Source of the DNA: Thioclava sp. GXIMD2076
GTDB lineage: Bacteria > Pseudomonadota > Alphaproteobacteria > Rhodobacterales > Rhodobacteraceae
Assembly (NCBI RefSeq): GCF_037949795.1
Contig: NZ_CP149932.1
Location: forward strand, 248,001 to 312,000
Length of the DNA: 64,000 nt
Direction of reading: 5' to 3'
Positions 1 to 64,000 of the stretch are shown here, one piece after another. Below the pieces are notes generated by a model. The model ran no database searches and was not told the origin of the DNA. It saw only the letters and a list, made by a program, of their open reading frames with translations. Each line of letters opens with the position of its first letter. The stretch's first letter is position 1. Both the position numbers and the translations under genes were made by a program.

Positions 1-142
1 TCGCCGCCGAATGGGTCCAGACGGGTGACATGGAAATCGCCTCGGCGATGCCTTCCCAGGTCAAACCCTTGCGCTTCTTGGCCTGCAAGATCAGCGCGGT
101 CGCGTCTTCCTTGGTCAGGCTCTCGGTCATCAGATCTTTCAT
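1..142 (-). CDS. cynS: Cyanate hydratase (cyanase), N-terminal part
   Basis: The first 47 codons are present and the rest lies beyond the window edge. The translation opens MKDLMTESLTKEDATALI and continues with an AKKRKGLTWEGIAEAI helix and a SPVWTHSAA segment. This is the N-terminal helix-turn-helix-like domain of cyanases, which convert cyanate and bicarbonate to ammonia and CO2. The ATG at 142 has a GGGAG element about 7 bases upstream. A second in-frame ATG lies at 130. It is the last visible gene of the leftward cluster nirB-nirD-nirC-kinase/phosphatase and starts 22 bases after the kinase gene stop, so co-transcription is likely and fits a role in supplying ammonia. The catalytic Arg/Glu/Ser residues of the C-terminal domain are not in the window, so activity cannot be judged. 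Confidence 0.85.
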   Translation of the reverse strand, partial: MKDLMTESLTKEDATALILQAKKRKGLTWEGIAEAISMSPVWTHSAA

Positions 143-163
143 CTCACTCTCCCTGATTGGCCG

Positions 164-1834
164 TCATCGGACGGCAAGATAAAGGCAGAGAAGCGCCAGA
201 ACGGCACTGACCCCCTGCCAGAACAGAACCGGATTGCGTTCCATCAGTGGTCGATGCGCTCCGGACCGCCATGCCGGATTCGGGCGCTCCATATCCACGA
301 GGAACTCGGTCAGCGCGTCGTAGCGGCGGCTCGGATCGGGGTGGAGCGCGCGGGCCAACGCCTGATCCACCCATGCTGGCACACCGCTCTCGTCATCGCG
401 GGCCGAGGCATAGCGTAACGCCGCCTGATCCTTGCGCGAGCGGATGCGGGCCACTTGTGCGCCATAAGGCAGACGGCCCGTCAGCATTTCATAAGCGATC
501 ACCCCGATCGCATATTGATCCGACCGCCAGCTGACCTGATCGCCCGAGAGATATTCGGGCGCGGTATATTGATAGGTGCCCGCCTGAGGCCCCAAGCCGC
601 CAGCGGCCGTGCGCTCGACCCCCGTCACCGCGACGGAGCCGAGATCGATGACCTTCACGGTGCCCTCGGTATCGATCATGATATTCTCGGGACGTAGGTC
701 CTGATGGATCATGTTGCGCCGGTGTAGCGCCCGCACACCCTGCACGATCTGGCGTAAAAGCGCGCGCACCTGTGCCAGTTCGGGATGTGGATTGTCTGTC
801 ATCCATTGCCGGAGGCTCTGCCCCTCGACCCATTCGGAGATGGTGAACAGATGCTGGCGCGGACGCGGCTCCGGCACGCGCAGCACATGGTCCGAGCGCA
901 CCCTGCGCGCGGCCCATTCCTCGGCCAGAAAACCGGTGCGGAAGGTCGCGTCCTCGGCCATCTCGGCGCTCGGGATCTTCAGTGCGACCCGTGCGCCCTC
1001 CGGCGTTTCGGCCAGATAGATATGGCTGCGCGCAGTGGATTGCACCTGCCGGATGATCCGGTAGCCCTCGAGCATCTCCCCCGCCCGCGGCAAGGATGGC
1101 AGAACCAGATCCTGCGGCAGGGGCGTATCGGCCTCGGGCAGGCTATCAACGCGCAGGACCTGAACTGTCAGATTGTCGGTGCTGCCTGCCACAAGCGCCT
1201 GATCGACCAGCATCTGCGCAATCTCTTGGGGATCTTGGAGCGCAAGCGAGACGTCCTGCGCCTCGGGCGACAGATGCTCGTGCACGCCGTCGGTGGTCAG
1301 CACCAACAGCTCCCCCTCCGCCACCGGCAATGCAACATATCCCGCCTCCGCTCTGGCACCGATCCCCAAGGCCCGATCAAGCGAACGCCCCGTCTTGTGG
1401 TCACGCGTGAGCGGCATAAGGCGCCCGTTTTCCACACGCGAGATCCGGCTATCGCCCAGATGCAGGCAATGCGCGATGCGGTCTTTCACCACCAGTGCCG
1501 CGAATGTCGTAACATGGCCGCGCTCGATATCGGCAAGGGCCGCGTTCTGCCCCCAGAGGGCTGCATTGATCGCCGAGATGACACCACGCGCGGCGGTCTC
1601 CACCGGCCATGACGAAGGCGTGGCGTAATAATCGTTGAGAAAAGAGGTCACGGCGAACTCCGCCGCCTCCGCTCCCAGAGTGGAGGTCGAGATCCCATCG
1701 GCCAGCACGAGGCTGATCCCGTGGCCCGCCAGATCGCTCAGCATGGCGCCGGCACGGTCCTGATTTTCGGGCTTCACACCCGCAACGGACAGCTGGCCCA
1801 GAGTGACCTTGAGAGAGGCGCGCATCGGTTTCAT
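164..1834 (-). CDS. PP2C phosphatase - Ser/Thr protein kinase fusion, tail-anchored
   Basis: A 556-residue fusion. Residues 10-230 form a PP2C-type phosphatase with metal-binding signatures ENQD (23-26), LADG (44-47), LGDSR (126-130), TTDG (180-183) and STDN (218-221). Residues 258-515 form a Hanks-type kinase with VALK (K286), HQDLRPEN (D379, N384), DLG (D397, in place of DFG) and APE (425-427). A single hydrophobic helix at 534-555 ends the protein, so both domains should face the cytoplasm. The glycine-rich ATP loop is missing: the corresponding stretch around 261-272 has no glycine. The ATG at 1834 follows a GGAG. It lies between the nitrite channel and cyanase genes, which suggests control of nitrite/cyanate assimilation, but the substrate is unknown. 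The fusion class is secure; the regulatory role is inferred. Confidence 0.9.
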   Translation of the reverse strand: MKPMRASLKVTLGQLSVAGVKPENQDRAGAMLSDLAGHGISLVLADGISTSTLGAEAAEFAVTSFLNDYYATPSSWPVETAARGVISAINAALWGQNAALADIERGHVTTFAALVVKDRIAHCLHLGDSRISRVENGRLMPLTRDHKTGRSLDRALGIGARAEAGYVALPVAEGELLVLTTDGVHEHLSPEAQDVSLALQDPQEIAQMLVDQALVAGSTDNLTVQVLRVDSLPEADTPLPQDLVLPSLPRAGEMLEGYRIIRQVQSTARSHIYLAETPEGARVALKIPSAEMAEDATFRTGFLAEEWAARRVRSDHVLRVPEPRPRQHLFTISEWVEGQSLRQWMTDNPHPELAQVRALLRQIVQGVRALHRRNMIHQDLRPENIMIDTEGTVKVIDLGSVAVTGVERTAAGGLGPQAGTYQYTAPEYLSGDQVSWRSDQYAIGVIAYEMLTGRLPYGAQVARIRSRKDQAALRYASARDDESGVPAWVDQALARALHPDPSRRYDALTEFLVDMERPNPAWRSGAHRPLMERNPVLFWQGVSAVLALLCLYLAVR

Positions 1835-1854
1835 GGAGATCTCCGGAAAGCGGA

Positions 1855-1879
1855 AGGCCCCACCTTTGCGGCGGGGCCT
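1855..1879 (-). other. Intercistronic hairpin between nirC and the kinase/phosphatase gene
   Basis: The arms AGGCCCC and GGGGCCT form a 7-bp perfect stem with an 11-base loop in the 60-base gap after nirC. No U-run follows in the leftward direction, so it is not a classical terminator. It may protect the upstream message or lower expression of the downstream genes. Confidence 0.5.
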
Positions 1880-1894
1880 CTGGTAGCGGCGGGA

Positions 1895-2746
1895 TTACTC
1901 GGCGGCGACGCCGGTCGCGTCGCCATTGCGCGAGATGGTCGCGTTGCGCTTGGGCGATTCCTTGAAGTGGGTCATGTAGATCATGCCACCCACAAAGGTC
2001 AGACCGCCCACGAGGTTCCCCAGAACAACCGGGATCTCGTTATAGAGCAGGTAGTCGGCCCAGGTGAACTGGCCACCCAGCATGATCCCCGACGGGAACA
2101 GGAACATGTTGACGATCGAATGCTCGAAACCGAGGTAGAAGAACACGAGGATCGGCATCCACATCGCCATGATCTTGCCCGAGACCGAGTTCGACATCAT
2201 TGCGGCCACCACACCGGTCGAGACCATCCAGTTGCACAGCACGGCGCGGACGAAAACGGTCAGCATACCCGCTCCACCGGCTGCGGCATAGCCCAGCGTC
2301 CGTGCCTCACCGATCTGGCCGATCTTCTGGCCCACGGCATTGGGTTCTGCCGAGAAGCCCATGGTGAAGACAATCGCCATCAGCACGGCAGTGGTCATGG
2401 CACCGGCGAAATTGCCGACAAAGACCAGACCCCAGTTGCGCAGCACCCCGCCCCAAGTGCAACCCGGACGCTTGGCCAGCACTGCCAAGGGCGCAAGGGT
2501 GAACACGCCGGTCAGCAAGTCAAAGCCCAGCAGGTAAAGCATGCAAAAGCCCACGGGGAAGAGAAGCGCGCCCACGAGCGGCTGTCCGGTATTGACGGTG
2601 ATGGTCACGGCAAAGGCCGCCGCGAGCGCCAGAATGGCCCCTGCCATATAGGCACGGATCAGCGTGTCCTTGGTGGACATGAAGATCTTGCCTTCACCGG
2701 CATCGACCATCTTGGCCGCGAATTCCTTGGGTTGGATATACGACAT
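1895..2746 (-). CDS. nirC: Formate/nitrite transporter family channel (nitrite uptake)
   Basis: A 283-residue integral membrane protein of the FNT family with about six hydrophobic segments (residues 30-270) and family-type stretches such as FEHSIVNMF and GFDLLTGVF. FNT proteins form pentameric channels for nitrite or formate. Position directly after nirD points to nitrite import for the cytoplasmic NirBD enzyme, as for NasH of the Paracoccus nas cluster. The open frame extends upstream to 2869, but that would run into nirD. The ATG at 2746 has a GGATC element at a suitable distance and gives the normal family length. The gap to nirD is 31 bases, consistent with one operon. Substrate preference (nitrite rather than formate) is inferred from neighbours. 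Confidence 0.9.
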   Translation of the reverse strand: MSYIQPKEFAAKMVDAGEGKIFMSTKDTLIRAYMAGAILALAAAFAVTITVNTGQPLVGALLFPVGFCMLYLLGFDLLTGVFTLAPLAVLAKRPGCTWGGVLRNWGLVFVGNFAGAMTTAVLMAIVFTMGFSAEPNAVGQKIGQIGEARTLGYAAAGGAGMLTVFVRAVLCNWMVSTGVVAAMMSNSVSGKIMAMWMPILVFFYLGFEHSIVNMFLFPSGIMLGGQFTWADYLLYNEIPVVLGNLVGGLTFVGGMIYMTHFKESPKRNATISRNGDATGVAAE

Positions 2747-2777
2747 GATATGAGATCCCTGTTTTATGATTGGTCGT

Positions 2778-3104
2778 TCAGACGCCGAGATAGATGGTTT
2801 CGCCATCCAGCTTGACGGGGAAGGTAGCAGTCTGGCCATGATCGGCGCCTTGGGCGGCGCCGGTTTCAAGCGAGATCACCCAATTGCAGATCGGGCAAGT
2901 GACGAGGCCGTCATGCACGATCCCCTGGCTGAGCGGCCCGTTATCATTGGGGCAGCGGTCTTCGAGTGCAAAGAGCCGGTCATCATTGAGACGGAATACG
3001 GCAATGCTGGTATCGCCCTTGATGACGCAGCGTGCGCCAAGGCGGGGGATTGCGCTGAGGGGGCCGATGGCCACCCAAGTGAGGCTGGTAGCGGTGGCGT
3101 TCAT
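2778..3104 (-). CDS. nirD: Nitrite reductase small subunit, Rieske-like, with altered cluster ligands
   Basis: A 108-residue protein with the Rieske/NirD fold. Its ATG overlaps the nirB stop as ATGA (3101-3104), indicating translational coupling. An upstream extension to 3179 lies inside nirB and was rejected. The first cluster-binding loop reads CPNDNGPLSQG and the second CPICNW. Rieske proteins need CxH and CxxH. Here the cysteines are kept, but the two histidine positions are Asn and Cys. NirD of E. coli also lacks a Rieske cluster, so function as the small partner of NirB does not require it. Whether this version binds any iron-sulfur cluster is unclear. Confidence 0.9.
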   Translation of the reverse strand: MNATATSLTWVAIGPLSAIPRLGARCVIKGDTSIAVFRLNDDRLFALEDRCPNDNGPLSQGIVHDGLVTCPICNWVISLETGAAQGADHGQTATFPVKLDGETIYLGV

Positions 3105-5545
3105 TCTGCGGCCTCCAGTTTGATTTCTGCCATCGGTTCGATCTCGGACGCGCCTTTTCCGGCGACAAATTCGGCCCAAGGATCGATCTGTGCGAATTGC
3201 TGCGAGTAGACGAAGCGGTCGTAATAGGCGCGGCGTTGCTCGGGGTCGTTGACCAGAACGTCCTGAATATGGTCATAGCCAAGACGGTTGGCCCATTTAT
3301 AGATCCGCTCCAGATAGAAGCCCGTCTCGCGATACCATTGCGTCAACGCGCCGGTATATTCGATGACCTCTTCCTCGGTCGCCACATTCACCAGCTTGGT
3401 GGTGCCTTGGATATGCAGGCCCGCCGCGCCGCCATAGACGATCTCGTAGCCGCTATCGACGCAGATCACCCCGATATCCTTGCAAGTCGCCTCGGCGCAG
3501 TTGCGCGGGCAGCCGGTGACCGCCAGTTTCAGCTTGGCCGGAGACCATGCGCCCCAGAGGAACTTCTCGAGCTTGATGCCGAGCCCGGTGCTGTCTTGCG
3601 TGCCAAAGCGGCACCAGTCCTTGCCCACACAGGTTTTGACAGTGCGCAGACCCTTGGCATATGCGGCCCCCGAGACCATGCCCGCCTTGTTCAGATCAGC
3701 CCAGACGGGGATCAGGTCTTCTTTCTTCACGCCTAGCAGGTCGATCCGCTGGCCGCCGGTCACCTTGACGGTGGGGATGTTGTATTTATCGGCCACATCG
3801 GCAATCGCGCGCAGCTCGTCAGGCGTGGTCATGCCACCAAACATCCGCGGAACCACCGAATAGGTGCCATCCTTCTGGATATTGGCATGCAGACGCTCGT
3901 TGACGAAGCGCGAGCGCTGGTCATCCTCATATTCGCCCGGCCATTCCGACAGCAGATAGTAGTTGATCGCGGGGCGGCATTTGGCACAGCCTTCCGAAGT
4001 CTTCCACTCGAGCGTCTGATAGACGGCCTGGATGGATTTCAGACCGGCCTTCTTGATGGTGGCGCGGACGATCTCGTGGCCATGCTCGGTGCAAGAGCAG
4101 ACGGGCTCGACCGCTTTCTGGACGAAGCTCTCGCCCAGCACGGATTTCATGACACAGGCCACAAGGTTCGAGCAGCTACCGCAGGATGCCGAAGCCTTGG
4201 TATGGGCGCGCACATCGGCCAGCGTCGTCAGACCCTGCTCGTTGATCGCCTTGACGATGGTGCCCTTGGAGATCCCGTTACAGCCGCAGATCTCGGCATC
4301 ATCAGACATCGTCGCCGCAGCCTCGACCGGGTCGAAATTGCCGCCGCCCTGATGGGCTTGGCCGAAGATGATAGTCTGGCGCATATCCTCGATACAGGCG
4401 CCGGATTTCAGCATCTCGTTATACCAGCCACCATCGGCCACATCGCCATAAAGCACCGCGCCGACGATCTTGTTCTCCTGCACGATCAGGCGCTTGTAGG
4501 AGCCACGCGCCGCGTCGCGCAGCACGATCTCCTCATAGCCCTCGCCGAACTGGCCGACCGAATAGAGGTCGCAGCCGGTCACCTTCAGCTTGGTGGGCGT
4601 GTCGACATGTTTAAAGCCCGCAATCGGTGCGCCTGCCAGATCGGCAGCGGCGATCTTGGCCATGTCATAGAGCGGCGCGACAAGGCCGTAGACCATACCG
4701 CCCACTTCGACACATTCACCGACCGAGTAGATCGACGCATCCGAAGTGCGCATCTGCGCATCGGTGACGATGCCGCGATTGACCTCGAGCCCCGCCTCTT
4801 TCGCAAGGCCGGTATTGGGGCGGATGCCCACGGCCATGACCACCAGATCGGCGTCCAGAATGGTGCCGTCTTCCAACTCGACACCTTCCACACGCTCGGA
4901 GCCGAGGATCTGCTTGGTATTGGCCTTGCAGCGCACCTCGATGCCGCGCGCCTCGAGCGCCTGTTGCAGCAGGTGGCCCGCCGCCGGATCGAGCTGGCGC
5001 TCCATCAGCGAGGGCATGATATGCAGGACGGTTACGTCCATGCCGCGGTTCTTCAGACCGGCCGCAGCCTCAAGGCCCAGAAGACCACCGCCGATCACCA
5101 CGGCACGGCCACCACGCGCGGCTGCCGCGATCATGTTCTGCGTATCATCAAGGTCGCGGTAAGCCAGCACGCCCTCCAGTTGATGGCCCGGAACCGGAAT
5201 GATGAACGGGTTGGAGCCGGTGGCGATGACCAGCTTGTCGTAATGCACGACACGGTCTTTGGCCGAAGTGACGGTTTTCGCGTCACGGTCGATCCCGATG
5301 ATGCGCTCGCCCATATGGAGCGTGACACCATGCGAGGCATACCAGTCCTCGCTATGGATGATGATATCTTCATAGCTCTTATCGCCGGCAAGCACGGGCG
5401 AGAGCATGATACGGTCATAATTGACGCGCGGCTCGGCGTTGAAGATGGTTACATCATACAGGTCCGGCGCAGTCTCGAACAGATGTTCGAGCATCCGGCC
5501 CGGAGCCATACCATTTCCGACGATGACGAGTTTCTGCTTGGTCAT
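3101..5545 (-). CDS. nirB: NAD(P)H-dependent assimilatory nitrite reductase, large subunit
   Basis: An 814-residue cytoplasmic enzyme that reduces nitrite to ammonia with six electrons from NAD(P)H. The N-terminus has the dinucleotide motif VIVGNGMAPG, and a second NAD-binding GGGLLGLEAA lies near residue 150. A BFD-like [2Fe-2S] domain with CGCNG and CGSC lies at about 419-456. The C-terminal sulfite/nitrite reductase domain has TCVGKDWC near 638 and GCPRNCAEATC near 678, whose cysteines hold the [4Fe-4S]-siroheme centre. Siroheme synthesis begins with CobA, encoded just upstream. The gene is first of nirB-nirD-nirC-kinase-cynS. A leader of about 350 bases precedes it, with candidate ANTAR hairpins. 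No nitrate reductase or nitrate transporter gene is visible here. Confidence 0.97.
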   Translation of the reverse strand: MTKQKLVIVGNGMAPGRMLEHLFETAPDLYDVTIFNAEPRVNYDRIMLSPVLAGDKSYEDIIIHSEDWYASHGVTLHMGERIIGIDRDAKTVTSAKDRVVHYDKLVIATGSNPFIIPVPGHQLEGVLAYRDLDDTQNMIAAAARGGRAVVIGGGLLGLEAAAGLKNRGMDVTVLHIMPSLMERQLDPAAGHLLQQALEARGIEVRCKANTKQILGSERVEGVELEDGTILDADLVVMAVGIRPNTGLAKEAGLEVNRGIVTDAQMRTSDASIYSVGECVEVGGMVYGLVAPLYDMAKIAAADLAGAPIAGFKHVDTPTKLKVTGCDLYSVGQFGEGYEEIVLRDAARGSYKRLIVQENKIVGAVLYGDVADGGWYNEMLKSGACIEDMRQTIIFGQAHQGGGNFDPVEAAATMSDDAEICGCNGISKGTIVKAINEQGLTTLADVRAHTKASASCGSCSNLVACVMKSVLGESFVQKAVEPVCSCTEHGHEIVRATIKKAGLKSIQAVYQTLEWKTSEGCAKCRPAINYYLLSEWPGEYEDDQRSRFVNERLHANIQKDGTYSVVPRMFGGMTTPDELRAIADVADKYNIPTVKVTGGQRIDLLGVKKEDLIPVWADLNKAGMVSGAAYAKGLRTVKTCVGKDWCRFGTQDSTGLGIKLEKFLWGAWSPAKLKLAVTGCPRNCAEATCKDIGVICVDSGYEIVYGGAAGLHIQGTTKLVNVATEEEVIEYTGALTQWYRETGFYLERIYKWANRLGYDHIQDVLVNDPEQRRAYYDRFVYSQQFAQIDPWAEFVAGKGASEIEPMAEIKLEAAE

Positions 5546-5898
5546 AACGAACCCCTAATGGCATGCGACACGATGGTCGCGGCGAGTGAGTTCGGGAGTG
5601 AAGCTGCATAGACGGGCAGGCATCATCCCGCATTCTGAAGAAGATCAGTGCGAAATGCAGCGCCATTGCCGCAGGCCCCTAGGGGCGTTTTCGGAAGAGC
5701 CGCGCCATTGCGGCAGATGGCCTTAATCAGGCCTTAAACTCAGCATTATCGCGGAATGACGATTCCACAAACCATTTTGAAGGACGTTCCGTAAAAATCT
5801 GGCAGCGCCCATGAGATATTGAAAAACTTGCCCCAAACTAAGCAACAAGCTGCATAATTGACAAAATAAACAGCACATTAAAAATACACCCAAAAGAA
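5546..5898 (-). promoter_or_regulatory. nirB upstream/leader region
   Basis: This 353-base gene-free stretch between cobA's terminator and nirB should hold the nirB promoter and leader. The distal half (5740-5898) is AT-rich and the proximal half is structured. Structures seen in the leftward transcript are: a GGCCT/AGGCC hairpin with a 5-base loop at 5719-5733; two hexaloop hairpins at 5699-5714 and 5657-5672; a GCCC-CTAG-GGGC hairpin at 5674-5685 between them; and an 8-bp bulged hairpin at 5629-5652. No clear sigma-54 or sigma-70 promoter could be assigned. A 75-codon open frame at 5723-5950 lacks gene character. Confidence 0.55.
5657..5714 (-). promoter_or_regulatory. Candidate ANTAR (NasT-type) twin-hairpin element in the nirB leader
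   Basis: In the leftward RNA, hairpin 1 (5714 to 5699) is GCCGC-AAUGGC-GCGGC, a perfect 5-bp stem. Hairpin 2 (5672 to 5657) is GCGGC-AAUGGC-GCUGC, five pairs including one G-U, extendable by one U-A pair. Both have the same six-base loop AAUGGC with A at position 1 and G at position 4, the rule known for RNA targets of ANTAR antiterminators such as EutV, NasR and NasT. The 26-base spacing is longer than in typical targets and contains its own small hairpin. No U-tract terminator was found between this element and nirB, so the mechanism here is less clear than for cobA. Confidence 0.55.
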
Positions 5899-5918
5899 AA
5901 CCGGGCGCGAGCCCGGTT
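5899..5918 (-). terminator. Intrinsic terminator of cobA
   Basis: The arms AACCGGGC and GCCCGGTT form a perfect 8-bp stem with a GCGA loop, 31 bases after the cobA stop. In the leftward direction it is followed by TTTTCTTTT, as in a rho-independent terminator. It separates cobA from nirB transcription. Confidence 0.85.
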
Positions 5919-5949
5919 TCCATCCGTCCCAAGCAATGCGTCACGCGCA

Positions 5950-6843
5950 TTATTCGACCGCTTGCAAGCCCGCCTGCGCCGGTATTTCACATGCCGCCAT
6001 CGTCTTGGGGTAGCGGATGAAGATCACAGCAGGGCTATGAAGATCCTGCGCCTCGATCTCCTGCGTCAGCGTGCCAAGCGTCATCTGCCCCTTGCGCTCA
6101 TGCGGCGTGCTGACCGAAGCTACAACGTCGATCTCGCATTCGGGCGGCACACCGGCCTCCAGAAGATCGCGCTGGATCTCTCCTGCCCGCTCGACCGCCA
6201 TATAGAAGGCCATCGAGGTGCCGGGACGGGCAAAACGGGTCCGGTCGGAGGGCGCGTCGCCGGGGCGGCAGGTGCCGGTCGTCAGAACGAATGTATCGGT
6301 TAGCCCGCGCGAGGTGAGCGGACGCGTCAGACTCGCAGCCGCCGCCGAGGCCGCCGTGATCCCGGGGATAATCTCGACCGGAATATCGGCTGCACGGGCG
6401 GCAGCGATCTCTTCGCAGGCCCGACCGAAAATCGACGGGTCGCCGGATTTCAGCCGCACCACGCGCCGACCTTTCAGAGCCTCCTCCACGATCAGCGCGT
6501 CGATCTTGTCTTGCGGCCAGGCGCAGGCGCCCACCGCCTTGCCAACATAGACAGTCTCGATCCCGCTTGGGATCAGGTCGAGGATTTCGTCCGAGATCAA
6601 CCGGTCATAGAGCACGACATCCGCTCGCCGGATATGATCCACAGCCCGTAGAGTCAGCAGGTCGGCGGCTCCCGGCCCCGCCCCCACAAGCGAGATATGT
6701 CCGCGTCGCGGTGCCTCTTGATCCTGCCCTGCGGCAAGCGATCGCCCGCTACTGGCCCGGACCGGCGCATCGACCAGACCCAGACCGATGCCGAACCAGC
6801 GCATGCGGTCGCGAAGAGCAATAGGAAGACCCATCATCGTCAT
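5950..6843 (-). CDS. cobA: Uroporphyrinogen-III C-methyltransferase (siroheme/precorrin-2 branch)
   Basis: A 297-residue SAM-dependent methyltransferase that turns uroporphyrinogen III into precorrin-2. The core starts near residue 48 with SLVGAGPGAADLLTLRA. It continues with the substrate-loop region VVRLKSGDPSIFGRACEE, PGITAASAAAA and PLTSRG. The first ~45 residues are not part of the conserved core. The ATG at 6843 is chosen over one at 6876 because it has an AGGAAC site directly upstream, and the longer frame would run into a terminator stem. Siroheme is the cofactor of NirB encoded next to it, so a nitrite-assimilation role is more likely than cobalamin synthesis. Control by a leader terminator directly before the ribosome site is suggested by the sequence. 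Confidence 0.93.
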   Translation of the reverse strand: MTMMGLPIALRDRMRWFGIGLGLVDAPVRASSGRSLAAGQDQEAPRRGHISLVGAGPGAADLLTLRAVDHIRRADVVLYDRLISDEILDLIPSGIETVYVGKAVGACAWPQDKIDALIVEEALKGRRVVRLKSGDPSIFGRACEEIAAARAADIPVEIIPGITAASAAAASLTRPLTSRGLTDTFVLTTGTCRPGDAPSDRTRFARPGTSMAFYMAVERAGEIQRDLLEAGVPPECEIDVVASVSTPHERKGQMTLGTLTQEIEAQDLHSPAVIFIRYPKTMAACEIPAQAGLQAVE

Positions 6844-6850
6844 GTTCCTC

Positions 6851-6900
6851 AAAACAAAAAAGCCGCCAGACCTCACCGCATATGCAGGGGGTCAGGCAGC
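6851..6900 (-). terminator. Attenuator-like intrinsic terminator immediately before the cobA ribosome site
   Basis: In the leftward RNA the arms GCUGCCUGACC (6900 to 6890) and GGUCUGGCGGC (6872 to 6862) pair at 10 of 11 positions, with one U-U mismatch and one G-U pair. They are followed by UUUUUUGUUUU (6861 to 6851). The next bases are the GAGGAAC ribosome site and the cobA ATG. A terminator at this position would stop cobA expression unless it is overridden, so it is probably a regulated attenuator. It could also serve as the end of the surf1 transcript about 150 bases upstream. Confidence 0.75.
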
Positions 6901-6942
6901 TTCGCCCGGAATCCTAGAAAGTCGACGCGACGTCGTTGCCGC
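6893..6942 (-). promoter_or_regulatory. Candidate ANTAR hairpin pair in the cobA leader, overlapping the terminator
   Basis: Hairpin 1 (6942 to 6927) is GCGGC-AACGAC-GUCGC: five pairs and a six-base loop with A1 and G4. Hairpin 2 (6908 to 6893) is CGGGC-GAAGCU-GCCUG: five pairs including one G-U, with a six-base loop that has G4 but G instead of A at position 1. The 3' arm of hairpin 2 lies entirely within the 5' arm of the terminator, so the two folds exclude each other. This is the layout of ANTAR-controlled antitermination. The 18-base linker and the non-consensus loop base lower certainty. Confidence 0.55.
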
Positions 6943-7045
6943 ATGGTTCCTATTACCAGAGTTTGTTCACAGCGCGCAATATTCCGGCTGGGGCGGAGGG
7001 CGGCTTTTCAGAAAACCTGCCCCGCATTGCACATTATTGCGGCAC

Positions 7046-7768
7046 TCAGCCGCGCTTCTTCAGCTCTTGCCGCAGCACGACGACCCAGCCCACAAGGCTG
7101 AGTGCCGCCATAGCAAACCATGTGATGGCGTAGCTCAGATGAGAATTGCGGAATTTCACCACCGTCTGGCCCCCGCGCGGGAAACCCTCGGGATCGGTCA
7201 GATCCTGATCGATGAAATAGGGAGCCGCGTTTTCGAGCCCCTTGGTTTTGGTGATCGAAGCGATATCACGGCGATACCAGACGCCATCCTCAGGACGGTC
7301 CTTCTGGCTGAAGAGATAGCCGTGATCCTCGGTGATCCGCAGCAGGCCGGTGATGTGCTGCTTGCCCTCGGGCGCCACACGGCTGTCGGGAGATTTCTTC
7401 TCCTCCGAGACCACGCCACGGTTGATCATCACGATCGTGCCGTCATCGCGCTTGAGCGGCGTCAGCACCCAGTAGCCCGGTCCGAACATTGAGGGCGTGT
7501 AGATCAGCACCTCGTCCTCGTTCATGAAAGTGCCATCCACCTCGACATGGCGGTATTCATCTCCCTCGCGGGTGATCCCCGCCCAGTCCGCGGGGCCGGG
7601 CGCCGGCACCGGCTCTGCCGCCACCCGCGCATCGACCCGCGCGATGAGATCGAGCTTCCAATGTAGCCTATGCACCTGCCAGATGCCGAGCGACATGAAA
7701 AGCGCGACGAAAGCGGCAGCCAGAACGGTTGCGATGCCCAAACGGACCCAGCGGATTTCGGTAGTCAT
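7046..7768 (-). CDS. SURF1 family oxidase assembly protein of the quinol oxidase operon
   Basis: A 240-residue membrane protein with one transmembrane helix near each end (about 8-28 and 214-232) and a soluble domain between, as in SURF1/Shy1. The family-type segments GIWQVHRLHWK, YWVLTPL and INRGVV are visible. SURF1 proteins help insert heme a into subunit I of heme-copper oxidases. In Paracoccus denitrificans one SURF1 copy (Surf1q) is the last gene of the ba3 quinol oxidase operon, the same position as here. The ATG at 7768 has GGAG nine bases upstream; an upstream extension to 7834 lacks support. The gene follows cyoD by 84 bases on the same strand. Confidence 0.92.
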   Translation of the reverse strand: MTTEIRWVRLGIATVLAAAFVALFMSLGIWQVHRLHWKLDLIARVDARVAAEPVPAPGPADWAGITREGDEYRHVEVDGTFMNEDEVLIYTPSMFGPGYWVLTPLKRDDGTIVMINRGVVSEEKKSPDSRVAPEGKQHITGLLRITEDHGYLFSQKDRPEDGVWYRRDIASITKTKGLENAAPYFIDQDLTDPEGFPRGGQTVVKFRNSHLSYAITWFAMAALSLVGWVVVLRQELKKRG

Positions 7769-7852
7769 AGGAGGTCTCCGGATTGCTAGAGAGAAGCAGA
7801 TAGCAAAACGGGGCCAGTTTCCCGGCCCCGTCATTCGGTCATGATGTCCAGA

Positions 7853-8227
7853 TCAGCCCTGCTGGTTCTGGAGGTTCATCATTTCCATCATCTGTTCCTG
7901 GGTCGGCATCGGCTGCATGTTTTCGTTCATATTGTGCATGACCCAGAGCGAGCCTGCGAGAACGATAACAAGGATGATGACCGCCAGAACGGTGGCTGCC
8001 AGCGTCCAGCCCTCTTCAACCGAACGGTTGACATGGAGGAAGTAGACGAGGTGCACGATGATCTGGACGGCGCCCAGACCCATGATGATCCCGACGATGG
8101 TCGTCCGCGACATATCCACATCGGCCATCACCAGATAGAAGGGGATGATCGACAGGATGACGGCAAGGACGAAGCCGATCATCAGCTGGCCCATGGAGCC
8201 ATGCGAATGCGAGCTATGTTCAGCCAT
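7853..8227 (-). CDS. cyoD: Cytochrome bo3/ba3 quinol oxidase subunit IV
   Basis: A 124-residue protein with three hydrophobic helices (about 12-34, 42-64, 75-98) and a Met/Gln-rich tail. The GAVQIIVHLVYFLHV stretch is typical of CyoD. This small subunit supports assembly and copper-site formation of the quinol oxidase in the cytoplasmic membrane. Its start overlaps the cyoC stop as TAATG (8225-8229), indicating coupled translation within cyoABCD. Confidence 0.95.
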   Translation of the reverse strand: MAEHSSHSHGSMGQLMIGFVLAVILSIIPFYLVMADVDMSRTTIVGIIMGLGAVQIIVHLVYFLHVNRSVEEGWTLAATVLAVIILVIVLAGSLWVMHNMNENMQPMPTQEQMMEMMNLQNQQG

Positions 8228-8856
8228 TAGACGAGCCTCACGAGATAGACAAAGGAGAAGACGCCGATCCAGATCAGGTCGAGGAAGTGCCAGAACATCG
8301 ACAGCGTCGACAGGCGGCGCATATTCGCCTCGATCAGACCGTGCTTACGGAGCTGGAAGACCAGAGTGATCAGCCAGATCGACCCGAAGGTTACGTGCAG
8401 ACCATGGGTCCCCACCAGCAGGAAGAAGGCGGACAGGAAGGCCGAACGATCGGGGCCTGCGCCAATGCTGATGAAGTGATGGAATTCGTAAAGTTCGATG
8501 CCGAGGAAGCCCAGACCGAAGGCCAGCGTGATGATGAGCCACATGATCGTGCCGCCAAGCTTGTGGGCAGTCGCATTCAGCATGGCCACACCGAAGGTGA
8601 TCGACGAGATCAACAGCAGCGCGGTTTCCCACAGCACCAGTGACGGTTCGAACAGATCTTTCGGGCCCGGGCCGCCGGCATAGTTGCCACCAAGAACGGC
8701 ATAGGTCGCAAAGAGCGTGCCGAAGATGATGCAGTCCGACATCAGGTAGAGCCAGAAACCGATCGGCGTCGGGCTCACATGATGATGGTCCTGATGATGG
8801 TCCGGACCTTCCGGCCCCTTGATGGGGCCGGTGACGGGGGTATCAAGCATCGTCAT
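8227..8856 (-). CDS. cyoC: Cytochrome bo3/ba3 quinol oxidase subunit III
   Basis: A 209-residue protein of the cytochrome oxidase subunit III family with five predicted membrane helices. It contains [32 protein letters not shown] and [18 protein letters not shown], all typical of CyoC. Its ATG overlaps the cyoB stop as ATGA (8853-8856), and its stop overlaps the cyoD start, so it sits in a tightly coupled operon. The N-terminus is His-rich (residues 20-28). Confidence 0.96.
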
Positions 8857-10850
8857 GCTGCATTTCCCTTTGCTTCGGTTTCCGCGATCTCTTCTACGGG
8901 GATGTAGTAGTCACGGTTGTAGTTGAAGGTATGGTAGATCGTGTAGGCGACGACACCGACGAAGCTTACGACAGCCAGCCACCAGATATACCAGATCATT
9001 GCGAAGCCGAAGATGAAGGCCAGCGCCGAAATGACAAACCCTGCGGGCGTGTAATGCGGCATGTGGATCGGCTGGTAGTCGGTCGACCACTTGAACCCAC
9101 GCTGTTTCATCGCCCAGAATTCGTCGATCCCGTTGATGTGGAGATCCTGCGGGAAGTTGTACTTCGCCGGCGGGGACGAGGTTGCCCAGTCGAGCGTACG
9201 CGCATTCCACGGGTCCGAGCCACAAGCCAGCTCTTTACGCTTGTAGATCGAGTAGGCGAAGTTCGCGAAGCTCAGCAGGATGCCGGCCAGGATGAACAGT
9301 GCACCGATGGCGGCAACGACGAAATAGGGCTGCCAGGACGGATCCGAATAGGAGTTGATCCGGCGCGTCACGCCGATGAAGCCCAGCAGGTAGAGCGGCA
9401 TGAAGGCAAGGTAGAAGCCCACGAACCAGCACCAGAAGGACGCTTTGCCCAGACCGTCATGCAGCTTGAAGCCGAAGGCTTTGGGCCACCAGAAGTAGAC
9501 AGCTGCATAGATCGCCCAGACAACACCACCGATGATGACGTTATGGAAGTGCGCGATCAGGAACAGCGAGTTGTGGAGCTGGAAGTCGACCGGCGGGATT
9601 GCCAGCATAACGCCGGTCATACCACCGATGGTGAAGGTCACGATACCGCCGATCACCCAGTACATCGGGGTCTCGAACCGCACGCGGCCTTTATACATGG
9701 TGAAGATCCAGTTGAAGATCTTCACACCCGTCGGCACGGCGATGATCATCGTCGTGATACCGAAGAAGGTATTCACGGCAGCGCCCGACCCCATCGTGAA
9801 GAAGTGGTGCAGCCACACGATGAAGGACAGAACCATGATCGACATCGTTGCCCAGACCATCGTCTTGTAGCCGAAGAGCGGCTTGCCGGAGAAGGTCGCC
9901 ACGACTTCCGAGAAGATCCCGAAGCAGGGCAGGATGAGGATGTAGACCTCCGGGTGACCCCAGATCCAGATCAGGTTGACATACATCATCGCGTTCCCAC
10001 CAAGGTCGTTGGTGAAGAAATGCGTTCCGATGTAGCGGTCGAGCGTCAGCATCACGAGGGTTGCGGTCAGAACCGGGAAGGCCGCCACGATCAGGATGTT
10101 CGTGCACAGCGCGGTCCAGGTGAAGACCGGCATACGGAACAGCGACATGCCCGGCGCACGCATCTTGAAGATGGTGGCGCACATGTTCACGCCCGAAAGC
10201 GTTGTCCCGATACCCGCGATGTTCAGCGCCCAGAGATAGTAATCCATCCCCGGCCCGGTCGAATAGGCAGCGCCCGATAGCGGCGGGAAGGCCAGCCAGC
10301 CGACGCGTGCGAACTCACCGATGAACAGCGAGATGTTGACCAGAAGCGCGCCGGCCACCGTCATCCAGAACGAAAAGTTGTTCAGGAAGGGGAAGGCCAC
10401 GTCGCGGGCACCGATCTGCACGGGCATGACGAAGTTCATCACACCGGTGATGAAGGCCATGGCCACGAAGAAGATCATGATCACGCCGTGAGCGGTGAAG
10501 ACCTGGTCATAGTGGTGCGGCGGAAGGTAGCCCTCTGCCCCGCCCGCAGCCATTGCCTGCTGCGCGCGCATCATCAGCGCGTCGGCAAAGCCGCGCACGA
10601 ACATGATGAAACCGAGCACCATATACATGATGCCGATCTTCTTGTGGTCGATCGTGGTGACCCAATCGGTCCAGAGCGGTTTCCATGCCTTGAAATAGGT
10701 CATGAGCGCCAGAACGATGATGCCTGCAACGGCAACACCTGCGAAGGTCGCGATCAGAATCGGCTCATGGTAGGGAATGGACGAGAGACTGAGCCGCCCG
10801 AAGATCGGGGAGATCGTCTCCTGCGCCACGCGAGCTTCTTCAGTTAACAT
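8853..10850 (-). CDS. cyoB: Cytochrome bo3/ba3 quinol oxidase subunit I
   Basis: A 665-residue heme-copper oxidase catalytic subunit. It binds a low-spin heme and the high-spin heme/CuB centre and reduces O2 to water while pumping protons. Visible hallmarks are [10 protein letters not shown] (heme ligand region), [15 protein letters not shown] (CuB His and the cross-linked Tyr region), [11 protein letters not shown] (paired CuB histidines) and [15 protein letters not shown] (heme ligands). The ATG at 10850 overlaps the end of cyoA by 11 bases; a longer frame to 10895 was rejected. No cyoE is seen in the operon, whereas surf1 is. This favours heme a in the active site (ba3 type), though sequence alone does not prove it. 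Confidence 0.97.
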
Positions 10851-11985
10851 TGGTTTTATACTCCTGGTTCGGGAGGCAGAGGCCATCGGCGCCAAGCGCG
10901 GCTTGCGCCATGATCTGACGCGCGTCGAGTGCGGACATGTGCTCCTCGGAGGTATCTGCCGGCAGCGAGATCAGGTTACCGTGACCGTCGATCGCACGCT
11001 GGTCGTCATATTCGAACAGGTGCTTGGGCATGCCGATGGTGGCATGTTCGCCGCTCTCGCCTTCGGCTTTCTCGCCTTCGTGGCCCGCGATCTGATCACG
11101 ATGCATATCGAGCATCATCATCTCGTTCATGCAAACCTTGTTCTCTTCAACACACAGCCCGACGATACGGTCGAACAGACCGTCCACGACGGAGCTGTAA
11201 TAGCTGACGGGTGCATCGATGGTGGGCTGCTCAAGCTGCAAGTAGGATTCGCGGGTCAGAGGCTCGCCTTCCGCCTTGGCTTTGGCGACCCATGCGTCGA
11301 AATCGGCGTCGTTCACGGCATGCGTGGTGAACGTCATCTTCGAGAAACCGGGACCCGAGTAATGGGCGGAACGCGACTGGAAATCACCGGTTTCATCCGC
11401 GATGAAATGCAGTTTGGTTTCCATGCCAGCCATCGAGTAGACCATACCCGCAAGCGCCGGAACCCAGAACGTGTTCATCACGGTCGAGCCGGAGAGCTTC
11501 ATATTGATCGGGCGTCCCTCGGGGATCACCAGTTCATTGACGGAAGCCACGCCCTGCTCGGGATAGATGAACAGCCATTTCCAGTCGAGCGAGACCGCTT
11601 CGACTTCGACCGGTGCGCCCATGTTCTCGGTATGGTCGAGCGGACGATAGGGGTCGAGGCGATAGGTATAGATCGCCAGGATGACGCCGAGAATGGCGAC
11701 GATGATGACCGGAATGCCCCAGACAACGACTTCGATCTTGGTCGAATGCGCGAATTCGGGCTCGTAATCGCTCTGGTCATCGCGATCGTGGCGGTATTTC
11801 CAGGGGAAATAGACCGTCATGATGACAACAGGGATGATGATCAGCAGCATCAGGACTGTCGAGATGACCAGTAGGTCGCGCTCTTGCTCAGCGACCCAGC
11901 CGCTGGGGAAAAGAACTTCGTACTGACATCCCGCCAGCGACGCTGCCGCCAACAGCATCAGCGGGAGTTTGAGGTGTTTCAACAA
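10840..11985 (-). CDS. cyoA: Ubiquinol oxidase subunit II (lipoprotein)
   Basis: About 381 residues. It starts with a lipoprotein signal ending in SLAGC, followed by two membrane helices and a periplasmic cupredoxin-like domain ([17 protein letters not shown]) that lacks the CuA cysteines, as expected for a quinol oxidase. The chosen start is the TTG at 11985, with AGAGG six bases upstream. The adjacent TTG at 11982 is possible. The ATG at 11958 would leave too short a signal peptide, and the ATG at 12072 would add a Cys-rich stretch unlike the family. The C-terminal ~90 residues are an acidic extension. It is the first gene of cyoABCD-surf1 and overlaps cyoB by 11 bases. Confidence 0.93.
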
Positions 11986-12661
11986 TGCGTGCCTCTTGCA
12001 GCTTTGCAGCTTCGGGCATGCAATGCAGCACCCTCGCCGCAATTTGTAGTAAAAGTCGGGACCACATGCCACGAGCAGGGGGCCAAGACAAGACTAGAGC
12101 CTGCATTATGCATCAACAGGTTAAATCTCTATGCGACATTCCGACGCGCTGAATTTCCGGCAAGATTTTTGCAGCCGATTCCCTGGGTTGAAATACAGGT
12201 AAACGAATCAGATCGCATTCCTGTGTAAAAACGTCGCAACACGCCCCCTCAAGAGGATGTAAAATAGAGATTTTTTTAATGATGAACTTGATTTTTCGAA
12301 TAAAAATTTTCTTGATCTGCGCTGCGTGACAACTCATGGAGACGTGAGTTGACAAAACTGATCCGTATCAAATCTGTATAATTTTAGGGCAGAAGATACC
12401 AGGCAAAGTTCACTTTTTTAATCACGGCAATTTTACAATTTTGCATGCCGGTTATGAACACACGTCATGCCTTTAGAGCATGTCACAACTTGAAATTCGC
12501 AAAATGTTCCCCAACCCGCGCTACCGCGGCTGACCTGTGACCATATGCACAACCGCCTCGCAACCGGACGCCTTGACCCGGGCCTAATTCTCGATTTTTT
12601 TAATCAGGAAATGTGCCGGCACCATCCGGCCCCCCGCATAGATTGCAATTCAGGATTTCCC
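11986..12661. promoter_or_regulatory. AT-rich divergent control region between cyoA and the siderophore-interacting protein gene
   Basis: This stretch of about 680 bases has no convincing gene; an 80-codon frame at 12113-12355 lacks gene character. The block 12230-12440 is much more AT-rich than its surroundings. It contains the palindrome TGCATTATGCA (12102-12112), ATTTTT-N5-AAAAAT (12291-12307), CAACTCA-N8-TGAGTTG (12330-12351), an FNR-like box (12358-12371), a TATAAT on the plus strand (12377-12382) and CATGC-N7-GCATG (12466-12482). The promoters of both flanking genes are expected here, but their positions could not be fixed. Confidence 0.6.
12358..12371. promoter_or_regulatory. FNR-family box upstream of cyoABCD
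   Basis: CTGAT-CCGT-ATCAA matches the FNR consensus TTGAT-N4-ATCAA at 9 of 10 positions. It lies 373 bases before the cyoA start. FNR-type proteins are known to control terminal oxidase genes, including the ba3 quinol oxidase of Paracoccus. The assignment rests on the motif and context only. Confidence 0.5.
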
Positions 12662-13408
12662 ATGACCACATCAGATACCTTACCGCGCATTGAGCGTCAG
12701 CGTCACGAGCTTGTCCGTCGCACGCTGACCGTCTCCGAGATCACCCGGCTCACTCCCAATATGCTGCGCCTCGTCTTCTCGGGGCCCGAGCTAGAGGGGT
12801 TCACCTCGACCGCTCCCGACGACCATTTCAAACTGATCGTACCCGATGCGGATGGCGAGCCGGTGATGCGTGAATACACGCCCCGCGCCTTCGACCCCGA
12901 AACCCTCACGCTGACCGTCGATTTCGCGCTACATGATGCAGGCCCCGCCACGCTCTGGGCCAAATCGGTGTCCGTCGGGGACGAAGCGCGGATCGGCGGG
13001 CCACGCGGATCGCAGACTATCACGGGCCCGATCCGCAGCTGGCTGCTGATCGGCGACGAGACCGCCCTGCCCGCCATCGGCCGCCGCCTTGCGGAGCTTC
13101 CCGCCGATATTCCGGCCACCAGCCTCGTTGCCGTACAGGGCCCCGAGGACGAACAGCCCCTGCCCTCTCCCGCGCAGACATTGGCGCTGTGGATCCATCG
13201 CGACGATCCGACGGACCCTGCGCCCTTCCTCGAGCGGCTCGCCTCGCTCGATCTGCCAGAGGGCACCTTTGTCTGGATCGCCGCAGAGGCCGCTGTCGCG
13301 CGCGCCATCCGCGACGCATTGGAGCAGCGCGGCCATCCCCTGCCCTGGATGAAGGCCGCAGGCTACTGGATCAAGGGTCAGGCCGATTCCAGCGACAAAT
13401 CGATGTAA
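12662..13408 (+). CDS. Siderophore-interacting FAD-binding reductase
   Basis: A 248-residue protein of the SIP/ViuB/YqjH family, cytoplasmic NAD(P)H:FAD enzymes that release iron from ferric siderophores. The FAD-binding segment MREYTPRAFD lies near residue 71, followed by VDFALHDAGPATLWA, VGGPRGS-like loop residues and the C-terminal MKAAGYWIKG typical of the family. The ATG at 12662 is preceded by AGGA. The frame is open back to 12545, but the extension does not resemble the family. No siderophore synthesis or uptake genes are nearby, and no clear Fur box was seen. Confidence 0.88.
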   Translation: MTTSDTLPRIERQRHELVRRTLTVSEITRLTPNMLRLVFSGPELEGFTSTAPDDHFKLIVPDADGEPVMREYTPRAFDPETLTLTVDFALHDAGPATLWAKSVSVGDEARIGGPRGSQTITGPIRSWLLIGDETALPAIGRRLAELPADIPATSLVAVQGPEDEQPLPSPAQTLALWIHRDDPTDPAPFLERLASLDLPEGTFVWIAAEAAVARAIRDALEQRGHPLPWMKAAGYWIKGQADSSDKSM

Positions 13409-13440
13409 GCTTCAGCTTCGCATCAGACTCGCACGCTACG

Positions 13441-13469
13441 CTCCGGAGATAGGCCCGCTTTCTCCGGAG
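13441..13469 (+). other. Stem-loop that contains the DUF4405 ribosome site
   Basis: Two copies of CTCCGGAG (13441-13448 and 13462-13469) form an 8-bp stem with a 13-base loop, followed by TTTATT and the ATG at 13476. The downstream arm contains the GGAG that serves as ribosome site for the DUF4405 gene. It may act as a weak terminator for the upstream reductase gene, as a translational gate, or both. Confidence 0.55.
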
Positions 13470-13475
13470 TTTATT

Positions 13476-13973
13476 ATGCGCCAGACCCTTTTCCGCTATG
13501 CGACACCACTCATCACCGGATTATTCCTCGTTTCCCTCGTCTCGGGCGTCGCCCTGTTCTTCCATTGGCAGATGGGCTGGTTCCACAGCATGCATGAATG
13601 GCTGTCGATGGTGCTCGTCATTCCCTTCGTTCTGCATCTGTGGCGCAACTGGCGACCCCTGAAAGCCTATTTCAAGGCGCCGCCGATGCTGCTTGCCCTC
13701 GTGGCCTCGCTGATTGCGGCCGTGGCATTCGCCCTGCCGATCAGTTCGGAAAGCACCGCCAAGGGCGGGCGTCCCCCGCAATTCGCCCTTGCACAGAAGC
13801 TGCTCGACGCCCCGATCTCGGAGATCGCGCCGGTTCTGGACAGTGACAGCACCGCCCTGCTGACGCGCCTGCAAGCGGCGGGCTATAGCGGCACGCCCGA
13901 GCAGTCGCCCGCCGAGATCGCCCAAGGCGCCGGTGCGCAGGTCGATGCCATCGCCCGCCTGCTCTTGCAATAA
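13476..13973 (+). CDS. DUF4405 membrane protein
   Basis: A 165-residue protein with three hydrophobic helices (about 8-30, 42-60, 70-90) and a soluble C-terminal half of about 70 residues. The first helix and loop contain GLFLVSLVSGVALFFHW, followed by MHEWLSM and VLHLWRNW. Histidines at these positions resemble the heme-binding helices of cytochrome b-like DUF4405 proteins. The function is not established. It sits directly upstream (60 bases) of a two-component system on the same strand and may be its target or sensor partner. Confidence 0.75.
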   Translation: MRQTLFRYATPLITGLFLVSLVSGVALFFHWQMGWFHSMHEWLSMVLVIPFVLHLWRNWRPLKAYFKAPPMLLALVASLIAAVAFALPISSESTAKGGRPPQFALAQKLLDAPISEIAPVLDSDSTALLTRLQAAGYSGTPEQSPAEIAQGAGAQVDAIARLLLQ

Positions 13974-14033
13974 ACGCGCGCAGACGGCATCCCTTGAACC
14001 ACCCCCGATCCGTAGCCGAAAGGACCCGCCCCC

Positions 14034-14693
14034 ATGCGCATTCTTCTTGTCGAAGACGATCAGAGCCTCGGCAGTGCCGTCAGCGACCAGATCCGCGCGG
14101 ACGGGCATTCGCTCGACTGGGCCCAGACGCTGGAGGAGGCGCGTGATCTGACAAAGATCTCGCGTTTCGACCTCATCCTGCTGGACCTCATGCTGCCCGA
14201 CGGGCGCGGCATTCCGTTTCTGAAAGACCAGCGGACGGGCGGCTCCACGGTGCCGGTGATCATCCTGACCGCCCTCGATCAGGTCAGCGACCGCATCGCG
14301 GGGCTGAATGCGGGGGCAGATGACTATCTGGTCAAGCCCTTCGATCTGGACGAGCTATCAGCGCGCATCGGATCGGTCGCACGGCGCTATAGCGGCAATC
14401 CGAACCCGACGGTGGATATTGCCGATCTGCGCATCGACCTGCCTGCAAAATCGGTGACCCGCGAGGGGCTTCCCGTAACCCTGACGGGGCGCGAATGGGC
14501 GCTGTTCGAGGCGTTTCTCGCCCGTCCGGGCCAGCTTTTGTCCAAAGCCCAGCTGGAAGAGGCTCTCTACAGTTTCGATGACGAGATCGGCTCCAATACG
14601 ATCGAGGTCCATGTCAGCCACCTTCGCAAGAAACTGGGCCGTGACCGCATCCAGACCGAGCGCGGGCTGGGCTACCGACTGGTGGCACAATGA
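14034..14693 (+). CDS. OmpR/PhoB-family response regulator
   Basis: A 219-residue regulator. The receiver domain (1-115) contains VEDD, the phospho-acceptor Asp in LILLDLMLPDG and KPFDLDEL. The C-terminal winged-helix DNA-binding domain (125-215) includes LTGREWALFEAFL and NTIEVHVSHLRKKLG. It overlaps the following sensor kinase gene by ATGA (14690-14693), so the two form a cognate pair. It resembles the PhoP/QseB/BasR subgroup; the signal is unknown. Confidence 0.93.
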   Translation: MRILLVEDDQSLGSAVSDQIRADGHSLDWAQTLEEARDLTKISRFDLILLDLMLPDGRGIPFLKDQRTGGSTVPVIILTALDQVSDRIAGLNAGADDYLVKPFDLDELSARIGSVARRYSGNPNPTVDIADLRIDLPAKSVTREGLPVTLTGREWALFEAFLARPGQLLSKAQLEEALYSFDDEIGSNTIEVHVSHLRKKLGRDRIQTERGLGYRLVAQ

Positions 14694-16138
14694 GGCTGCC
14701 CCGTTCTCTGGGACTGCGCATCGCGCTTCTCATCGGTGCGGGCGTCGCGGTCCTGTGGCTGGCGGCCGCCGTGGTCACCGCAGGGCTCATGAGCCGCGAG
14801 ATGAACCGCGTCTTCGACCGCGAACTAAGCGATACCGCGCAGCGCATCCTGCCTTTCGCTCTGCGCGAACAACGCCTGCGGGCGCGCAACTCCGGTGAGG
14901 TCCAGCAGGGCACGCGTGATCACAGCACCCGCGAGAACCAGTCGCCAAATGCGCGCTCCCGACCCGACCCGCAGCGCAATGACCGCTCGCCCAACGACCG
15001 CCTCTGGCCGCCGCCGCCGCCCGAAAACCGCGCGGTGGCACGGCTGGATGACCGGCCCGACACCGTCGAATTCATCGTGCGCAATCAGGCCGGTGATGTT
15101 CTGTTGCAAACCGATGGCAGCGAGGACATCGCCATCTCCGACGATATCACGCCCGGTTTCCTGACCTTGTCGGGCTATCGCACTTTTACCGATTATTCTC
15201 CCCGCGCGGGCCTGTCGATCACCGTGGCAGAGCCGCTCGACCACCGGCAGGCGGTGCGACGCAATATGATCCTGCTGCTGTCGCTACCGCTGCTGATCGC
15301 GTTGCCCCTCGGGCTGGGCGGGATCTTCTGGGCGGTGCGGCGGGCACTCAATCCTGTGCGCCAATTGGAGCACGATCTGGCTCTTCGCGGGCCGCAGCGT
15401 CTCGATCCGTTGGAGAGCGAGCACATGGTCTCCGAGCTGCGCCCGATCGCCGACGGAATCAATGCCGTTTTGTCGCGCCTCAAGGCCGCCTTCGACTCCG
15501 AGCGCAGCTTTGCCTCCAATGCCGCGCATGAGATGCGCACACCCGTGGCCGGTGCCATCGCACAGGCCCAGCGGCTGCGCGCCGAGAGTAGCGATCCGGT
15601 CGCGATCTCGCGGGCACTGGAGATCGAGGGCGGGCTGAAGCGTCTGTCGCGCCTCTCCGAGAAGCTTATGCAGATGGCGCGCGCCGAAGGGGCGCAGCTC
15701 CGTCTGGACGGAAAAAACGATCTGCGGATGATCCTCGACATCCTGCTCGATGATATGCGCCGCGCCGATCCGGCAATCGCGGCCGGGCTGGACGTGAACC
15801 GTCCTGACCGCCCCGTGATGAGTGATCTCGACCCTGATGCCTTCGCAATCCTTGCGCGCAATCTCATCGAGAACGCGCGCAAACATGGGACGGGCGGCGT
15901 AGAGATAAGCCTCAGCCCCGATGGCAGGCTTACCGTCCGCAATGATGCGCCTGCCCTGCCGCCGGAGCAGCTGGCGCGCATCTCCGACAGGTTTGCCCGC
16001 GGGGATGGTGCCGGAGACGGCACGGGGTTGGGTCTCGCGATTGCCCATGTGATCGCCGAGAGGTCGGGGGCAACGCTCGAGCTGCACAGCCCGATCCCCG
16101 GCAAGGCAAGCGGATTTCAGGCCGTTTTCCTGCCATAA
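14690..16138 (+). CDS. Sensor histidine kinase, cognate to the preceding regulator
   Basis: A 482-residue membrane kinase. A helix at about 10-35 and a second at about 195-220 bracket a periplasmic region of some 160 residues, followed by a HAMP-like segment. The H-box is SNAAHEMRTPVAGAIA, and the ATPase motifs are NLIENARKHG and GTGLGLAIAHVIA. The periplasmic region contains a low-complexity Arg/Asn/Pro stretch ending in five prolines (about 75-110). The histidine and ATP-binding residues look intact. It is probably co-transcribed with the DUF4405 gene and the regulator. Confidence 0.92.
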   Translation: MRLPRSLGLRIALLIGAGVAVLWLAAAVVTAGLMSREMNRVFDRELSDTAQRILPFALREQRLRARNSGEVQQGTRDHSTRENQSPNARSRPDPQRNDRSPNDRLWPPPPPENRAVARLDDRPDTVEFIVRNQAGDVLLQTDGSEDIAISDDITPGFLTLSGYRTFTDYSPRAGLSITVAEPLDHRQAVRRNMILLLSLPLLIALPLGLGGIFWAVRRALNPVRQLEHDLALRGPQRLDPLESEHMVSELRPIADGINAVLSRLKAAFDSERSFASNAAHEMRTPVAGAIAQAQRLRAESSDPVAISRALEIEGGLKRLSRLSEKLMQMARAEGAQLRLDGKNDLRMILDILLDDMRRADPAIAAGLDVNRPDRPVMSDLDPDAFAILARNLIENARKHGTGGVEISLSPDGRLTVRNDAPALPPEQLARISDRFARGDGAGDGTGLGLAIAHVIAERSGATLELHSPIPGKASGFQAVFLP

Positions 16139-16254
16139 CATCGCATTTTAGCTATCTTTTGGTGAAATAAGCACTTTCTTAGGCCGCGACTGCTACCCCT
16201 GAAGGTCAATCCCCGGGAATCACTTTCCGGCCAGTCCTTTGCACGAGGTAGTTG

Positions 16255-17175
16255 ATGTTTGCGCGCCTGCTCTTTCCGGTCCTCCTATGTGTCGCCAGTC
16301 CGCTCGCGGCTGCGACATACGGGGTAACGTTAATCGATAGATCCCAGATCTTCATCAAGGCTTTGGAGGGCGGCTTCACCGATGCGGCAGCCTCCATGCC
16401 CGATACGGATCTCGAGATCATGGATGCGCAGAACAGCACCGAAACGCAGCTCGAACAGGTGCAGAAGCTCATCGACATGAAGGTCGATGCTCTGATCGTG
16501 AATGCCGTAAGCGCCGATTCCGGCCTGACCATCTCGCGTATGGCCCAGAAGGCCCGCATTCCTCTGGTCTTCGTAAATGCGAAACCCCTGAACTGGGAGG
16601 TCCTGCAGGGTCCGCAGGTCTATGTCGGCTCGCCCGAAACCCAATCGGGCAGCCTCGAGGTAGGCTATATCTGCGATGCATTGGGCAATACGGGCACGGT
16701 GTCGATCCTTGTCGGCGATCTGGTGTCGGAAGCAGCGCGCGAGCGGACCAAGGCCTATTACAGTGAACTGGCCACCGATCATTGCTCGGGCGTCACCATT
16801 CAAGCCGAAGCTTTTGGCAACTGGTCGGTGGATGGTGGACGTGCCATCATGGAGAAATGGCTGGCGGAGGGGCCCCTGCCCGATGCGGTCGTGGCTAATA
16901 ATGATGATATGGCGCTGGGGGCGATTGCCGCTCTCGACGAGGCAGGTATCGATCACAGCACAATCCTGATCGGCGGCATCGACGGCACCGCCACCGCCCG
17001 AAAGGCGATGGCCGAAGGCAAGCTCGACGTCACTGTATTGCAAAACGCCGCCGAGCAGGCACGTGGCGCCATCGTCTCCGCGCAGCAGCTTCTGGCGGGC
17101 GAGACCCTGCCCCCGCAAGTCTGGATACCCTTTGAACTCGTGAAACCGGCCGATGCGTCGGTCGCAATGAACTGA
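16255..17175 (+). CDS. Periplasmic sugar-type binding protein (LacI/RbsB fold)
   Basis: A 306-residue secreted protein. The signal peptide (1-20) ends near PLAAA. The mature part has the peripla_BP fold, with DALIVNAVSADSG, IPLVFVNAKP, VVANNDDMALGAIAALDEAG and GGIDGTATARKAM. Such proteins bind sugars or related small molecules for ABC import or signalling. The ATG at 16255 is preferred over the TTG at 16252 because of its distance from GAGG. No ABC permease or ATPase gene is adjacent. The next gene, 18 bases downstream, is a chemoreceptor, so a role as ligand-bound signal input is likely. The ligand is unknown. Confidence 0.88.
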   Translation: MFARLLFPVLLCVASPLAAATYGVTLIDRSQIFIKALEGGFTDAAASMPDTDLEIMDAQNSTETQLEQVQKLIDMKVDALIVNAVSADSGLTISRMAQKARIPLVFVNAKPLNWEVLQGPQVYVGSPETQSGSLEVGYICDALGNTGTVSILVGDLVSEAARERTKAYYSELATDHCSGVTIQAEAFGNWSVDGGRAIMEKWLAEGPLPDAVVANNDDMALGAIAALDEAGIDHSTILIGGIDGTATARKAMAEGKLDVTVLQNAAEQARGAIVSAQQLLAGETLPPQVWIPFELVKPADASVAMN

Positions 17176-17193
17176 CCGGCGGCGGAGACCAAA

Positions 17194-19419
17194 ATGCTTA
17201 AGAAATTCAATAACTTCTTCGCTGGGATCGGTCCGCGCCTCGCGTTCAGCCAGATCCTCCTCGTTACTATTCTCGGCGCCGCCATCACCGTTGCATGGCT
17301 TGTCTTCCAACAGTTTTCGACGAGCATGCACGAACTGGCCGAAGACAATGTCCCCGATCTACGCAATACCAGCGATATCATGGTAAGCGCCAACCGCCTG
17401 CCCGAGCTGATCACCGCGCTGCTTCTGGCCAATACACCTGCCGAGATCGATGAGGTCCTGAAGACCTCGGAGCAGCGCTTTGCGGCCTTCTTCGAACTGG
17501 CCCGCCAGCGCCCGCCGCGTCAGGCCATTGATCTCGCCGACCGCATGTCCGAATTCAAGCTGCAACTCCTGCAGCTGGCGGCGGCCCGCGAGGATGCCTC
17601 GCTTGCGCATACAGCCGTCCGTCAGGATCTCAGCAAGCTCGAGATCCTCGTCTCGCAACTTGAACTGATGGGTCCGCCCCAAGCCCGCGCCGATGCGCAA
17701 TCCCTGCTTCGCCAGATCGTTACGGTGTCGATGGAGGGGGATCTGATCGGTCTGGACCGGTATAAGGCCTCTGTCGAGGGTCAGGCAAAACTGCTGATCT
17801 TTAGCCTCGGCGACGGGTATGACACCGATGTCGCAATGCTGCATGACCTGATCGACCCCGAAACCGGGGTCATCGCACGGCGCGGCAACGAACTCGAAGC
17901 GCTGGCGGCAGGGGCTACCGCCTCGAGTGCGGCGCTGAGCGAGATCACCCAGCTCAGTGCGGGTGCTGCCGCAGTGGGAGGCGAAGCCCTTGACGGCGTA
18001 AGCGCTCGCGCCGGCGTTCTGGATAGCCAGATCGGTAAGGCGACCAGAAATATGGAGCTTGCAATCGGTGCCTCGCTTCTCGTGCTCATGGTAACGATCG
18101 GCTTCCTGCAGATGGTTCTGGTACGCCCGTTGCGGGATCTGACCCGACGCACCCGCGATCTGGCCGAGGGCAATATCGATGCGCTCGAAGGCACGAAAAA
18201 ACGCGGGGGCGAACTGGGGGCGATGATCGAAGCGCTCCAGATCTTCAGGCAGAACATTCTCGCCAATCGCGAGTTGGAGGAACAGCAGCGCGAGGCCGAG
18301 GCCCGTGAGGCCGCCGAGCGTGAGGCGGAAGCCCAGCGCAAGCTTGAGGCAGAGCGTACAGAGATGGAACGTAAGGCCCGCGAGGAACGCGAACACATGG
18401 AGCGCGAGCACGCCGCCGCGGCCGAGAAACAGCGCCTTGCCGAACTGGCCGAGGCCGAGCGGGCCGAGCGCGCGGCAGAGCAGGAGCAGGTTGTCTCCAC
18501 CCTCGCGAAGGCCCTTGGCCGTCTTTCGCAAGGCGATCTGACCCAGCGCATCGAGACCCGCTTCCCCGAGAGCTACGAGGCCCTGCGCGCGGATTACAAC
18601 CGCAGTATCGACTCGCTCAGCCATCTGGTAGGTTCGATCCAGTCGAGCGTCAGCCACATCCTCAACAATGCCTCCGAGGTCAGTCAGGCCGCGACCGACC
18701 TGTCGCACCGCACCGAAAGCACGGCGGCGACCCTTGAGGAAACGGCGGCCGCGGTCGAGGAACTCGCGGCCAACACCGCTTCCGCCGCCGATAACAGCCG
18801 CCGGACCGAAAAGGTCGTACATAGCTCGAAATCGGAAACCCTTGCGTCACGCGATATTATGGCACAGGCGGTCGCTGCGATGAATTCCATCGCCGAAAGC
18901 TCCAACCGGATCACGCGGATCATTGGTGTGATCGACGATATCGCCTTCCAGACCAACCTTCTGGCACTCAATGCCGGCGTGGAAGCTGCGCGAGCGGGCG
19001 ATGCGGGGCGCGGCTTTGCGGTCGTGGCCTCCGAAGTCCGGGCCCTTGCACAGCGCTCGTCGGAAGCGGCGAGCGAGATTGGCGGGTTGATTTCGGAAAG
19101 CTCCGATAGCGTGAAGATCGGCGTAGATCTTGTCGGCCAGACCGATACCGCCCTGCAGCGTATTGCCGACTCGATTGCCGAGATTGCGACCAATATTTCC
19201 AGCGTGGCCAACTCGGTCGAGGAACAATCCCATGCCGTTCGGGAAATCAACTCGGCGACCGCCCAGCTTGACCAGATGACCCAGCAGAACGCGGCGATGT
19301 TCGAGGAAACATCAGCAGCCTCTCTGGCCCTCTCGCAAGAGGCAAAATCGCTGAACGAGGCAATCACCCAGTTCCGCGTCGCGGGCTCCGGCTATGATGA
19401 CACCGCAAACGCGGCATAA
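17194..19419 (+). CDS. Methyl-accepting chemotaxis protein, transmembrane
   Basis: A 741-residue chemoreceptor. A helix at about 17-40 and one at about 287-306 bracket a periplasmic helical domain of about 245 residues. A HAMP domain (307-360) is followed by an unusually long Glu/Arg/Ala-rich coiled coil (355-430), a second HAMP-like segment ([18 protein letters not shown]) and the signalling hairpin (490-720). The tip reads [23 protein letters not shown] and is intact. There is no C-terminal CheR-docking pentapeptide. It follows a periplasmic binding protein gene by 18 bases, so that protein is the probable ligand-presenting partner. Confidence 0.95.
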
Positions 19420-19428
19420 CATTAAGTC

Positions 19429-19450
19429 AAGGGGCCCTGCCGGGCCCCTT
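19429..19450. terminator. Hairpin between convergent genes
   Basis: AAGGGGCCC and GGGCCCCTT form a 9-bp perfect stem with a TGCC loop, nine bases after the chemoreceptor stop and 21 bases from the end of the oppositely oriented FNT gene. The T-tract is short on both sides, so termination strength is uncertain, but the position fits a shared terminator. Confidence 0.7.
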
Positions 19451-19471
19451 TCCATTCCGCATCCGCGCCCC

Positions 19472-20389
19472 TCAGCTACGCCGTCTCGCGCGCGGATCCC
19501 CCTCATGGCGCCACGGGCATTCCTTGGGCTCCTCCAGCTCGGTCTTGATCTGCGCCCATGTGAGAACGGTAAAGAATACCGATCCGCCAAGCACATTCCC
19601 GATCAATGCGGGCAGGGTAAAACCGGTAAGCGCCCCGATCGCGGACATCTTGCCCGATAGCACCACGATGGTCGCCTCGGTCGAGCCTGCCACCACATGG
19701 GTAAATTCCGCTGTCGCGATGATCCATGTCACGATGACGATCATCAGCAGCTTGGACTGGCGGGCATTAGGCAACATCCAGACAAGCGCCGCGATCAGCC
19801 AGCCCGCACCAATCCCCCGCAACATGGTTTCGAGCCACGGGAAATGGGTGGCCTCTTCCGAAAGCTCCTGAACCGCTTGCCAGAGCGCCGGATCATAGCC
19901 GCGCATGAGATAAAGCACGATCCCGAACAATGTCGCGCCGATCAGGTTGAAGAGGAAAACGATCCCCCATAGCCGCGCAAGGCGCCGGAACACCTCCGGT
20001 CCGGGCTCATCCAGCGCCGGACAGACCGCAGTGATGGTGTTCTCGGTGAACAGCTGCATCTGCCCCATGATCACGATCAGGAAGCCCACCGTATAACCGA
20101 AATTCTCGACAAGTGGACGCCATTCGGCATCAGGCAGATGAGACCGCAGAAGACCTTCGGTGAAAACCGAGAACCCGATGGCGATCCCGGCAATGAGCGA
20201 GGACATGACCAGCGCCGAGGCCGGACGCATCAGCTCTTCCACCCCCGAGCGGCGGATCGATTCAAAAATGGCAGGCGGGCTCATCGCCCCCGTTTTCTCG
20301 ATGGCCCGAAGCTCGTGCTCGTCGAACGAGGCTTCATGTTTCTTTTCCGCATGCTCCTGATCCGCTGCGGCCTGTTCTCGCTCTGACAA
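19472..20389 (-). CDS. YfdC-type formate/nitrite transporter family protein
   Basis: About 305 residues. A charged N-terminal cytoplasmic region (about 60 residues, rich in Glu/Lys/Gln/His) precedes six membrane helices with FNT features: YTVGFLIVIMGQMQLFTENT, RLWGIVFLFNLIGATLF and FTHVVAGSTE. This matches the YfdC subgroup better than classic FocA/NirC. The start is uncertain. A TTG at 20389 has AAGGA seven bases upstream; a GTG at 20419 and an ATG at 20470 are alternatives. It is divergent from an FdhF/YdeP-type molybdoenzyme, which suggests a shared role in formate or acid handling. The substrate is unproven. Confidence 0.85.
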   Translation of the reverse strand: MSEREQAAADQEHAEKKHEASFDEHELRAIEKTGAMSPPAIFESIRRSGVEELMRPASALVMSSLIAGIAIGFSVFTEGLLRSHLPDAEWRPLVENFGYTVGFLIVIMGQMQLFTENTITAVCPALDEPGPEVFRRLARLWGIVFLFNLIGATLFGIVLYLMRGYDPALWQAVQELSEEATHFPWLETMLRGIGAGWLIAALVWMLPNARQSKLLMIVIVTWIIATAEFTHVVAGSTEATIVVLSGKMSAIGALTGFTLPALIGNVLGGSVFFTVLTWAQIKTELEEPKECPWRHEGDPRARRRS

Positions 20390-20564
20390 CTTCGGTTCCT
20401 TCCGCTCGTTTGCCGTCACATAGATTTTTGCAACCGTGAAGGAACGTAGTATCGCAGCATTTCGTTCCATTGGTTCGGGATGTGCTATGATTTGTCGCAT
20501 CCAGACTTGTGCCTGCGCATTGGGCGCGTCACAAAAGAGGAGCCTTGCGCGCTGGGAGATGCCG

Positions 20565-22871
20565 ATGAAACCCGAAGATTACAGCCATTCGCCCGTTGAA
20601 GCCGATGCCGGCACCCCTGTCTATAAACGACCCGCAGGGGGATGGGGATCGCTTGAGGGCGTCGCGCGGATCATGAAGAAAGAGCCTCCAACGCCCTTGG
20701 CGCTGCAGATCCTTGCCAAGCTGAACAAGACTGGCGGCGCGATGTGCTCGTCCTGCGCATGGGCCAAGCCCGCAAATCCCGGAACATTCGAATTCTGCGA
20801 GAACGGCGCCAAGGCAACGTTGTGGGAGCTGACCACGAAGAAGGTGGGCCCTGCCTTCTTCGCTACGCATAAGGTCAGCGACCTGCGCCAGTGGACCGAT
20901 CATGATCTGGAAGCCGCAGGTCGCCTGACCCATCCGATGCGTTATGATGCCACCACCGACAGCTATCAGCCTGTGGCGTGGGAGGAAGCTTTTGCCGAGA
21001 TCGGGCGAGAGTTGAACGGGATCACCCCCGATGAGGCGGTTTTCTATGCCTCGGGCCATGCGGGCCTCGAGCCCTCCTATCTCTACGCGTTGCTGGCGCG
21101 GATCTATGGCACCAACAACCTGCCGCAATCTTCGAATATGTGCCACGAGACCACCTCGGTGAACCTCAACACCTATCTTGGCGTTCCTGTAGGCACCTGC
21201 ACGCTGGAAGATTTCGACCATTGCGATGCGCTGTTCTTCTTTGGCCAGAATACCGGCACCAACAGCCCGCGGCTGCTGCACACTCTGAAAGAGGCTGTGG
21301 ATCGCGGCTGCAAGGTAGTGACCTTCAACCCGATCCGCGAAAAGGGCCTGCTGGAGTTCACCGACCCGCAGAGCCCCAAGCAGATGGTCACCGGCAAATC
21401 GACCAAGATTTCGGACCATTACTATCAGGTCCGTCCCGGCGGGGATATCGCCGTGCTGGCGGGCATGATCAAATATGCGCTCGCGCGCGAAGATGCCGCC
21501 CCCGGCACAGTGCTGGACCATGACTTCATCGCCGAGCATACGCAGGGGCTCGAGGAGGCGATGGCAGAAATCCGCACTATGGACTGGGCGGAGATCGAGC
21601 ACCATTCGGGCCTGACCCGCGCCATGATCGAGCAGGCTGCGGAAATCTATGTCGACGCCAAGCGCGTGATCGGCGTCTATGGCATGGGCCTGACCCAGCA
21701 TGTCAACGGGTGGCTGAACCTCGGCATGCTGGTCAACCTGTTGTTGTTGCGCGGAAATATGGGCCGTTTGGGTGCGGGCATCTCGCCCGTGCGCGGGCAC
21801 TCCAACGTGCAGGGGCAGCGCACCGTGGGGATCGGCGAGAACCCCGCGCTCTTCCCGCTCGACAAACAGGAGAAGATGTTCGGCGTCACCCTGCCCCGCA
21901 CACGCGGGATGAATATCGTGAAGGCCGGTAAGGGCGTGATCGAGGGCCGGGTGAAAGCCACCATCGCGCTCGGCGGCAACCTCCTGCGCGCCATGCCCGA
22001 TATCGAGCGGCTGGAAGAGGCATGGGGCAAGCAGAACCTCACCGTCTCGATCGCGATCAAACTCAACCGCTCGCATCTCAATCCGGGTAAGGTGTCCTAT
22101 ATCCTGCCCTGTCTGGGACGGACCGACGAGGATCTGCAGAACGGCGTACCGCAGGTGCAGACCGTCGAGGACACGATGAGCCATATCTTCGCCTCGCTGG
22201 GCCGCGCCAAGCCGCCAAGCGACCAGTTGAAATCCGAACTTGCCATTATCGCGGGCATCGCCAAAGCCACCCTACCCGCCAATCCTGCGCTGCAATGGGA
22301 TGACTGGACCGCGAATTACGACCATGTGCGCGATCTGATCGCCGCCACTTGGCCCGCGCAGTTCCACGAGATGAACCTGCGCATGTCGAAGGCGGGCGGG
22401 TTCTACCGTGGCAATGCAGCCCGCGAGCGGCGCTGGAACAACGAGGCCGGAAAGGCGCTTTTCACCACGCCCACGACCCTTTCGGCGCTGGGTCAAGAGC
22501 CCGGCACCACCGCGCGTGGCCAGAGCTACACGCTCAATACCATGCGCTCCAACGACCAGTTCAACACCACGATCTACGGGCATTCGGACCGCCTGCGGGG
22601 ACTTTCGGGCTCGCGTATGGTGGTGCTCATCAACCGCGGCGAAATGGAACGGGCGGGGCTTTCGGAGGGTCAGAAAGTCACGCTGGTCTGCGATATCGAG
22701 GACGGGCGCGAGCGCCGTGTCGAGGGACTGAGCGTCACTGCATTCGATCTGCCCAATGGCTGTGTTGCGGGCTATTATCCCGAGCTGAACCCCTTGATCC
22801 CGTTGGAATATCACGAACTCCGCTCCGGCACACCCGCCTATAAGGGCACCCCCGTCCGGATCATCGCATAA
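20565..22871 (+). CDS. FdhF/YdeP-family molybdopterin oxidoreductase
   Basis: A 768-residue relative of formate dehydrogenase-type enzymes, near the usual length of E. coli YdeP. The N-terminal region has CSSCAWAKP and FCENGAKATLWE, typical of this family and probably an iron-sulfur site. MCHETTS near residue 195 marks the molybdenum-cofactor domain, and the C-terminal domain has TMRSNDQFNTTIYG. The ATG at 20565 has GGGAG six bases upstream; an earlier ATG at 20559 is too close to it. There is no signal peptide, so the enzyme is cytoplasmic. YdeP is linked to acid resistance in E. coli, but its reaction is not settled. It is divergent from a YfdC-type FNT transporter. Confidence 0.9.
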   Translation: MKPEDYSHSPVEADAGTPVYKRPAGGWGSLEGVARIMKKEPPTPLALQILAKLNKTGGAMCSSCAWAKPANPGTFEFCENGAKATLWELTTKKVGPAFFATHKVSDLRQWTDHDLEAAGRLTHPMRYDATTDSYQPVAWEEAFAEIGRELNGITPDEAVFYASGHAGLEPSYLYALLARIYGTNNLPQSSNMCHETTSVNLNTYLGVPVGTCTLEDFDHCDALFFFGQNTGTNSPRLLHTLKEAVDRGCKVVTFNPIREKGLLEFTDPQSPKQMVTGKSTKISDHYYQVRPGGDIAVLAGMIKYALAREDAAPGTVLDHDFIAEHTQGLEEAMAEIRTMDWAEIEHHSGLTRAMIEQAAEIYVDAKRVIGVYGMGLTQHVNGWLNLGMLVNLLLLRGNMGRLGAGISPVRGHSNVQGQRTVGIGENPALFPLDKQEKMFGVTLPRTRGMNIVKAGKGVIEGRVKATIALGGNLLRAMPDIERLEEAWGKQNLTVSIAIKLNRSHLNPGKVSYILPCLGRTDEDLQNGVPQVQTVEDTMSHIFASLGRAKPPSDQLKSELAIIAGIAKATLPANPALQWDDWTANYDHVRDLIAATWPAQFHEMNLRMSKAGGFYRGNAARERRWNNEAGKALFTTPTTLSALGQEPGTTARGQSYTLNTMRSNDQFNTTIYGHSDRLRGLSGSRMVVLINRGEMERAGLSEGQKVTLVCDIEDGRERRVEGLSVTAFDLPNGCVAGYYPELNPLIPLEYHELRSGTPAYKGTPVRIIA

Positions 22872-22873
22872 AA

Positions 22874-22898
22874 AAGGGCCGCCTCATGTGCGGCCCTT
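22874..22898 (-). terminator. Terminator of the sigma/anti-sigma operon
   Basis: AAGGGCCGC and GCGGCCCTT form a 9-bp stem with a 7-base loop between the convergent FdhF/YdeP and anti-sigma genes. In the leftward direction it is followed by six T, so it mainly serves the anti-sigma transcript. It may also stop the rightward one. Confidence 0.82.
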
Positions 22899-22915
22899 CC
22901 AGCAATCGGAGTGGA

Positions 22916-23620
22916 TTATACGGAAATCATATCGCCCTTGGCGATGACCGGACCTGTTGCCACACCGTCTGGCGCGCCGCCTTTGGGCTCATCCGTGATG
23001 GCGAAGGTCGCGCCCGCCAGCATCGGGCGCAGTTCATCGGGCATCGGCATATGGGCATCGCGCTGTTCGGGCATAAGACCCAGCGAGACGGGCTTCTGCC
23101 CTGCAGGGATCACCCAAAGCTCCATCGACCGGTCTGTCGCATGCTGCACCCCGGCCATTTGCACCAAGCGCACTTCGCCGGTGCCGGTATCATATTGCAC
23201 CTGCACCAGAAGCTGGTCGCCCGCGCCCATCAGGCTGGCCTGCATGCCCGGTGTAAAGCCGGGAAGGGCCGGAATGGCGGGGTTATTCAGGGTATTGATG
23301 ATATCGGGTACGAAGAAGGTCGCCGTGATACCCACCGCCACGACACCACCTGCAAGCCACCCCCAGAGCATCAGCGATCTGCGCGATGCCGGAGCACCGA
23401 TCTCGGTCATCAGTTGGCGCTTTACCGAGGCTGGCGGCATCACTTCTGGGAAGTCCTCGGCCAGAGGCGCGAAACGGCTCTCCCAATCGCGCAATCGCGC
23501 GCGCAAGGCGGGCTCGTCGCGCAAACGCGCAGCGAAGGTGGCCTGTTCCTCGGGAGGCAAAAGGCGTAGCGCCTGTTCGGCGGCCAGAAGATCATCATCG
23601 AATTCGGGCGTCGCACTCAT
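22916..23620 (-). CDS. Anti-sigma factor, RskA type
   Basis: A 234-residue single-pass membrane protein. The cytoplasmic N-terminal part (1-78) is acidic and carries ALRLLPPEEQATFAARL, an anti-sigma domain. The helix at about 80-103 includes LMLWGWLAGGVVAVGI. The outer domain has the RskA signature STELWVIP-like segment SMELWVIPAGQKPVSLG. Its ATG overlaps the sigma gene stop as ATGA (23617-23620). No zinc-binding HxxxCxxC motif of ChrR type is seen, so this is a SigK/RskA-like pair. The inducing signal is unknown. Confidence 0.88.
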   Translation of the reverse strand: MSATPEFDDDLLAAEQALRLLPPEEQATFAARLRDEPALRARLRDWESRFAPLAEDFPEVMPPASVKRQLMTEIGAPASRRSLMLWGWLAGGVVAVGITATFFVPDIINTLNNPAIPALPGFTPGMQASLMGAGDQLLVQVQYDTGTGEVRLVQMAGVQHATDRSMELWVIPAGQKPVSLGLMPEQRDAHMPMPDELRPMLAGATFAITDEPKGGAPDGVATGPVIAKGDMISV

Positions 23621-24216
23621 TGGCTCATGCAATCCTTCAGCTTCATCAGGCTGCGGCGCAGCCATGTCCGCATCGTGTTCAGCGGCACATTGTGACGTTC
23701 GGCCAGATCGGCATAACTGTCGCCGTTGAGATAGGCCCCGCGCACGGCATCGGCGCGCCCATCCTCCAGCATCTCCAGACAGGAGCCGATGCGCTTGGCC
23801 TCGGAGTTGGCGATCATGCAGGCTTCGGGCCCCGGCCTATCGTCGGACAGATCATAGACCTCGTCAATATCCGTGCGCCCGCGCTGACGCTTGCGCAACC
23901 GGTCGATGGCCAGATTGCGCGCGAGCGTGATCAGCCATGTCATCGGACTATGGCCGGTCACACTATAGCGGTCGGCCTTGCGCCAGATCCGCAGGAACAC
24001 CTCCTGCAGCGCCTCCTCGGCCTCGGCACGGTTGTCGAGCACCTTCAGGCAAACCCCGAACAGCTTGGCACTGGTGGCATCGTAAAGCGCTGAAAAGGCG
24101 GCTTTATCACGCAGAACGACCCGCGCGATAAGGGCTTCAATCTCCTCTGGAGTCGACAGCCCGCGAGATGTGGAACGGCGCGATTTGGCAGGCGCGAGGC
24201 CTGAGATAGTCTGCAT
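23617..24216 (-). CDS. ECF RNA polymerase sigma factor
   Basis: A 199-residue extracytoplasmic-function sigma factor. Region 2 (about 35-105) has FSALYDATSAKLFGVC, AEEALQEVFLRIW and TWLITLARNLAIDRLRKR. Region 4 (about 140-195) has DAVRGAYLNGDSYADLAE and NTMRTWLRRSLMKLKD. The ATG at 24216 is preceded by GGGAGGA. It is coupled to the anti-sigma gene and lies 69 bases after nadC on the same strand. It groups by look with the SigK/RskA-regulated ECF class. Confidence 0.93.
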   Translation of the reverse strand: MQTISGLAPAKSRRSTSRGLSTPEEIEALIARVVLRDKAAFSALYDATSAKLFGVCLKVLDNRAEAEEALQEVFLRIWRKADRYSVTGHSPMTWLITLARNLAIDRLRKRQRGRTDIDEVYDLSDDRPGPEACMIANSEAKRIGSCLEMLEDGRADAVRGAYLNGDSYADLAERHNVPLNTMRTWLRRSLMKLKDCMSQ

Positions 24217-24285
24217 GAACCAGATCCTCCCTCGGCGGTCATGACTTAACCTAAAGCAAGGGTCCGTTCTGTCCAACAAAAACGA

Positions 24286-25122
24286 TCAGAGATCGTCGAG
24301 CCCGATATCCACACAAGGCGCGGATTGGGTGATCCGCCCGACCGAGATGAAATCAACGCCAGTCCCGGCCTTGGCGCGGATCGTCTCCAGACGCACCCCG
24401 CCCGAACATTCCAGAGGCACGCGCCCGCCCACGAGCGCCACCGCCGCCCGCATCTCGTCATTGGTCATATTGTCGAGCATGATCACATCGGCCCCTGCCG
24501 AAAGCGCTTCCTCGACCTGTTCCAGACGGTCGCATTCGACCTCGATCTTGGTCAGGACCGGTGCCTTCGCCTTGGCTCTGGCCACCGCCAAGGTGATCGA
24601 TCCGGCCACCGCGATATGGTTGTCCTTCAGCATAATACCCCCATCGAGGCTCAGGCGGTGGTTGCGCCCGCCGCCACAGGTGACCGCGTATTTCTCGAGC
24701 CCGCGCAGCCCCGGCGTGGTCTTGCGCGTGTCCACCAGAAACGCACCCGTCCCCTCGATCTCTGCCACATAGGCGGCGGTCAGCGTGGCAATCCCGCACA
24801 TCCGCTGCAACAGGTTCAGCGCCACACGCTCGCCCGTCAGGATCGCCTGCGCGTTGCCCTCGATAATGGCAAAGGTGGTGCCCGCATCGATCCGCTCGCC
24901 CTCCTCGGCCAGCACCTCGAGCTTCAGCTTCGGGTCCAGATGCCGGAACACCCGCGCTGCCATCGGTAGCCCCGCCAGCACCATGTCCTCGCGCGCATTG
25001 AAGGCAAACCGCCCCGTCGCGTCATCCTCCACCATGATCTTGGCGGTCAGATCGAACTGGCCGCAATCCTCATCCAGCCAGAGCGCGATCTGGGCGTCGA
25101 GTTTGCGCATGTCGTAAAGCAT
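24286..25122 (-). CDS. nadC: Nicotinate-nucleotide pyrophosphorylase (carboxylating)
   Basis: A 278-residue enzyme that makes nicotinate mononucleotide from quinolinate and PRPP in NAD synthesis. Family residues are visible: GERVALNLLQRMCGIAT, DTRKTTPGLR, EKYAVTCGGGRNHR, IMLKDNH and the C-terminal ECSGGV with DFISVGRITQS. The related ModD proteins were considered, but the DTRKTTPGLR and GGGRNHR pattern fits NadC. nadA and nadB are not nearby. The start ATG at 25122 gives the usual length. Confidence 0.93.
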   Translation of the reverse strand: MLYDMRKLDAQIALWLDEDCGQFDLTAKIMVEDDATGRFAFNAREDMVLAGLPMAARVFRHLDPKLKLEVLAEEGERIDAGTTFAIIEGNAQAILTGERVALNLLQRMCGIATLTAAYVAEIEGTGAFLVDTRKTTPGLRGLEKYAVTCGGGRNHRLSLDGGIMLKDNHIAVAGSITLAVARAKAKAPVLTKIEVECDRLEQVEEALSAGADVIMLDNMTNDEMRAAVALVGGRVPLECSGGVRLETIRAKAGTGVDFISVGRITQSAPCVDIGLDDL

Positions 25123-25172
25123 CGGGGTCCTCCACCTGTTTTCAGGGTTCTACCCCGTCGCCGAGCATAGAA

Positions 25173-25196
25173 AAAGGGGGCGAAAGCGCCCCCTTT
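25173..25196 (-). terminator. Terminator of the gcvTHP operon
   Basis: AAAGGGGGCG and CGCCCCCTTT form a 10-bp perfect stem with an AAAG loop directly after the gcvP stop. The leftward RNA continues with UUUUUC, giving a clear rho-independent terminator before nadC. Confidence 0.88.
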
Positions 25197-25202
25197 CACA
25201 GA

Positions 25203-28034
25203 TCACTCTGCCGCATAGGCCTCGGGTGGCGGGCAGATGCAGATCAGGTTACGATCGCCATGGACATTGTCCACGCGGCCCACCGGCGGCCAGTATTTGT
25301 CCTCGCGGAACGAGCCAGCAGGGAAGCACCCTGCCTCGCGGCTATAGGCGCGGTCCCATTCGGCCACGAGGTCTTCGACCGTATGCGGCGCATGGCGCAG
25401 CGGGCTGTCCTCTGCCGAGATCTCGCCATTCTCCACCGCGCGCACTTCCTCGCGGATCGCCAGAAGCGCCGTGATGAAGCGGTCGATCTCGGCCTTGGTT
25501 TCCGACTCGGTGGGTTCCACCATCAGCGTGCCCGCCACAGGGAAGGACATGGTCGGCGCGTGGAAGCCGTTATCGATCAGGCGCTTGGCCAGATCATCCA
25601 CCGTCACGCCGAATTCGGCAAATCCGCGCGTGTCGAGGATGCATTCATGCGCCACACGGCCACGGTTGCCCATGAAGAGGATCGGATAATCGCCCTTGAG
25701 ACGCGAGGCGATGTAATTGGCGTTCAGGATCGCCACACGGGTCGCCTGGGCCAGCCCCTCGCCGCCCATCATCAGGCAATAGGCCCACGAGATCAGCAGG
25801 ATAGAGGCCGAGCCATAGGGGGCCGCCGACACGGTGCCATCACTGCCTTCCTCGGGGTGACCGGGCAGATAGGGCGCCAGATGCGCCTTCACGCCGATTG
25901 GACCCATGCCCGGACCACCACCGCCATGCGGAATGGCAAAGGTCTTGTGCAGGTTGAGGTGGCTCACATCCGACCCGATCTCGCCCGGTTTCACCAGACC
26001 CACCATCGCGTTCATATTGGCCCCGTCCAGATAGACCTGACCGCCATGTTTATGGGTGATCTCGCAGATCGTGCGGACCGTTTCCTCGAACACGCCATGG
26101 GTTGAGGGATAGGTGATCATGCAGGCCGCCAGATTGGCGCCCGCTTCCGTGGCCTTGGCCTCGAAATCCTCGATATCCACATCGCCATTGGGCGCCGATT
26201 TCACCACCACGACCTTCATACCAGCCATCTGCGCCGAGGCCGGATTGGTGCCATGCGCCGAGACGGGGATCAGGCAGATGTTGCGGTGCTCCTCGCCGCG
26301 TGCCTTGTGATAGGCGGCAATGGTCAGAAGCCCCGCATATTCACCCTGCGCGCCCGAATTGGGCTGCATGGAAAACGCGTCATAGCCGGTGATCTCGCAG
26401 AGTTTCTCCGTCAGATCGGCAATCGCCTCGTGATAGCCCTCGGCCTGATTACGCGGCGCGAACGGATGCAGCGAGCCGAATTCCGGCCAGGTGATCGGCA
26501 TCATCTCGGCGGCGGCATTAAGCTTCATGGTGCAGGAGCCGAGCGGGATCATCGCGCGGTCCAGTGCCAGATCGCGGTCCGAGAGGCGGCGCATATAGCG
26601 CATCATCTCGGATTCGGCGCGGTTCATCTGGAAGACCGGATGGGTGAGATACTCGCTCTCGCGCACCAGCCCTTCGGGGAAGCCACGCTCGACCTCCATG
26701 GGCGCGGGCTCGGTGATGCCGAACGCATCCAGAAGACGCACCAGAACACCCTCATCGGTGATCTCGTCCACCGAGATGCCCACGCGGTCGGTGCCGACCT
26801 TGCGCAGGTTCAGCCCACGGTGACGGGCGGCGGCCATGATACCCTGCTGGCCCACACCCACGCGCACGGTGAGCGTGTCGAAGAACGCTTCGGGCTGCAC
26901 ATCGGCCCCTGCGGCCACCAGCGCATCGCGCAGGCGCACGGCATGATAATGCACGCTCTCGGCAATCGCCTTCAGGCCCATCGGACCATGGAAGACGGCA
27001 TAGAAGGAGGCCATCACCGCCAGGAGAGCCTGCGCGGTGCAGACATTGGAGGTGGCCTTCTCGCGGCGGATATGCTGCTCGCGCGTCTGCAGCGCAAGGC
27101 GGTAGGCCTTGTTGCCATTGGCGTCGATCGACACACCCACAATCCGCCCCGGCATGGAGCGTTTGAACGCATCGCGGCAGGACATGAAGGCCGCATGCGG
27201 GCCACCATAGCCCATCGGCACGCCGAAACGCTGCGCCGACCCCACGGCAATATCAGCACCCATCGCGCCCGGCTCTTTCAGCACGCAGAGCGCCAGAAGA
27301 TCGGTCGCGACCACGGCCACGGCCTTGGCCTCATGCAGCGCCTCGCACTGGGCGGTAAAATCGCGCACATGGCCCAGAGTGCCCGGATACTGGAAGATCG
27401 CGCCAAAGACCTGCTCGGCCACCAGATCCTCGGGCTCGCCCTTGATGATCTCGATGCCCAGCGGATGCGCGCGGGTTTCGATCACGGCAATCGTCTGCGG
27501 GTGGCAATTGATATCGACGAAGAAGGCCTGCGCCTTCGATTTGGCCGAACGCTGCGCCATCGCCATCGCCTCGGCGGCGGCCGTCGCCTCATCGAGAAGC
27601 GAGGCATTGGCCACCGGCAGGCCGGTCAGGTCCGATACCATCGTCTGGTAGTTCAGCAGCGCCTCGAGACGGCCCTGCGCGATCTCGGGCTGGTAGGGCG
27701 TATAGGCCGTATACCATGCCGGATTTTCAAGGATATTGCGCTGGATCGCGGGGGGGGTGACGGTGCCGTAATAGCCCTGCCCGATCAGCGAGGTCATCAC
27801 GCGGTTCTTGGCGGCCACGCCGCGCATCTTCTCCAGCAGACGGTATTCCGACAGAGGCGCCCAGGACAGCGCGTCCTTCTGGCGGATGGCCGCGGGCACG
27901 GTCTCGTCGATCAGCTGGTCGAGTGTCTGGACACCCACCACCTTCAGCATCTCGGCCATTTCCGAGGGGCTGGGGCCGATATGGCGGCGATTGGCGAAAT
28001 CATAGGTATTATAGGCGGAAGGGGTAAAGGGCAT
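25203..28034 (-). CDS. gcvP: Glycine dehydrogenase (decarboxylating), P protein
   Basis: A 943-residue single-chain P protein of the glycine cleavage system. It decarboxylates glycine with PLP and passes the aminomethyl group to lipoyl-GcvH. The C-terminal half carries the PLP lysine in [18 protein letters not shown] and [10 protein letters not shown]. The N-terminal half has the related but inactive fold. The ATG at 28034 gives [23 protein letters not shown] start sequence, as in the family; the frame open to 28142 overlaps the gcvH end and was rejected. It is the last gene of gcvT-gcvH-gcvP, controlled by the glycine riboswitch upstream of gcvT. Confidence 0.97.
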
Positions 28035-28109
28035 AGCGCAGCACCTGTTCCAATAGGGGAATCGTCCAGCCCGCAACATGCAGGCTGGAATGGGCGGACC
28101 ATCATGCGA

Positions 28110-28130
28110 ACGGGCCCGCGAAGGGCCCGT
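28110..28130 (-). other. Intercistronic hairpin between gcvH and gcvP
   Basis: ACGGGCCC and GGGCCCGT form an 8-bp perfect stem with a GCGAA loop in the 108-base gap between gcvH and gcvP. There is no U-run, so it is probably a message-stability or partial-attenuation structure rather than a terminator. Confidence 0.5.
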
Positions 28131-28142
28131 CCAACAGGCCAA

Positions 28143-28505
28143 TCAGCCGATGAAGTCTTTATACTCGTCTTCGTCCATGAAGGCGTCGAGCTGGTCCATA
28201 TCCTCCAGCTTCATCTTGAAAAACCAAGCGCCTTCCAGCGGGTCTTCGTTGACCAGCGCGGGATTGTCGGCCAGCGCGTCATTGACCTCGACGATTTCGC
28301 CATCAACGGGGGCGCTGATGTCAGATGCCGCCTTGACCGACTCGATCACGCAGATCTCGTCACCCTTGGCCACTTGCGTGCCGGGCTCGGGCAGTTCGAC
28401 AAAGACCACATCGCCAAGCTGCTCGGAGGCGTGCTCGGTGATGCCGACAACAACCAGATCGCCCTCGACGCGGAGCCATTCATGCTCTTCGGTGAATTTC
28501 ATCAT
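28143..28505 (-). CDS. gcvH: Glycine cleavage system H protein (lipoyl carrier)
   Basis: A 120-residue carrier that shuttles the methylamine group between GcvP, GcvT and lipoamide dehydrogenase. The lipoyl-lysine site is ESVKAASD (about residue 60). The protein begins [11 protein letters not shown], as in the family. Two adjacent ATG codons exist (28505 and 28502). GGGGA lies 4 and 7 bases upstream respectively, so the second may be used. It lies 47 bases after gcvT. Confidence 0.96.
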
Positions 28506-28552
28506 GCGTTCCCCTGTATGATGATACTTGTGCCTATGACACGAAGGTAGGT

Positions 28553-29653
28553 TTAACGTTTGTAGGTTTGCGCCTGGAAGGGCATCGCCGACACGGTGGC
28601 AGGCAGGCGTTTACCGCGGACCTCGCCCCAGACGGTATCGCCTTCACGGAAGCTCGAGGGCAGATAGGCCATGGCAATAGGCGCACCCACCGAGGGGCCG
28701 AAACCGCCCGAGGTGATCGTGCCGATCATGGTGCCGCCCTCGGCTGCGTCAAAGATCTCGACACCCTCGCGCATCGGCGCGCGGCCCTCGGGGCGCAGGC
28801 CCATGCGGCGGCGGTCTGCGCCGCTGTCCAGCTGGGACAGAATGCGCTCCGCGCCGGGGAAGCCGCCCTCGCGGGCGCCGCCCTTGCGGCGGACCTTCTG
28901 GATGGCCCATGCGATATCGCCCTCGACCGGCGTGGTGGTGGTGTCGATATCATGGCCATAGAGGCACAGCCCCGCCTCGAGGCGCAGGCTGTCGCGCGCG
29001 CCCAGACCAATGGGGGCAACCTCGTCCATATCGAGAAGTGCCTGCGTGAAGGCCACGGCCACGGCGGAAGGCACCGAAATCTCGTAACCATCCTCGCCGG
29101 TATAGCCCGAGCGCGAGATCCAGAGCGTCTGACCCTGCCATCCGGCCTCCGCCACATCCATGAAGCGCATCCCGGCCACAGCGGGCATCAGGCGGGCCAG
29201 CGCGGCTTCGGCCTTGGGCCCTTGCAGTGCGATGAGCGCACGGTCACGGATCACCGTCACCTCGGGCAGATGCGCCTGAAGATGCGCGATATCGGCCTCG
29301 GCACAAGCGGCATTGACGACGAGGAAGAGATGGTCCGATTTCCGCGCGATCATCAGATCGTCCAGAATGCCGCCCGCTTCATTGGTGAAGATCCCATAGC
29401 GCTGGCGGCCTTCCTTGAGACCCGCGATATCCACGGGGATCAGCGCCTCGAGCGCGTCGATGGCCGAAAGCGGCACGATCACCTGCCCCATATGCGAGAC
29501 ATCGAACAGCCCCGCCTCGGCGCGGGTGTGGAGGTGCTCCTTCATGACGCCCATGGGATATTGCACCGGCATTTCCCAGCCAGCGAAGGGCACCATCTTG
29601 GCGCCCAGAGAGACGTGCAGATCATACAGATCCGTGCGCAAGAGCTCCGTCAT
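28553..29653 (-). CDS. gcvT: Aminomethyltransferase, glycine cleavage T protein
   Basis: A 366-residue enzyme that transfers the methylene group to tetrahydrofolate and releases ammonia. The folate-binding features are visible: [40 protein letters not shown] and [17 protein letters not shown]. The start ATG at 29653 has GGGAGATC upstream. It is the first gene of the operon, preceded by a tandem glycine riboswitch. Confidence 0.97.
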
Positions 29654-29756
29654 CGGGATCTCCCTATATAGAGCCGGATCTCCGGCATCGATGTGTTTCG
29701 TCGCAGGATAATCCCGCGACCGCTCGATGCCCCATCTGTCCCTGCCCGACCCCGTA

Positions 29757-29913
29757 CGGGTCTCAGGCGCCTGAGAATGTTATTCCTTCGGCGGACGCAG
29801 TTTCCCGCGCCTCTCTCCAGAGTCTGTAGCCGTTCGGTCCTTTTGCCTGAGAGTTTCCCGGGGCGGTTGCTCCTTCGGCACCGGCGCGATGGCCGGATTC
29901 TCCCGTAGCGGCT
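29757..29913 (-). ncRNA. Tandem glycine riboswitch controlling gcvTHP
   Basis: In the leftward RNA two glycine aptamers are recognisable. The first runs from GGGAGAAUCC through GCCGAAGGAGCAAC to CUCUCAGGCAAAAGGACCG. The second runs from CUCUGGAGAGAGG through GCCGAAGGAAUAAC to UUCUCAGGC. These are the conserved cores of the gcvT RNA. A TCTCAGGC/GCCTGAGA palindrome (29761-29776) follows and may belong to the expression platform. gcvT starts about 100 bases downstream. No U-tract terminator was seen, so translational control or another mechanism is possible. It fills most of the 358-base gap between gcvT and the HAD gene. Confidence 0.93.
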
Positions 29914-30011
29914 GTTGCAGGTGGGATGCCCGATCCCGTGTCGCAGAGCAAGTGATTTTTACGCAAAACCGACGCTTGCACGCGGATTTGCGACTTTATG
30001 CCACCCACCGC

Positions 30012-30647
30012 TCAGGCAGGCAGCAGTTCCAGTAGACGGCTGGCACAAGGCAGGCCCAGCGTCTCGCGCAAGCCCGGCGCCATATCGGGGGCGGCATAGA
30101 CGGTCATACCCGCCGCCTGCCCTGCCTGCACGCCGGTGGGGCTGTCCTCGACCACGGCACATTGCGCGGGGTCCACATCCAGAAGCCACGCGCCACGCAG
30201 ATAGGGTTCCGGCTCTGGTTTGCCCTGACGGACATCATTACGGCTGACGAGCAATGTGCCGGGCAGATCGAGCCCCAGACGCACCAGATTGGCCATCAGC
30301 AGGCGACGGTCGGAATTGGAGACGGCCATCTGTCTGACCCCCTGCGCCGCCAGCCCGTTCCAGATCTCCATTGCCTTCGGGAAGGCATGAACATCGTCCA
30401 GCATCGCCATATAAAGCGCATGCCGACGCGCGGTCCATTCGGCAAGACCCAGCTCCAGCCCGCATTTCTGAACCAGATAGGCATGGCAGCGCTCCTCGCT
30501 CATGCCCAGAATGCGGTCATGCAGATCGTCGGGCAGGTCGAGGCCGAGCCCGTCGATGGCCTGATGGAAGGAGCGCTCGTGCACCGGCTCGCTATCGGCC
30601 AGCGTCCCGTCGATATCCCAGAAAATGGCCTGATGCGGAAAACTCAT
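30012..30647 (-). CDS. HAD-superfamily phosphatase
   Basis: A 211-residue hydrolase. Motif I is FWDIDGTLADSEP (nucleophile Asp near residue 10), motif II AVSNSD, motif III with the Lys of QGKPEPEPYL, and motif IV VEDSPTGVQAG. The helical cap after motif I places it with phosphoglycolate phosphatase/beta-phosphoglucomutase-like enzymes. The substrate is unknown. The ATG at 30647 has AGGAG; the frame open to 30680 was not used. It lies 116 bases downstream of the decarboxylase gene on the same strand, so they may be co-transcribed. Confidence 0.88.
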   Translation of the reverse strand: MSFPHQAIFWDIDGTLADSEPVHERSFHQAIDGLGLDLPDDLHDRILGMSEERCHAYLVQKCGLELGLAEWTARRHALYMAMLDDVHAFPKAMEIWNGLAAQGVRQMAVSNSDRRLLMANLVRLGLDLPGTLLVSRNDVRQGKPEPEPYLRGAWLLDVDPAQCAVVEDSPTGVQAGQAAGMTVYAAPDMAPGLRETLGLPCASRLLELLPA

Positions 30648-30763
30648 AGGGGCTCCTGTCTTTTGGGCGGCAATAGTCACAACAAGGCAAGCATAGCGCC
30701 CAAATCGGGTCGCGTCACCCGATCAGACCGGCAGATCGGACCGGATGACGCGTGAGGCCGTTC

Positions 30764-33055
30764 TTATTCCGCGACGCAATCGGCGAAATACTGGATCTGG
30801 CCGTCGGGGCCGGTCTCCTGCACGAGCCCATGGATATCGGTCTCGAAGCCCGGACATTCACGGGCGAATTCGCGGTTGAACTTGAGGTAATCCACGATCC
30901 GCTTGTTGAAGACCTCGCCCGGGATCAGCAAGGGGATGCCCGGCGGATAGGGCGTCACGAGGCTCGTGGTGATGCGCCCTTCCAGATCGTCGATCGGCAC
31001 GCGCTGCGTGGTGCGCCGCGCGATATGCGAGAACGCATCCGAGGGCGTCAGCGCCGGCGTCAGATCCGAGAGATAGATCTCGGTCGAGAGCTTGGCCACG
31101 TCATATTTGGCATAGAGCTTGTGGACATGCTCGCACAGATCACGCAGGCCCATCCGCTCGTAGCGCGGTTGCTTCTGGCAGAATTCCGGCATCGCCTTCC
31201 ATAGGGGCTGGTTCTTGTCGAAATCGTCCTTGAACTGCTGGAGCGCGGTCAGGAGCGTGTTCCAGCGGCCCTTGGTGATCCCGATGGTGAACATGATGAA
31301 GAAGGAATAGAGGCCGGTCTTCTCGACCACGACGCCATGTTCGGCCAGATATTTGGTCACGATGGAGGCCGGAATACCCCATTCGTCGAAGCGGCCATCA
31401 AGGTTGAGACCGGGAGTGACGATGGTCGCCTTGATCGGGTCGAGCATGTTGAAGCCGGGCGCCATATCGCCAAAGCCATGCCAGCTATCACCACCGCCGG
31501 TTTCCACACCCTCGGCATCGGTCTTCTTCAGAACCCAGTCGCGCGCCTGACCCATCCCGTCGGAATTGTGGTCGAAATCTTCCGGCCCCCAGACCTTGAA
31601 CCACCAGTCGGAGGCGTATTCCTCGTCGACCTTGGCCATGGCGCGGCGGAAATTGAGGCTTTCGACAATGCTCTCCTCGACAAGCGCCGTGCCTCCCGGA
31701 GGTTCCATCATGGCCGCGGCCACATCGCAGGACGCGATGATCGAATATTGCGGGGAGGTCGAGGTGTGCATCAGATAGGCCTCGTTGAAAAGGCTGCGGT
31801 CGAGCTTGATCTCCTCGCTATCCTGCACCAGCACATGGCTCGCCTGAGAGATCCCCGCGAGGAGCTTGTGCACCGATTGCGTCGCATAGGTCACCGATTT
31901 CTTGGTGCGCCCGCGCTTGCGGCCCATCGCATGGAACTGGCCATAAAACGGGTGGAAGGCCGCATGCGGCAGCCATGCCTCGTCGAAATGGAGGTTTTCG
32001 ATATGACCGTCGAGCATCCCTTTGATCTCTTCGGTATTATACAGGACCCCGTCATAGGTCGACTGGGTGATAGTCAGGATGCGCGGCGTGGTGGCCTCTT
32101 TATCCGCATCCTTCAGAAGCGGGTTCGCGGCAATCTTGGCGCGGATCGACTCCATCGTGAATTCCGATTTCTGGATCGGGCCGATGATGCCGAAATGGTT
32201 GCGCGTGGGCTTCAGAAAGACCGGTATAGCCCCGGTCATGATGATCGAATGCAGGATCGACTTGTGGCAGTTGCGATCCACCACCACCACATCGCCGGGC
32301 GCGACCGTATGGTGCCAGACGATCTTGTTGGAGGTCGAGGTGCCATTGGTCACGAAGAAGCAGTGATCGGAGTTGAAAATCCGCGCGGCATTGCGCTCGG
32401 AGGCTCCGATCGCGCCGTTATGGTCCAGAAGCTGGCCCAGCTCCTCGACCGCATTACACACATCGGCGCGCAGCATGTTCTCGCCGTAGAACTGGTGATA
32501 CATCTGGCCGATCGGTGATTTCAGGAAAGCCACGCCGCCCGAATGCCCCGGGCAATGCCACGAATAGGACCCGTCCTCGGCATAGTCCAGAAGCGCCTTG
32601 AAGAAGGGCGGCTGGATACCCTCCAGATAGGATTTCGCCTCGCGGATGATATGGCGGGCCACGAATTCGGGCGTGTCCTCGAAGGCGTGGATGAACCCGT
32701 GCAGCTCGCGCAGGATATCATTGGGAAGATGGCGCGAGGTCTTGGTCTCGCCATAGATATAGATCGGCACATCGGGGTTCTTCCAGCGCACTTCCTCGAT
32801 GAAGTTGCGCAGGTTCATCACCGCAGGGTCCAGATCGGGGCCAGGCGTGAATTCCTCGTCATCGATCGACAAAACAAAAGCCGAGGCGCGCGATTGTTGC
32901 TGGGCAAATTGCGACAGATCGCCATAGCTTGTAGCACCCAGCACCTCGAACCCTTCGGTTTCAATCGCTTGCGCCAGAGCACGAATGCCGAAGCCGGAGG
33001 AATTCTCCGAGCGGAAATCCTCGTCGATGATGACAATGGGGAAACGGAACTTCAT
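30764..33055 (-). CDS. Orn/Lys/Arg decarboxylase family, PLP-dependent
   Basis: A 763-residue fold-type I decarboxylase of the AdiA/CadA/SpeF family. The N-terminal response-regulator-like wing domain (1-130) starts MKFRFPIVIIDEDF. The catalytic core has HCPGHSGGVAFLKSP, TNGTSTSNKIVWH and the PLP lysine in TQSVHKLLAGISQASH. The C-terminal domain contains VTPYPPGIPLLIPGE. Length and the spacing of these motifs fit the biodegradative arginine/lysine/ornithine enzymes. Which amino acid is used cannot be read from sequence by eye. AAGGAG lies eight bases before the ATG at 33055. It makes a polyamine precursor or serves acid resistance. No antiporter gene is adjacent. Confidence 0.93.
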   Translation of the reverse strand: MKFRFPIVIIDEDFRSENSSGFGIRALAQAIETEGFEVLGATSYGDLSQFAQQQSRASAFVLSIDDEEFTPGPDLDPAVMNLRNFIEEVRWKNPDVPIYIYGETKTSRHLPNDILRELHGFIHAFEDTPEFVARHIIREAKSYLEGIQPPFFKALLDYAEDGSYSWHCPGHSGGVAFLKSPIGQMYHQFYGENMLRADVCNAVEELGQLLDHNGAIGASERNAARIFNSDHCFFVTNGTSTSNKIVWHHTVAPGDVVVVDRNCHKSILHSIIMTGAIPVFLKPTRNHFGIIGPIQKSEFTMESIRAKIAANPLLKDADKEATTPRILTITQSTYDGVLYNTEEIKGMLDGHIENLHFDEAWLPHAAFHPFYGQFHAMGRKRGRTKKSVTYATQSVHKLLAGISQASHVLVQDSEEIKLDRSLFNEAYLMHTSTSPQYSIIASCDVAAAMMEPPGGTALVEESIVESLNFRRAMAKVDEEYASDWWFKVWGPEDFDHNSDGMGQARDWVLKKTDAEGVETGGGDSWHGFGDMAPGFNMLDPIKATIVTPGLNLDGRFDEWGIPASIVTKYLAEHGVVVEKTGLYSFFIMFTIGITKGRWNTLLTALQQFKDDFDKNQPLWKAMPEFCQKQPRYERMGLRDLCEHVHKLYAKYDVAKLSTEIYLSDLTPALTPSDAFSHIARRTTQRVPIDDLEGRITTSLVTPYPPGIPLLIPGEVFNKRIVDYLKFNREFARECPGFETDIHGLVQETGPDGQIQYFADCVAE

Positions 33056-33295
33056 CAAACTCTCCTTGAGCGATGGCACGGGGCATTGCGCCATCCAGGT
33101 CACCCGCCGATCCGGACCGGCTGCACGGGCGGTTGCCCGTTTGTCCCCTCTCGCGCCGCGAGCGTCAAGCCATCACCCACATTCCGGCCCGTTACAGCCA
33201 TCACGAAAGCGATGGAAATGCAGATCTCCTTTAGGGAGAATTTAAGGCAAGTGCTTTATCCCGACAATTGTATATGATTGAGGAGATTCGTGCCG

Positions 33296-36061
33296 ATGAG
33301 CGCCGATATGTCGGATCTGGATCTGGAAGCTGCCCGTAAGCTTCTGATCAAAGCGAGTATTTTGATGCGTGTCGGCATGCCCGATGGCAAGGTCCAAACC
33401 GCCAACAAAACGGCGAATCAGCTTGTGGGCGGCGGCAACAACACACCGATCAACGCCCATTTCCCCTCGTTCTTCCGCGAAGCCGACTATGTGAAAGAAT
33501 GTCTGGAACGGGCGAACGCCACCGGCGAGGCGGTCGAATTCCATGTGCATCTGATCGACGAACGCTCGAGCATCACCTTCTTCGGCATCGCCAACAAGGT
33601 GGGCGAGGAACCGACCGTCATTGTGGACGGGCGTCTGATCCCGATGGATGACGAGACCCGCTCGCGCCTCGATGCGGTCGAGCGCACGCAGGCGGTGATC
33701 GAGTTCGAGACCGATGGGACCATCATCCGCGCCAACGAAAATTTTCTGTCGCAGATGGGCTACGAGGTGGCCGAGATCGAGGGCCAGAGCCACAAGATCT
33801 TCTGCACGCCCGAATTTTCCTCCTCCAAAGAGTATCAGCAGCTATGGAAACGCCTGCGCGCGGGAGAGGCCGTGGATGGCGAGTTCGAGCGGATTACCAA
33901 AGATGGCGCGACCGTCTGGTTGCGGGCGAATTACAACCCGATTTTCGGCCCCAATGGCCGTGTCGTGCGCGTCGCCAAATTCGCGATGGACATCACCGAG
34001 AACAAGTTGGCGCAAGCCGAGGTGGATGGCAAACTGAGCGCCGTCGACCGTGCCTTGGCGATGATCGAGTTTACGCCTGAGGGCGAGGTGCTCACCGCCT
34101 ATGACAATTTCCTTAAACTCACCGGCTACCGCCTCGAGGAAATCAAGGGCCAGCACCACCGAATGTTCTGTAGCGAGCTGTATACCGCCTCGCCGGATTA
34201 CGGTCTCTTCTGGGCCAAGCTTTCGTCCGGCAAGGCGGATGCGGGCGAATATATGCGCATTGGCAAAGACGGCAAACGCATCTGGATCCGTGCCAGCTAC
34301 AACCCTGTCATCGCCCCCAACGGACAGGTGCTCAAGGTTGTGAAAGCCGCACTCGATGTGACCGCCGAGCGCAATGCCGCCAACGAGATCCAAGGCCGGA
34401 TGGATGCGGTCAAAAGTTGCCAGCTGGTGGCTGAATATACGCCTGAAGGTCTGCTGCTGGAAATGAACGCGCCCTATCTCAAAGCGTCGGGCTATGAGCT
34501 GGAAGATCTGTTCCGCAAACCTGTCTACAAAATCTGGGAACGTAGCGGCGAGGAAACGCTGGAATTCGAGCGCTTCTGGCAGCGTCTTGCTACCGGCGAG
34601 TGCCTTTGTGGCACCTATCGCCGCTACTCCAAATCGGGCAGCGATTTCTATCTCTATTCGAATTTCAGCCCGATCCATGATGCCGAGGGCAAAATCATCC
34701 GCATCATCGAACTGAGCCGCGACATCACCAAAGAGCGCTATAGCGCGGCCGAGCATGAGGGCACGGTCATGGCGATCAACCGCGCTCAGGCGGTAATCGA
34801 ATTCGACCTGTCCGGCAAAATTCTCGCCGCCAATAAGAATTTCCTAGAACTGATGGGCTATAAGGCCGATGAAATTCTCGGCAAGCATCACCGGATCTTT
34901 TGCAAGGCGGATCACGCGGGTTCGGAGGCCTATCGCAGTTTCTGGGAAACGCTGGGGCGGGGCGAATATGTGGCCAATGAATTTGTCCGCCTCACCCGCC
35001 GCGGCGAGGAGGTCTATATTCAGGCCAGCTACAATCCGGTCTTCGATGCCGATGGCCGTCCGCTCAAAATCATCAAATTCGCGACCGACATCACCGCACA
35101 GCGCAAGCGAAACGCGGAATTCGAGTGCAAGTTCAACGCCATCGACCGCGCACAGGCAGTGATCCAGTTCGATCTCGAAGGCAACATCATGGCCGCCAAC
35201 GAGAATTTCCTGCGGGTCACCGGCTATTCGATGCGTGAGCTGCAGGGCCAGCACCATTCTATGTTCTGCACCCCGGACCACGTCAAATCGCAGGAATACC
35301 GCGATTTCTGGATCTCTCTGCGCAAGGGGGAGGAGCAGGATGGCCGCTTCCACCGGATGGCAAAATTCGACCGTGATTTCTGGATACAGGCCACCTATGC
35401 ACCGCTCCTCGATATTCATGGAGAACCGATCGGTGTCATCAAATACGCCCATGATGTAACCTCGCAGGTGCAGCTCGAGCAGCTGATCCGCGAGAAGGCC
35501 CATGCGATGCGACGGATGGTCGCCCAGCTCGAGGGATCGATCAAGAAGATCGACACCTCAACCGGCTTCACCATCTCGGTGTCACGCGATACCGAGAAAG
35601 CGGCATCAGGCGGGTTCGAAGAGCTCAACCGTGCTATCGAGGTCATCGAAACGATTGCGAAATCCTCCAAGGATGTCACAGAGATGGCGCGGGTGATCAG
35701 CGATATTGCCAACCAGACCAACCTGCTGGCCTTCAACGCCGCCATCGAGGCAGCCCGGGCCGGTGAATATGGCGTAGGCTTCTCTGTCGTGGCCGACGAG
35801 GTGCGCAAGCTGGCCGAGCGCAGCTCCACGGCAGCCCTCGAGATCACCCGTTTGGTCAATGAGAGCGGTGCGCAGGTGCAGCTGGGCAAAGAGCGCTCGA
35901 GCAGCGCCCGCACCGCCTTCGAGCGCATCGTCGAGCGGGTGAAGGAAACCGGCGGCGCGGTCGATGAAATCTTTGGTTCGGTCGCCGAACAGAAGGACGT
36001 CTCGAAAAATGTCGTCAACATGATCTCGGCTCTGAGCGATGTGGTGAGCGACCGCGCATGA
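33296..36061 (+). CDS. Soluble chemoreceptor with five tandem PAS units and a short MCP domain
   Basis: About 921 residues without membrane helices. A degenerate PAS-like N-terminal region is followed by five PAS units starting at residues 124, 246, 368, 490 and 612. Each begins with a (A/C)V-Q-type helix leading to VIEF..DG and ends in an ITxx/VTxx strand. The spacing is exactly 122 residues each time. The C-terminal 180 residues form a short methyl-accepting signalling domain with tip IANQTNLLAFNAAIEAARAG. Such receptors sense cytoplasmic signals such as redox state or oxygen through heme or FAD, but no cofactor residue can be named with confidence. The ATG at 33296 is chosen; TTG 33278 and GTG 33290 are alternatives with closer AGGAG spacing for the GTG. 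Its stop overlaps the CheW-like gene by ATGA. Confidence 0.92.
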   Translation: MSADMSDLDLEAARKLLIKASILMRVGMPDGKVQTANKTANQLVGGGNNTPINAHFPSFFREADYVKECLERANATGEAVEFHVHLIDERSSITFFGIANKVGEEPTVIVDGRLIPMDDETRSRLDAVERTQAVIEFETDGTIIRANENFLSQMGYEVAEIEGQSHKIFCTPEFSSSKEYQQLWKRLRAGEAVDGEFERITKDGATVWLRANYNPIFGPNGRVVRVAKFAMDITENKLAQAEVDGKLSAVDRALAMIEFTPEGEVLTAYDNFLKLTGYRLEEIKGQHHRMFCSELYTASPDYGLFWAKLSSGKADAGEYMRIGKDGKRIWIRASYNPVIAPNGQVLKVVKAALDVTAERNAANEIQGRMDAVKSCQLVAEYTPEGLLLEMNAPYLKASGYELEDLFRKPVYKIWERSGEETLEFERFWQRLATGECLCGTYRRYSKSGSDFYLYSNFSPIHDAEGKIIRIIELSRDITKERYSAAEHEGTVMAINRAQAVIEFDLSGKILAANKNFLELMGYKADEILGKHHRIFCKADHAGSEAYRSFWETLGRGEYVANEFVRLTRRGEEVYIQASYNPVFDADGRPLKIIKFATDITAQRKRNAEFECKFNAIDRAQAVIQFDLEGNIMAANENFLRVTGYSMRELQGQHHSMFCTPDHVKSQEYRDFWISLRKGEEQDGRFHRMAKFDRDFWIQATYAPLLDIHGEPIGVIKYAHDVTSQVQLEQLIREKAHAMRRMVAQLEGSIKKIDTSTGFTISVSRDTEKAASGGFEELNRAIEVIETIAKSSKDVTEMARVISDIANQTNLLAFNAAIEAARAGEYGVGFSVVADEVRKLAERSSTAALEITRLVNESGAQVQLGKERSSSARTAFERIVERVKETGGAVDEIFGSVAEQKDVSKNVVNMISALSDVVSDRA

Positions 36062-37497
36062 CGGAGTTGACGGCAGAGTTTGACGGTGAGCCCGCCCCGT
36101 CCTGCGCCATGACGCAGGACAGCAAACTGGCGCTGGTCGATCTGGGGCGGATAGTGATCGGCATCCATGTGCGTGATCTGCGCGAGGTGATGTCCGCGCC
36201 CAGGGAACTCCAAGCATTCCAGTCCTCGCAGCCTGCGGTGATCGGCTGTGTCGCACTGCGAGGGCAGATCATTCCGGTCGTGGATATCGCACCCGTTCTC
36301 GGGCTTACACCGGTGGATACGGCAACCGATGGCAATGTGATCGTCATTCTGGGTCGGGGAGAGCATGTCTATGGCATGCTGGCGAAAACCGCGCTCAGAA
36401 TCGTGCCTGCGCAGGACGGTATTATGCAGCAGATCTCGCGTGATCAGGGAGCGCTAGCCGATCAGCTGCTACCGGAATTCCGTCTGATCGACAGCCAGCC
36501 CATCGGAATACTCGACCCGACGGTCCTGCCGCGCCACGGCGTGCCGCAATCGCGCGCCGAACGCAGCCAGAGGCAGGTCCAGTCGTCCCAGAACAACTAT
36601 CTCACCTTCGAGATGGACGGCGTCCATTACTGTCTGCCGCTCTGCGATATCGGCGCGACCCTGCCCGATACGGAGATCGACACCCGCGTGATGAGATCGG
36701 GTTTTTGCGAAGGCAGCGTCACCCATCACGGCACCGAACGCGCGCTAGTCAATCTCAACGCTCTTCTGGGGATGAGCGGACGTGACCAGCCCGTGACAAC
36801 GGTATCCTCGGTGCTTCTGCCCTTCGGCGCAGGACAGTCTCTCGCCCTCCGGGCGGATCGTGTGCTTGATATCAGCCCCCTGTCCGGAGGCCAGATCACC
36901 CCGATGCCCTCGGTGCTCAGCTACCGTTCCGATCTGTTCGCAGGCGTGCATCTGACATCGGGCGGGCGGGAGGTCTATGTGCTGGATGGCAAGGCGCTGA
37001 TCGCCGACGAGACGCTGGCGATGCTGTCGAAGCTCGAACAGCGCAGCGCCGATATCGCCGCGAGCAAACCAACCGGCACGAGCACGCTGGGCCATGATCT
37101 GGCAACCGCGCTCCTCGTGCAATCGGGCGGTCAGTTCGCCTTCAACATCGAAGTAATCGAGGAAATTGTCGCGATGCCGGAAGCGCCCATGAATGCGGGC
37201 AGTTACAGCGCCTATCGTGGCAATCTCCATTCGCGCAGCGGGCGGCTGATCCCGACCTATTGCCTGGCAACACTGCTCGGGCAGTATGGCGATCATTGCG
37301 AGACTGCGACCGCGATCGTGCTGATCAAATTCGGGGAGGAGACCATCGGCCTGATGGTCGACCGCATCTGCGCGATCGAGCAGTTGAACTGTATCCCAGA
37401 CGGCCCTTCGGGCACGGTTCGCATGCTGCAAAGGCGCCATGCGACAGACCAGACCCTATGGCGGGTCATTGACCCGATGGCCCTGCCCGTGGGCTAG
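36058..37497 (+). CDS. Triple-CheW-domain coupling protein
   Basis: A 479-residue soluble protein made of three CheW-like domains at about 20-155, 180-320 and 345-475. The first has VIGCVALRGQIIPVVDIAPVLG, the second ALVNLNALLGM with a partly degenerate pattern, and the third SGRLIPTYCLATLLGQ and VDRICAIEQL. CheW proteins link chemoreceptors to the CheA kinase, and most have one domain of about 150 residues. Its ATG overlaps the PAS-chemoreceptor stop (36058-36061), so the two are made together and probably act in the same array. No CheA, CheY or CheR gene is in the window. Confidence 0.88.
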   Translation: MTELTAEFDGEPAPSCAMTQDSKLALVDLGRIVIGIHVRDLREVMSAPRELQAFQSSQPAVIGCVALRGQIIPVVDIAPVLGLTPVDTATDGNVIVILGRGEHVYGMLAKTALRIVPAQDGIMQQISRDQGALADQLLPEFRLIDSQPIGILDPTVLPRHGVPQSRAERSQRQVQSSQNNYLTFEMDGVHYCLPLCDIGATLPDTEIDTRVMRSGFCEGSVTHHGTERALVNLNALLGMSGRDQPVTTVSSVLLPFGAGQSLALRADRVLDISPLSGGQITPMPSVLSYRSDLFAGVHLTSGGREVYVLDGKALIADETLAMLSKLEQRSADIAASKPTGTSTLGHDLATALLVQSGGQFAFNIEVIEEIVAMPEAPMNAGSYSAYRGNLHSRSGRLIPTYCLATLLGQYGDHCETATAIVLIKFGEETIGLMVDRICAIEQLNCIPDGPSGTVRMLQRRHATDQTLWRVIDPMALPVG

Positions 37498-37503
37498 GGC
37501 CGT

Positions 37504-37528
37504 CCGGCCAGCGGATCCCGCCAGCCGG
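37504..37528. terminator. Imperfect hairpin between convergent CheW-like and ABC ATPase genes
   Basis: CCGGC-CA-GCGG pairs with CCGC-CA-GCCGG around an ATC loop, with one symmetric internal loop. It lies between the two stop codons (37497 and 37536). There is no T-run on either side, so its use as a bidirectional terminator is only likely by position. Confidence 0.45.
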
Positions 37529-37535
37529 AACAGGG

Positions 37536-38627
37536 TTACAGACGCGCGCCGCTCGACGGCTCGAAGAAGGTCACCTTGTCGAGATCGAATTCCAGATCCA
37601 GTAACGCGCCGGAATTCGCCTGCGTCTCCGCATGCAACCGCGCGGTGATCTGACGCCCACCCATATGGGTCGTGACATAGGTATCGGCACCCGCAGGCTC
37701 GACCATATCCACAAGAATCTGAGCGCGCTGGACCGCACTTCCCGCGCGGTAGCCTGCCTCGGCCAGATCCTCTGGACGGACCCCCATGAGCACATCGGTG
37801 GGCAGATCGGCACGCGGCACGTTCAGGATAATCGGCTCCATCCCGTCGCGGGCAATCTCGACTTGCGCCCCGTTACCGTTGGACCACGTCTTTGCAGGGA
37901 TCAGGTTCATCGGCGGGCTGCCCATGAAATCGGCCACAAAGGTGTTGGCGGGATGGTTATAGATCTCGGCCGGCGTCCCGATCTGCTGGATCACGCCGCC
38001 CTTCATGACCACGATCTTGGTGGCCAGCGTCATCGCCTCGATCTGGTCATGGGTCACATAGACCATCGACGCGCCAAGCCGTTGATGCAGTTTCTTGATT
38101 TCCGAGCGCATCTCGACGCGGAGTTTCGCATCGAGGTTCGATAGCGGCTCGTCGAAGAGGAACAGTGCCGGATCGCGCACCAGCGCACGTCCCATTGCAA
38201 CCCGCTGGCGCTGACCGCCCGACAATTGCCCCGGACGGCGTTTGAGCAGCTGTTCGATCTGCAGCTGTTTCGCCACCTCGGCCAGCTTGCGATCCTGCTC
38301 GTCTTGCGGGATACCGCGCACCTTCATACCGAAGGTAATGTTCTTGGCCACCGACATGGTCGGATAGAGCGCATAGCTCTGGAACACCATCGCGATGTCG
38401 CGGTCTTTCGGGCTGACATGGGTCATGTCGCGCCCGTCGATCTCGACCGTGCCTCCCGAGATGTCCTCGAGACCGGCGATGCAGTTCAGCAGCGTGGACT
38501 TGCCGCAACCTGACGGTCCGACCAGCACGAGGAAGTCGCCCTTTTCGATGGAGACGTTGATATCCTTTAGGATTTCGGTCGCGCCATAGCTTTTGCGCAG
38601 ATGTTTGATGTCAAGGATAGGAGCCAT
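37536..38627 (-). CDS. Sugar ABC transporter ATP-binding protein (CUT1, UgpC/MalK type)
   Basis: A 363-residue ATPase. Walker A is GPSGCGKST (37-45), the signature is LSGGQRQR (about 134-141), Walker B is LFLFDEPLSN, and the switch histidine is in VYVTHDQ. The C-terminal ~120 residues form the MalK-type regulatory OB domain with GVRPEDL. It is the last gene of the operon binding protein-permease-permease-ATPase and starts four bases after the second permease stop. It energises sugar import. The UgpC name reflects family similarity only; glucose or a related sugar is more likely from context. Confidence 0.93.
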   Translation of the reverse strand: MAPILDIKHLRKSYGATEILKDINVSIEKGDFLVLVGPSGCGKSTLLNCIAGLEDISGGTVEIDGRDMTHVSPKDRDIAMVFQSYALYPTMSVAKNITFGMKVRGIPQDEQDRKLAEVAKQLQIEQLLKRRPGQLSGGQRQRVAMGRALVRDPALFLFDEPLSNLDAKLRVEMRSEIKKLHQRLGASMVYVTHDQIEAMTLATKIVVMKGGVIQQIGTPAEIYNHPANTFVADFMGSPPMNLIPAKTWSNGNGAQVEIARDGMEPIILNVPRADLPTDVLMGVRPEDLAEAGYRAGSAVQRAQILVDMVEPAGADTYVTTHMGGRQITARLHAETQANSGALLDLEFDLDKVTFFEPSSGARL

Positions 38628-38631
38628 GAGA

Positions 38632-39522
38632 TCAGCCTTTCACGGAACCGGCGGTCAGCCCGCGGATGAAATATTTGCCAGCGACGATATAGACGAGGAG
38701 CGTCGGCAGGCCCGCGATGATCGCAGCCGCCATATCCACATTATATTCTTTCACACCGGTGGTAGAGTTGACGATATTGTTCAGCGCCACGGTCACCGGC
38801 TGGCTGCCCGCCGAGCTGAAGGAGACCCCGAAGAGGAAGTCGTTCCAGATCTGGGTGAACTGCCAGATGATCGTCACCACGCAGATCGGCAGCGAGAGCG
38901 GCAGGAAGATCGACCAGAAGATGCGGAAGAACCCTGCCCCGTCGATCTTGGCCGCGCGCACCAGCTCGTGCGGAATGGTGACATAGTAATTGCGGAAGAA
39001 CAGCGTGGTGAAGCCCAGACCGTAGATCGTATGCACGAAGATCAGCCCCGGAATGGTGCCGGCCATGCCGAAAATGCCCAGCATCCGCGCCATCGGCAGC
39101 AGCACGACCTGAAACGGGATGAAGCAGCCGAACAGCAGGAAGGCGAAGAACAGGTTCGCGCCCTTGAAGCGCCATTGGGCAAAGACATAGCCGTTCATCG
39201 CGCCGATCAGCGTCGAGATCAGCACGCCGGGCACCGAGATCAGGATGGAGTTCCAGAAGAAGGGTTTCAGCCCCTCGCACTGGATACCGGTGCAGGCGCC
39301 CGACCAGGCCTTGGACCATGCGTCGAAGGTGATCTCGCGCGGCAGGGCCACCAAGGATCCGGTGCGGATTTCCTCGAGGCTTTTCAGCGAGGTGGTCACC
39401 ATCACGAAGAGCGGCAGCAGGTAGTAGAGCGCAAAGACACAGAGCATCGCATACAGCGCCCAACGCAGAACACGACGCCCGATCAGCGAGCCCGAGGAGC
39501 GGGTGAGTGGCATATCAGTCAT
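38632..39522 (-). CDS. Sugar ABC transporter permease (second)
   Basis: A 296-residue CUT1 permease with six membrane helices. The ATPase-contact loop EAA motif is ELVRAAKIDGAGFFRIFWSI. It resembles GtsC/MalG-type subunits. The start overlaps the end of the first permease gene by eight bases. A small loop between helices contains CTGIQCEG, whose paired cysteines are seen in glucose-type GtsC-like permeases. It forms the membrane channel with the first permease. Confidence 0.92.
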   Translation of the reverse strand: MTDMPLTRSSGSLIGRRVLRWALYAMLCVFALYYLLPLFVMVTTSLKSLEEIRTGSLVALPREITFDAWSKAWSGACTGIQCEGLKPFFWNSILISVPGVLISTLIGAMNGYVFAQWRFKGANLFFAFLLFGCFIPFQVVLLPMARMLGIFGMAGTIPGLIFVHTIYGLGFTTLFFRNYYVTIPHELVRAAKIDGAGFFRIFWSIFLPLSLPICVVTIIWQFTQIWNDFLFGVSFSSAGSQPVTVALNNIVNSTTGVKEYNVDMAAAIIAGLPTLLVYIVAGKYFIRGLTAGSVKG

Positions 39523-40387
39523 GTTTCGCCCTCAATTCCGAATAGAGATAGGGAACCACGATGGCAAAGACGACGCCCATCATGACCATGGCGCTCGAGG
39601 CCGCCTGCCCCAGATCGCCGCGCGAGAAGGCCATCGCATACATGTAGGTCGCGGGCAGATCGGTCGCATAGCCCGGGCCGCCGCCGGTCAGCGCGATGAC
39701 CAGATCGAAACTCTTGATGGCCAGATGCGCCAGCACGATGAAGGCCGAGAGGAAGATCGGTGCCATTGAGGGAATGATGATCGCGGTATAGACACGCCAT
39801 GTGGGAATGCCATCCACCTGAGCGGCCTTGATGATCTCGCCATCGACCGAACGCAGCCCCGCAAGGAACAGCGCCATCACGAAGCCCGAGGCCTGCCAGA
39901 TCGCCGCCAACACGATGGTATAGAGCGCCATCTTGGGATCGATCAGCCAGTCGAATTTGAAATTCGGGAAGCCCCAGCCCTGCACCATCGCCTGAATACC
40001 CAGACCGGGGTTCAGGATCCATTTCCAGGCCGTGCCGGTGACGATCATCGAGAGCGCCATCGGATACAGGTAGATCGTGCGCAAAGCGCCTTCGATGCGG
40101 ATCTTCTGGTCGAGGAAGATCGCCAGCATCAGCCCCAGCACCATCGAGATGATGATGAACAGCGCGCCGAAGATGAAGAGATTGTTGAACGCCGTATCCC
40201 AGCGCGGGTTCGAGAACAGCCTGTCATACTGGATCAGCCCGTCGATTTCATAGCGCGGCATCAGCTTCGAGCGGGTAAGCGACACCCAAGCGGTCCAAGC
40301 GATGAAACCATAAACGAACAGCAGCACCGCGAAGAAGGTCGGCGCAAGCACGATCTTTGGGACATGGCGGGAAAGCCAGTCGGTCAT
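39515..40387 (-). CDS. Sugar ABC transporter permease (first)
   Basis: A 290-residue CUT1 permease with six helices, beginning with a helix at 11-33. The EAA loop is EIIKAAQVDGIPTWRVYTAI. It resembles GtsB/MalF-type subunits but lacks the long MalF periplasmic loop. It lies 62 bases downstream of the binding protein gene, with an intercistronic hairpin between, and overlaps the second permease by eight bases. Confidence 0.92.
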   Translation of the reverse strand: MTDWLSRHVPKIVLAPTFFAVLLFVYGFIAWTAWVSLTRSKLMPRYEIDGLIQYDRLFSNPRWDTAFNNLFIFGALFIIISMVLGLMLAIFLDQKIRIEGALRTIYLYPMALSMIVTGTAWKWILNPGLGIQAMVQGWGFPNFKFDWLIDPKMALYTIVLAAIWQASGFVMALFLAGLRSVDGEIIKAAQVDGIPTWRVYTAIIIPSMAPIFLSAFIVLAHLAIKSFDLVIALTGGGPGYATDLPATYMYAMAFSRGDLGQAASSAMVMMGVVFAIVVPYLYSELRAKHD

Positions 40388-40409
40388 AAGAGTGGTCCTG
40401 AGAGTTTGG

Positions 40410-40434
40410 GGCCGCCCCGCAGGGCAGAGCGGCC
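40410..40434 (-). other. Intercistronic hairpin between the binding protein and first permease
   Basis: GGCCGC and GCGGCC close a stem with an inner CCC/GGG helix. There is no U-run. Hairpins at this place in ABC operons usually stabilise the upstream message, so that the binding protein is made in excess over the membrane subunits. Confidence 0.5.
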
Positions 40435-40449
40435 ATCGTAATCGTCAGA

Positions 40450-41697
40450 TTACATCGAGTTGGCGACGGCGTCGGCCAGCATCTTCACGGCATCATCCGA
40501 GGACATATCCGAGTTGAAATGCGCGGTGACGACATCGAGGATCGCGCCCGATTGCGCGCCATGCAGCGCCATACCATGCGCCATCGAGGGCAGAAGCGAG
40601 CCCGCCTCGCCATCGGCCTTCATATCGGCGGCCGATTTCTTGGCACAATCATCGAACTTGTCCAGGCTGACATCGGTGCGGACCGGAATGGAGCCCTTGT
40701 TGAGGTTGAAGGTTTCCTGGAAGGAGGGGCCGACGATCAGCTCTGCCAGCAGATCCTGACCTTCTTTCTTGTCCTCGCCATCCACCTTGAACATCGCGAA
40801 GCTGTCGACGTTATAGAGGAAGCCCGCATCCCCCGGGGTCGGTGCACAGACGAAATCGACGCCCGGCTCCTTGCCTGCGGCCAGGAACTCGCCCTTCGCC
40901 CAGTCCCCCATGATCTGGAAGGCGGCCTCGCCATTCATGACCATCGCGGTGGCAAGGTTCCAGTCACGACCCGAGAAATTGTCATCGACATAACCGCGCA
41001 GGGTGCGCATCTCGTCGAAGACCGATTTCATCGTGTCCGAGGTCAGCGCGTCGGGATCCAGATCGACCAGCGCCTTCTGGTAGAAATCGGCACCACCGAT
41101 GCCAAGCACAACCGTCTCGAAGATGGTCGCGTCCTGCCAGGCCTGACCGCCATGGGCCAAAGGCGTGATCCCTGCGGCTTTCAGCTTGTCGGCGGCGGCA
41201 TTGAACTCGTCCCAGGTGGTGGGCATCTCGATACCATTGGCCTCGAGGATCGACTTGTTTGCCCAGACCCAGTTCACGCGGTGCACATTGACCGGTGCGG
41301 CGCACCAATGGCCGTCGCATTTCATATGCTCGGCAATCTGCGCGGGCAGCACATCGGCCCAGCCCTGCGCATCGGCCACATCCGAGATATCGGCCAGCAC
41401 ACCTTCATCATACCATTCCTGGATGGCAGGGCCTTTCAGCTGCACGGCGGTCGGCGCATTGCCCGACAGGACACGGGCCCGAAGCGCGCTCATGGCCGCA
41501 TCGCCACCACCGCCGGCCACCGGCATATCGGTCCAGACGCCGCCACGGTCGGAGAACTGTTTCTGCAGAACGGCCACGGCCTTGGCCTCGCCACCCGACG
41601 TCCACCAGTGCAGAACCTCGGCCTGCGGCTCGGCCCACGCGGCCCCTGCGGTCAGGGCAGCAGCAGACAGCGCCGCGAATGCAGTCATATGTTTCAT
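40450..41697 (-). CDS. Sugar ABC transporter substrate-binding protein, probably glucose-type
   Basis: A 415-residue periplasmic protein of the CUT1 binding-protein class. The signal peptide (1-22) ends AGAAWA. The mature part begins EVLHWWTSGGEAKAV, then has WCAAPVNVHRVNWVWANK and FQIMGDWAKGEF, which match glucose/mannose-binding proteins such as GtsA. The ATG at 41697 has GGGAGGA seven bases upstream; the frame is open to 41871 but the extension is not family-like. The pairing with a divergent GltR/GtsS-like two-component system supports glucose. It is the first gene of the four-gene transporter operon. Confidence 0.9.
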   Translation of the reverse strand: MKHMTAFAALSAAALTAGAAWAEPQAEVLHWWTSGGEAKAVAVLQKQFSDRGGVWTDMPVAGGGGDAAMSALRARVLSGNAPTAVQLKGPAIQEWYDEGVLADISDVADAQGWADVLPAQIAEHMKCDGHWCAAPVNVHRVNWVWANKSILEANGIEMPTTWDEFNAAADKLKAAGITPLAHGGQAWQDATIFETVVLGIGGADFYQKALVDLDPDALTSDTMKSVFDEMRTLRGYVDDNFSGRDWNLATAMVMNGEAAFQIMGDWAKGEFLAAGKEPGVDFVCAPTPGDAGFLYNVDSFAMFKVDGEDKKEGQDLLAELIVGPSFQETFNLNKGSIPVRTDVSLDKFDDCAKKSAADMKADGEAGSLLPSMAHGMALHGAQSGAILDVVTAHFNSDMSSDDAVKMLADAVANSM

Positions 41698-41827
41698 TGG
41701 TAATCCTCCCAAATACATGCGCTTCTCCCCAAGCGCATATCGCCCACAGTATAGCGCGACCCTTAATGGTTTGCGCAATGCTGTTAGCGCCCCCCTTCTG
41801 CGCTGCGGCACGGGATTCTTGCCCGCT

Positions 41828-41844
41828 TTGTTACAACTTGTTAC
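41828..41844 (+). promoter_or_regulatory. Direct repeat TTGTTAC x2, candidate response-regulator site
   Basis: TTGTTAC occurs at 41828 and again at 41838, a 10-base period, in the 176-base divergent region between the sugar-binding protein and the response regulator. OmpR-family regulators bind direct repeats with about one helical turn between them. It lies 30-45 bases before the regulator ATG. Confidence 0.45.
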
Positions 41845-41873
41845 CAAGAAGGCCGCATGAGGGAGGAACAACC

Positions 41874-42599
41874 ATGGCGATACCGCATCTTCTGGTCGTC
41901 GATGATGATGCCGATATGCAGCAGATGATGGTGACCTTCCTGCAGCGTAACGGGTTTGCCGCCCATCCGGCCAGCACCGAGGCCGAGATCCGCGCTCATA
42001 TGCAGACGCATCGCGTCGATCTGATCCTTCTGGATGTGATGCTGGCCGACGAGAACGGTGTGGAGATCTGCGCCCGTCTGCGCAGCGAGCTGGAGCTGCC
42101 GATCATACTGGTCTCGGCGCTGTCGGCGGATCACCAGCGCATGGCGGGCTACGAGGTGGGGGCCGATGACTATATCGCCAAGCCCTTCAACCCAGATCTG
42201 CTGATCGCGCGGGTGAAGGCAGTGCTGAGGCGTGTCCGGCGCACTCCTTCGCTCAGCTATCGCCGCTCGAGCGGTATCTGGCATTTTGACGGCTGGCGTT
42301 ATGACGGGCAGCGCGACGAGGTCCACGCCCCCGACGGCTATCAGGTGATCCTCTCGACCCGCGAGACCGCGCTTTTGAAAACACTACTGGCCAATCCGCG
42401 CATTCCGCTGTCGCGCGAGGAGATCGCCGCGGCGCTCAGCGACCAGTCCGATGCCGATGGCGCAGGGCGGGCCATCGATGTGCTGGTCGGGCGGCTCCGC
42501 TCGAAGATCGAGCGCAACCCCAAGGCACCCACGCTTTTGCGCACAGAGCGCGGTATCGGCTATGTGCTGGCCTGCGATGTCACCCGTGAGGCGGAATGA
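41874..42599 (+). CDS. OmpR-family response regulator, GltR-like
   Basis: A 241-residue regulator. The receiver domain has VVDDDADMQQM, the phospho-Asp in LILLDVMLADENG and KPFNPDLL. The winged-helix domain has STRETALLKTLLANP, RAIDVLVGRLRSKIE and GIGYVL. The ATG at 41874 has GGGAGGA; the frame is open far upstream (to 41295) across the divergent region and that part was rejected. It is coupled to the kinase gene by ATGA (42596-42599). In Pseudomonas the GltR/GtsS system next to gtsABCD controls glucose uptake, and the same arrangement is seen here. Confidence 0.9.
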   Translation: MAIPHLLVVDDDADMQQMMVTFLQRNGFAAHPASTEAEIRAHMQTHRVDLILLDVMLADENGVEICARLRSELELPIILVSALSADHQRMAGYEVGADDYIAKPFNPDLLIARVKAVLRRVRRTPSLSYRRSSGIWHFDGWRYDGQRDEVHAPDGYQVILSTRETALLKTLLANPRIPLSREEIAAALSDQSDADGAGRAIDVLVGRLRSKIERNPKAPTLLRTERGIGYVLACDVTREAE

Positions 42600-44050
42600 A
42601 CGTGTTCCGCCATCCCAGTCTGAAGGCGATGTCGGCGTTTTGGATCGTGGCGGGCTTTCTGGCCGGTGCGCTGGCAGCGGCGCTCTGGGCACAGAGCCAG
42701 AGCGCATGGCGAGCCCATCTGGCGCAGGCGGATCTGACAGGCCAGCTCCTTTTTGCCGCCATTGAAAGCGGCACCGACAGGCCTTTTGGCCTCGATGCCA
42801 CCTCCCTGCCCCCCGATCAGGCGCTGCTTGCCGAGGCGGGGCAGTTCCTCTCGCTGGCCGGTGTACCCCGCCCCGCCCGTATCACCCATATCCCCGTCCC
42901 CGGCCTCCATCCCACCGGCACCAACGCGCCCCAGACCGTGATCGAGGTGCTGTCACCCGATCTGGCCTATCCGGTCGCGCGGCTGAAAAGCGGGCCGGAA
43001 GTCACGGCGGCACAGATGTTCGGGCAGGTCACGAAGCTGCTGGCCACCTATTGCGGCGCCCCCCTCGTGATCATGCGGGCCTCGGACGGGCAATGGTACC
43101 GCCTTGAAGGCCATGAAATCTGGAGCTGCGCGGCCACTCCGCGTGACAACCGGCTGCTGGCGCTCGGGCTCGGAGGCTTCGCGCTGCTGGCGCTCCTCAT
43201 TACCTCGGGGCGCGTGGCGCAGCGGTTTGGCGATTTCGGCACACAGCTGGGACTGCGCCGGATACAGGGCGGTCCCGATAGTTACGAAAACGAGGGGCCG
43301 GCCGAGCTGGCGGCGATCGTCACCGCCGTCAACCAGCATCTGGTGACGGAAAAACAGCGGCTCGCCAAACGGTTGATGGTGCTGTCGGGGGTCAGCCACG
43401 ATTTGGGCGCACCCGCCACGCGGTTGCGGCTGCGCGCGGCCCTTATCGAGGATGCCCAGCTGCGCGACAGGCTGAGCGCCGATATCGAGCGGATGAGCGA
43501 AATGATCGACGGGGTATTGGCCTATACCCGCTCGGAGCTGGATATCGAAGCACCGCGCCAACTGAGCCTGAGCGCATTGGTCGAGGCGCTGGCCGATAAT
43601 TATCGCGATTCCGGCCAGCCCGTCGATCTAGCCCCGATGGCCGAGCTCGAAAGCACCGGCGGGCAGACCCTGTTCTCCCGACGGATCGGGCATTTCCATC
43701 TGGGCGACAGGCCGGTTCTGGTCACCGCACGGCCAATGGCGCTGCAACGCGCGATCTCTAACCTTGTCGAGAATGCCCTGAAATACGGCCATCGCGCACA
43801 TCTGCGCCTTGAAGCGGATTCCCGCGAGGCGCGCATCGTCGTCGAGGATGAGGGCGGCACGGCGCGCCCCGAACTGATGGCCGCCCTCACCGCCCCGTTC
43901 GAGCGTGGCGGGCAGGACGCGCAGGTTTCGGGCCACGGGCTGGGCCTGACCATTGCCGCAACGGTGGCCGAAAGCCATAATGGCCACCTGGCTTTTGCTC
44001 AGGGGCCGCTGGGGCTGCGGGTCACCCTGACGCTCGCACGCGGGGCCTGA
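42596..44050 (+). CDS. Sensor histidine kinase, GtsS-like
   Basis: A 484-residue membrane kinase. Helices at about 13-35 and 187-207 bracket a periplasmic sensor of about 150 residues. The H-box is LSGVSHDLGAPATRLRLR, where Gly replaces the usual Arg/Lys after Leu. The ATPase motifs are NLVENALKYG and GHGLGLTIAATVAE. The periplasmic region may sense sugar-related signals, as proposed for GtsS, but this is by context. It is translationally coupled to the regulator. Confidence 0.9.
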   Translation: MNVFRHPSLKAMSAFWIVAGFLAGALAAALWAQSQSAWRAHLAQADLTGQLLFAAIESGTDRPFGLDATSLPPDQALLAEAGQFLSLAGVPRPARITHIPVPGLHPTGTNAPQTVIEVLSPDLAYPVARLKSGPEVTAAQMFGQVTKLLATYCGAPLVIMRASDGQWYRLEGHEIWSCAATPRDNRLLALGLGGFALLALLITSGRVAQRFGDFGTQLGLRRIQGGPDSYENEGPAELAAIVTAVNQHLVTEKQRLAKRLMVLSGVSHDLGAPATRLRLRAALIEDAQLRDRLSADIERMSEMIDGVLAYTRSELDIEAPRQLSLSALVEALADNYRDSGQPVDLAPMAELESTGGQTLFSRRIGHFHLGDRPVLVTARPMALQRAISNLVENALKYGHRAHLRLEADSREARIVVEDEGGTARPELMAALTAPFERGGQDAQVSGHGLGLTIAATVAESHNGHLAFAQGPLGLRVTLTLARGA

Positions 44051-44114
44051 GCGGTTGCACACACAGCCGCCTATCCTATATCAGACCTACCAGATACAGT
44101 CGGAACGCTTGCCC

Positions 44115-44531
44115 ATGCCCCAACATCTCATCAAACTCTGCGTCGGCGCCGAGAAGGTCGAGGATCTTGCGAATTGGCAGGAGGCGCGCTTTGGCACAGG
44201 CCCCGCCGAACACGTCACCCGCATGTGGCCCAAACGTGCCGAAGAGGTGCTGGAGGGCGGTTCGCTCTATTGGGTGTTCAAGGGCGCGGTTCTGGCACGC
44301 CAGAAGGTGATCGGGCTGGAGGAGCGCGTGGGGGCCGACGGCATCACCCGCTGCGCCATCGTGCTCGACCGCGAAATCATCCGCACGGAGGCGTTGACCC
44401 GCCGTCCCTTCCAGGGCTGGCGCTATCTCAAACCGGAGGATGCGCCCAAAGACCTGCCCGCTGGCCGCACCCGCGAGGATCCTCTGCCGCGCGAGCTGAT
44501 GAGCGCGCTGGCCGAACTGGGCCTGCGCTAA
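44115..44531 (+). CDS. DUF1489 family protein
   Basis: A 138-residue soluble protein with the DUF1489 pattern: HLIKLCVGAEKVEDLANWQ, TRMWPKRAEEVLEGGSLYWV, GSLYWVFKG, DREIIRTEALTRRPFQGWRYL. The family is common in Alphaproteobacteria and its function is unknown. The ATG at 44115 is preferred over upstream in-frame starts because the family begins at the HLIKL segment. It lies 64 bases after the kinase gene and 70 before the GNAT gene, all on one strand. Confidence 0.85.
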   Translation: MPQHLIKLCVGAEKVEDLANWQEARFGTGPAEHVTRMWPKRAEEVLEGGSLYWVFKGAVLARQKVIGLEERVGADGITRCAIVLDREIIRTEALTRRPFQGWRYLKPEDAPKDLPAGRTREDPLPRELMSALAELGLR

Positions 44532-44601
44532 CTCCTGCACAAGATGCGCATTGCCAGCTCGGCAAACTCCCGCTAGCGTTCCGCAAAATGCGGGAGAGAC
44601 C

Positions 44602-45315
44602 ATGCAGAAATCCTTTGGTGCGCCACTTGGCGATTGGGTTGCCCCTCCTGCTCCGGGACCGGAGCGGATCGAGGGAACGTATATGCGTCTGGAGCGCCTG
44701 TCCTCGACCCATACCCATGATCTCTATGCGGCATTGGCCGAAAACCATGACGAGCTGTGGGATTACATGCCGGTCGGCCCATTCCATGCCGAGACCGCTT
44801 TTATCCGCTGGATCAATGAGCAGATCGCATCAAAGGACCCGCTATTCTATGCGGTGATCGACCCTGTTACCGGCCATGCCGCGGGATTGCAGAGCTTTTT
44901 GCGGATATCGCCCGCCATCGGCACCATCGAACTGGGCTTTATCACGCTGGGCGCACAGCTCCAGCGCAGCCGCGCCGCCAGCGAGGGCTTCATCCGCATG
45001 ATCGAATGGGCTTTCAATGCGGGCTATCGCCGTTTCGAGTGGAAATGCGACGCTTGCAACCTCCCCTCGCGCCGTGCGGCGCAACGGCTGGGCCTCAGCT
45101 ACGAGGGCACCTTCCGGCAGGCCACCCATTACAAGGGGCGCAACCGCGATACCGCATGGTTTGCCGCCACCGACAAGGACTGGCCCGCCCTGCGCGAGGC
45201 CTATTCGGCATGGCTCGACCCCAAGAATTTCGACGCGGAAGGCAACCAGATCGAGAGGCTATCCGATCTGACGCGCCTTGTGCGGGTCTCGTCCGACCCG
45301 CAGCTTGCCGGCTAA
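44602..45315 (+). CDS. GNAT family N-acetyltransferase (RimJ/RimL-like)
   Basis: A 237-residue acetyltransferase-like protein. The acetyl-CoA region includes GTIELGFITLGAQLQRSRAASEGFIRM, and RFEWKCDACNLPSRRAAQRLGLSYEGTFRQ is the typical RimL-type C-terminal part. GGGAGAG precedes the ATG at 44602. The substrate is unknown; many relatives acetylate ribosomal proteins or small amines. It ends three bases from the oppositely oriented receiver gene, with no visible terminator. Confidence 0.86.
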   Translation: MQKSFGAPLGDWVAPPAPGPERIEGTYMRLERLSSTHTHDLYAALAENHDELWDYMPVGPFHAETAFIRWINEQIASKDPLFYAVIDPVTGHAAGLQSFLRISPAIGTIELGFITLGAQLQRSRAASEGFIRMIEWAFNAGYRRFEWKCDACNLPSRRAAQRLGLSYEGTFRQATHYKGRNRDTAWFAATDKDWPALREAYSAWLDPKNFDAEGNQIERLSDLTRLVRVSSDPQLAG

Positions 45316-45317
45316 GA

Positions 45318-46028
45318 TCAGAAGGCGCTGCCCGCCGCCAGACGTTCCTGCACCATACCCGACAGGCGCGAGATATCGGCGCTGGATGGCCCGCCCTCGC
45401 GCCCCAAGGCACTCGCGGCGTCCTCGAGCGCATCATCTCGCGCGGACCGGGCCACACCGCTCAGGAACTGGCAGACATAGCCAAGAGAGGCCGCATCCTG
45501 CGCGCCTGACAGCACTTCGGCCATAAGGTTGAGATCATCGCGCAGCGCAATCGGATCGGGACTGATCATGGCGTCGTTCAGCGCCATCGGAGTCTTCGGC
45601 CGTTCGCTCGGCGGCAGGACAGACAGCACGGCCTGCTGGAAAAGCGCGAGACTTTCCACAGGCTTGGGCAGGAACCCGTCGGCCCCAGCCGCAAGGGCCA
45701 GCGCCTCCATCCCCGTATCGCCCGAAGTTCCCAGCACCACCGGCAACGATTGGTCGGAGTTCTTGATTTCGCGGATCAGATCATCGCCACAGCCATCGGG
45801 CAGACCCAGATCGACGATCACCACCGAAGGGCGGTAGGTCCGCAGATGGCGATGTGCCGAGCGCAGGCAATCCGCACGGCGGATCCGCGCCCCTGAACGC
45901 AAACATAGAAGCCGCATCGCCTCGGATGCGTAGCGGCTGTCCTCGACAACCAGAATGGTCAGCCCCAGAAGCGGGCGGGACGCATTTGCGGGGCGCTGGC
46001 CGATAAGGCCGGCAAGGTCATCACTCAT
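45318..46028 (-). CDS. Receiver-domain protein with C-terminal helical extension
   Basis: A 236-residue protein. The receiver domain (about 22-140) has ILVVEDSRYASEAM, the phospho-Asp in VVIVDLGLPDG, and the conserved Lys in FLPKPVESL. A helical region of about 95 residues follows, without a recognisable DNA-binding or enzymatic motif. The helical tail might form an Hpt-like bundle, but no HxxKG-type histidine motif is present. The ATG at 46028 has GGAGA; a GTG at 46040 is an alternative. No partner kinase is nearby. Confidence 0.82.
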   Translation of the reverse strand: MSDDLAGLIGQRPANASRPLLGLTILVVEDSRYASEAMRLLCLRSGARIRRADCLRSAHRHLRTYRPSVVIVDLGLPDGCGDDLIREIKNSDQSLPVVLGTSGDTGMEALALAAGADGFLPKPVESLALFQQAVLSVLPPSERPKTPMALNDAMISPDPIALRDDLNLMAEVLSGAQDAASLGYVCQFLSGVARSARDDALEDAASALGREGGPSSADISRLSGMVQERLAAGSAF

Positions 46029-46198
46029 CTCGGTCTCCACAGTCAGGTGAATCGGCGTCTATAGAGAGTTAAGCCGAGATAGAGTGAACAGTCGGTTAAT
46101 TTCCCAACGCGATCGAGCAATTGACCCCGCGGCCAAAGGGGTGCAACGTCTCTTTCAGGCGTTTTGCCCATCAGACGGGGCGCAGAGGAGGACGCAGG

Positions 46199-46602
<404 letters not shown>

Positions 46603-46603
<1 letters not shown>

Positions 46604-46851
46604 TGGACACCATCGCGGACCTCTTTGCCAGCGGAGCCGAGGTAGACCTGCGCGTGACGCCCAAAGCCTCGCGCAATGCCATCGTGCTGGCCGAGGACGG
46701 GTTGCGCGCCTATGTCACCACCGTGCCCGAGGATGGCAAGGCCAATGCCGCCGTCACCAAACTGCTGGCCAAATCGCTAGGCGTGGCCAAATCGCGGTTG
46801 ACGCTTGTGCGTGGGCAGACCAGCCGCCAGAAGGTCTTTCGGCTGGATTGA
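46603..46851 (+). CDS. DUF167/YggU family protein
   Basis: An 82-residue protein with the YggU pattern: VDLRVTPKASRNAIV, PEDGKANAAVTKLLAKSLGV, LVRGQTSRQKVFRL. Its function is unknown. The start ATG overlaps the mce stop as TGATG (46601-46605), so it is translated with mce. Confidence 0.9.
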
Positions 46852-46906
46852 GGGAACCTTTTCCCGCGCGCCGTTGTTTCTTGTCCAAATCAACGGAGGA
46901 AACGAC

Positions 46907-47083
46907 ATGGACCTCATCCGCATCATCTTCGCCATCATCCTGCCGCCGCTGGGCGTGTTCCTGCAGGTAGGCCTTGGCAAACATTTCTGGATCAACATCC
47001 TGCTGACGATCTTCGGCTATATTCCGGGTATCGTCCACGCCGTCTGGGTGATCGCCCGCGAACCCAAAGCCGCGCATGTGTAA
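46907..47083 (+). CDS. YqaE/Pmp3-type small membrane protein
   Basis: A 58-residue hydrophobic peptide with two membrane helices: LIRIIFAIILPPLGVFLQVG and FWINILLTIFGYIPGIVHAV. The PPLGVFLQ and GYIPGIVHA segments define the Pmp3/YqaE family, linked to membrane potential and salt or cold stress. GGAGG precedes the ATG at 46907. The frame is open upstream, but only this part is family-like. It lies 55 bases after the DUF167 gene. Confidence 0.92.
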   Translation: MDLIRIIFAIILPPLGVFLQVGLGKHFWINILLTIFGYIPGIVHAVWVIAREPKAAHV

Positions 47084-47102
47084 GCTATGAAGCGATAACG
47101 AA

Positions 47103-47127
47103 AAAGGGCCCCGAAACGGGGCCCTTT
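47103..47127. terminator. Bidirectional terminator between the Pmp3-type gene and aspS
   Basis: AAAGGGCCCCG and CGGGGCCCTTT form an 11-bp perfect stem with an AAA loop. In the leftward direction it is followed by five T, a strong aspS terminator; rightward the T-tract is three bases. Confidence 0.88.
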
Positions 47128-47145
47128 CCGTATCTGACGCAAGGC

Positions 47146-48921
47146 TCAGTCCTGCGGGATCACGCGCAGGTTCAGCTCGCGTAGCTGCTCGTTCATCGGC
47201 TCCGACGGTGCGCTCATCATCAGATCTTCGGCGCGCTGGTTCATCGGGAACATGATGACCTCGCGGATATTCTGCTCTTCGGCCAGAAGCATCACGATCC
47301 GGTCGATACCGGCTGCACAACCACCGTGGGGCGGAGCGCCGTATTTGAATGCCTTGACCATACCGCCAAAGCGCTTCTCAACTTCGTCATGACCATAGCC
47401 CGCAATCTCGAAGGCCTTATACATGGTCGCCAGATCGTGGTTCCGGATCGCACCCGAGATCAGCTCGTAGCCGTTGCAGGCAAGGTCATACTGGTAGCCC
47501 AGCACCTCGAGCGGATCGCCATCAAGCGCCTCCAGCCCGCCCTGCGGCATCGAGAAGGGGTTGTGGCTGAAGTCGATCTTGCCCTCGTCGTCTTTCTCGT
47601 ACATCGGGAAATCGACGATCCAGGCGAATTTGAAGCAATCCTTCTGGGTCAGGCCCAGTTCTTCGCCGATGACGTTGCGGGCACGGCCCGCTACGCCCTC
47701 GAAGCTCTCGGGCTTACCACCCAGGAAGAAGGCCGCATCGCCCTCGCCCAGGCCCAGCTGGGTGCGGATCGCTTCGGTGCGCTCGGGGCCGATATTCTTC
47801 GCCAGCGGACCGGCGGCCTCGACCGAGCCATCCTCGGCCTTGCGCCAGAAGATATAGCCCATGCCCGGCAGGCCCTGCTCCTGCGCGAATTTGTTCATAC
47901 GGTCGCAGAACTTGCGCGAGCCGCCGGTCGGCGCGGGGATGGCGCGGATCTCGGTGCCGTCCTGCTCGAGGAGTTTCGCGAAGATCGCGAAGCCCGAGCC
48001 TGCGAAATGCTCGGACACGACCTGCATCTCGATCGGGTTGCGCAGGTCGGGCTTGTCGGAGCCGTATTTCAGCAGAGCGTCCTTATAGGCGATCAGCGGC
48101 CAGTTGCCGTCAACGGCCTTGCCCTTACCGAACTCCTCGAACACGCCCTGAATGACCGGCTGCACGGCGGCAAACACGTCTTCCTGGCTTACAAAGGACA
48201 TCTCGACATCGAGCTGGTAGAAATCGGTGGGCGAGCGGTCGGCGCGCGGATCCTCGTCACGGAAGCAGGGCGCGATCTGGAAGTAACGGTCAAAGCCCGC
48301 GACCATGATCAGCTGTTTGAACTGCTGCGGCGCCTGCGGCAGCGCATAGAACTTACCCGGGTGCAGACGCGAGGGCACGAGGAAGTCGCGCGCGCCTTCG
48401 GGGCTCGAGGCGGTGATAATCGGCGTCTGGAATTCGTTGAAGTTTGCGTCCCACATACGGTTCCGCAGGCTGCGCACAACGTTGGAGCGCAACATCATGT
48501 TGTTATGCAGCTTCTCGCGGCGCAGGTCGAGGAAGCGGTAGGTCAGGCGCGTTTCCTCGGGATATTCCTGCTCGCCGAAGACCGGAAGCGGCAGCTCGGC
48601 AGCCTCGCCCAGCACTTCGATATCGCGGACATAGACCTCGATTTCGCCAGTCGGGATTTTGGGATTGACGAGCGAGGCATCGCGCAGCTTCACGGTGCCG
48701 TCGATACGGATCACCCATTCCGAGCGCACTTTTTCCAGCGCCTTGAAGGCAGGGCTGTCGCCATCGCATAGGACCTGCGTCATGCCGTAATGGTCGCGCA
48801 GGTCGATGAACAGCACGCCACCATGATCGCGGACCCGATGCACCCAGCCCGACAGACGGACGGTTTCACCGGCATTGGCTGCGCTCAGACCGGCGCAATT
48901 ATGGGAACGATAGGCGTGCAT
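47146..48921 (-). CDS. aspS: Aspartyl-tRNA synthetase
   Basis: A 591-residue class II synthetase that charges tRNA-Asp, possibly also tRNA-Asn. The OB-fold anticodon domain starts with [26 protein letters not shown]. Motif 2 is [24 protein letters not shown], the GAD insertion lies in the middle, and motif 3 is GIDRIVMLL near the end. The bacterial-type length with a GAD domain is complete. The ATG at 48921 has GAGGGAAG upstream; the frame is open to 49059 but the extension is not family-like. Whether it is discriminating is not judged here. Confidence 0.97.
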
Positions 48922-49319
48922 GTGGCTTCCCTCAGTGTTTAGGCTCGCGAAATCGGCCCATGAAACATGGGCTTTCAGCTTTGCGCCGATACACATTCTG
49001 GGGGCCGGAAAGTCAAGGCCGGAACGCTCCGGAGCCCGCAAAGGGCTGGCTTTAGGCATCCGGCTCCGCGCATCCTTTGAGCCAGAGCGGCCCGAGCCGC
49101 GCTTAAAATTACGTCAAAAGCCGATTTTTTGGCGGTTTGTGCCGATAGGCCCACTGGATTCTGCACCAGCACACAACCCATCCCCTCGATTCATTTCCAT
49201 AGGGCGCTAACAATAAATTTCAGTTGTTAAGGAAACTGCGGGGAAAATTCATGCCCCGCCGACGGCCGCCCACTCATTCCGGCCATTAACTTGTTTGAGA
49301 CAGTTAGAGGGGTACGATC
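48922..49319. promoter_or_regulatory. Divergent upstream region of aspS and cfa
   Basis: This 398-base gene-free region must hold both promoters. It contains CAGTT-N8-AACTG (49221-49238) and GCGGGG-N10-CCCCGC (49238-49259), short inverted repeats in the likely cfa leader, and an AT-rich patch at 49106-49135. A 96-codon open frame at 48920-49210 has no gene character. No promoter could be assigned with confidence. Confidence 0.45.
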
Positions 49320-50630
49320 ATGACGCTTTGGGACCGCATGATGGATCAGATCGTCCGCCACATGATGCATCGTGGCGTTCTGGAAATCACTTACCACGAT
49401 GGCACCACCCGCCTCTACGGGGATGGCACCGGCAAACCGGTCAGGATACAGATCAAAAGCCCTGATCTGTCGCGCCATATCGTCATGAACCCCGATATGG
49501 GTGTGGGCGAAGGCTATATGAACGGCGATTTCACCATCGAGGATGACGATCTTCCGAATTTCCTGAAGACACTGATCCTCAATCTCAACCGAGAAGGGCT
49601 GCCCTGGTTCGAGAAGCCGCTCAATATCCTGCAATTCCTCGGGCGCTCGCTCAGCCAGTTCAATCCGGTCAATCGCGCGCAACAGAATGTCGCCCATCAC
49701 TACGATCTGTCCGGCAAGCTCTATGACCTTTTCCTCGATGAGGACCGGCAATATAGCTGCGCCTATTTCACCCGCCCCGACATGACACTGGAAGAGGCGC
49801 AATCGGCCAAGAAACACCATATCGCCCGCAAGCTGCGCATCGAACCGGGCATGACCGTGCTCGATATCGGATGTGGCTGGGGGGGCATGGCGCTGACGCT
49901 CGCGCGCGATTACGGCGCGAAAGTGGTGGGCGTCACTTTGTCGCGCGAGCAGTTCGGTCTGGCCCGGCGGCGTGTGAAGGAGGCGGGGCTCGAGCATCTG
50001 GTCGATATCCGCCTGACCGATTACCGCAAGGTCGAGGAAAAATTCGACCGCATCGTGTCTGTCGGAATGTTCGAGCATGTGGGCGTGCCGCATTATCGCG
50101 AATATTTCCGCCATGTGCGCCAGATGCTGAACCCCGAAGGCATCTCGCTCATCCACTTCATCGGTCGGGTCACCCCTCCTGGCACCACTTCGAACTGGAT
50201 CACGAAATATATCTTCCCGGGTGGTTATTGCCCCGCCATGTCGGAATCCTCGGCCGCCATCGAACACGAGAACCTCGTGGTCTCCGATCTGGAGGTTTGG
50301 CGCAACCACTATGCCGAAACCCTCCTGCACTGGCGCAAACGGTTCGAGGCCAACGAGGCCCGCGCCGCAGGCATTTATGACGAGACCTTCACGCGGATGT
50401 GGCGTTACTATCTGATCGCATCGGAAATGACCTTCCGCTACGGCGGTCAGGTCGTGTTTCAGTACCAGTTGACCCATAAGGTCGAGGATGCGCCGCTGAC
50501 CCGTGATTATATGTATGACGCCCCCATCGAGCCGACCCGCGCGGTAGCCCCGTTCACTGCTGCTGCGATGCAGAACGGTCAGGCGCAAGACGCCGAACTC
50601 CGGGAGGAGGTTCGTCACGCCGCCGAATGA
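49320..50630 (+). CDS. cfa: Cyclopropane-fatty-acyl-phospholipid synthase family methyltransferase
   Basis: A 436-residue SAM-dependent enzyme that adds a methylene bridge to unsaturated fatty acyl chains of phospholipids. The N-terminal lipid-binding domain (1-110) contains GVGEGYMNGDF. The catalytic domain has NVAHHYDLSGKLYDLFLDED, the SAM-binding VLDIGCGWGG and VSVGMFEHVG. The Cys of YSCAYF and the Glu/His of MFEHVG are as in CfaS. The overall match is to the bacterial CFA/mycolic acid family. The ATG at 49320 has GAGGGG upstream. Confidence 0.93.
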   Translation: MTLWDRMMDQIVRHMMHRGVLEITYHDGTTRLYGDGTGKPVRIQIKSPDLSRHIVMNPDMGVGEGYMNGDFTIEDDDLPNFLKTLILNLNREGLPWFEKPLNILQFLGRSLSQFNPVNRAQQNVAHHYDLSGKLYDLFLDEDRQYSCAYFTRPDMTLEEAQSAKKHHIARKLRIEPGMTVLDIGCGWGGMALTLARDYGAKVVGVTLSREQFGLARRRVKEAGLEHLVDIRLTDYRKVEEKFDRIVSVGMFEHVGVPHYREYFRHVRQMLNPEGISLIHFIGRVTPPGTTSNWITKYIFPGGYCPAMSESSAAIEHENLVVSDLEVWRNHYAETLLHWRKRFEANEARAAGIYDETFTRMWRYYLIASEMTFRYGGQVVFQYQLTHKVEDAPLTRDYMYDAPIEPTRAVAPFTAAAMQNGQAQDAELREEVRHAAE

Positions 50631-50676
50631 GACCCCCGTAGAGATTGCGGATTTTGACCCTTCGGACAAAGTTTAT

Positions 50677-50705
50677 GCCCTGCCTAATATTTAGGCAGGG
50701 CTTTT
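50677..50705 (+). terminator. Terminator of cfa
   Basis: GCCCTGCCTAA and TTAGGCAGGGC form an 11-bp perfect stem with a TAT loop, followed by TTTT, 46 bases after the cfa stop. Confidence 0.92.
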
Positions 50706-50836
50706 GCGTCTAACCTCCGCCGCGCGCCAGATCAGGACTTGCGCCGAGGCGTAGTCTGACTATAACCCGCACCAATTTGCGTGAGGCCGCCAAGGCCCGC
50801 GCCCTTTGTTATGCGCCGAATCGAAGGAACCGCACC

Positions 50837-53800
50837 ATGCCGAAGAGAACTGACATCAAGTCCATCCTCATTATCGGTGCAGGGCCCATCATCATCGGGC
50901 AAGCTTGCGAGTTTGACTATTCGGGCGCCCAAGCCTGTAAGGCTCTGCGCGAAGAGGGCTACCGGGTCATCCTGGTGAACTCGAACCCTGCCACGATCAT
51001 GACCGACCCTCACATGGCCGATGCCACCTATATCGAGCCGATCACCCCCGAGGTTGTCGCCAAGATCGTCGAGAAGGAACGCCCCGATGCGATCCTGCCG
51101 ACCATGGGTGGCCAGACCGGCCTGAATACCGCACTGGCCCTTGCCGATATGGGTGTGCTCGAAAAGTTCAATGTCGAGCTGATCGGCGCCAACCGCGAGG
51201 CCATCGAGATGGCCGAGGACCGCAAGCTGTTCCGCGAGGCGATGGACCGCCTCGGCATCGAGAACCCGCGCGCGACCATCGTCACCGCCCCCAAAAAAGA
51301 GAACGGCAAGTTCGACATCAATGCGGGTGTGCAGATCGCCTTGGGCGAGCTGGAAAACATCGGCCTTCCGGCAATTATCCGTCCTGCTTTCACCATGGGC
51401 GGCACCGGCGGCGGCGTGGCCTATAACCGCGATGATTACGAACGCATCTGCCGCTCGGGTCTGGATGCCTCGCCTGTGGCGCAGATCCTCGTGGATGAAA
51501 GCCTTCTGGGCTGGAAAGAATTCGAGATGGAAGTGGTCCGCGACAAGGCGGATAACGCGATCATCGTCTGCGCCATCGAGAATATCGACCCGATGGGCGT
51601 GCATACCGGCGACAGTATCACCATCGCCCCTGCCCTGACGCTGACCGATAAAGAATACCAGCTGATGCGGACCCACTCGATCAACGTCCTGCGCGAGATC
51701 GGTGTGGAAACCGGCGGCTCGAACGTGCAATGGGCGGTCAATCCCGCCGATGGCCGTATGGTTGTGATCGAGATGAACCCGCGCGTGTCGCGTTCCTCGG
51801 CGCTGGCCTCCAAGGCCACCGGCTTCCCGATCGCCAAGGTCGCGGCCAAACTGGCAGTGGGCTATACGCTCGACGAGCTGGATAACGACATCACCAAGGT
51901 CACGCCGGCTTCCTTCGAGCCGACCATCGATTATGTCGTCACCAAGATCCCGCGTTTCGCCTTCGAGAAATTCCCGGGCTCCGAGCCGTCGCTGACCACC
52001 GCAATGAAATCGGTAGGCGAAGCAATGGCGATTGGCCGGACCTTCCAGGAATCGCTGCAAAAGGCACTAGCCTCGCTGGAGACCGGTCTGTCGGGCTTCG
52101 ACGAAATCGAGATCCCCGGCGCCCCTGATAAAGCCGCTGTGGTCAAGGAAATCTCCAAACAGACCCCTGACCGTCTGCTGTTGATCGCGCAGGCCATGCG
52201 CCACGGCCTGACCAATGACGAGATCATCGCGGCCACCGCTTTCGATCCGTGGTTCCTCGACCGTATCCGCGAGATCATCGACGCCGAGGCTGAGATCCGC
52301 AAGCACGGCCTGCCCATGGACGAAAAAGGTCTGCGCAAGATCAAGATGATGGGCTTCACCGATGCCCGTCTTGCCCGCCTGACCGGCCGCACCGAAGGTC
52401 AGGTCCGCCGCGCCCGCCGCAATCTGGGCGTCGTTGCGGCCTTCAAGCGCATCGATACCTGCGCGGCCGAGTTCGAGGCCCAGACCCCCTATATGTATTC
52501 CACCTATGAAGCGCCCGCGATGGGCGATGTGGAATGCGAGGCACGCCCGTCCGACCGCAAGAAAGTGGTTATTCTGGGCGGCGGCCCGAACCGGATCGGT
52601 CAGGGCATCGAGTTCGATTATTGCTGCTGCCATGCGTGTTTCGCGTTGTCGGATGCGGGCTACGAGACCATCATGGTCAACTGCAACCCCGAGACCGTCT
52701 CGACCGACTATGACACTTCGGACCGTCTCTATTTCGAGCCGCTGACGCTCGAACATGTGCTCGAGATCCTGCGCGTCGAACAGGACAAGGGCACTCTGCA
52801 CGGCGTGATCGTGCAGTTCGGTGGCCAGACGCCGCTGAAACTGGCCAATGCGCTCGAAGCGGAAGGTATTCCGATCCTCGGCACCACGCCGGATGCCATC
52901 GATCTGGCCGAAGACCGCGAGCGGTTCCAAGAGCTGCTGAACACTCTCGGCCTGAAGCAACCGGTCAACGGCATCGCGCATTCGGAAGCCGAAGCCTACG
53001 AGATCGCAGGCCGTGTGGGCTATCCGCTGGTGATCCGCCCGTCCTATGTTCTGGGTGGCCGCGCGATGGAAATCGTGCGCGATCTGGAAAGCCTCAAGCG
53101 CTATATCAACAATGCCGTGGTGGTGTCGGGTGATAGCCCCGTGCTGCTCGACAGCTATCTGACCGGCGCTATCGAGATCGATGTCGACGCGCTGTCGGAT
53201 GGCGAGACCGTCCATGTTGCGGGGATCATGCAGCATATCGAGGAAGCGGGCGTCCACTCGGGCGACTCGGCCTGCTCGCTGCCCCCCTATTCGCTCTCGA
53301 AAGAGATGATCGCCGAGCTGAAGGAGCAAACCGTCAAGCTTGCGCTTGGTCTGAACGTCAAAGGTCTGATGAACGTCCAGTTCGCGATCAAGGACGGCGT
53401 GATCTATGTGCTCGAAGTCAATCCGCGCGCCTCGCGCACGGTGCCCTTCGTGGCCAAGGCAACTGACTCGGCGATTGCGTCGATCGCGGCGCGCCTGATG
53501 GCGGGCGAGCCGATGTCGGCCTTCCCCGAGCGTGCGCCCTATCCGGCGGATGCCGGCCCCGAAGACGACCTGCCCTATGCAGACGAGATGACCTTGGCCG
53601 ACCCGATTACCCCTTGGTATTCGGTGAAAGAAGCGGTCCTGCCCTTCGCCCGTTTCCCGGGTGTGGACACGCTGCTTGGTCCGGAGATGCGCTCGACCGG
53701 CGAGGTCATGGGCTGGGACCGCAACTTCCCGCGCGCCTTCCTGAAAGCGCAAATGGGTGCCGGCACGCAGCTGCCAGTCGAAGGCCGCGTATTCATCTCG

Positions 53801-54169
53801 ATCAAGGATGCCGATAAGTCGGAAGATCTGGCCGATGCCGCCAAGGATCTCATCTCGATGGGCTTCACCGTTATCGCCACCCGCGGCACCGCCAAATGGC
53901 TGGCCGAGAAAGGCGTTGAAGCGGAGCTGGTCAACAAGGTCTATGAAGGCCGTCCGAACATCGTGGACCGCATGAAAAATGGCGAGATTGCACTCGTGTT
54001 CAACACGACCGAGGGCAACCAGTCGATTTCGGATTCCCGTGAAATCCGTTCGGTCGCGCTCTATGACCACATCCCGTATTTCACCACCGCCGCAGGGTCG
54101 ATCGCAGCTGTCGCTGCGATGAAGAGCCGCGCCGAGGGCGATGTTATCGTGCGCTCGCTACAGGCCTGA
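50837..54169 (+). CDS. carB: Carbamoyl-phosphate synthase large subunit
   Basis: A 1110-residue enzyme that makes carbamoyl phosphate from bicarbonate, ammonia (from CarA) and two ATP, for arginine and pyrimidine synthesis. Two homologous ATP-grasp halves are visible: [19 protein letters not shown] near the start, and [18 protein letters not shown] near residue 585. Each half has a GGQT motif and an EVNPR/EMNPR motif. The C-terminal MGS-like allosteric domain has [10 protein letters not shown]. The ATG at 50837 has AAGGAACC upstream. carA is not adjacent. Confidence 0.98.
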
Positions 54170-54190
54170 CCCGTCAGGACATGGTATAGG

Positions 54191-54217
54191 AAGGCGGCAC
54201 TCTGGTGCCGCCTTTTT
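54191..54217 (+). terminator. Terminator of carB
   Basis: AAGGCGGCAC and GTGCCGCCTT form a stem with a TCTG loop, followed by three more T, 21 bases after the carB stop. Confidence 0.9.
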
Positions 54218-54230
54218 CATTGGGCCGGTT

Positions 54231-54653
54231 TCATCGAGCCAGTGCCGCCTCGCGCTGCTCCCTCAAAAAAATGGCTCCGCAAAGCGTGACGCGGTGGCGC
54301 ATATCCTGCCCTACCGCAGCAAAGTCCTCGGGGGCGAGCAGGATCCAACCGCCATCGCGCGGTGTCGCGAGCGTGTCGAAATAGACCGCCATCTGCTCGC
54401 GGCTCTGGCTGCGGGAGAGATCCGTCAGTAACAGGTAACGCCCGTTATCGATCCGCGCCATTTCGCGGGCAGTATTGCCATAGAACCCGCTCGAGATGCC
54501 GGGCATCCGCATCGCCTCTACGTGTTCGAGCCAGCTGCTATAGGCCGAGAGCACATCGAGGCAGCCCACAAGTTGCTGCGTGCGATCATCCTGCGCGCGA
54601 GCGCCCGTCGCACTCGCCAGAACCAGTATCATCACTGCCAGTCGCACAATCAT
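54231..54653 (-). CDS. Small secreted protein of unknown function
   Basis: A 140-residue protein. The signal peptide of about 20 residues (MIVRLAVMILVLASATGARA) predicts export to the periplasm. The mature part is mostly helical and contains two cysteines about 95 residues apart (VGCLD and TLCGAI), which could form a disulfide. I do not recognise a family. The ATG at 54653 has GGGAGA; the frame is open to 54686. It ends close to the carB terminator and is divergent from the AhpD-like gene, with an FNR-type box between them. Confidence 0.7.
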   Translation of the reverse strand: MIVRLAVMILVLASATGARAQDDRTQQLVGCLDVLSAYSSWLEHVEAMRMPGISSGFYGNTAREMARIDNGRYLLLTDLSRSQSREQMAVYFDTLATPRDGGWILLAPEDFAAVGQDMRHRVTLCGAIFLREQREAALAR

Positions 54654-54754
54654 CCGTGTCTCCCATGCTCTCTCCTCTATCGCCAAGATTGCGCCGGATT
54701 GGTGGACAATTAATTTACAAATCCCTCCTTGTTTCCAAATTAGAAAATATACAT

Positions 54755-54768
54755 TTGACTCAGGTCAA
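54755..54768. promoter_or_regulatory. FNR/NnrR-type box
   Basis: TTGAC-TCAG-GTCAA is a perfect 5-4-5 inverted repeat matching the FNR/Dnr/NnrR box pattern TTGAY-N4-RTCAA. It is centred about 60 bases before the AhpD-like gene and 108 bases from the secreted-protein start. Oxygen or nitrogen-oxide control of one or both genes is likely if the regulator is present. Confidence 0.62.
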
Positions 54769-54796
54769 CGCAGTGAGGGCCTCACCATGCCATATT

Positions 54797-54824
54797 CATG
54801 ATGCAATATGTGAGGTGCATCATG
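54797..54824 (+). promoter_or_regulatory. Perfect 9-bp dyad around the start site of the AhpD-like gene
   Basis: CATGATGCA and TGCATCATG are perfectly complementary across a 10-base spacer that contains the GAGG ribosome site. The ATG start codon lies in the 3' arm. As RNA it would hold the start codon in a stem with the ribosome site in the loop. As DNA it looks like a repressor operator. Confidence 0.55.
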
Positions 54825-55157
54825 AGCTATACAGACAAGATATCGACCGTGCGCGGGGAGCTGCGCAGCATAGTCCAAGCCATTCCCGAGGCGATGCAGG
54901 GTTTCGGAACGCTCTCTGAAAATGTCGAGGGCGCGGGCGTTCTTGACAGGAAACAGAAAGAGATGCTGGCACTGGGCATGGCCATTGTCCAGCGTTGCGA
55001 ACCCTGCATCCTCCTGCATGTTGAGTCCTTCCGCAAAGCCGGCGGCACGCGTGAGGAACTGGGCGATATTCTCGGTGTCGCGATCCAGATGAGTGGCGGT
55101 CCGGGTGTGATGTATTCGGGCCATGCACTCGCGGCATGGGACGAATTCGCGAAATAA
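54822..55157 (+). CDS. AhpD-like carboxymuconolactone decarboxylase family protein
   Basis: A 111-residue all-helical protein. It contains CEPCILLH, the CxxC-x3-H redox motif of AhpD-like proteins, and GGTREELGDILGVAIQMSGGPG, a typical second half. Members include alkylhydroperoxidases and other small thiol proteins; the substrate is unknown. The ATG at 54822 lies eight bases after GAGG; the frame opens at 54798. An FNR-type box and a 9-bp dyad precede it, suggesting redox or oxygen control. Confidence 0.85.
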   Translation: MSYTDKISTVRGELRSIVQAIPEAMQGFGTLSENVEGAGVLDRKQKEMLALGMAIVQRCEPCILLHVESFRKAGGTREELGDILGVAIQMSGGPGVMYSGHALAAWDEFAK

Positions 55158-55253
55158 TGCGCATCGGCGATATATGATTAATGTCCGCCCTTCACAGGGG
55201 ATGACATTTCCACAAAAATACGAGACGTTGAGCCATCCCTTATGGAGATGGTT

Positions 55254-56084
55254 ATGATCCCTATCCGAAAGTTGCTGGCCGCCTGCGGCCTCGCCCTTTC
55301 TCTTGCAAGCTGTGGTGGAGGAAGCGGACCGACGGTTGGCAAACTCGCGAATCCGTCCTCGCTCGACGCCGCCAATTATCGCGCGCCCGGTATTCCGCTA
55401 CAATTCGGAGACCGGTCGCCGCACCCGTGGGGGGAATTATCCCCGTCTGATTATCCGATCCACGGGATCGATGCGGCACGCTATCAGGGGCTGATCGACT
55501 GGCGCCGCGCTCGCAGTTCGGGCATCCGGTTCGCGTGGCTCAAAGCGACTGAAGGCGGCGATTATATCGATCCGGGCTACGGGATGAACGCCAATGCAGC
55601 GCGCGCGGCTGGCGTGGCCGTGGGCGCGTATCACTTCTATTACTTCTGCCGCACCCCGCAGGAACAGGCCGCATGGTATATCAGCCGCGTGCCCCGTGTG
55701 CGTGGGGATCTGCCGCCCGTGCTGGATATCGAATGGAACCACCAGTCCAAGACCTGCCGCCGCTTCCCTGATCCGCAGACGGTGCGCGCCGAGATGCGCA
55801 CCTTCCTCGATATCGTGACCGCCCATTATGGCACCCGCCCCGTAATCTATTCCACCGTGGATTTCTGGCATGACAATGATCTGGAACTGCTGGGGAATTA
55901 CGATTTCTGGCTGCGCTCGGTGGCAGATCACCCACGCGACCGCTATCCGGGCGTGCGCTGGACTTTCTGGCAATATACCGGCACCGGCATCGCGCCGGGG
56001 ATTGGCGGGACCGTGGATCTGAACGCCTTTGCAGGATCGCCCACCGGTTGGGCCAACTGGTATAGCGCCCGCCAGCAGCCCTGA
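55254..56084 (+). CDS. GH25-family muramidase-like lipoprotein
   Basis: A 276-residue protein. The N-terminus is a lipoprotein signal ending SLASC, followed by a Gly/Ser linker. Residues from about 70 form a glycoside hydrolase 25 fold: IHGIDAARYQGLIDW, FAWLKATEGGDYIDPG, AYHFYYFCRTP and PPVLDIEWN, containing the catalytic Asp/Glu pair, then WTFWQYTGTG. GH25 enzymes cut peptidoglycan between MurNAc and GlcNAc. The lipid anchor suggests action on the cell's own wall rather than phage lysis. The ATG at 55254 has GGAG six bases upstream. Confidence 0.9.
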   Translation: MIPIRKLLAACGLALSLASCGGGSGPTVGKLANPSSLDAANYRAPGIPLQFGDRSPHPWGELSPSDYPIHGIDAARYQGLIDWRRARSSGIRFAWLKATEGGDYIDPGYGMNANAARAAGVAVGAYHFYYFCRTPQEQAAWYISRVPRVRGDLPPVLDIEWNHQSKTCRRFPDPQTVRAEMRTFLDIVTAHYGTRPVIYSTVDFWHDNDLELLGNYDFWLRSVADHPRDRYPGVRWTFWQYTGTGIAPGIGGTVDLNAFAGSPTGWANWYSARQQP

Positions 56085-56104
56085 GCCTTACCCGCCGCAA
56101 TCGA

Positions 56105-56130
56105 AAAGGCCGCCCCGAGGGGCGGCCTTT
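56105..56130. terminator. Bidirectional terminator between the GH25 gene and the dehydrogenase gene
   Basis: AAAGGCCGCCC and GGGCGGCCTTT form an 11-bp stem with a CGAG loop. It lies 20 bases after the GH25 stop and 4 bases before the stop of the convergent dehydrogenase gene. The rightward side continues GTCTTT. Confidence 0.85.
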
Positions 56131-56134
56131 GTCT

Positions 56135-58639
56135 TTAGCCATTCACGCGGATGCGCGTGTTCTCGGGGTCATGCGGGCTGTCGACGGTGACTTCCGCCGG
56201 ATAGTCCTGCCCCATCATGCGCACGGTCAGCTTGGTGCCCGGCTCGGCCAGATCGGGGCGGACATAGCCCATGCCGATCTGCTTGCCGAAGGCGACCGAA
56301 TAGCCACCCGAGGTCAGGCGCCCGACCTTTTCGCCATCGAGCTTGATCGCCTCGCGGCCCCACGGATCGGCATCGGCCGGACCGTCGATCAGCAACGTCA
56401 CGCACATCGCACGGATGCCTTTGTCGAGCATCGCCTGCTTGCCGGTGAACTCTTTATCCAGATCCACGAAGCGGTTGAGGCCGGCCTCGAGCGGGGTGGC
56501 ATCGCGGCCCAGCTCGTTGCCGAAGGCGCGGTAGGATTTCTCCTGACGCAGCCAGTTCTGGGCGCGGGCGCCGACCAGCTTCATGCCATGCTTGGCACCG
56601 GCTTCCTGCAGCGCGTTCCAGAGATAGCGCGAGAACTCGATCGGGAAGTGCAGCTCCCAACCCAGCTCGCCGGTATAGGCCACGCGAACGGCGCGGACAG
56701 GGCACATACCCAGCTCGATATTGCGCATCGAGAGCCACGGGAAGCGCTTGTTCGACAGGACGGTTTCCGGCTCGGCATCCACGACCAGCTCGTTGAGAAT
56801 GGCGCGCGCATTGGGCCCTGCCAGCGCGAAGACACCCCATTGCGTAGTGATGTCGTGGATGTCGAGATAGTCACCACCATTGGCGCGGAAGTCCTCGGCC
56901 GATTTCTTCAGGTAATCGGCGTCGTAATCCGTCCATGCACCGGCCGAGATCAGGTAATATTCGTCCTCGGCGATCCGCACGATGGTATATTCGGTGCGGG
57001 TGGTGCCCGCAGGCGTCAGCGCATAGGTCAGGTTGATCCGGCCCACTTTCGGCAGTTTGTTGCAGGTGAACAGATCAAGGAAGGCCGTCGCACCGGGGCC
57101 GCGCACCAGATGCTTGGTGAAGGCGGAGGCGTCGATCAGACCGGCCGTGTTGCGGATCGCCTCGGCCTCGTCCTTGGCATATTGCCACCAGCCGCCACGG
57201 CGGAACGAACGCGCTTCATGGTCGAAGTTCGAGGGCGCATCTTTCGGGCCATAATAGTTGGGGCGTTCCCAGCCATTGACCTGACCCATCTGCGCGCCTT
57301 CCGCAATCTGGGCGTCGTAGTTGGGCGTGGTGCGCAGGGGGCGGGCCGCCTCGCGCTCCTCGTCGGGATGGTGCAGGATGAAGACGTGCTCGTAGCATTC
57401 CTCGTTCTTCTTCACCGCCCATTCATTGGTCATCCACTGGCCGTAGCGTTTGGGGTCCAGCGAGGCCATATCGATCTCGGCTTCACCCTCGACCATCATT
57501 TGCGCCAGATAGTAGCCGGTGCCGCCTGCTGCGGTGATCCCGAAGCTAAAGCCCTCGGCCAGCCACATATTGCGCAGACCGGGTGCCGGACCCACCAGCG
57601 GGTTGCCATCGGGGGTGTAGCAGATCGGGCCGTTGAAATCGTCTTTCAGGCCAGCGGTCTCGGTGGTCGGGATCCGGTGGATCATCGACATATATTCTTC
57701 CTCGATCCGCTCCAGATCGAGCGGGAACAGATCGGCGCGGAAGCTATCGGGCACGCCATGACGGAAGCAGGCCGGTGCGCCACGCTCATAGGGGCCCAAG
57801 ATCCAGCCGCCGCGTTCTTCACGCACATACCATTTGCTGTCGGAATCCCGCAGCACCGGGTGTTCGGGGTTGCCCGCCTCACGGTAAGCCAGCAGCGCCG
57901 GATCGGGCTCGGTCACGATGAACTGGTGTTCCACGGGAATCGCGGGGATCTTGATGCCCAGAAGTTTTGCTGTGCGCTGCGCGTGGTTGCCGGTGGCGGT
58001 GACGACATGCTCGGCATGGATATCGACCATCTCGCCCGAACCCACAAGGTTACCGCCCTTGTCCACCATCTTCTCGAGCGTCACGATCCATTCCGAACCA
58101 GTCCACTTATAGGCATTGACCTGCAGTTTACGGACAATATCCACACCACGCTGGCGCGCGCCTTTGGCCATGGCCTGCGTCACATCGGCGGGGTTGATAT
58201 AGCCGTCCTGCGGGTGGAAGAGCGCGCCAATCAGGTCTTCGGTATTCAGGAGCGGCCAGCGGTCCTTCATTTCCTTCGGCGTCAGGAACTCGTGGTAGAC
58301 ATCCGCGGTCTCGGCGATCGAGCTATAGAGCAGATATTCGTCCATCCGCTCCTGGGTCTGCGCCATACGCAGGTTGCCGCAGATCGAGAAGCCCGCATTC
58401 AGACCGGTCTCGGCCTCCAGCGTCTTGTAGAAATCCACCGAATATTTGTGGATATGGGTCGTCGCATAACCCATGTTGAACAGCGGAAGCAGCCCCGCCG
58501 CATGCCAGGTGGAACCTGCGGTCAGCTCGTCACGCTCGACAAGCATCACATCCTTCCAGCCCGCCTTCGCAAGGTGGTAGGCGATCGAACAGCCGACGGC
58601 GCCGCCACCGACGACCAGAGCTTTGACATGGGTTTTCAT
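56135..58639 (-). CDS. Dimethylglycine/sarcosine dehydrogenase-type FAD-GcvT fusion enzyme
   Basis: An 834-residue protein. The N-terminal FAD domain has LVVGGGAVGCSIAYHLA and AGSTWHAAGLL, where the His is the covalent FAD attachment site in mammalian DMGDH/SARDH. The C-terminal ~380 residues are GcvT-like folate domains: YALTPAGTTRTEYTIVR, VAYTGELGWELHFP, PLEAGLNRFV. It oxidatively demethylates dimethylglycine or sarcosine and passes the one-carbon unit to tetrahydrofolate. Which of the two is used cannot be decided by eye. The ATG at 58639 has GGAG nine bases upstream; the alternative at 58648 is too close. Sarcosine or glycine produced could enter gcvTHP. Confidence 0.92.
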   Translation of the reverse strand: MKTHVKALVVGGGAVGCSIAYHLAKAGWKDVMLVERDELTAGSTWHAAGLLPLFNMGYATTHIHKYSVDFYKTLEAETGLNAGFSICGNLRMAQTQERMDEYLLYSSIAETADVYHEFLTPKEMKDRWPLLNTEDLIGALFHPQDGYINPADVTQAMAKGARQRGVDIVRKLQVNAYKWTGSEWIVTLEKMVDKGGNLVGSGEMVDIHAEHVVTATGNHAQRTAKLLGIKIPAIPVEHQFIVTEPDPALLAYREAGNPEHPVLRDSDSKWYVREERGGWILGPYERGAPACFRHGVPDSFRADLFPLDLERIEEEYMSMIHRIPTTETAGLKDDFNGPICYTPDGNPLVGPAPGLRNMWLAEGFSFGITAAGGTGYYLAQMMVEGEAEIDMASLDPKRYGQWMTNEWAVKKNEECYEHVFILHHPDEEREAARPLRTTPNYDAQIAEGAQMGQVNGWERPNYYGPKDAPSNFDHEARSFRRGGWWQYAKDEAEAIRNTAGLIDASAFTKHLVRGPGATAFLDLFTCNKLPKVGRINLTYALTPAGTTRTEYTIVRIAEDEYYLISAGAWTDYDADYLKKSAEDFRANGGDYLDIHDITTQWGVFALAGPNARAILNELVVDAEPETVLSNKRFPWLSMRNIELGMCPVRAVRVAYTGELGWELHFPIEFSRYLWNALQEAGAKHGMKLVGARAQNWLRQEKSYRAFGNELGRDATPLEAGLNRFVDLDKEFTGKQAMLDKGIRAMCVTLLIDGPADADPWGREAIKLDGEKVGRLTSGGYSVAFGKQIGMGYVRPDLAEPGTKLTVRMMGQDYPAEVTVDSPHDPENTRIRVNG

Positions 58640-58883
58640 AGGGGGCATCTCCTGTTGGCCTTTCACCCATTTCTGGCAGAAGCCAAAAGAAGCGGAGCGC
58701 CGCGCCCGACCTTTGGCGGCAAAAAACGACAAAGCGTCCCCTCGTGATGTCCCGCGTGATAAAGGAGCGGCCGTGGCTGCGGGCGTTTACCAACTGCACA
58801 TGAAACTGTCGCAAGGGAAGCCGCATCGGGATATATCAATAACATCCTAATTCTTTAGCCCCCTTTTAACCAAAAGGCCCGTC

Positions 58884-59471
58884 ATGTCGCTGTCGCACTA
58901 TCTTTCCAGCCTCGTCAGCTCCGTTCATAAGCTCTGGCTCAACCAGCAGAAAAGCGGCAATGCCGCGCAGGGCTTTGCCGCCCAGATGGACGAGAGCGAC
59001 GCGCCTGCAAGCCTGTCAGGTGCCACCCCCGAGCAGCTGACCAAGGGGGTGACGCCTGCCCAGACCAGCGTGAAGACGGAGACCGCGCAGGTGGGGCTTG
59101 TGGTCGAATCCGCGCTGAGCGGCATGCTGACCACCGCGGATAAAGGCAGCGCCACACGTCCCCGCTCCGGCACGCCCTCCTACACCGCACCGGTGGTGGT
59201 GCCCGTCGAACAGGTCGCCAACCGCACGGAGACGCCCTCCGGCGCAAACACCAATACCGCGCAGAACATCTTCACCATCGGGCTCGATGGCAACCTGCAG
59301 GACAGGACCACAAGCCTGCGCGCGCAAAGCGCATATCAGAGCCTCAACGCCACTGGCCCCGTCTGGAGCGTCGGCGGCGACACCGCGACCAGCCCGCCGC
59401 GCACCGGTGGTGGCACACAGATCTTCGATGCCAACGGGTTGGTCTCCACCCATCTGGCGATGTCGTTCTGA
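58884..59471 (+). CDS. Hypothetical protein
   Basis: A 195-residue soluble protein with no recognised family. It starts MSLSHYLSSLVSSVHKLWLNQQ, a short amphipathic helix, and continues as a Thr/Ser/Ala/Pro-rich sequence likely to be largely disordered. The C-terminal part contains NIFTIGLDGNLQDRTTSLRAQSAYQ. There is no signal peptide or membrane helix. A weak AAAGG precedes the ATG. A long antisense frame covers the same DNA, so the coding assignment is less sure than for neighbours. Confidence 0.5.
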   Translation: MSLSHYLSSLVSSVHKLWLNQQKSGNAAQGFAAQMDESDAPASLSGATPEQLTKGVTPAQTSVKTETAQVGLVVESALSGMLTTADKGSATRPRSGTPSYTAPVVVPVEQVANRTETPSGANTNTAQNIFTIGLDGNLQDRTTSLRAQSAYQSLNATGPVWSVGGDTATSPPRTGGGTQIFDANGLVSTHLAMSF

Positions 59472-59663
59472 CCGGTCCACCCACCGCTGCGGTAAAGCGG
59501 GCATCGGCGGGTTCCCACCGACACGCCCGCACATGCCTGAAAATCTTGTGACCGGTCTGCAGGGATCCAAAACGCACCGGTCGCAGTTTCTTTCCCGATA
59601 CAGCAGGCCACACCCGCTGCGAAACACTCGCCGGGCCCTGCAGAGTTTAAGGGAGAAGAGACT

Positions 59664-60713
59664 ATGAAAAAGCTTCTTGCAACCACCGCAATCACCGTTA
59701 TGGCCGCTTTGCCGGTTATGGCCCAGTCGACCGATACCAATGCTGCCGCCTCCGCGCAGGTCCAAGGTAATGATACGTTCTTCAAGTCCGTGCCGGATGC
59801 CGTCATGGCGTCCGATTTCATCGGTAAGCGCGTCTATGCGACCGCCTCGACCGATGCGGATGTGACGGCGGATACCGATATGGATGATATCGGCGAGGTC
59901 AGCGATATGATCGTCGGAAATAATGGCGATGTCGAAGCCGTTCTGGTCGATGTCGGCGGATTCCTCGGGATTGGCAAGAAAACCGTGGCCGTTAACCTCG
60001 ATGCGCTGCAGATGGTCTCGGCCGAAGGCAGCATGGGCTCGGATTACCGCCTGGTGATGAAGGGCGACAAAGCTTCGCTGGAAAACGCTCCAGCTTATTC
60101 GCCGGCCATGGATGACATGGACCAGGCCGCCAATGCCGCTGGAAACGGCATGGAGAATGCCGCTGAGAACACCACGACTGTGGCTAGCGATGCCGGCAAT
60201 GACGTAGCCGACGCGGCAGGCGATGCTGCCGACTGGACCAAGGAAAAAGCTGCCGCTGCGGGTGCCGCTGTTTCGGCGGCTGCTAAAGATGCCGCTGACT
60301 GGACCAAGGACAAAACCGCCGAGGCGGGCACCGCGATGGATCAGGCCGGCAATGACATGGCCGATGCAGCCGATGATACCAAGGCCGATATGACGACCGC
60401 AGCCGATACGCCCGCCAACCCCGAGGGCACGCCGGTGACCGACTGGAGCACCGTCAAGGCTGCAGACCTGGAGGGTCAGACCGTCTACGGCCCGAATGAC
60501 GAGTCCATCGGCAAGGTCACCGATGTTGTGACCGACAGCAATGATGGTGTCACGCAAGTGGTGGTTAGTGTCGGTGGCTTCCTCGGGATGGGTGCAAAAT
60601 CCGTCGCGCTGACGCCCGACCAGATGGAAGTGATGAAAGCCGATGACGGCCTCTCGATCCATGTGGCCGCCACTCAGGACGAGCTGGAGCAGATGCCCGC
60701 CTACACCGGCTGA
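59664..60713 (+). CDS. Secreted protein with two PRC-barrel domains and an Ala-rich helical linker
   Basis: A 349-residue exported protein (signal peptide 1-21, ending VMA). The first PRC-barrel is at about 50-130 and the second at about 268-348. Both contain the core GGFLG(I/M)GxKxVA. Between them lies an Ala/Asp-rich helical region with two copies of DAADWTK(E/D)K. PRC-barrels bind proteins or RNA or sense conditions, and secreted ones of this type occur in Alphaproteobacteria; the function is unknown. GGGAGAAG precedes the ATG, and a strong terminator follows. Confidence 0.88.
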   Translation: MKKLLATTAITVMAALPVMAQSTDTNAAASAQVQGNDTFFKSVPDAVMASDFIGKRVYATASTDADVTADTDMDDIGEVSDMIVGNNGDVEAVLVDVGGFLGIGKKTVAVNLDALQMVSAEGSMGSDYRLVMKGDKASLENAPAYSPAMDDMDQAANAAGNGMENAAENTTTVASDAGNDVADAAGDAADWTKEKAAAAGAAVSAAAKDAADWTKDKTAEAGTAMDQAGNDMADAADDTKADMTTAADTPANPEGTPVTDWSTVKAADLEGQTVYGPNDESIGKVTDVVTDSNDGVTQVVVSVGGFLGMGAKSVALTPDQMEVMKADDGLSIHVAATQDELEQMPAYTG

Positions 60714-60731
60714 TAGTATACACATTTGACC

Positions 60732-60760
60732 AAGGCCCGGAGCACTCTCCGGGCCTTTTT
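60732..60760 (+). terminator. Terminator of the PRC-barrel gene
   Basis: AAGGCCCGGAG and CTCCGGGCCTT form an 11-bp perfect stem with a CACT loop followed by TTT, 18 bases after the stop. Confidence 0.92.
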
Positions 60761-60828
60761 CATTTGCGCCCGCGCGGCTTAAGCTTCAAACATCACAGAA
60801 CCGTTTTCTGCTCCGGAGCCCGCCTGCC

Positions 60829-62256
60829 GTGTCACTGCTGAATAAGTCTCCGATCTGGTTGGGCCTTTTCGGGCTGTATTTCGCGGTTCAGGCCACCCTC
60901 CGTATCCTGCTGGGCGACCGGTTGAATATCGACGAGGCCGAGGCCTTTCTCTGGGCGCAGGGCTGGTCATGGGGCTACGGCCCGCAGCCCCCGCTCTATA
61001 TCTGGTTGCAGCGTCTTGTGTTTCTGCTCACAGGCCCCTCGGTGGCCGGACTGGCCATCCTCAAGGCGCTGACCCTCTGGGCCACCTTCGCTCTGAGCTT
61101 CGCGCTGATGCGACGCTGGGTGCCGCCAACGCGGATCTGGATGGCTGGGCTTGCGACACTCATGCTGTTCTGGCTACCCGAGCTGGTCTGGGAAAGCCAA
61201 CGCATCCGGACCCATAATGTCACCGTCACCATCGCCGCTCTGGCCTTCTTCTGGGCGCTCTTGCGGCTGCGCGAACGCCCGAGCCTTGGCAATTACGCGG
61301 CGCTCGGCCTGATTGCGGGACTGGGTCTTCTGACAAAATGGTCTTTCGCCCCCCTGCTGCTGGCAGGGTTCGGCAGCCTTCTCCTGAGCGCGGGCGGCCG
61401 CAGACTGCTCCGCGACCGCAAGGCACTTCTCTGGCTGGTGCTGCCGCTGGCGATCTGCCTGCCCACCTTCAGCTGGATCGCCCGTCATGCGGCGGTGGCC
61501 CTCGCCTCCGCTGACAAGCTGGATTTCGAGGGAGGACAAGGGCCGCTCGTCTCGTCAGGGCTGTTCCTGACCAGCACCGCCACCTCCGTCCTCACATTCC
61601 TTGCGCTTCCCGTGCTCGTTCTTGGCGCCTTCGCGCTCAGCACGCTACACAAACCCACCAGACACGATGCAGGAGAAAGCGGACCGCTGCGCCGCACAGA
61701 ACAGGGCGTCGTGCTCGGCATCGTGGGGCTGACCCTGATGCTGATCCTCGCAGGCGGGCTCCTCAGCGGCGCGACCGAGTTGCGACTGCGCTGGCTCTTG
61801 CCGATCCTCGTGATACTCGTGCCGATGGCCGCGCTCTGGGTGCTGGACCGGCTCGGGCGCCGACGGCGCATCGGCCTTGTTGCCGCAACCCTCTGTCTGC
61901 CCGTGCTGCTCTGCGTGGCGATGGGTGTGATGCTGAAAACCGACCCGCCCTTCAAGAGCCTTGATCTCGACGGTCTGCAGGAGGCACTGGCGGCAGAAAA
62001 CCTGACCGGCACAGTGCTGGCCAAGGAGATCATCGCGGGCAATATGGCGCTGCGGTTTCCGGAGCTGACTTGGCATGACCCTGCGACACAGCTGGTCCGG
62101 CCCTGCCCCGAGGGCCCGTTCTGGCTGCTGGGCCTGGCGGAGGATCCGGCGGTCATGGCCTATCTCGAATTCTGCCAACGCCGCCCGAGCCCCATGGACG
62201 CCATCGCGCTGCCGCATGATCACGCCTTCACCCTGTATCAGGCGCTACCGCATTAA
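60829..62256 (+). CDS. GT39/ArnT-like membrane glycosyltransferase
   Basis: A 475-residue protein with about ten membrane helices. The first external loop has DRLNIDEAEAFLWAQGWSWG, with the Asp-Glu pair typical of lipid-linked sugar transferases, followed by GPQPPLYIWLQ. This is the pattern of dolichyl-phosphate-mannose/ArnT-type enzymes of family GT39/GT83. The GTG start at 60829 has GGAG about ten bases upstream. The acceptor (lipid A, protein or polysaccharide) is unknown. It is a single gene between the PRC-barrel gene and a convergent dehydrogenase. Confidence 0.85.
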   Translation: MSLLNKSPIWLGLFGLYFAVQATLRILLGDRLNIDEAEAFLWAQGWSWGYGPQPPLYIWLQRLVFLLTGPSVAGLAILKALTLWATFALSFALMRRWVPPTRIWMAGLATLMLFWLPELVWESQRIRTHNVTVTIAALAFFWALLRLRERPSLGNYAALGLIAGLGLLTKWSFAPLLLAGFGSLLLSAGGRRLLRDRKALLWLVLPLAICLPTFSWIARHAAVALASADKLDFEGGQGPLVSSGLFLTSTATSVLTFLALPVLVLGAFALSTLHKPTRHDAGESGPLRRTEQGVVLGIVGLTLMLILAGGLLSGATELRLRWLLPILVILVPMAALWVLDRLGRRRRIGLVAATLCLPVLLCVAMGVMLKTDPPFKSLDLDGLQEALAAENLTGTVLAKEIIAGNMALRFPELTWHDPATQLVRPCPEGPFWLLGLAEDPAVMAYLEFCQRRPSPMDAIALPHDHAFTLYQALPH

Positions 62257-62271
62257 CGGCAGCCGCTCCGG

Positions 62272-63258
62272 TTACAACATCGAGGGCAGAACCTGATCCG
62301 GTGGCCGGTGGCCATCGGCAAAGGTCTTGATATTGAGAAGCACCTTCTCGCCCATCTCGATGCGCCCCTCGATGGTCGAAGAGCCCATATGCGGCAGCAG
62401 CACCACATTGGGCAGCTCACGCAGGCGTGGGTTGATCTCGTGGCGTCCTTCGAAGACATCAAGCCCAGCACCGGCGATCTCGCCCGAACGCAGCATCCGC
62501 GTCAGGGCATTCTCGTCGATCACCTCGCCGCGCGAGGTATTCACCACCACCGCCGAAGGTTTCATCAGCTTGAGCCGTCGGGCATTGAGCAGATGGAATG
62601 TCGAGGGCGTATGCGGACAGTTCACCGAGATCACATCGACACGGCTGACCATTTGGTCGAGGCTCTCCCAATAAGTGGCCTCCAGCCCCTCCTCGATCTC
62701 GGAGCGAAGCCTGCGACGGTTATGGTAATGGATCTGCATGCCAAACGCGCGCGCGCGCCGCGCCACCGCCTGCCCGATCCGGCCCATGCCCAAAATCCCC
62801 AGCCGTTTGCCACCGATTCGTCCGCCCAAATAAGCGGTAGGCGACCAGCCCTCCCAGCGGCCCGACTGCATAATCGCGAGACCTTCAGGGATGCGCCGCG
62901 TCACCGCCAGCACCAGCGCCATCGTCATATCGGCGGTGTCCTCGGTCACGACGCCCGGAGTGTTCGACACCAAAATGCCGCGCTGACGGGCCGTGGCCAC
63001 ATCGATATGGTCGATCCCTGCCCCGAAATTCGCGATCAGTTTCAACCCCTCACCGGCCTGCGCCAGCATATTGGCATCAATCTTGTCGGTCAGCGTCGGG
63101 ACCAGAACATCGGCGCGTTTCATCGCCGCGACCAGCTCGTCGCGCGTCATCGGCGCATCGGTGTCGCGCAGTTCGACATCGAACAGTTCCTTCATCCGCG
63201 TCTCCACGACCTCGGGCAACCGTCGCGTGACGACAACACTCAAACGCTGGTTCGGCAT
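62272..63258 (-). CDS. D-2-hydroxyacid dehydrogenase (glyoxylate/hydroxypyruvate reductase-like)
   Basis: A 328-residue NAD(P)-dependent enzyme. The Rossmann motif is GILGMGRIGQAVA (about 154-166). The catalytic Arg is in NTSRGEVIDE, the Glu is in the VFEGRHEINP stretch, and the His is in LLPHMGSST. NHRR(R/L)RSE after the second strand suggests NADP preference. The family includes glyoxylate reductase and hydroxypyruvate reductase. Linked roles in glycine/serine metabolism are plausible given gcvTHP but not shown by adjacency. Confidence 0.9.
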   Translation of the reverse strand: MPNQRLSVVVTRRLPEVVETRMKELFDVELRDTDAPMTRDELVAAMKRADVLVPTLTDKIDANMLAQAGEGLKLIANFGAGIDHIDVATARQRGILVSNTPGVVTEDTADMTMALVLAVTRRIPEGLAIMQSGRWEGWSPTAYLGGRIGGKRLGILGMGRIGQAVARRARAFGMQIHYHNRRRLRSEIEEGLEATYWESLDQMVSRVDVISVNCPHTPSTFHLLNARRLKLMKPSAVVVNTSRGEVIDENALTRMLRSGEIAGAGLDVFEGRHEINPRLRELPNVVLLPHMGSSTIEGRIEMGEKVLLNIKTFADGHRPPDQVLPSML

Positions 63259-63416
63259 GGCGCCTCCTCCCCCTCTTCCAACTCTCCGTGCTTAAGGGCA
63301 AACTGCGCCTCAAGGGTTGAAGATACAAGACCCACCGAGGCAGAAAATGGCAAAATACACCGTATTGTCGCAATTTTGTTGCGCACCGAAACCACCACCA
63401 TATGGGCAGTAACAGC

Positions 63417-64000
63417 ATGATTACGAAACAGGCACTTTTGCGCGCCATTTGTATGACCATACTTTCGGCCACATTCCTGACACTAGTCTATGGCCATTAC
63501 TCCCATGCGCAAGAGAGCGCGGACGAAAGTGGTATATTATCCGACGAGGATAGTGGTCCCGCGCCCGAAATGGATCTGGCACCGGCGGGCAAGGACGCGG
63601 GCAAGGTGAAGCTGGGTTCCAATACCAACCTGCCGATCCCGCGTTTCGTCTCGCTAAAGACCTCGGCGGGCAATGCGCGCCGCGGGCCCTCGCTCTCGCA
63701 CCGGATCGACTGGGTGTTCAAGCATCGCGGCATGCCCCTGAAGGTCACCGCCGAATATGGTAACTGGCGCCGCGTCGAGGACCGTGACGGTGCGGGCGGC
63801 TGGGTGCATTACGCACTGATTTCCGGCGTGCGGACCGTGGTCATTCAGGACGCGGTCGCCGATCTGCATGCCAAGCCCGATGACACCTCGGCCATTACGG
63901 CGCGTGCGGAATCGGGGGCCATCCTGCATCTGGGAAAATGCAGCCTGAACTGGTGCGACATCCGCGCCGACGGGGCCGAGGGCTGGGTCAAGAAATCCGC
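63417..64000 (+). CDS. Secreted SH3-domain protein (partial, runs off the window)
   Basis: At least 194 codons from the ATG at 63417 to the window end. The N-terminus is an export signal (MITKQALLRAICMTILSATF, then LTLVYGHYSHAQ). The mature part has an acidic linker and then two bacterial SH3-like repeats: RFVSLKTSAGNARRGPS with WRRVEDRDGAGGWVH, and TARAESGAILHLGKC with WCDIRADGAEGWVK. Proteins of this kind bind peptidoglycan or act in the periplasm; the function is unknown. The gene is 158 bases from the divergent dehydrogenase gene. An alternative start is the ATG at 63453. Confidence 0.85.
   Translation, partial: MITKQALLRAICMTILSATFLTLVYGHYSHAQESADESGILSDEDSGPAPEMDLAPAGKDAGKVKLGSNTNLPIPRFVSLKTSAGNARRGPSLSHRIDWVFKHRGMPLKVTAEYGNWRRVEDRDGAGGWVHYALISGVRTVVIQDAVADLHAKPDDTSAITARAESGAILHLGKCSLNWCDIRADGAEGWVKKS

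Follow-up and report, generated by a model that had tools for sequence, protein, structure and literature searches.

Does the RNA in front of a siroheme gene carry a nitrate-responsive switch of its own? The question is raised by cobA of Thioclava sp. GXIMD2076 (5950-6843, minus strand, ATG at 6843), which encodes a uroporphyrinogen-III C-methyltransferase of the siroheme pathway, 297 amino acids long (TIGR01469 238.5 bits against a cut-off of 185, PF00590 157 bits), in a genome that holds further methyltransferases of this type, the nearest of them 40% identical. Positions are those of the window, the whole stretch of 64,000 nucleotides that was analysed (contig NZ_CP149932.1, 248,001 to 312,000), unless another sequence is named. 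An original prediction, made from the letters of this DNA, had described before cobA two hairpins and a terminator in an antitermination layout, of the kind acted on by ANTAR proteins such as EutV, NasR and NasT.

Anatomy of the cobA leader

The leader is read leftwards on the minus strand (6942-6851) and consists of two stem-loops with hexanucleotide loops, P1 and P2, and an intrinsic terminator that reuses the loop and the 3′ arm of P2; letters and positions of all three are as predicted. P1 is GCGGC-AACGAC-GUCGC (6942-6927, stem 6942-6938/6931-6927), and its loop AACGAC (6937-6932), as read from the sequence, has the A at position 1 (A1) and the G at position 4 (G4) that had been noted for it. 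An 18-nt linker (6926-6909), without the middle hairpin that is common in relatives, leads to P2, which is CGGGC-GAAGCU-GCCUG (6908-6893, stem 6908-6904/6897-6893) and whose loop GAAGCU (6903-6898) keeps G4 and has G1 where relatives have A1. The terminator (6902-6851), recognized from folds and pair counts, has a stem at 6902-6860 with a core at 6900-6862, extendable by two A-U pairs, and the U-run TTTTTTGTTTT (6861-6851) after its 3′ arm. Its 5′ arm begins inside the P2 loop (6900) and its 3′ arm ends at 6862, and thus P2 shares sequence with the terminator.

That the two structures exclude each other is borne out by folding: P1 and P2 persist in folds of growing transcripts until the 3′ arm of the terminator has been made, after which P2 is replaced, and the full-length leader folds at -37.7 kcal/mol compared with -27.0 kcal/mol when P1 and P2 are forced. 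When P2 folds freely, G1 can pair with U6, which narrows its loop to four bases. As a single sequence the 202-nt leader is only weakly unusual (z -1.49 against expectation), which is not decisive, and a simple terminator scan of the window did not have the cobA-leader terminator on its list. Judged by sequence comparison, the structure of P1, P2 and overlapping terminator can be regarded as confirmed, with conservation (see below) as the decisive basis.

Upstream, a promoter-like element was seen by eye on the same strand (6979-6950), with TTGCGC at 6979-6974 and TAATAG at 6955-6950 separated by 18 nt. In 19/20 leaders a TTG[ACG] motif precedes the aligned start by 32-39 nt, against a mean of 1.4 and a maximum of 5 in shuffles, for a distance band that was picked after the data had been seen; from this position, the start site would fall just before P1.

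Conservation among siroheme-gene leaders

Named genomes, when scanned, yielded 39 loci: 19 with 42% identity or below, and 20 with at least 53% (L033-L052), which are the set examined for leaders. The leader is present before cobA or cysG in 18 of the 20; none was found at L050 and L051, where nasA lies upstream of cobA. Fifteen of the 18 leader-bearing loci have no match to nirB, nirD, nirC or nasA within the fetched locus, while L044 has nirB-nirD-nirC downstream and L048 and L052 have nirC. In the genome of the same genus (G010), cobA is 78% identical and its leader has the loops AAUGGC and AAAGCU, with a linker of 19 nt.

The siroheme-gene alignment comprises 19 leaders (L034, identical to L033, was dropped and L045 was added by hand), and with 27 nrtA leaders, described below, it makes up a set of 46 unique leaders. 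In the 19 leaders, 97.9% of the cells of P1 and P2 are paired and 10 cells are changed on both sides, against 3.1 in shuffles; for the terminator the values are 90.9% and 29, against 11.3. In the 46 leaders, in an alignment fitted to P1 and not to P2, 96.0% of the P1 and P2 cells pair and there are 56 both-side changes, against 15.6 in shuffles. Paired cells and both-side-changed cells exceed all 500 shuffles, for P1 and P2 as well as for the terminator. The number of distinct pairs that show a both-side change is not above shuffles (157, 116 and 139 of 500 reach it): it is 3 for P1 and P2 and 6 for the terminator in the 19 leaders, neither of which is exceptional, and further pair types in the terminator are likewise not above shuffles. 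P2 varies little, with one of its five pairs changing on both sides in the 46 leaders. P1 and the overlap of P2 with the terminator are both conserved in relatives; had they not been, the prediction would have fallen.

Loop positions and linker length

Among the scorable unique leaders the P1 loop has A1 in 42/42 and G4 in 41/42, and both in all 19 siroheme-gene leaders, the window's AACGAC included. These siroheme rows were first chosen by patterns resembling the expected loops, and their A1/G4 agreement is therefore partly by construction; the nrtA rows came from a model. In the P2 loop, G4 is found in 43/43 scorable unique leaders, the window's GAAGCU among them, and position 1 is A in 42/43, the window copy with its G being the sole exception. 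For this reason we place the window copy in the NasT leader class as a variant, on grounds of homology, and not among the full dual-hexaloop targets.

Linker length in the class, with the nrtA leaders next to nasTS counted in, ranges over 18-35 nt, with boundaries uncertain in 6/46 rows (all nrtA), and the 18 nt of the window are the shortest. This exceeds the 5-12 nt of the Enterococcus faecalis eut genes, a rule that derives from EutV; within the class the 18-nt linker is no weakness, though it would be one for EutV. Of the two weak points that the prediction had named, the G in the P2 loop is real and unique to the window copy, while the linker is normal for its class.

A third hairpin in the linker

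In 42/46 unique leaders a further hairpin, with three or more G-C pairs, lies between P1 and P2, by a looser definition that was chosen after the rows had been seen, and the four without it are those with the shortest linkers (the window 18, L004 19, L041 20 and L045 20 nt). The pattern CCC...GGG occurs in 41/46 linkers, compared with a mean of 1.0 and a maximum of 6 in 300 shuffles, although it was picked post hoc and the rows are related by descent. Under a strict definition (CCC/GGG with loops of 4-9 nt) the hairpin is present in 38/46 leaders, four nrtA leaders being missed, and no significant link to linker length is seen (p 0.12). With this definition, G stands at loop position 4 in 18/19 loops of 7 nt, 3/10 of 6 nt and 1/9 of 8 nt, and 8-nt loops have G at position 5 in 7/9. 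The gaps, in 41 rows, are 4-16 nt from P1 to the middle hairpin and 2-7 nt from there to P2. Taken one by one, the linkers have only a modest folding advantage over their own shuffles (median fraction as stable 0.10). A nasTS-nrtA leader in a genome of another family has the hexaloop-sized hairpins AAAGGC, GAUGAC and AAAGCC.

A tentative reading, to which we give somewhat less than even chances, is that in this family NasT acts on an antiterminator of three hairpins and not on the dual hexaloop known from publications; the middle one (UCCC...GGGA, most commonly with a 7-nt loop and G4) would serve as a stepping stone or spacer with which NasT spans long linkers. It follows in this reading that the cobA leader of the window's genus would be a contracted form, with the middle hairpin lost and a linker of 18-19 nt. 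No paper on a three-hairpin NasT target was found among the literature matches listed (titles and abstract openings). Long linkers with a conserved middle hairpin call the EutV spacing rule into question for NasT.

Model searches and co-occurrence with ANTAR genes

For a covariance model, R1, only siroheme-gene leaders from other genera were used, 16 in all, with the window and its genus excluded. The model scores the window's cobA leader at 44.3 bits (E 3.4e-10). Over the whole genome two strong sites come out, before nrtA (53.4 bits) and cobA (E 2.2e-8), the next ones following at E 0.26 and 2.2, where E-values of models of this type are rough. A model of P1 and P2 only (R2) again has nrtA and cobA as its two strong genome sites, but it is not independent of R1, since both were trained on the same rows. 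No Rfam family was over threshold at the cobA leader, the weak matches around it looking like chance, and five related loci gave tRNA only; the sole family over threshold in the window is a glycine riboswitch (RF00504, 63.7 bits, 29825-29915, minus strand).

In 149 genomes of the family, R1 gave 46 hits in 43 genomes under strict filters. Among the 31 hits that were fetched, 27 precede nrtA and 4 precede cobA or cysG; these four are the window's own and those of three genomes already aligned, so that the family scan added no new siroheme-gene leader. Sequence of nasT and/or nasS lies just upstream of 26/27 nrtA hits, the exception being that of the genome studied here. The 15 unfetched hits comprise 14 at 1.39-1.47 kb from an ANTAR match and one on another contig. 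All 43 genomes with a hit are among the 76/149 that have the ANTAR domain PF03861, and none of the 73 without it has a hit (Fisher p 7e-17, a value that is too small owing to linkage and descent, to which the co-occurrence is partly due). ANTAR genes were present in 24/24 chosen genomes, and no contrast can thus come from that set. Across 289 genomes of the class R1 matched in four, and two of these do not belong to the family: in one the hit sits between nasTS and nrtA and has three hexaloop-sized hairpins, and in the other, which is without nas genes, it is probably due to chance.

The regulator genes that the prediction required are present. PF03861 matches once in the genome, at nasT (contig 245800-246411, ANTAR 85.2 bits), which lies beside nasS (contig 246408-247574, NMT1-like, 202.7 bits) 1.6 kb to the left of the window, which starts at contig position 248001. 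Also to the left are nrt-like ABC genes (tentative names) and a nitrate-reductase-like gene. The nrtA leader of this genome (G000:C1:237429-237549; L072) has A1 and G4 in both loops as well as the middle hairpin and is probably the main NasT target of the genome; by model R1, the cobA leader belongs to the same RNA class.

Neighbouring genes and the nirB leader

Behind cobA there is a terminator-like hairpin of 11 pairs with a TTTT tail (5896-5921, minus strand), from a simple scan that gave three such sites against 2.0 in shuffles, which is near chance; it can do no more than suggest that cobA is a unit separate from nirB. Downstream follow nirB (start at 5545), nirD and a formate/nitrite-transporter-like gene that is below the cut-off of its family.

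Apart from the cobA leader, a pair of hairpins with A1/G4 hexaloops lies before nirB (5714-5656, minus strand: 5714-5699 and 5673-5656, linker 25 nt), and it is not followed by five or more T in a row. Such pairs, with linkers of 25 or 31 nt, precede nirB in 6/26 nirB loci scanned (the window and L107-L111), and in 5/6 no run of five T follows P2; L044:2660-2870 has a comparable pair, whose linker is longer in the alignment. The step on which the nirB leader hairpins act may be translation or Rho and not intrinsic termination. A fold able to sequester the nirB Shine-Dalgarno site (z -3.29) was seen in the window and in the very similar G010 leader, but it is not claimed here because it is missing in the other three relatives folded.

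Two further reading frames were noticed in passing. A long one on the minus strand (164-1834), which by the look of its sequence we take to be a protein phosphatase/kinase fusion, has matches that adjoin nirC in L044 and L048. Another, at the left edge of the window (L002:6678-7142, minus strand) and presumably a cyanase, has a 72% match near nirC in L048.

A proposed mechanism and its alternatives

The anatomy of the cobA leader, its conservation and pairing, the presence of nasT and nasS and the RNA class shared with the nasTS-nrtA leader are observed; the promoter, NasT binding, the nitrate response and readthrough are what we infer. On this footing the leader is, with high probability, an attenuator of the ANTAR/NasT class by which transcription responds to nitrate, and it would match siroheme to NirB. 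Transcription would start just ahead of P1. Without nitrate or nitrite, NasS would hold NasT, the terminator would fold and RNA polymerase would halt before cobA; with nitrate, freed NasT would bind the hexaloops, P2 would stay folded, the terminator would be blocked and cobA would be transcribed. Siroheme would then rise together with the nitrate transporter, nitrate reductase and NirB.

Alternatively, the leader may descend from a NasT target and yet be a failing copy, at which transcription mostly ends with or without nitrate, or whose response is weak; this we consider unlikely without dismissing it. It has in its favour the G1 of P2, the missing middle hairpin and the lowest score among siroheme-gene leaders, most of the rest having been in the training set of the model. 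G4, both stems, the terminator and the U-run are intact, however, G1 still faces U6, and the G010 leader, which has A1, is without the middle hairpin too. Some published results speak against the preferred reading as well. An A-to-U change at position 1 of P2 is reported to lower EutV-dependent induction (PMC3369931, available part), though in the available text on the structure of EutV the sole base-specific contact is that of G4, the protein is not seen to touch A1 specifically and A1 is suggested to help the RNA fold (PMC8934654). In the same two sources, as far as available, a linker of 14 nt drastically reduces EutV induction and the addition of 20 nt abolishes antitermination (PMC3369931, PMC8934654), while linkers here have 18-35 nt. 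The window copy may respond less well than its relatives, by its G1 and missing middle hairpin. In Bradyrhizobium, according to the available part of PMC6759348, nirA and a coxS gene have such predicted NasT hairpins and are down in a nasT mutant, yet narK and bjgb have them and are up, so that such hairpins do not guarantee activation.

That a regulator or ligand other than NasT uses both hairpins is very improbable: no Rfam family reached threshold at the leader, which would suit it, but the genome yielded no ANTAR gene besides nasT, leaders of this RNA class also stand between nasTS and nrtA, and the hexaloops follow the A1/G4 rule except for G1. Least probable of all is an ordinary terminator of the upstream gene joined by two chance hairpins. 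A SURF1 gene does lie directly upstream of cobA on the same strand, both here and in G010, and the weakly unusual single-sequence fold would suit this reading; none of the 18 leader-bearing named loci, however, has a SURF1 match at E below 1e-15 (for L044, in 1.1 kb upstream only), and the promoter-like TTG stands at a near-fixed distance. A SURF1 terminator alone is disfavoured by the conservation of the leader at other loci and by the R1 match. With NasT-class attenuation as the preferred reading, the antitermination layout first predicted before cobA is supported by the conservation of P1 and of the P2 overlap and by nasT-nasS just outside the window, and nature offers a test of the A1/G4 rule, in one copy with G1 in P2 and one of the same genus with A1.

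Comparison with known systems

One close parallel is Paracoccus denitrificans, of the same order, Rhodobacterales, where the available text reports that NasT binds the nasA leader RNA once nitrate has freed it from NasS (PMC3795266), and that mutation of leader hairpin HI severely lowers expression, whereas mutation of HII hardly changes expression on nitrate (PMC5424462, available part). The regulator pair NasS-NasT is the same, and the leader hairpins stand before assimilation genes placed after nasTS, the position of the nrtA hits of R1; the comparison covers regulators and position, and the target there is the nas operon, whereas here the proposed target is cobA, a siroheme gene behind a separate leader. 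The Klebsiella nasF leader, under NasR, is likewise a case of nitrate-responsive ANTAR antitermination on assimilation genes, but NasR senses nitrate itself, while NasS and NasT are separate proteins. EutV of E. faecalis also acts on two A1/G4 hexaloop hairpins, the second overlapping a terminator, with linkers of 5-12 nt, in contrast to the 18-35 nt here, usually with a third hairpin inside, and to the G at position 1 of the window's P2.

The dual hairpin was defined by Ramesh et al., with predicted targets before nitrate/nitrite transporters and nitrite reductase; the word "siroheme" is absent from the main text in its available part (PMC3369931). In Sinorhizobium meliloti, cysG shares a transcript with nirB, nirD and narB (PMC6616083, available part). 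None of the literature matches listed (titles and abstract openings) dealt with a NasT leader before a cobA or cysG unit that stands apart, and to this extent the suggestion that such control may be new holds. It does not hold for cobA as such: Romeo et al. 2012 reportedly described antitermination within the NasT-controlled nirBD-PA1779-cobA operon of Pseudomonas aeruginosa. As far as the sources available on them go, that operon, which ends with cobA, and the NalA leader of P. putida are likewise subject to NasT antitermination, whereas in the window separate leaders precede cobA and nirB. An attenuator of the NasT type before a siroheme gene outside such an operon, which comparison supports well, would be a new instance that extends a known form of control rather than founding one, and, if true, it would widen the NasT regulon in Rhodobacterales to the separate supply of siroheme, the cofactor of NirB.
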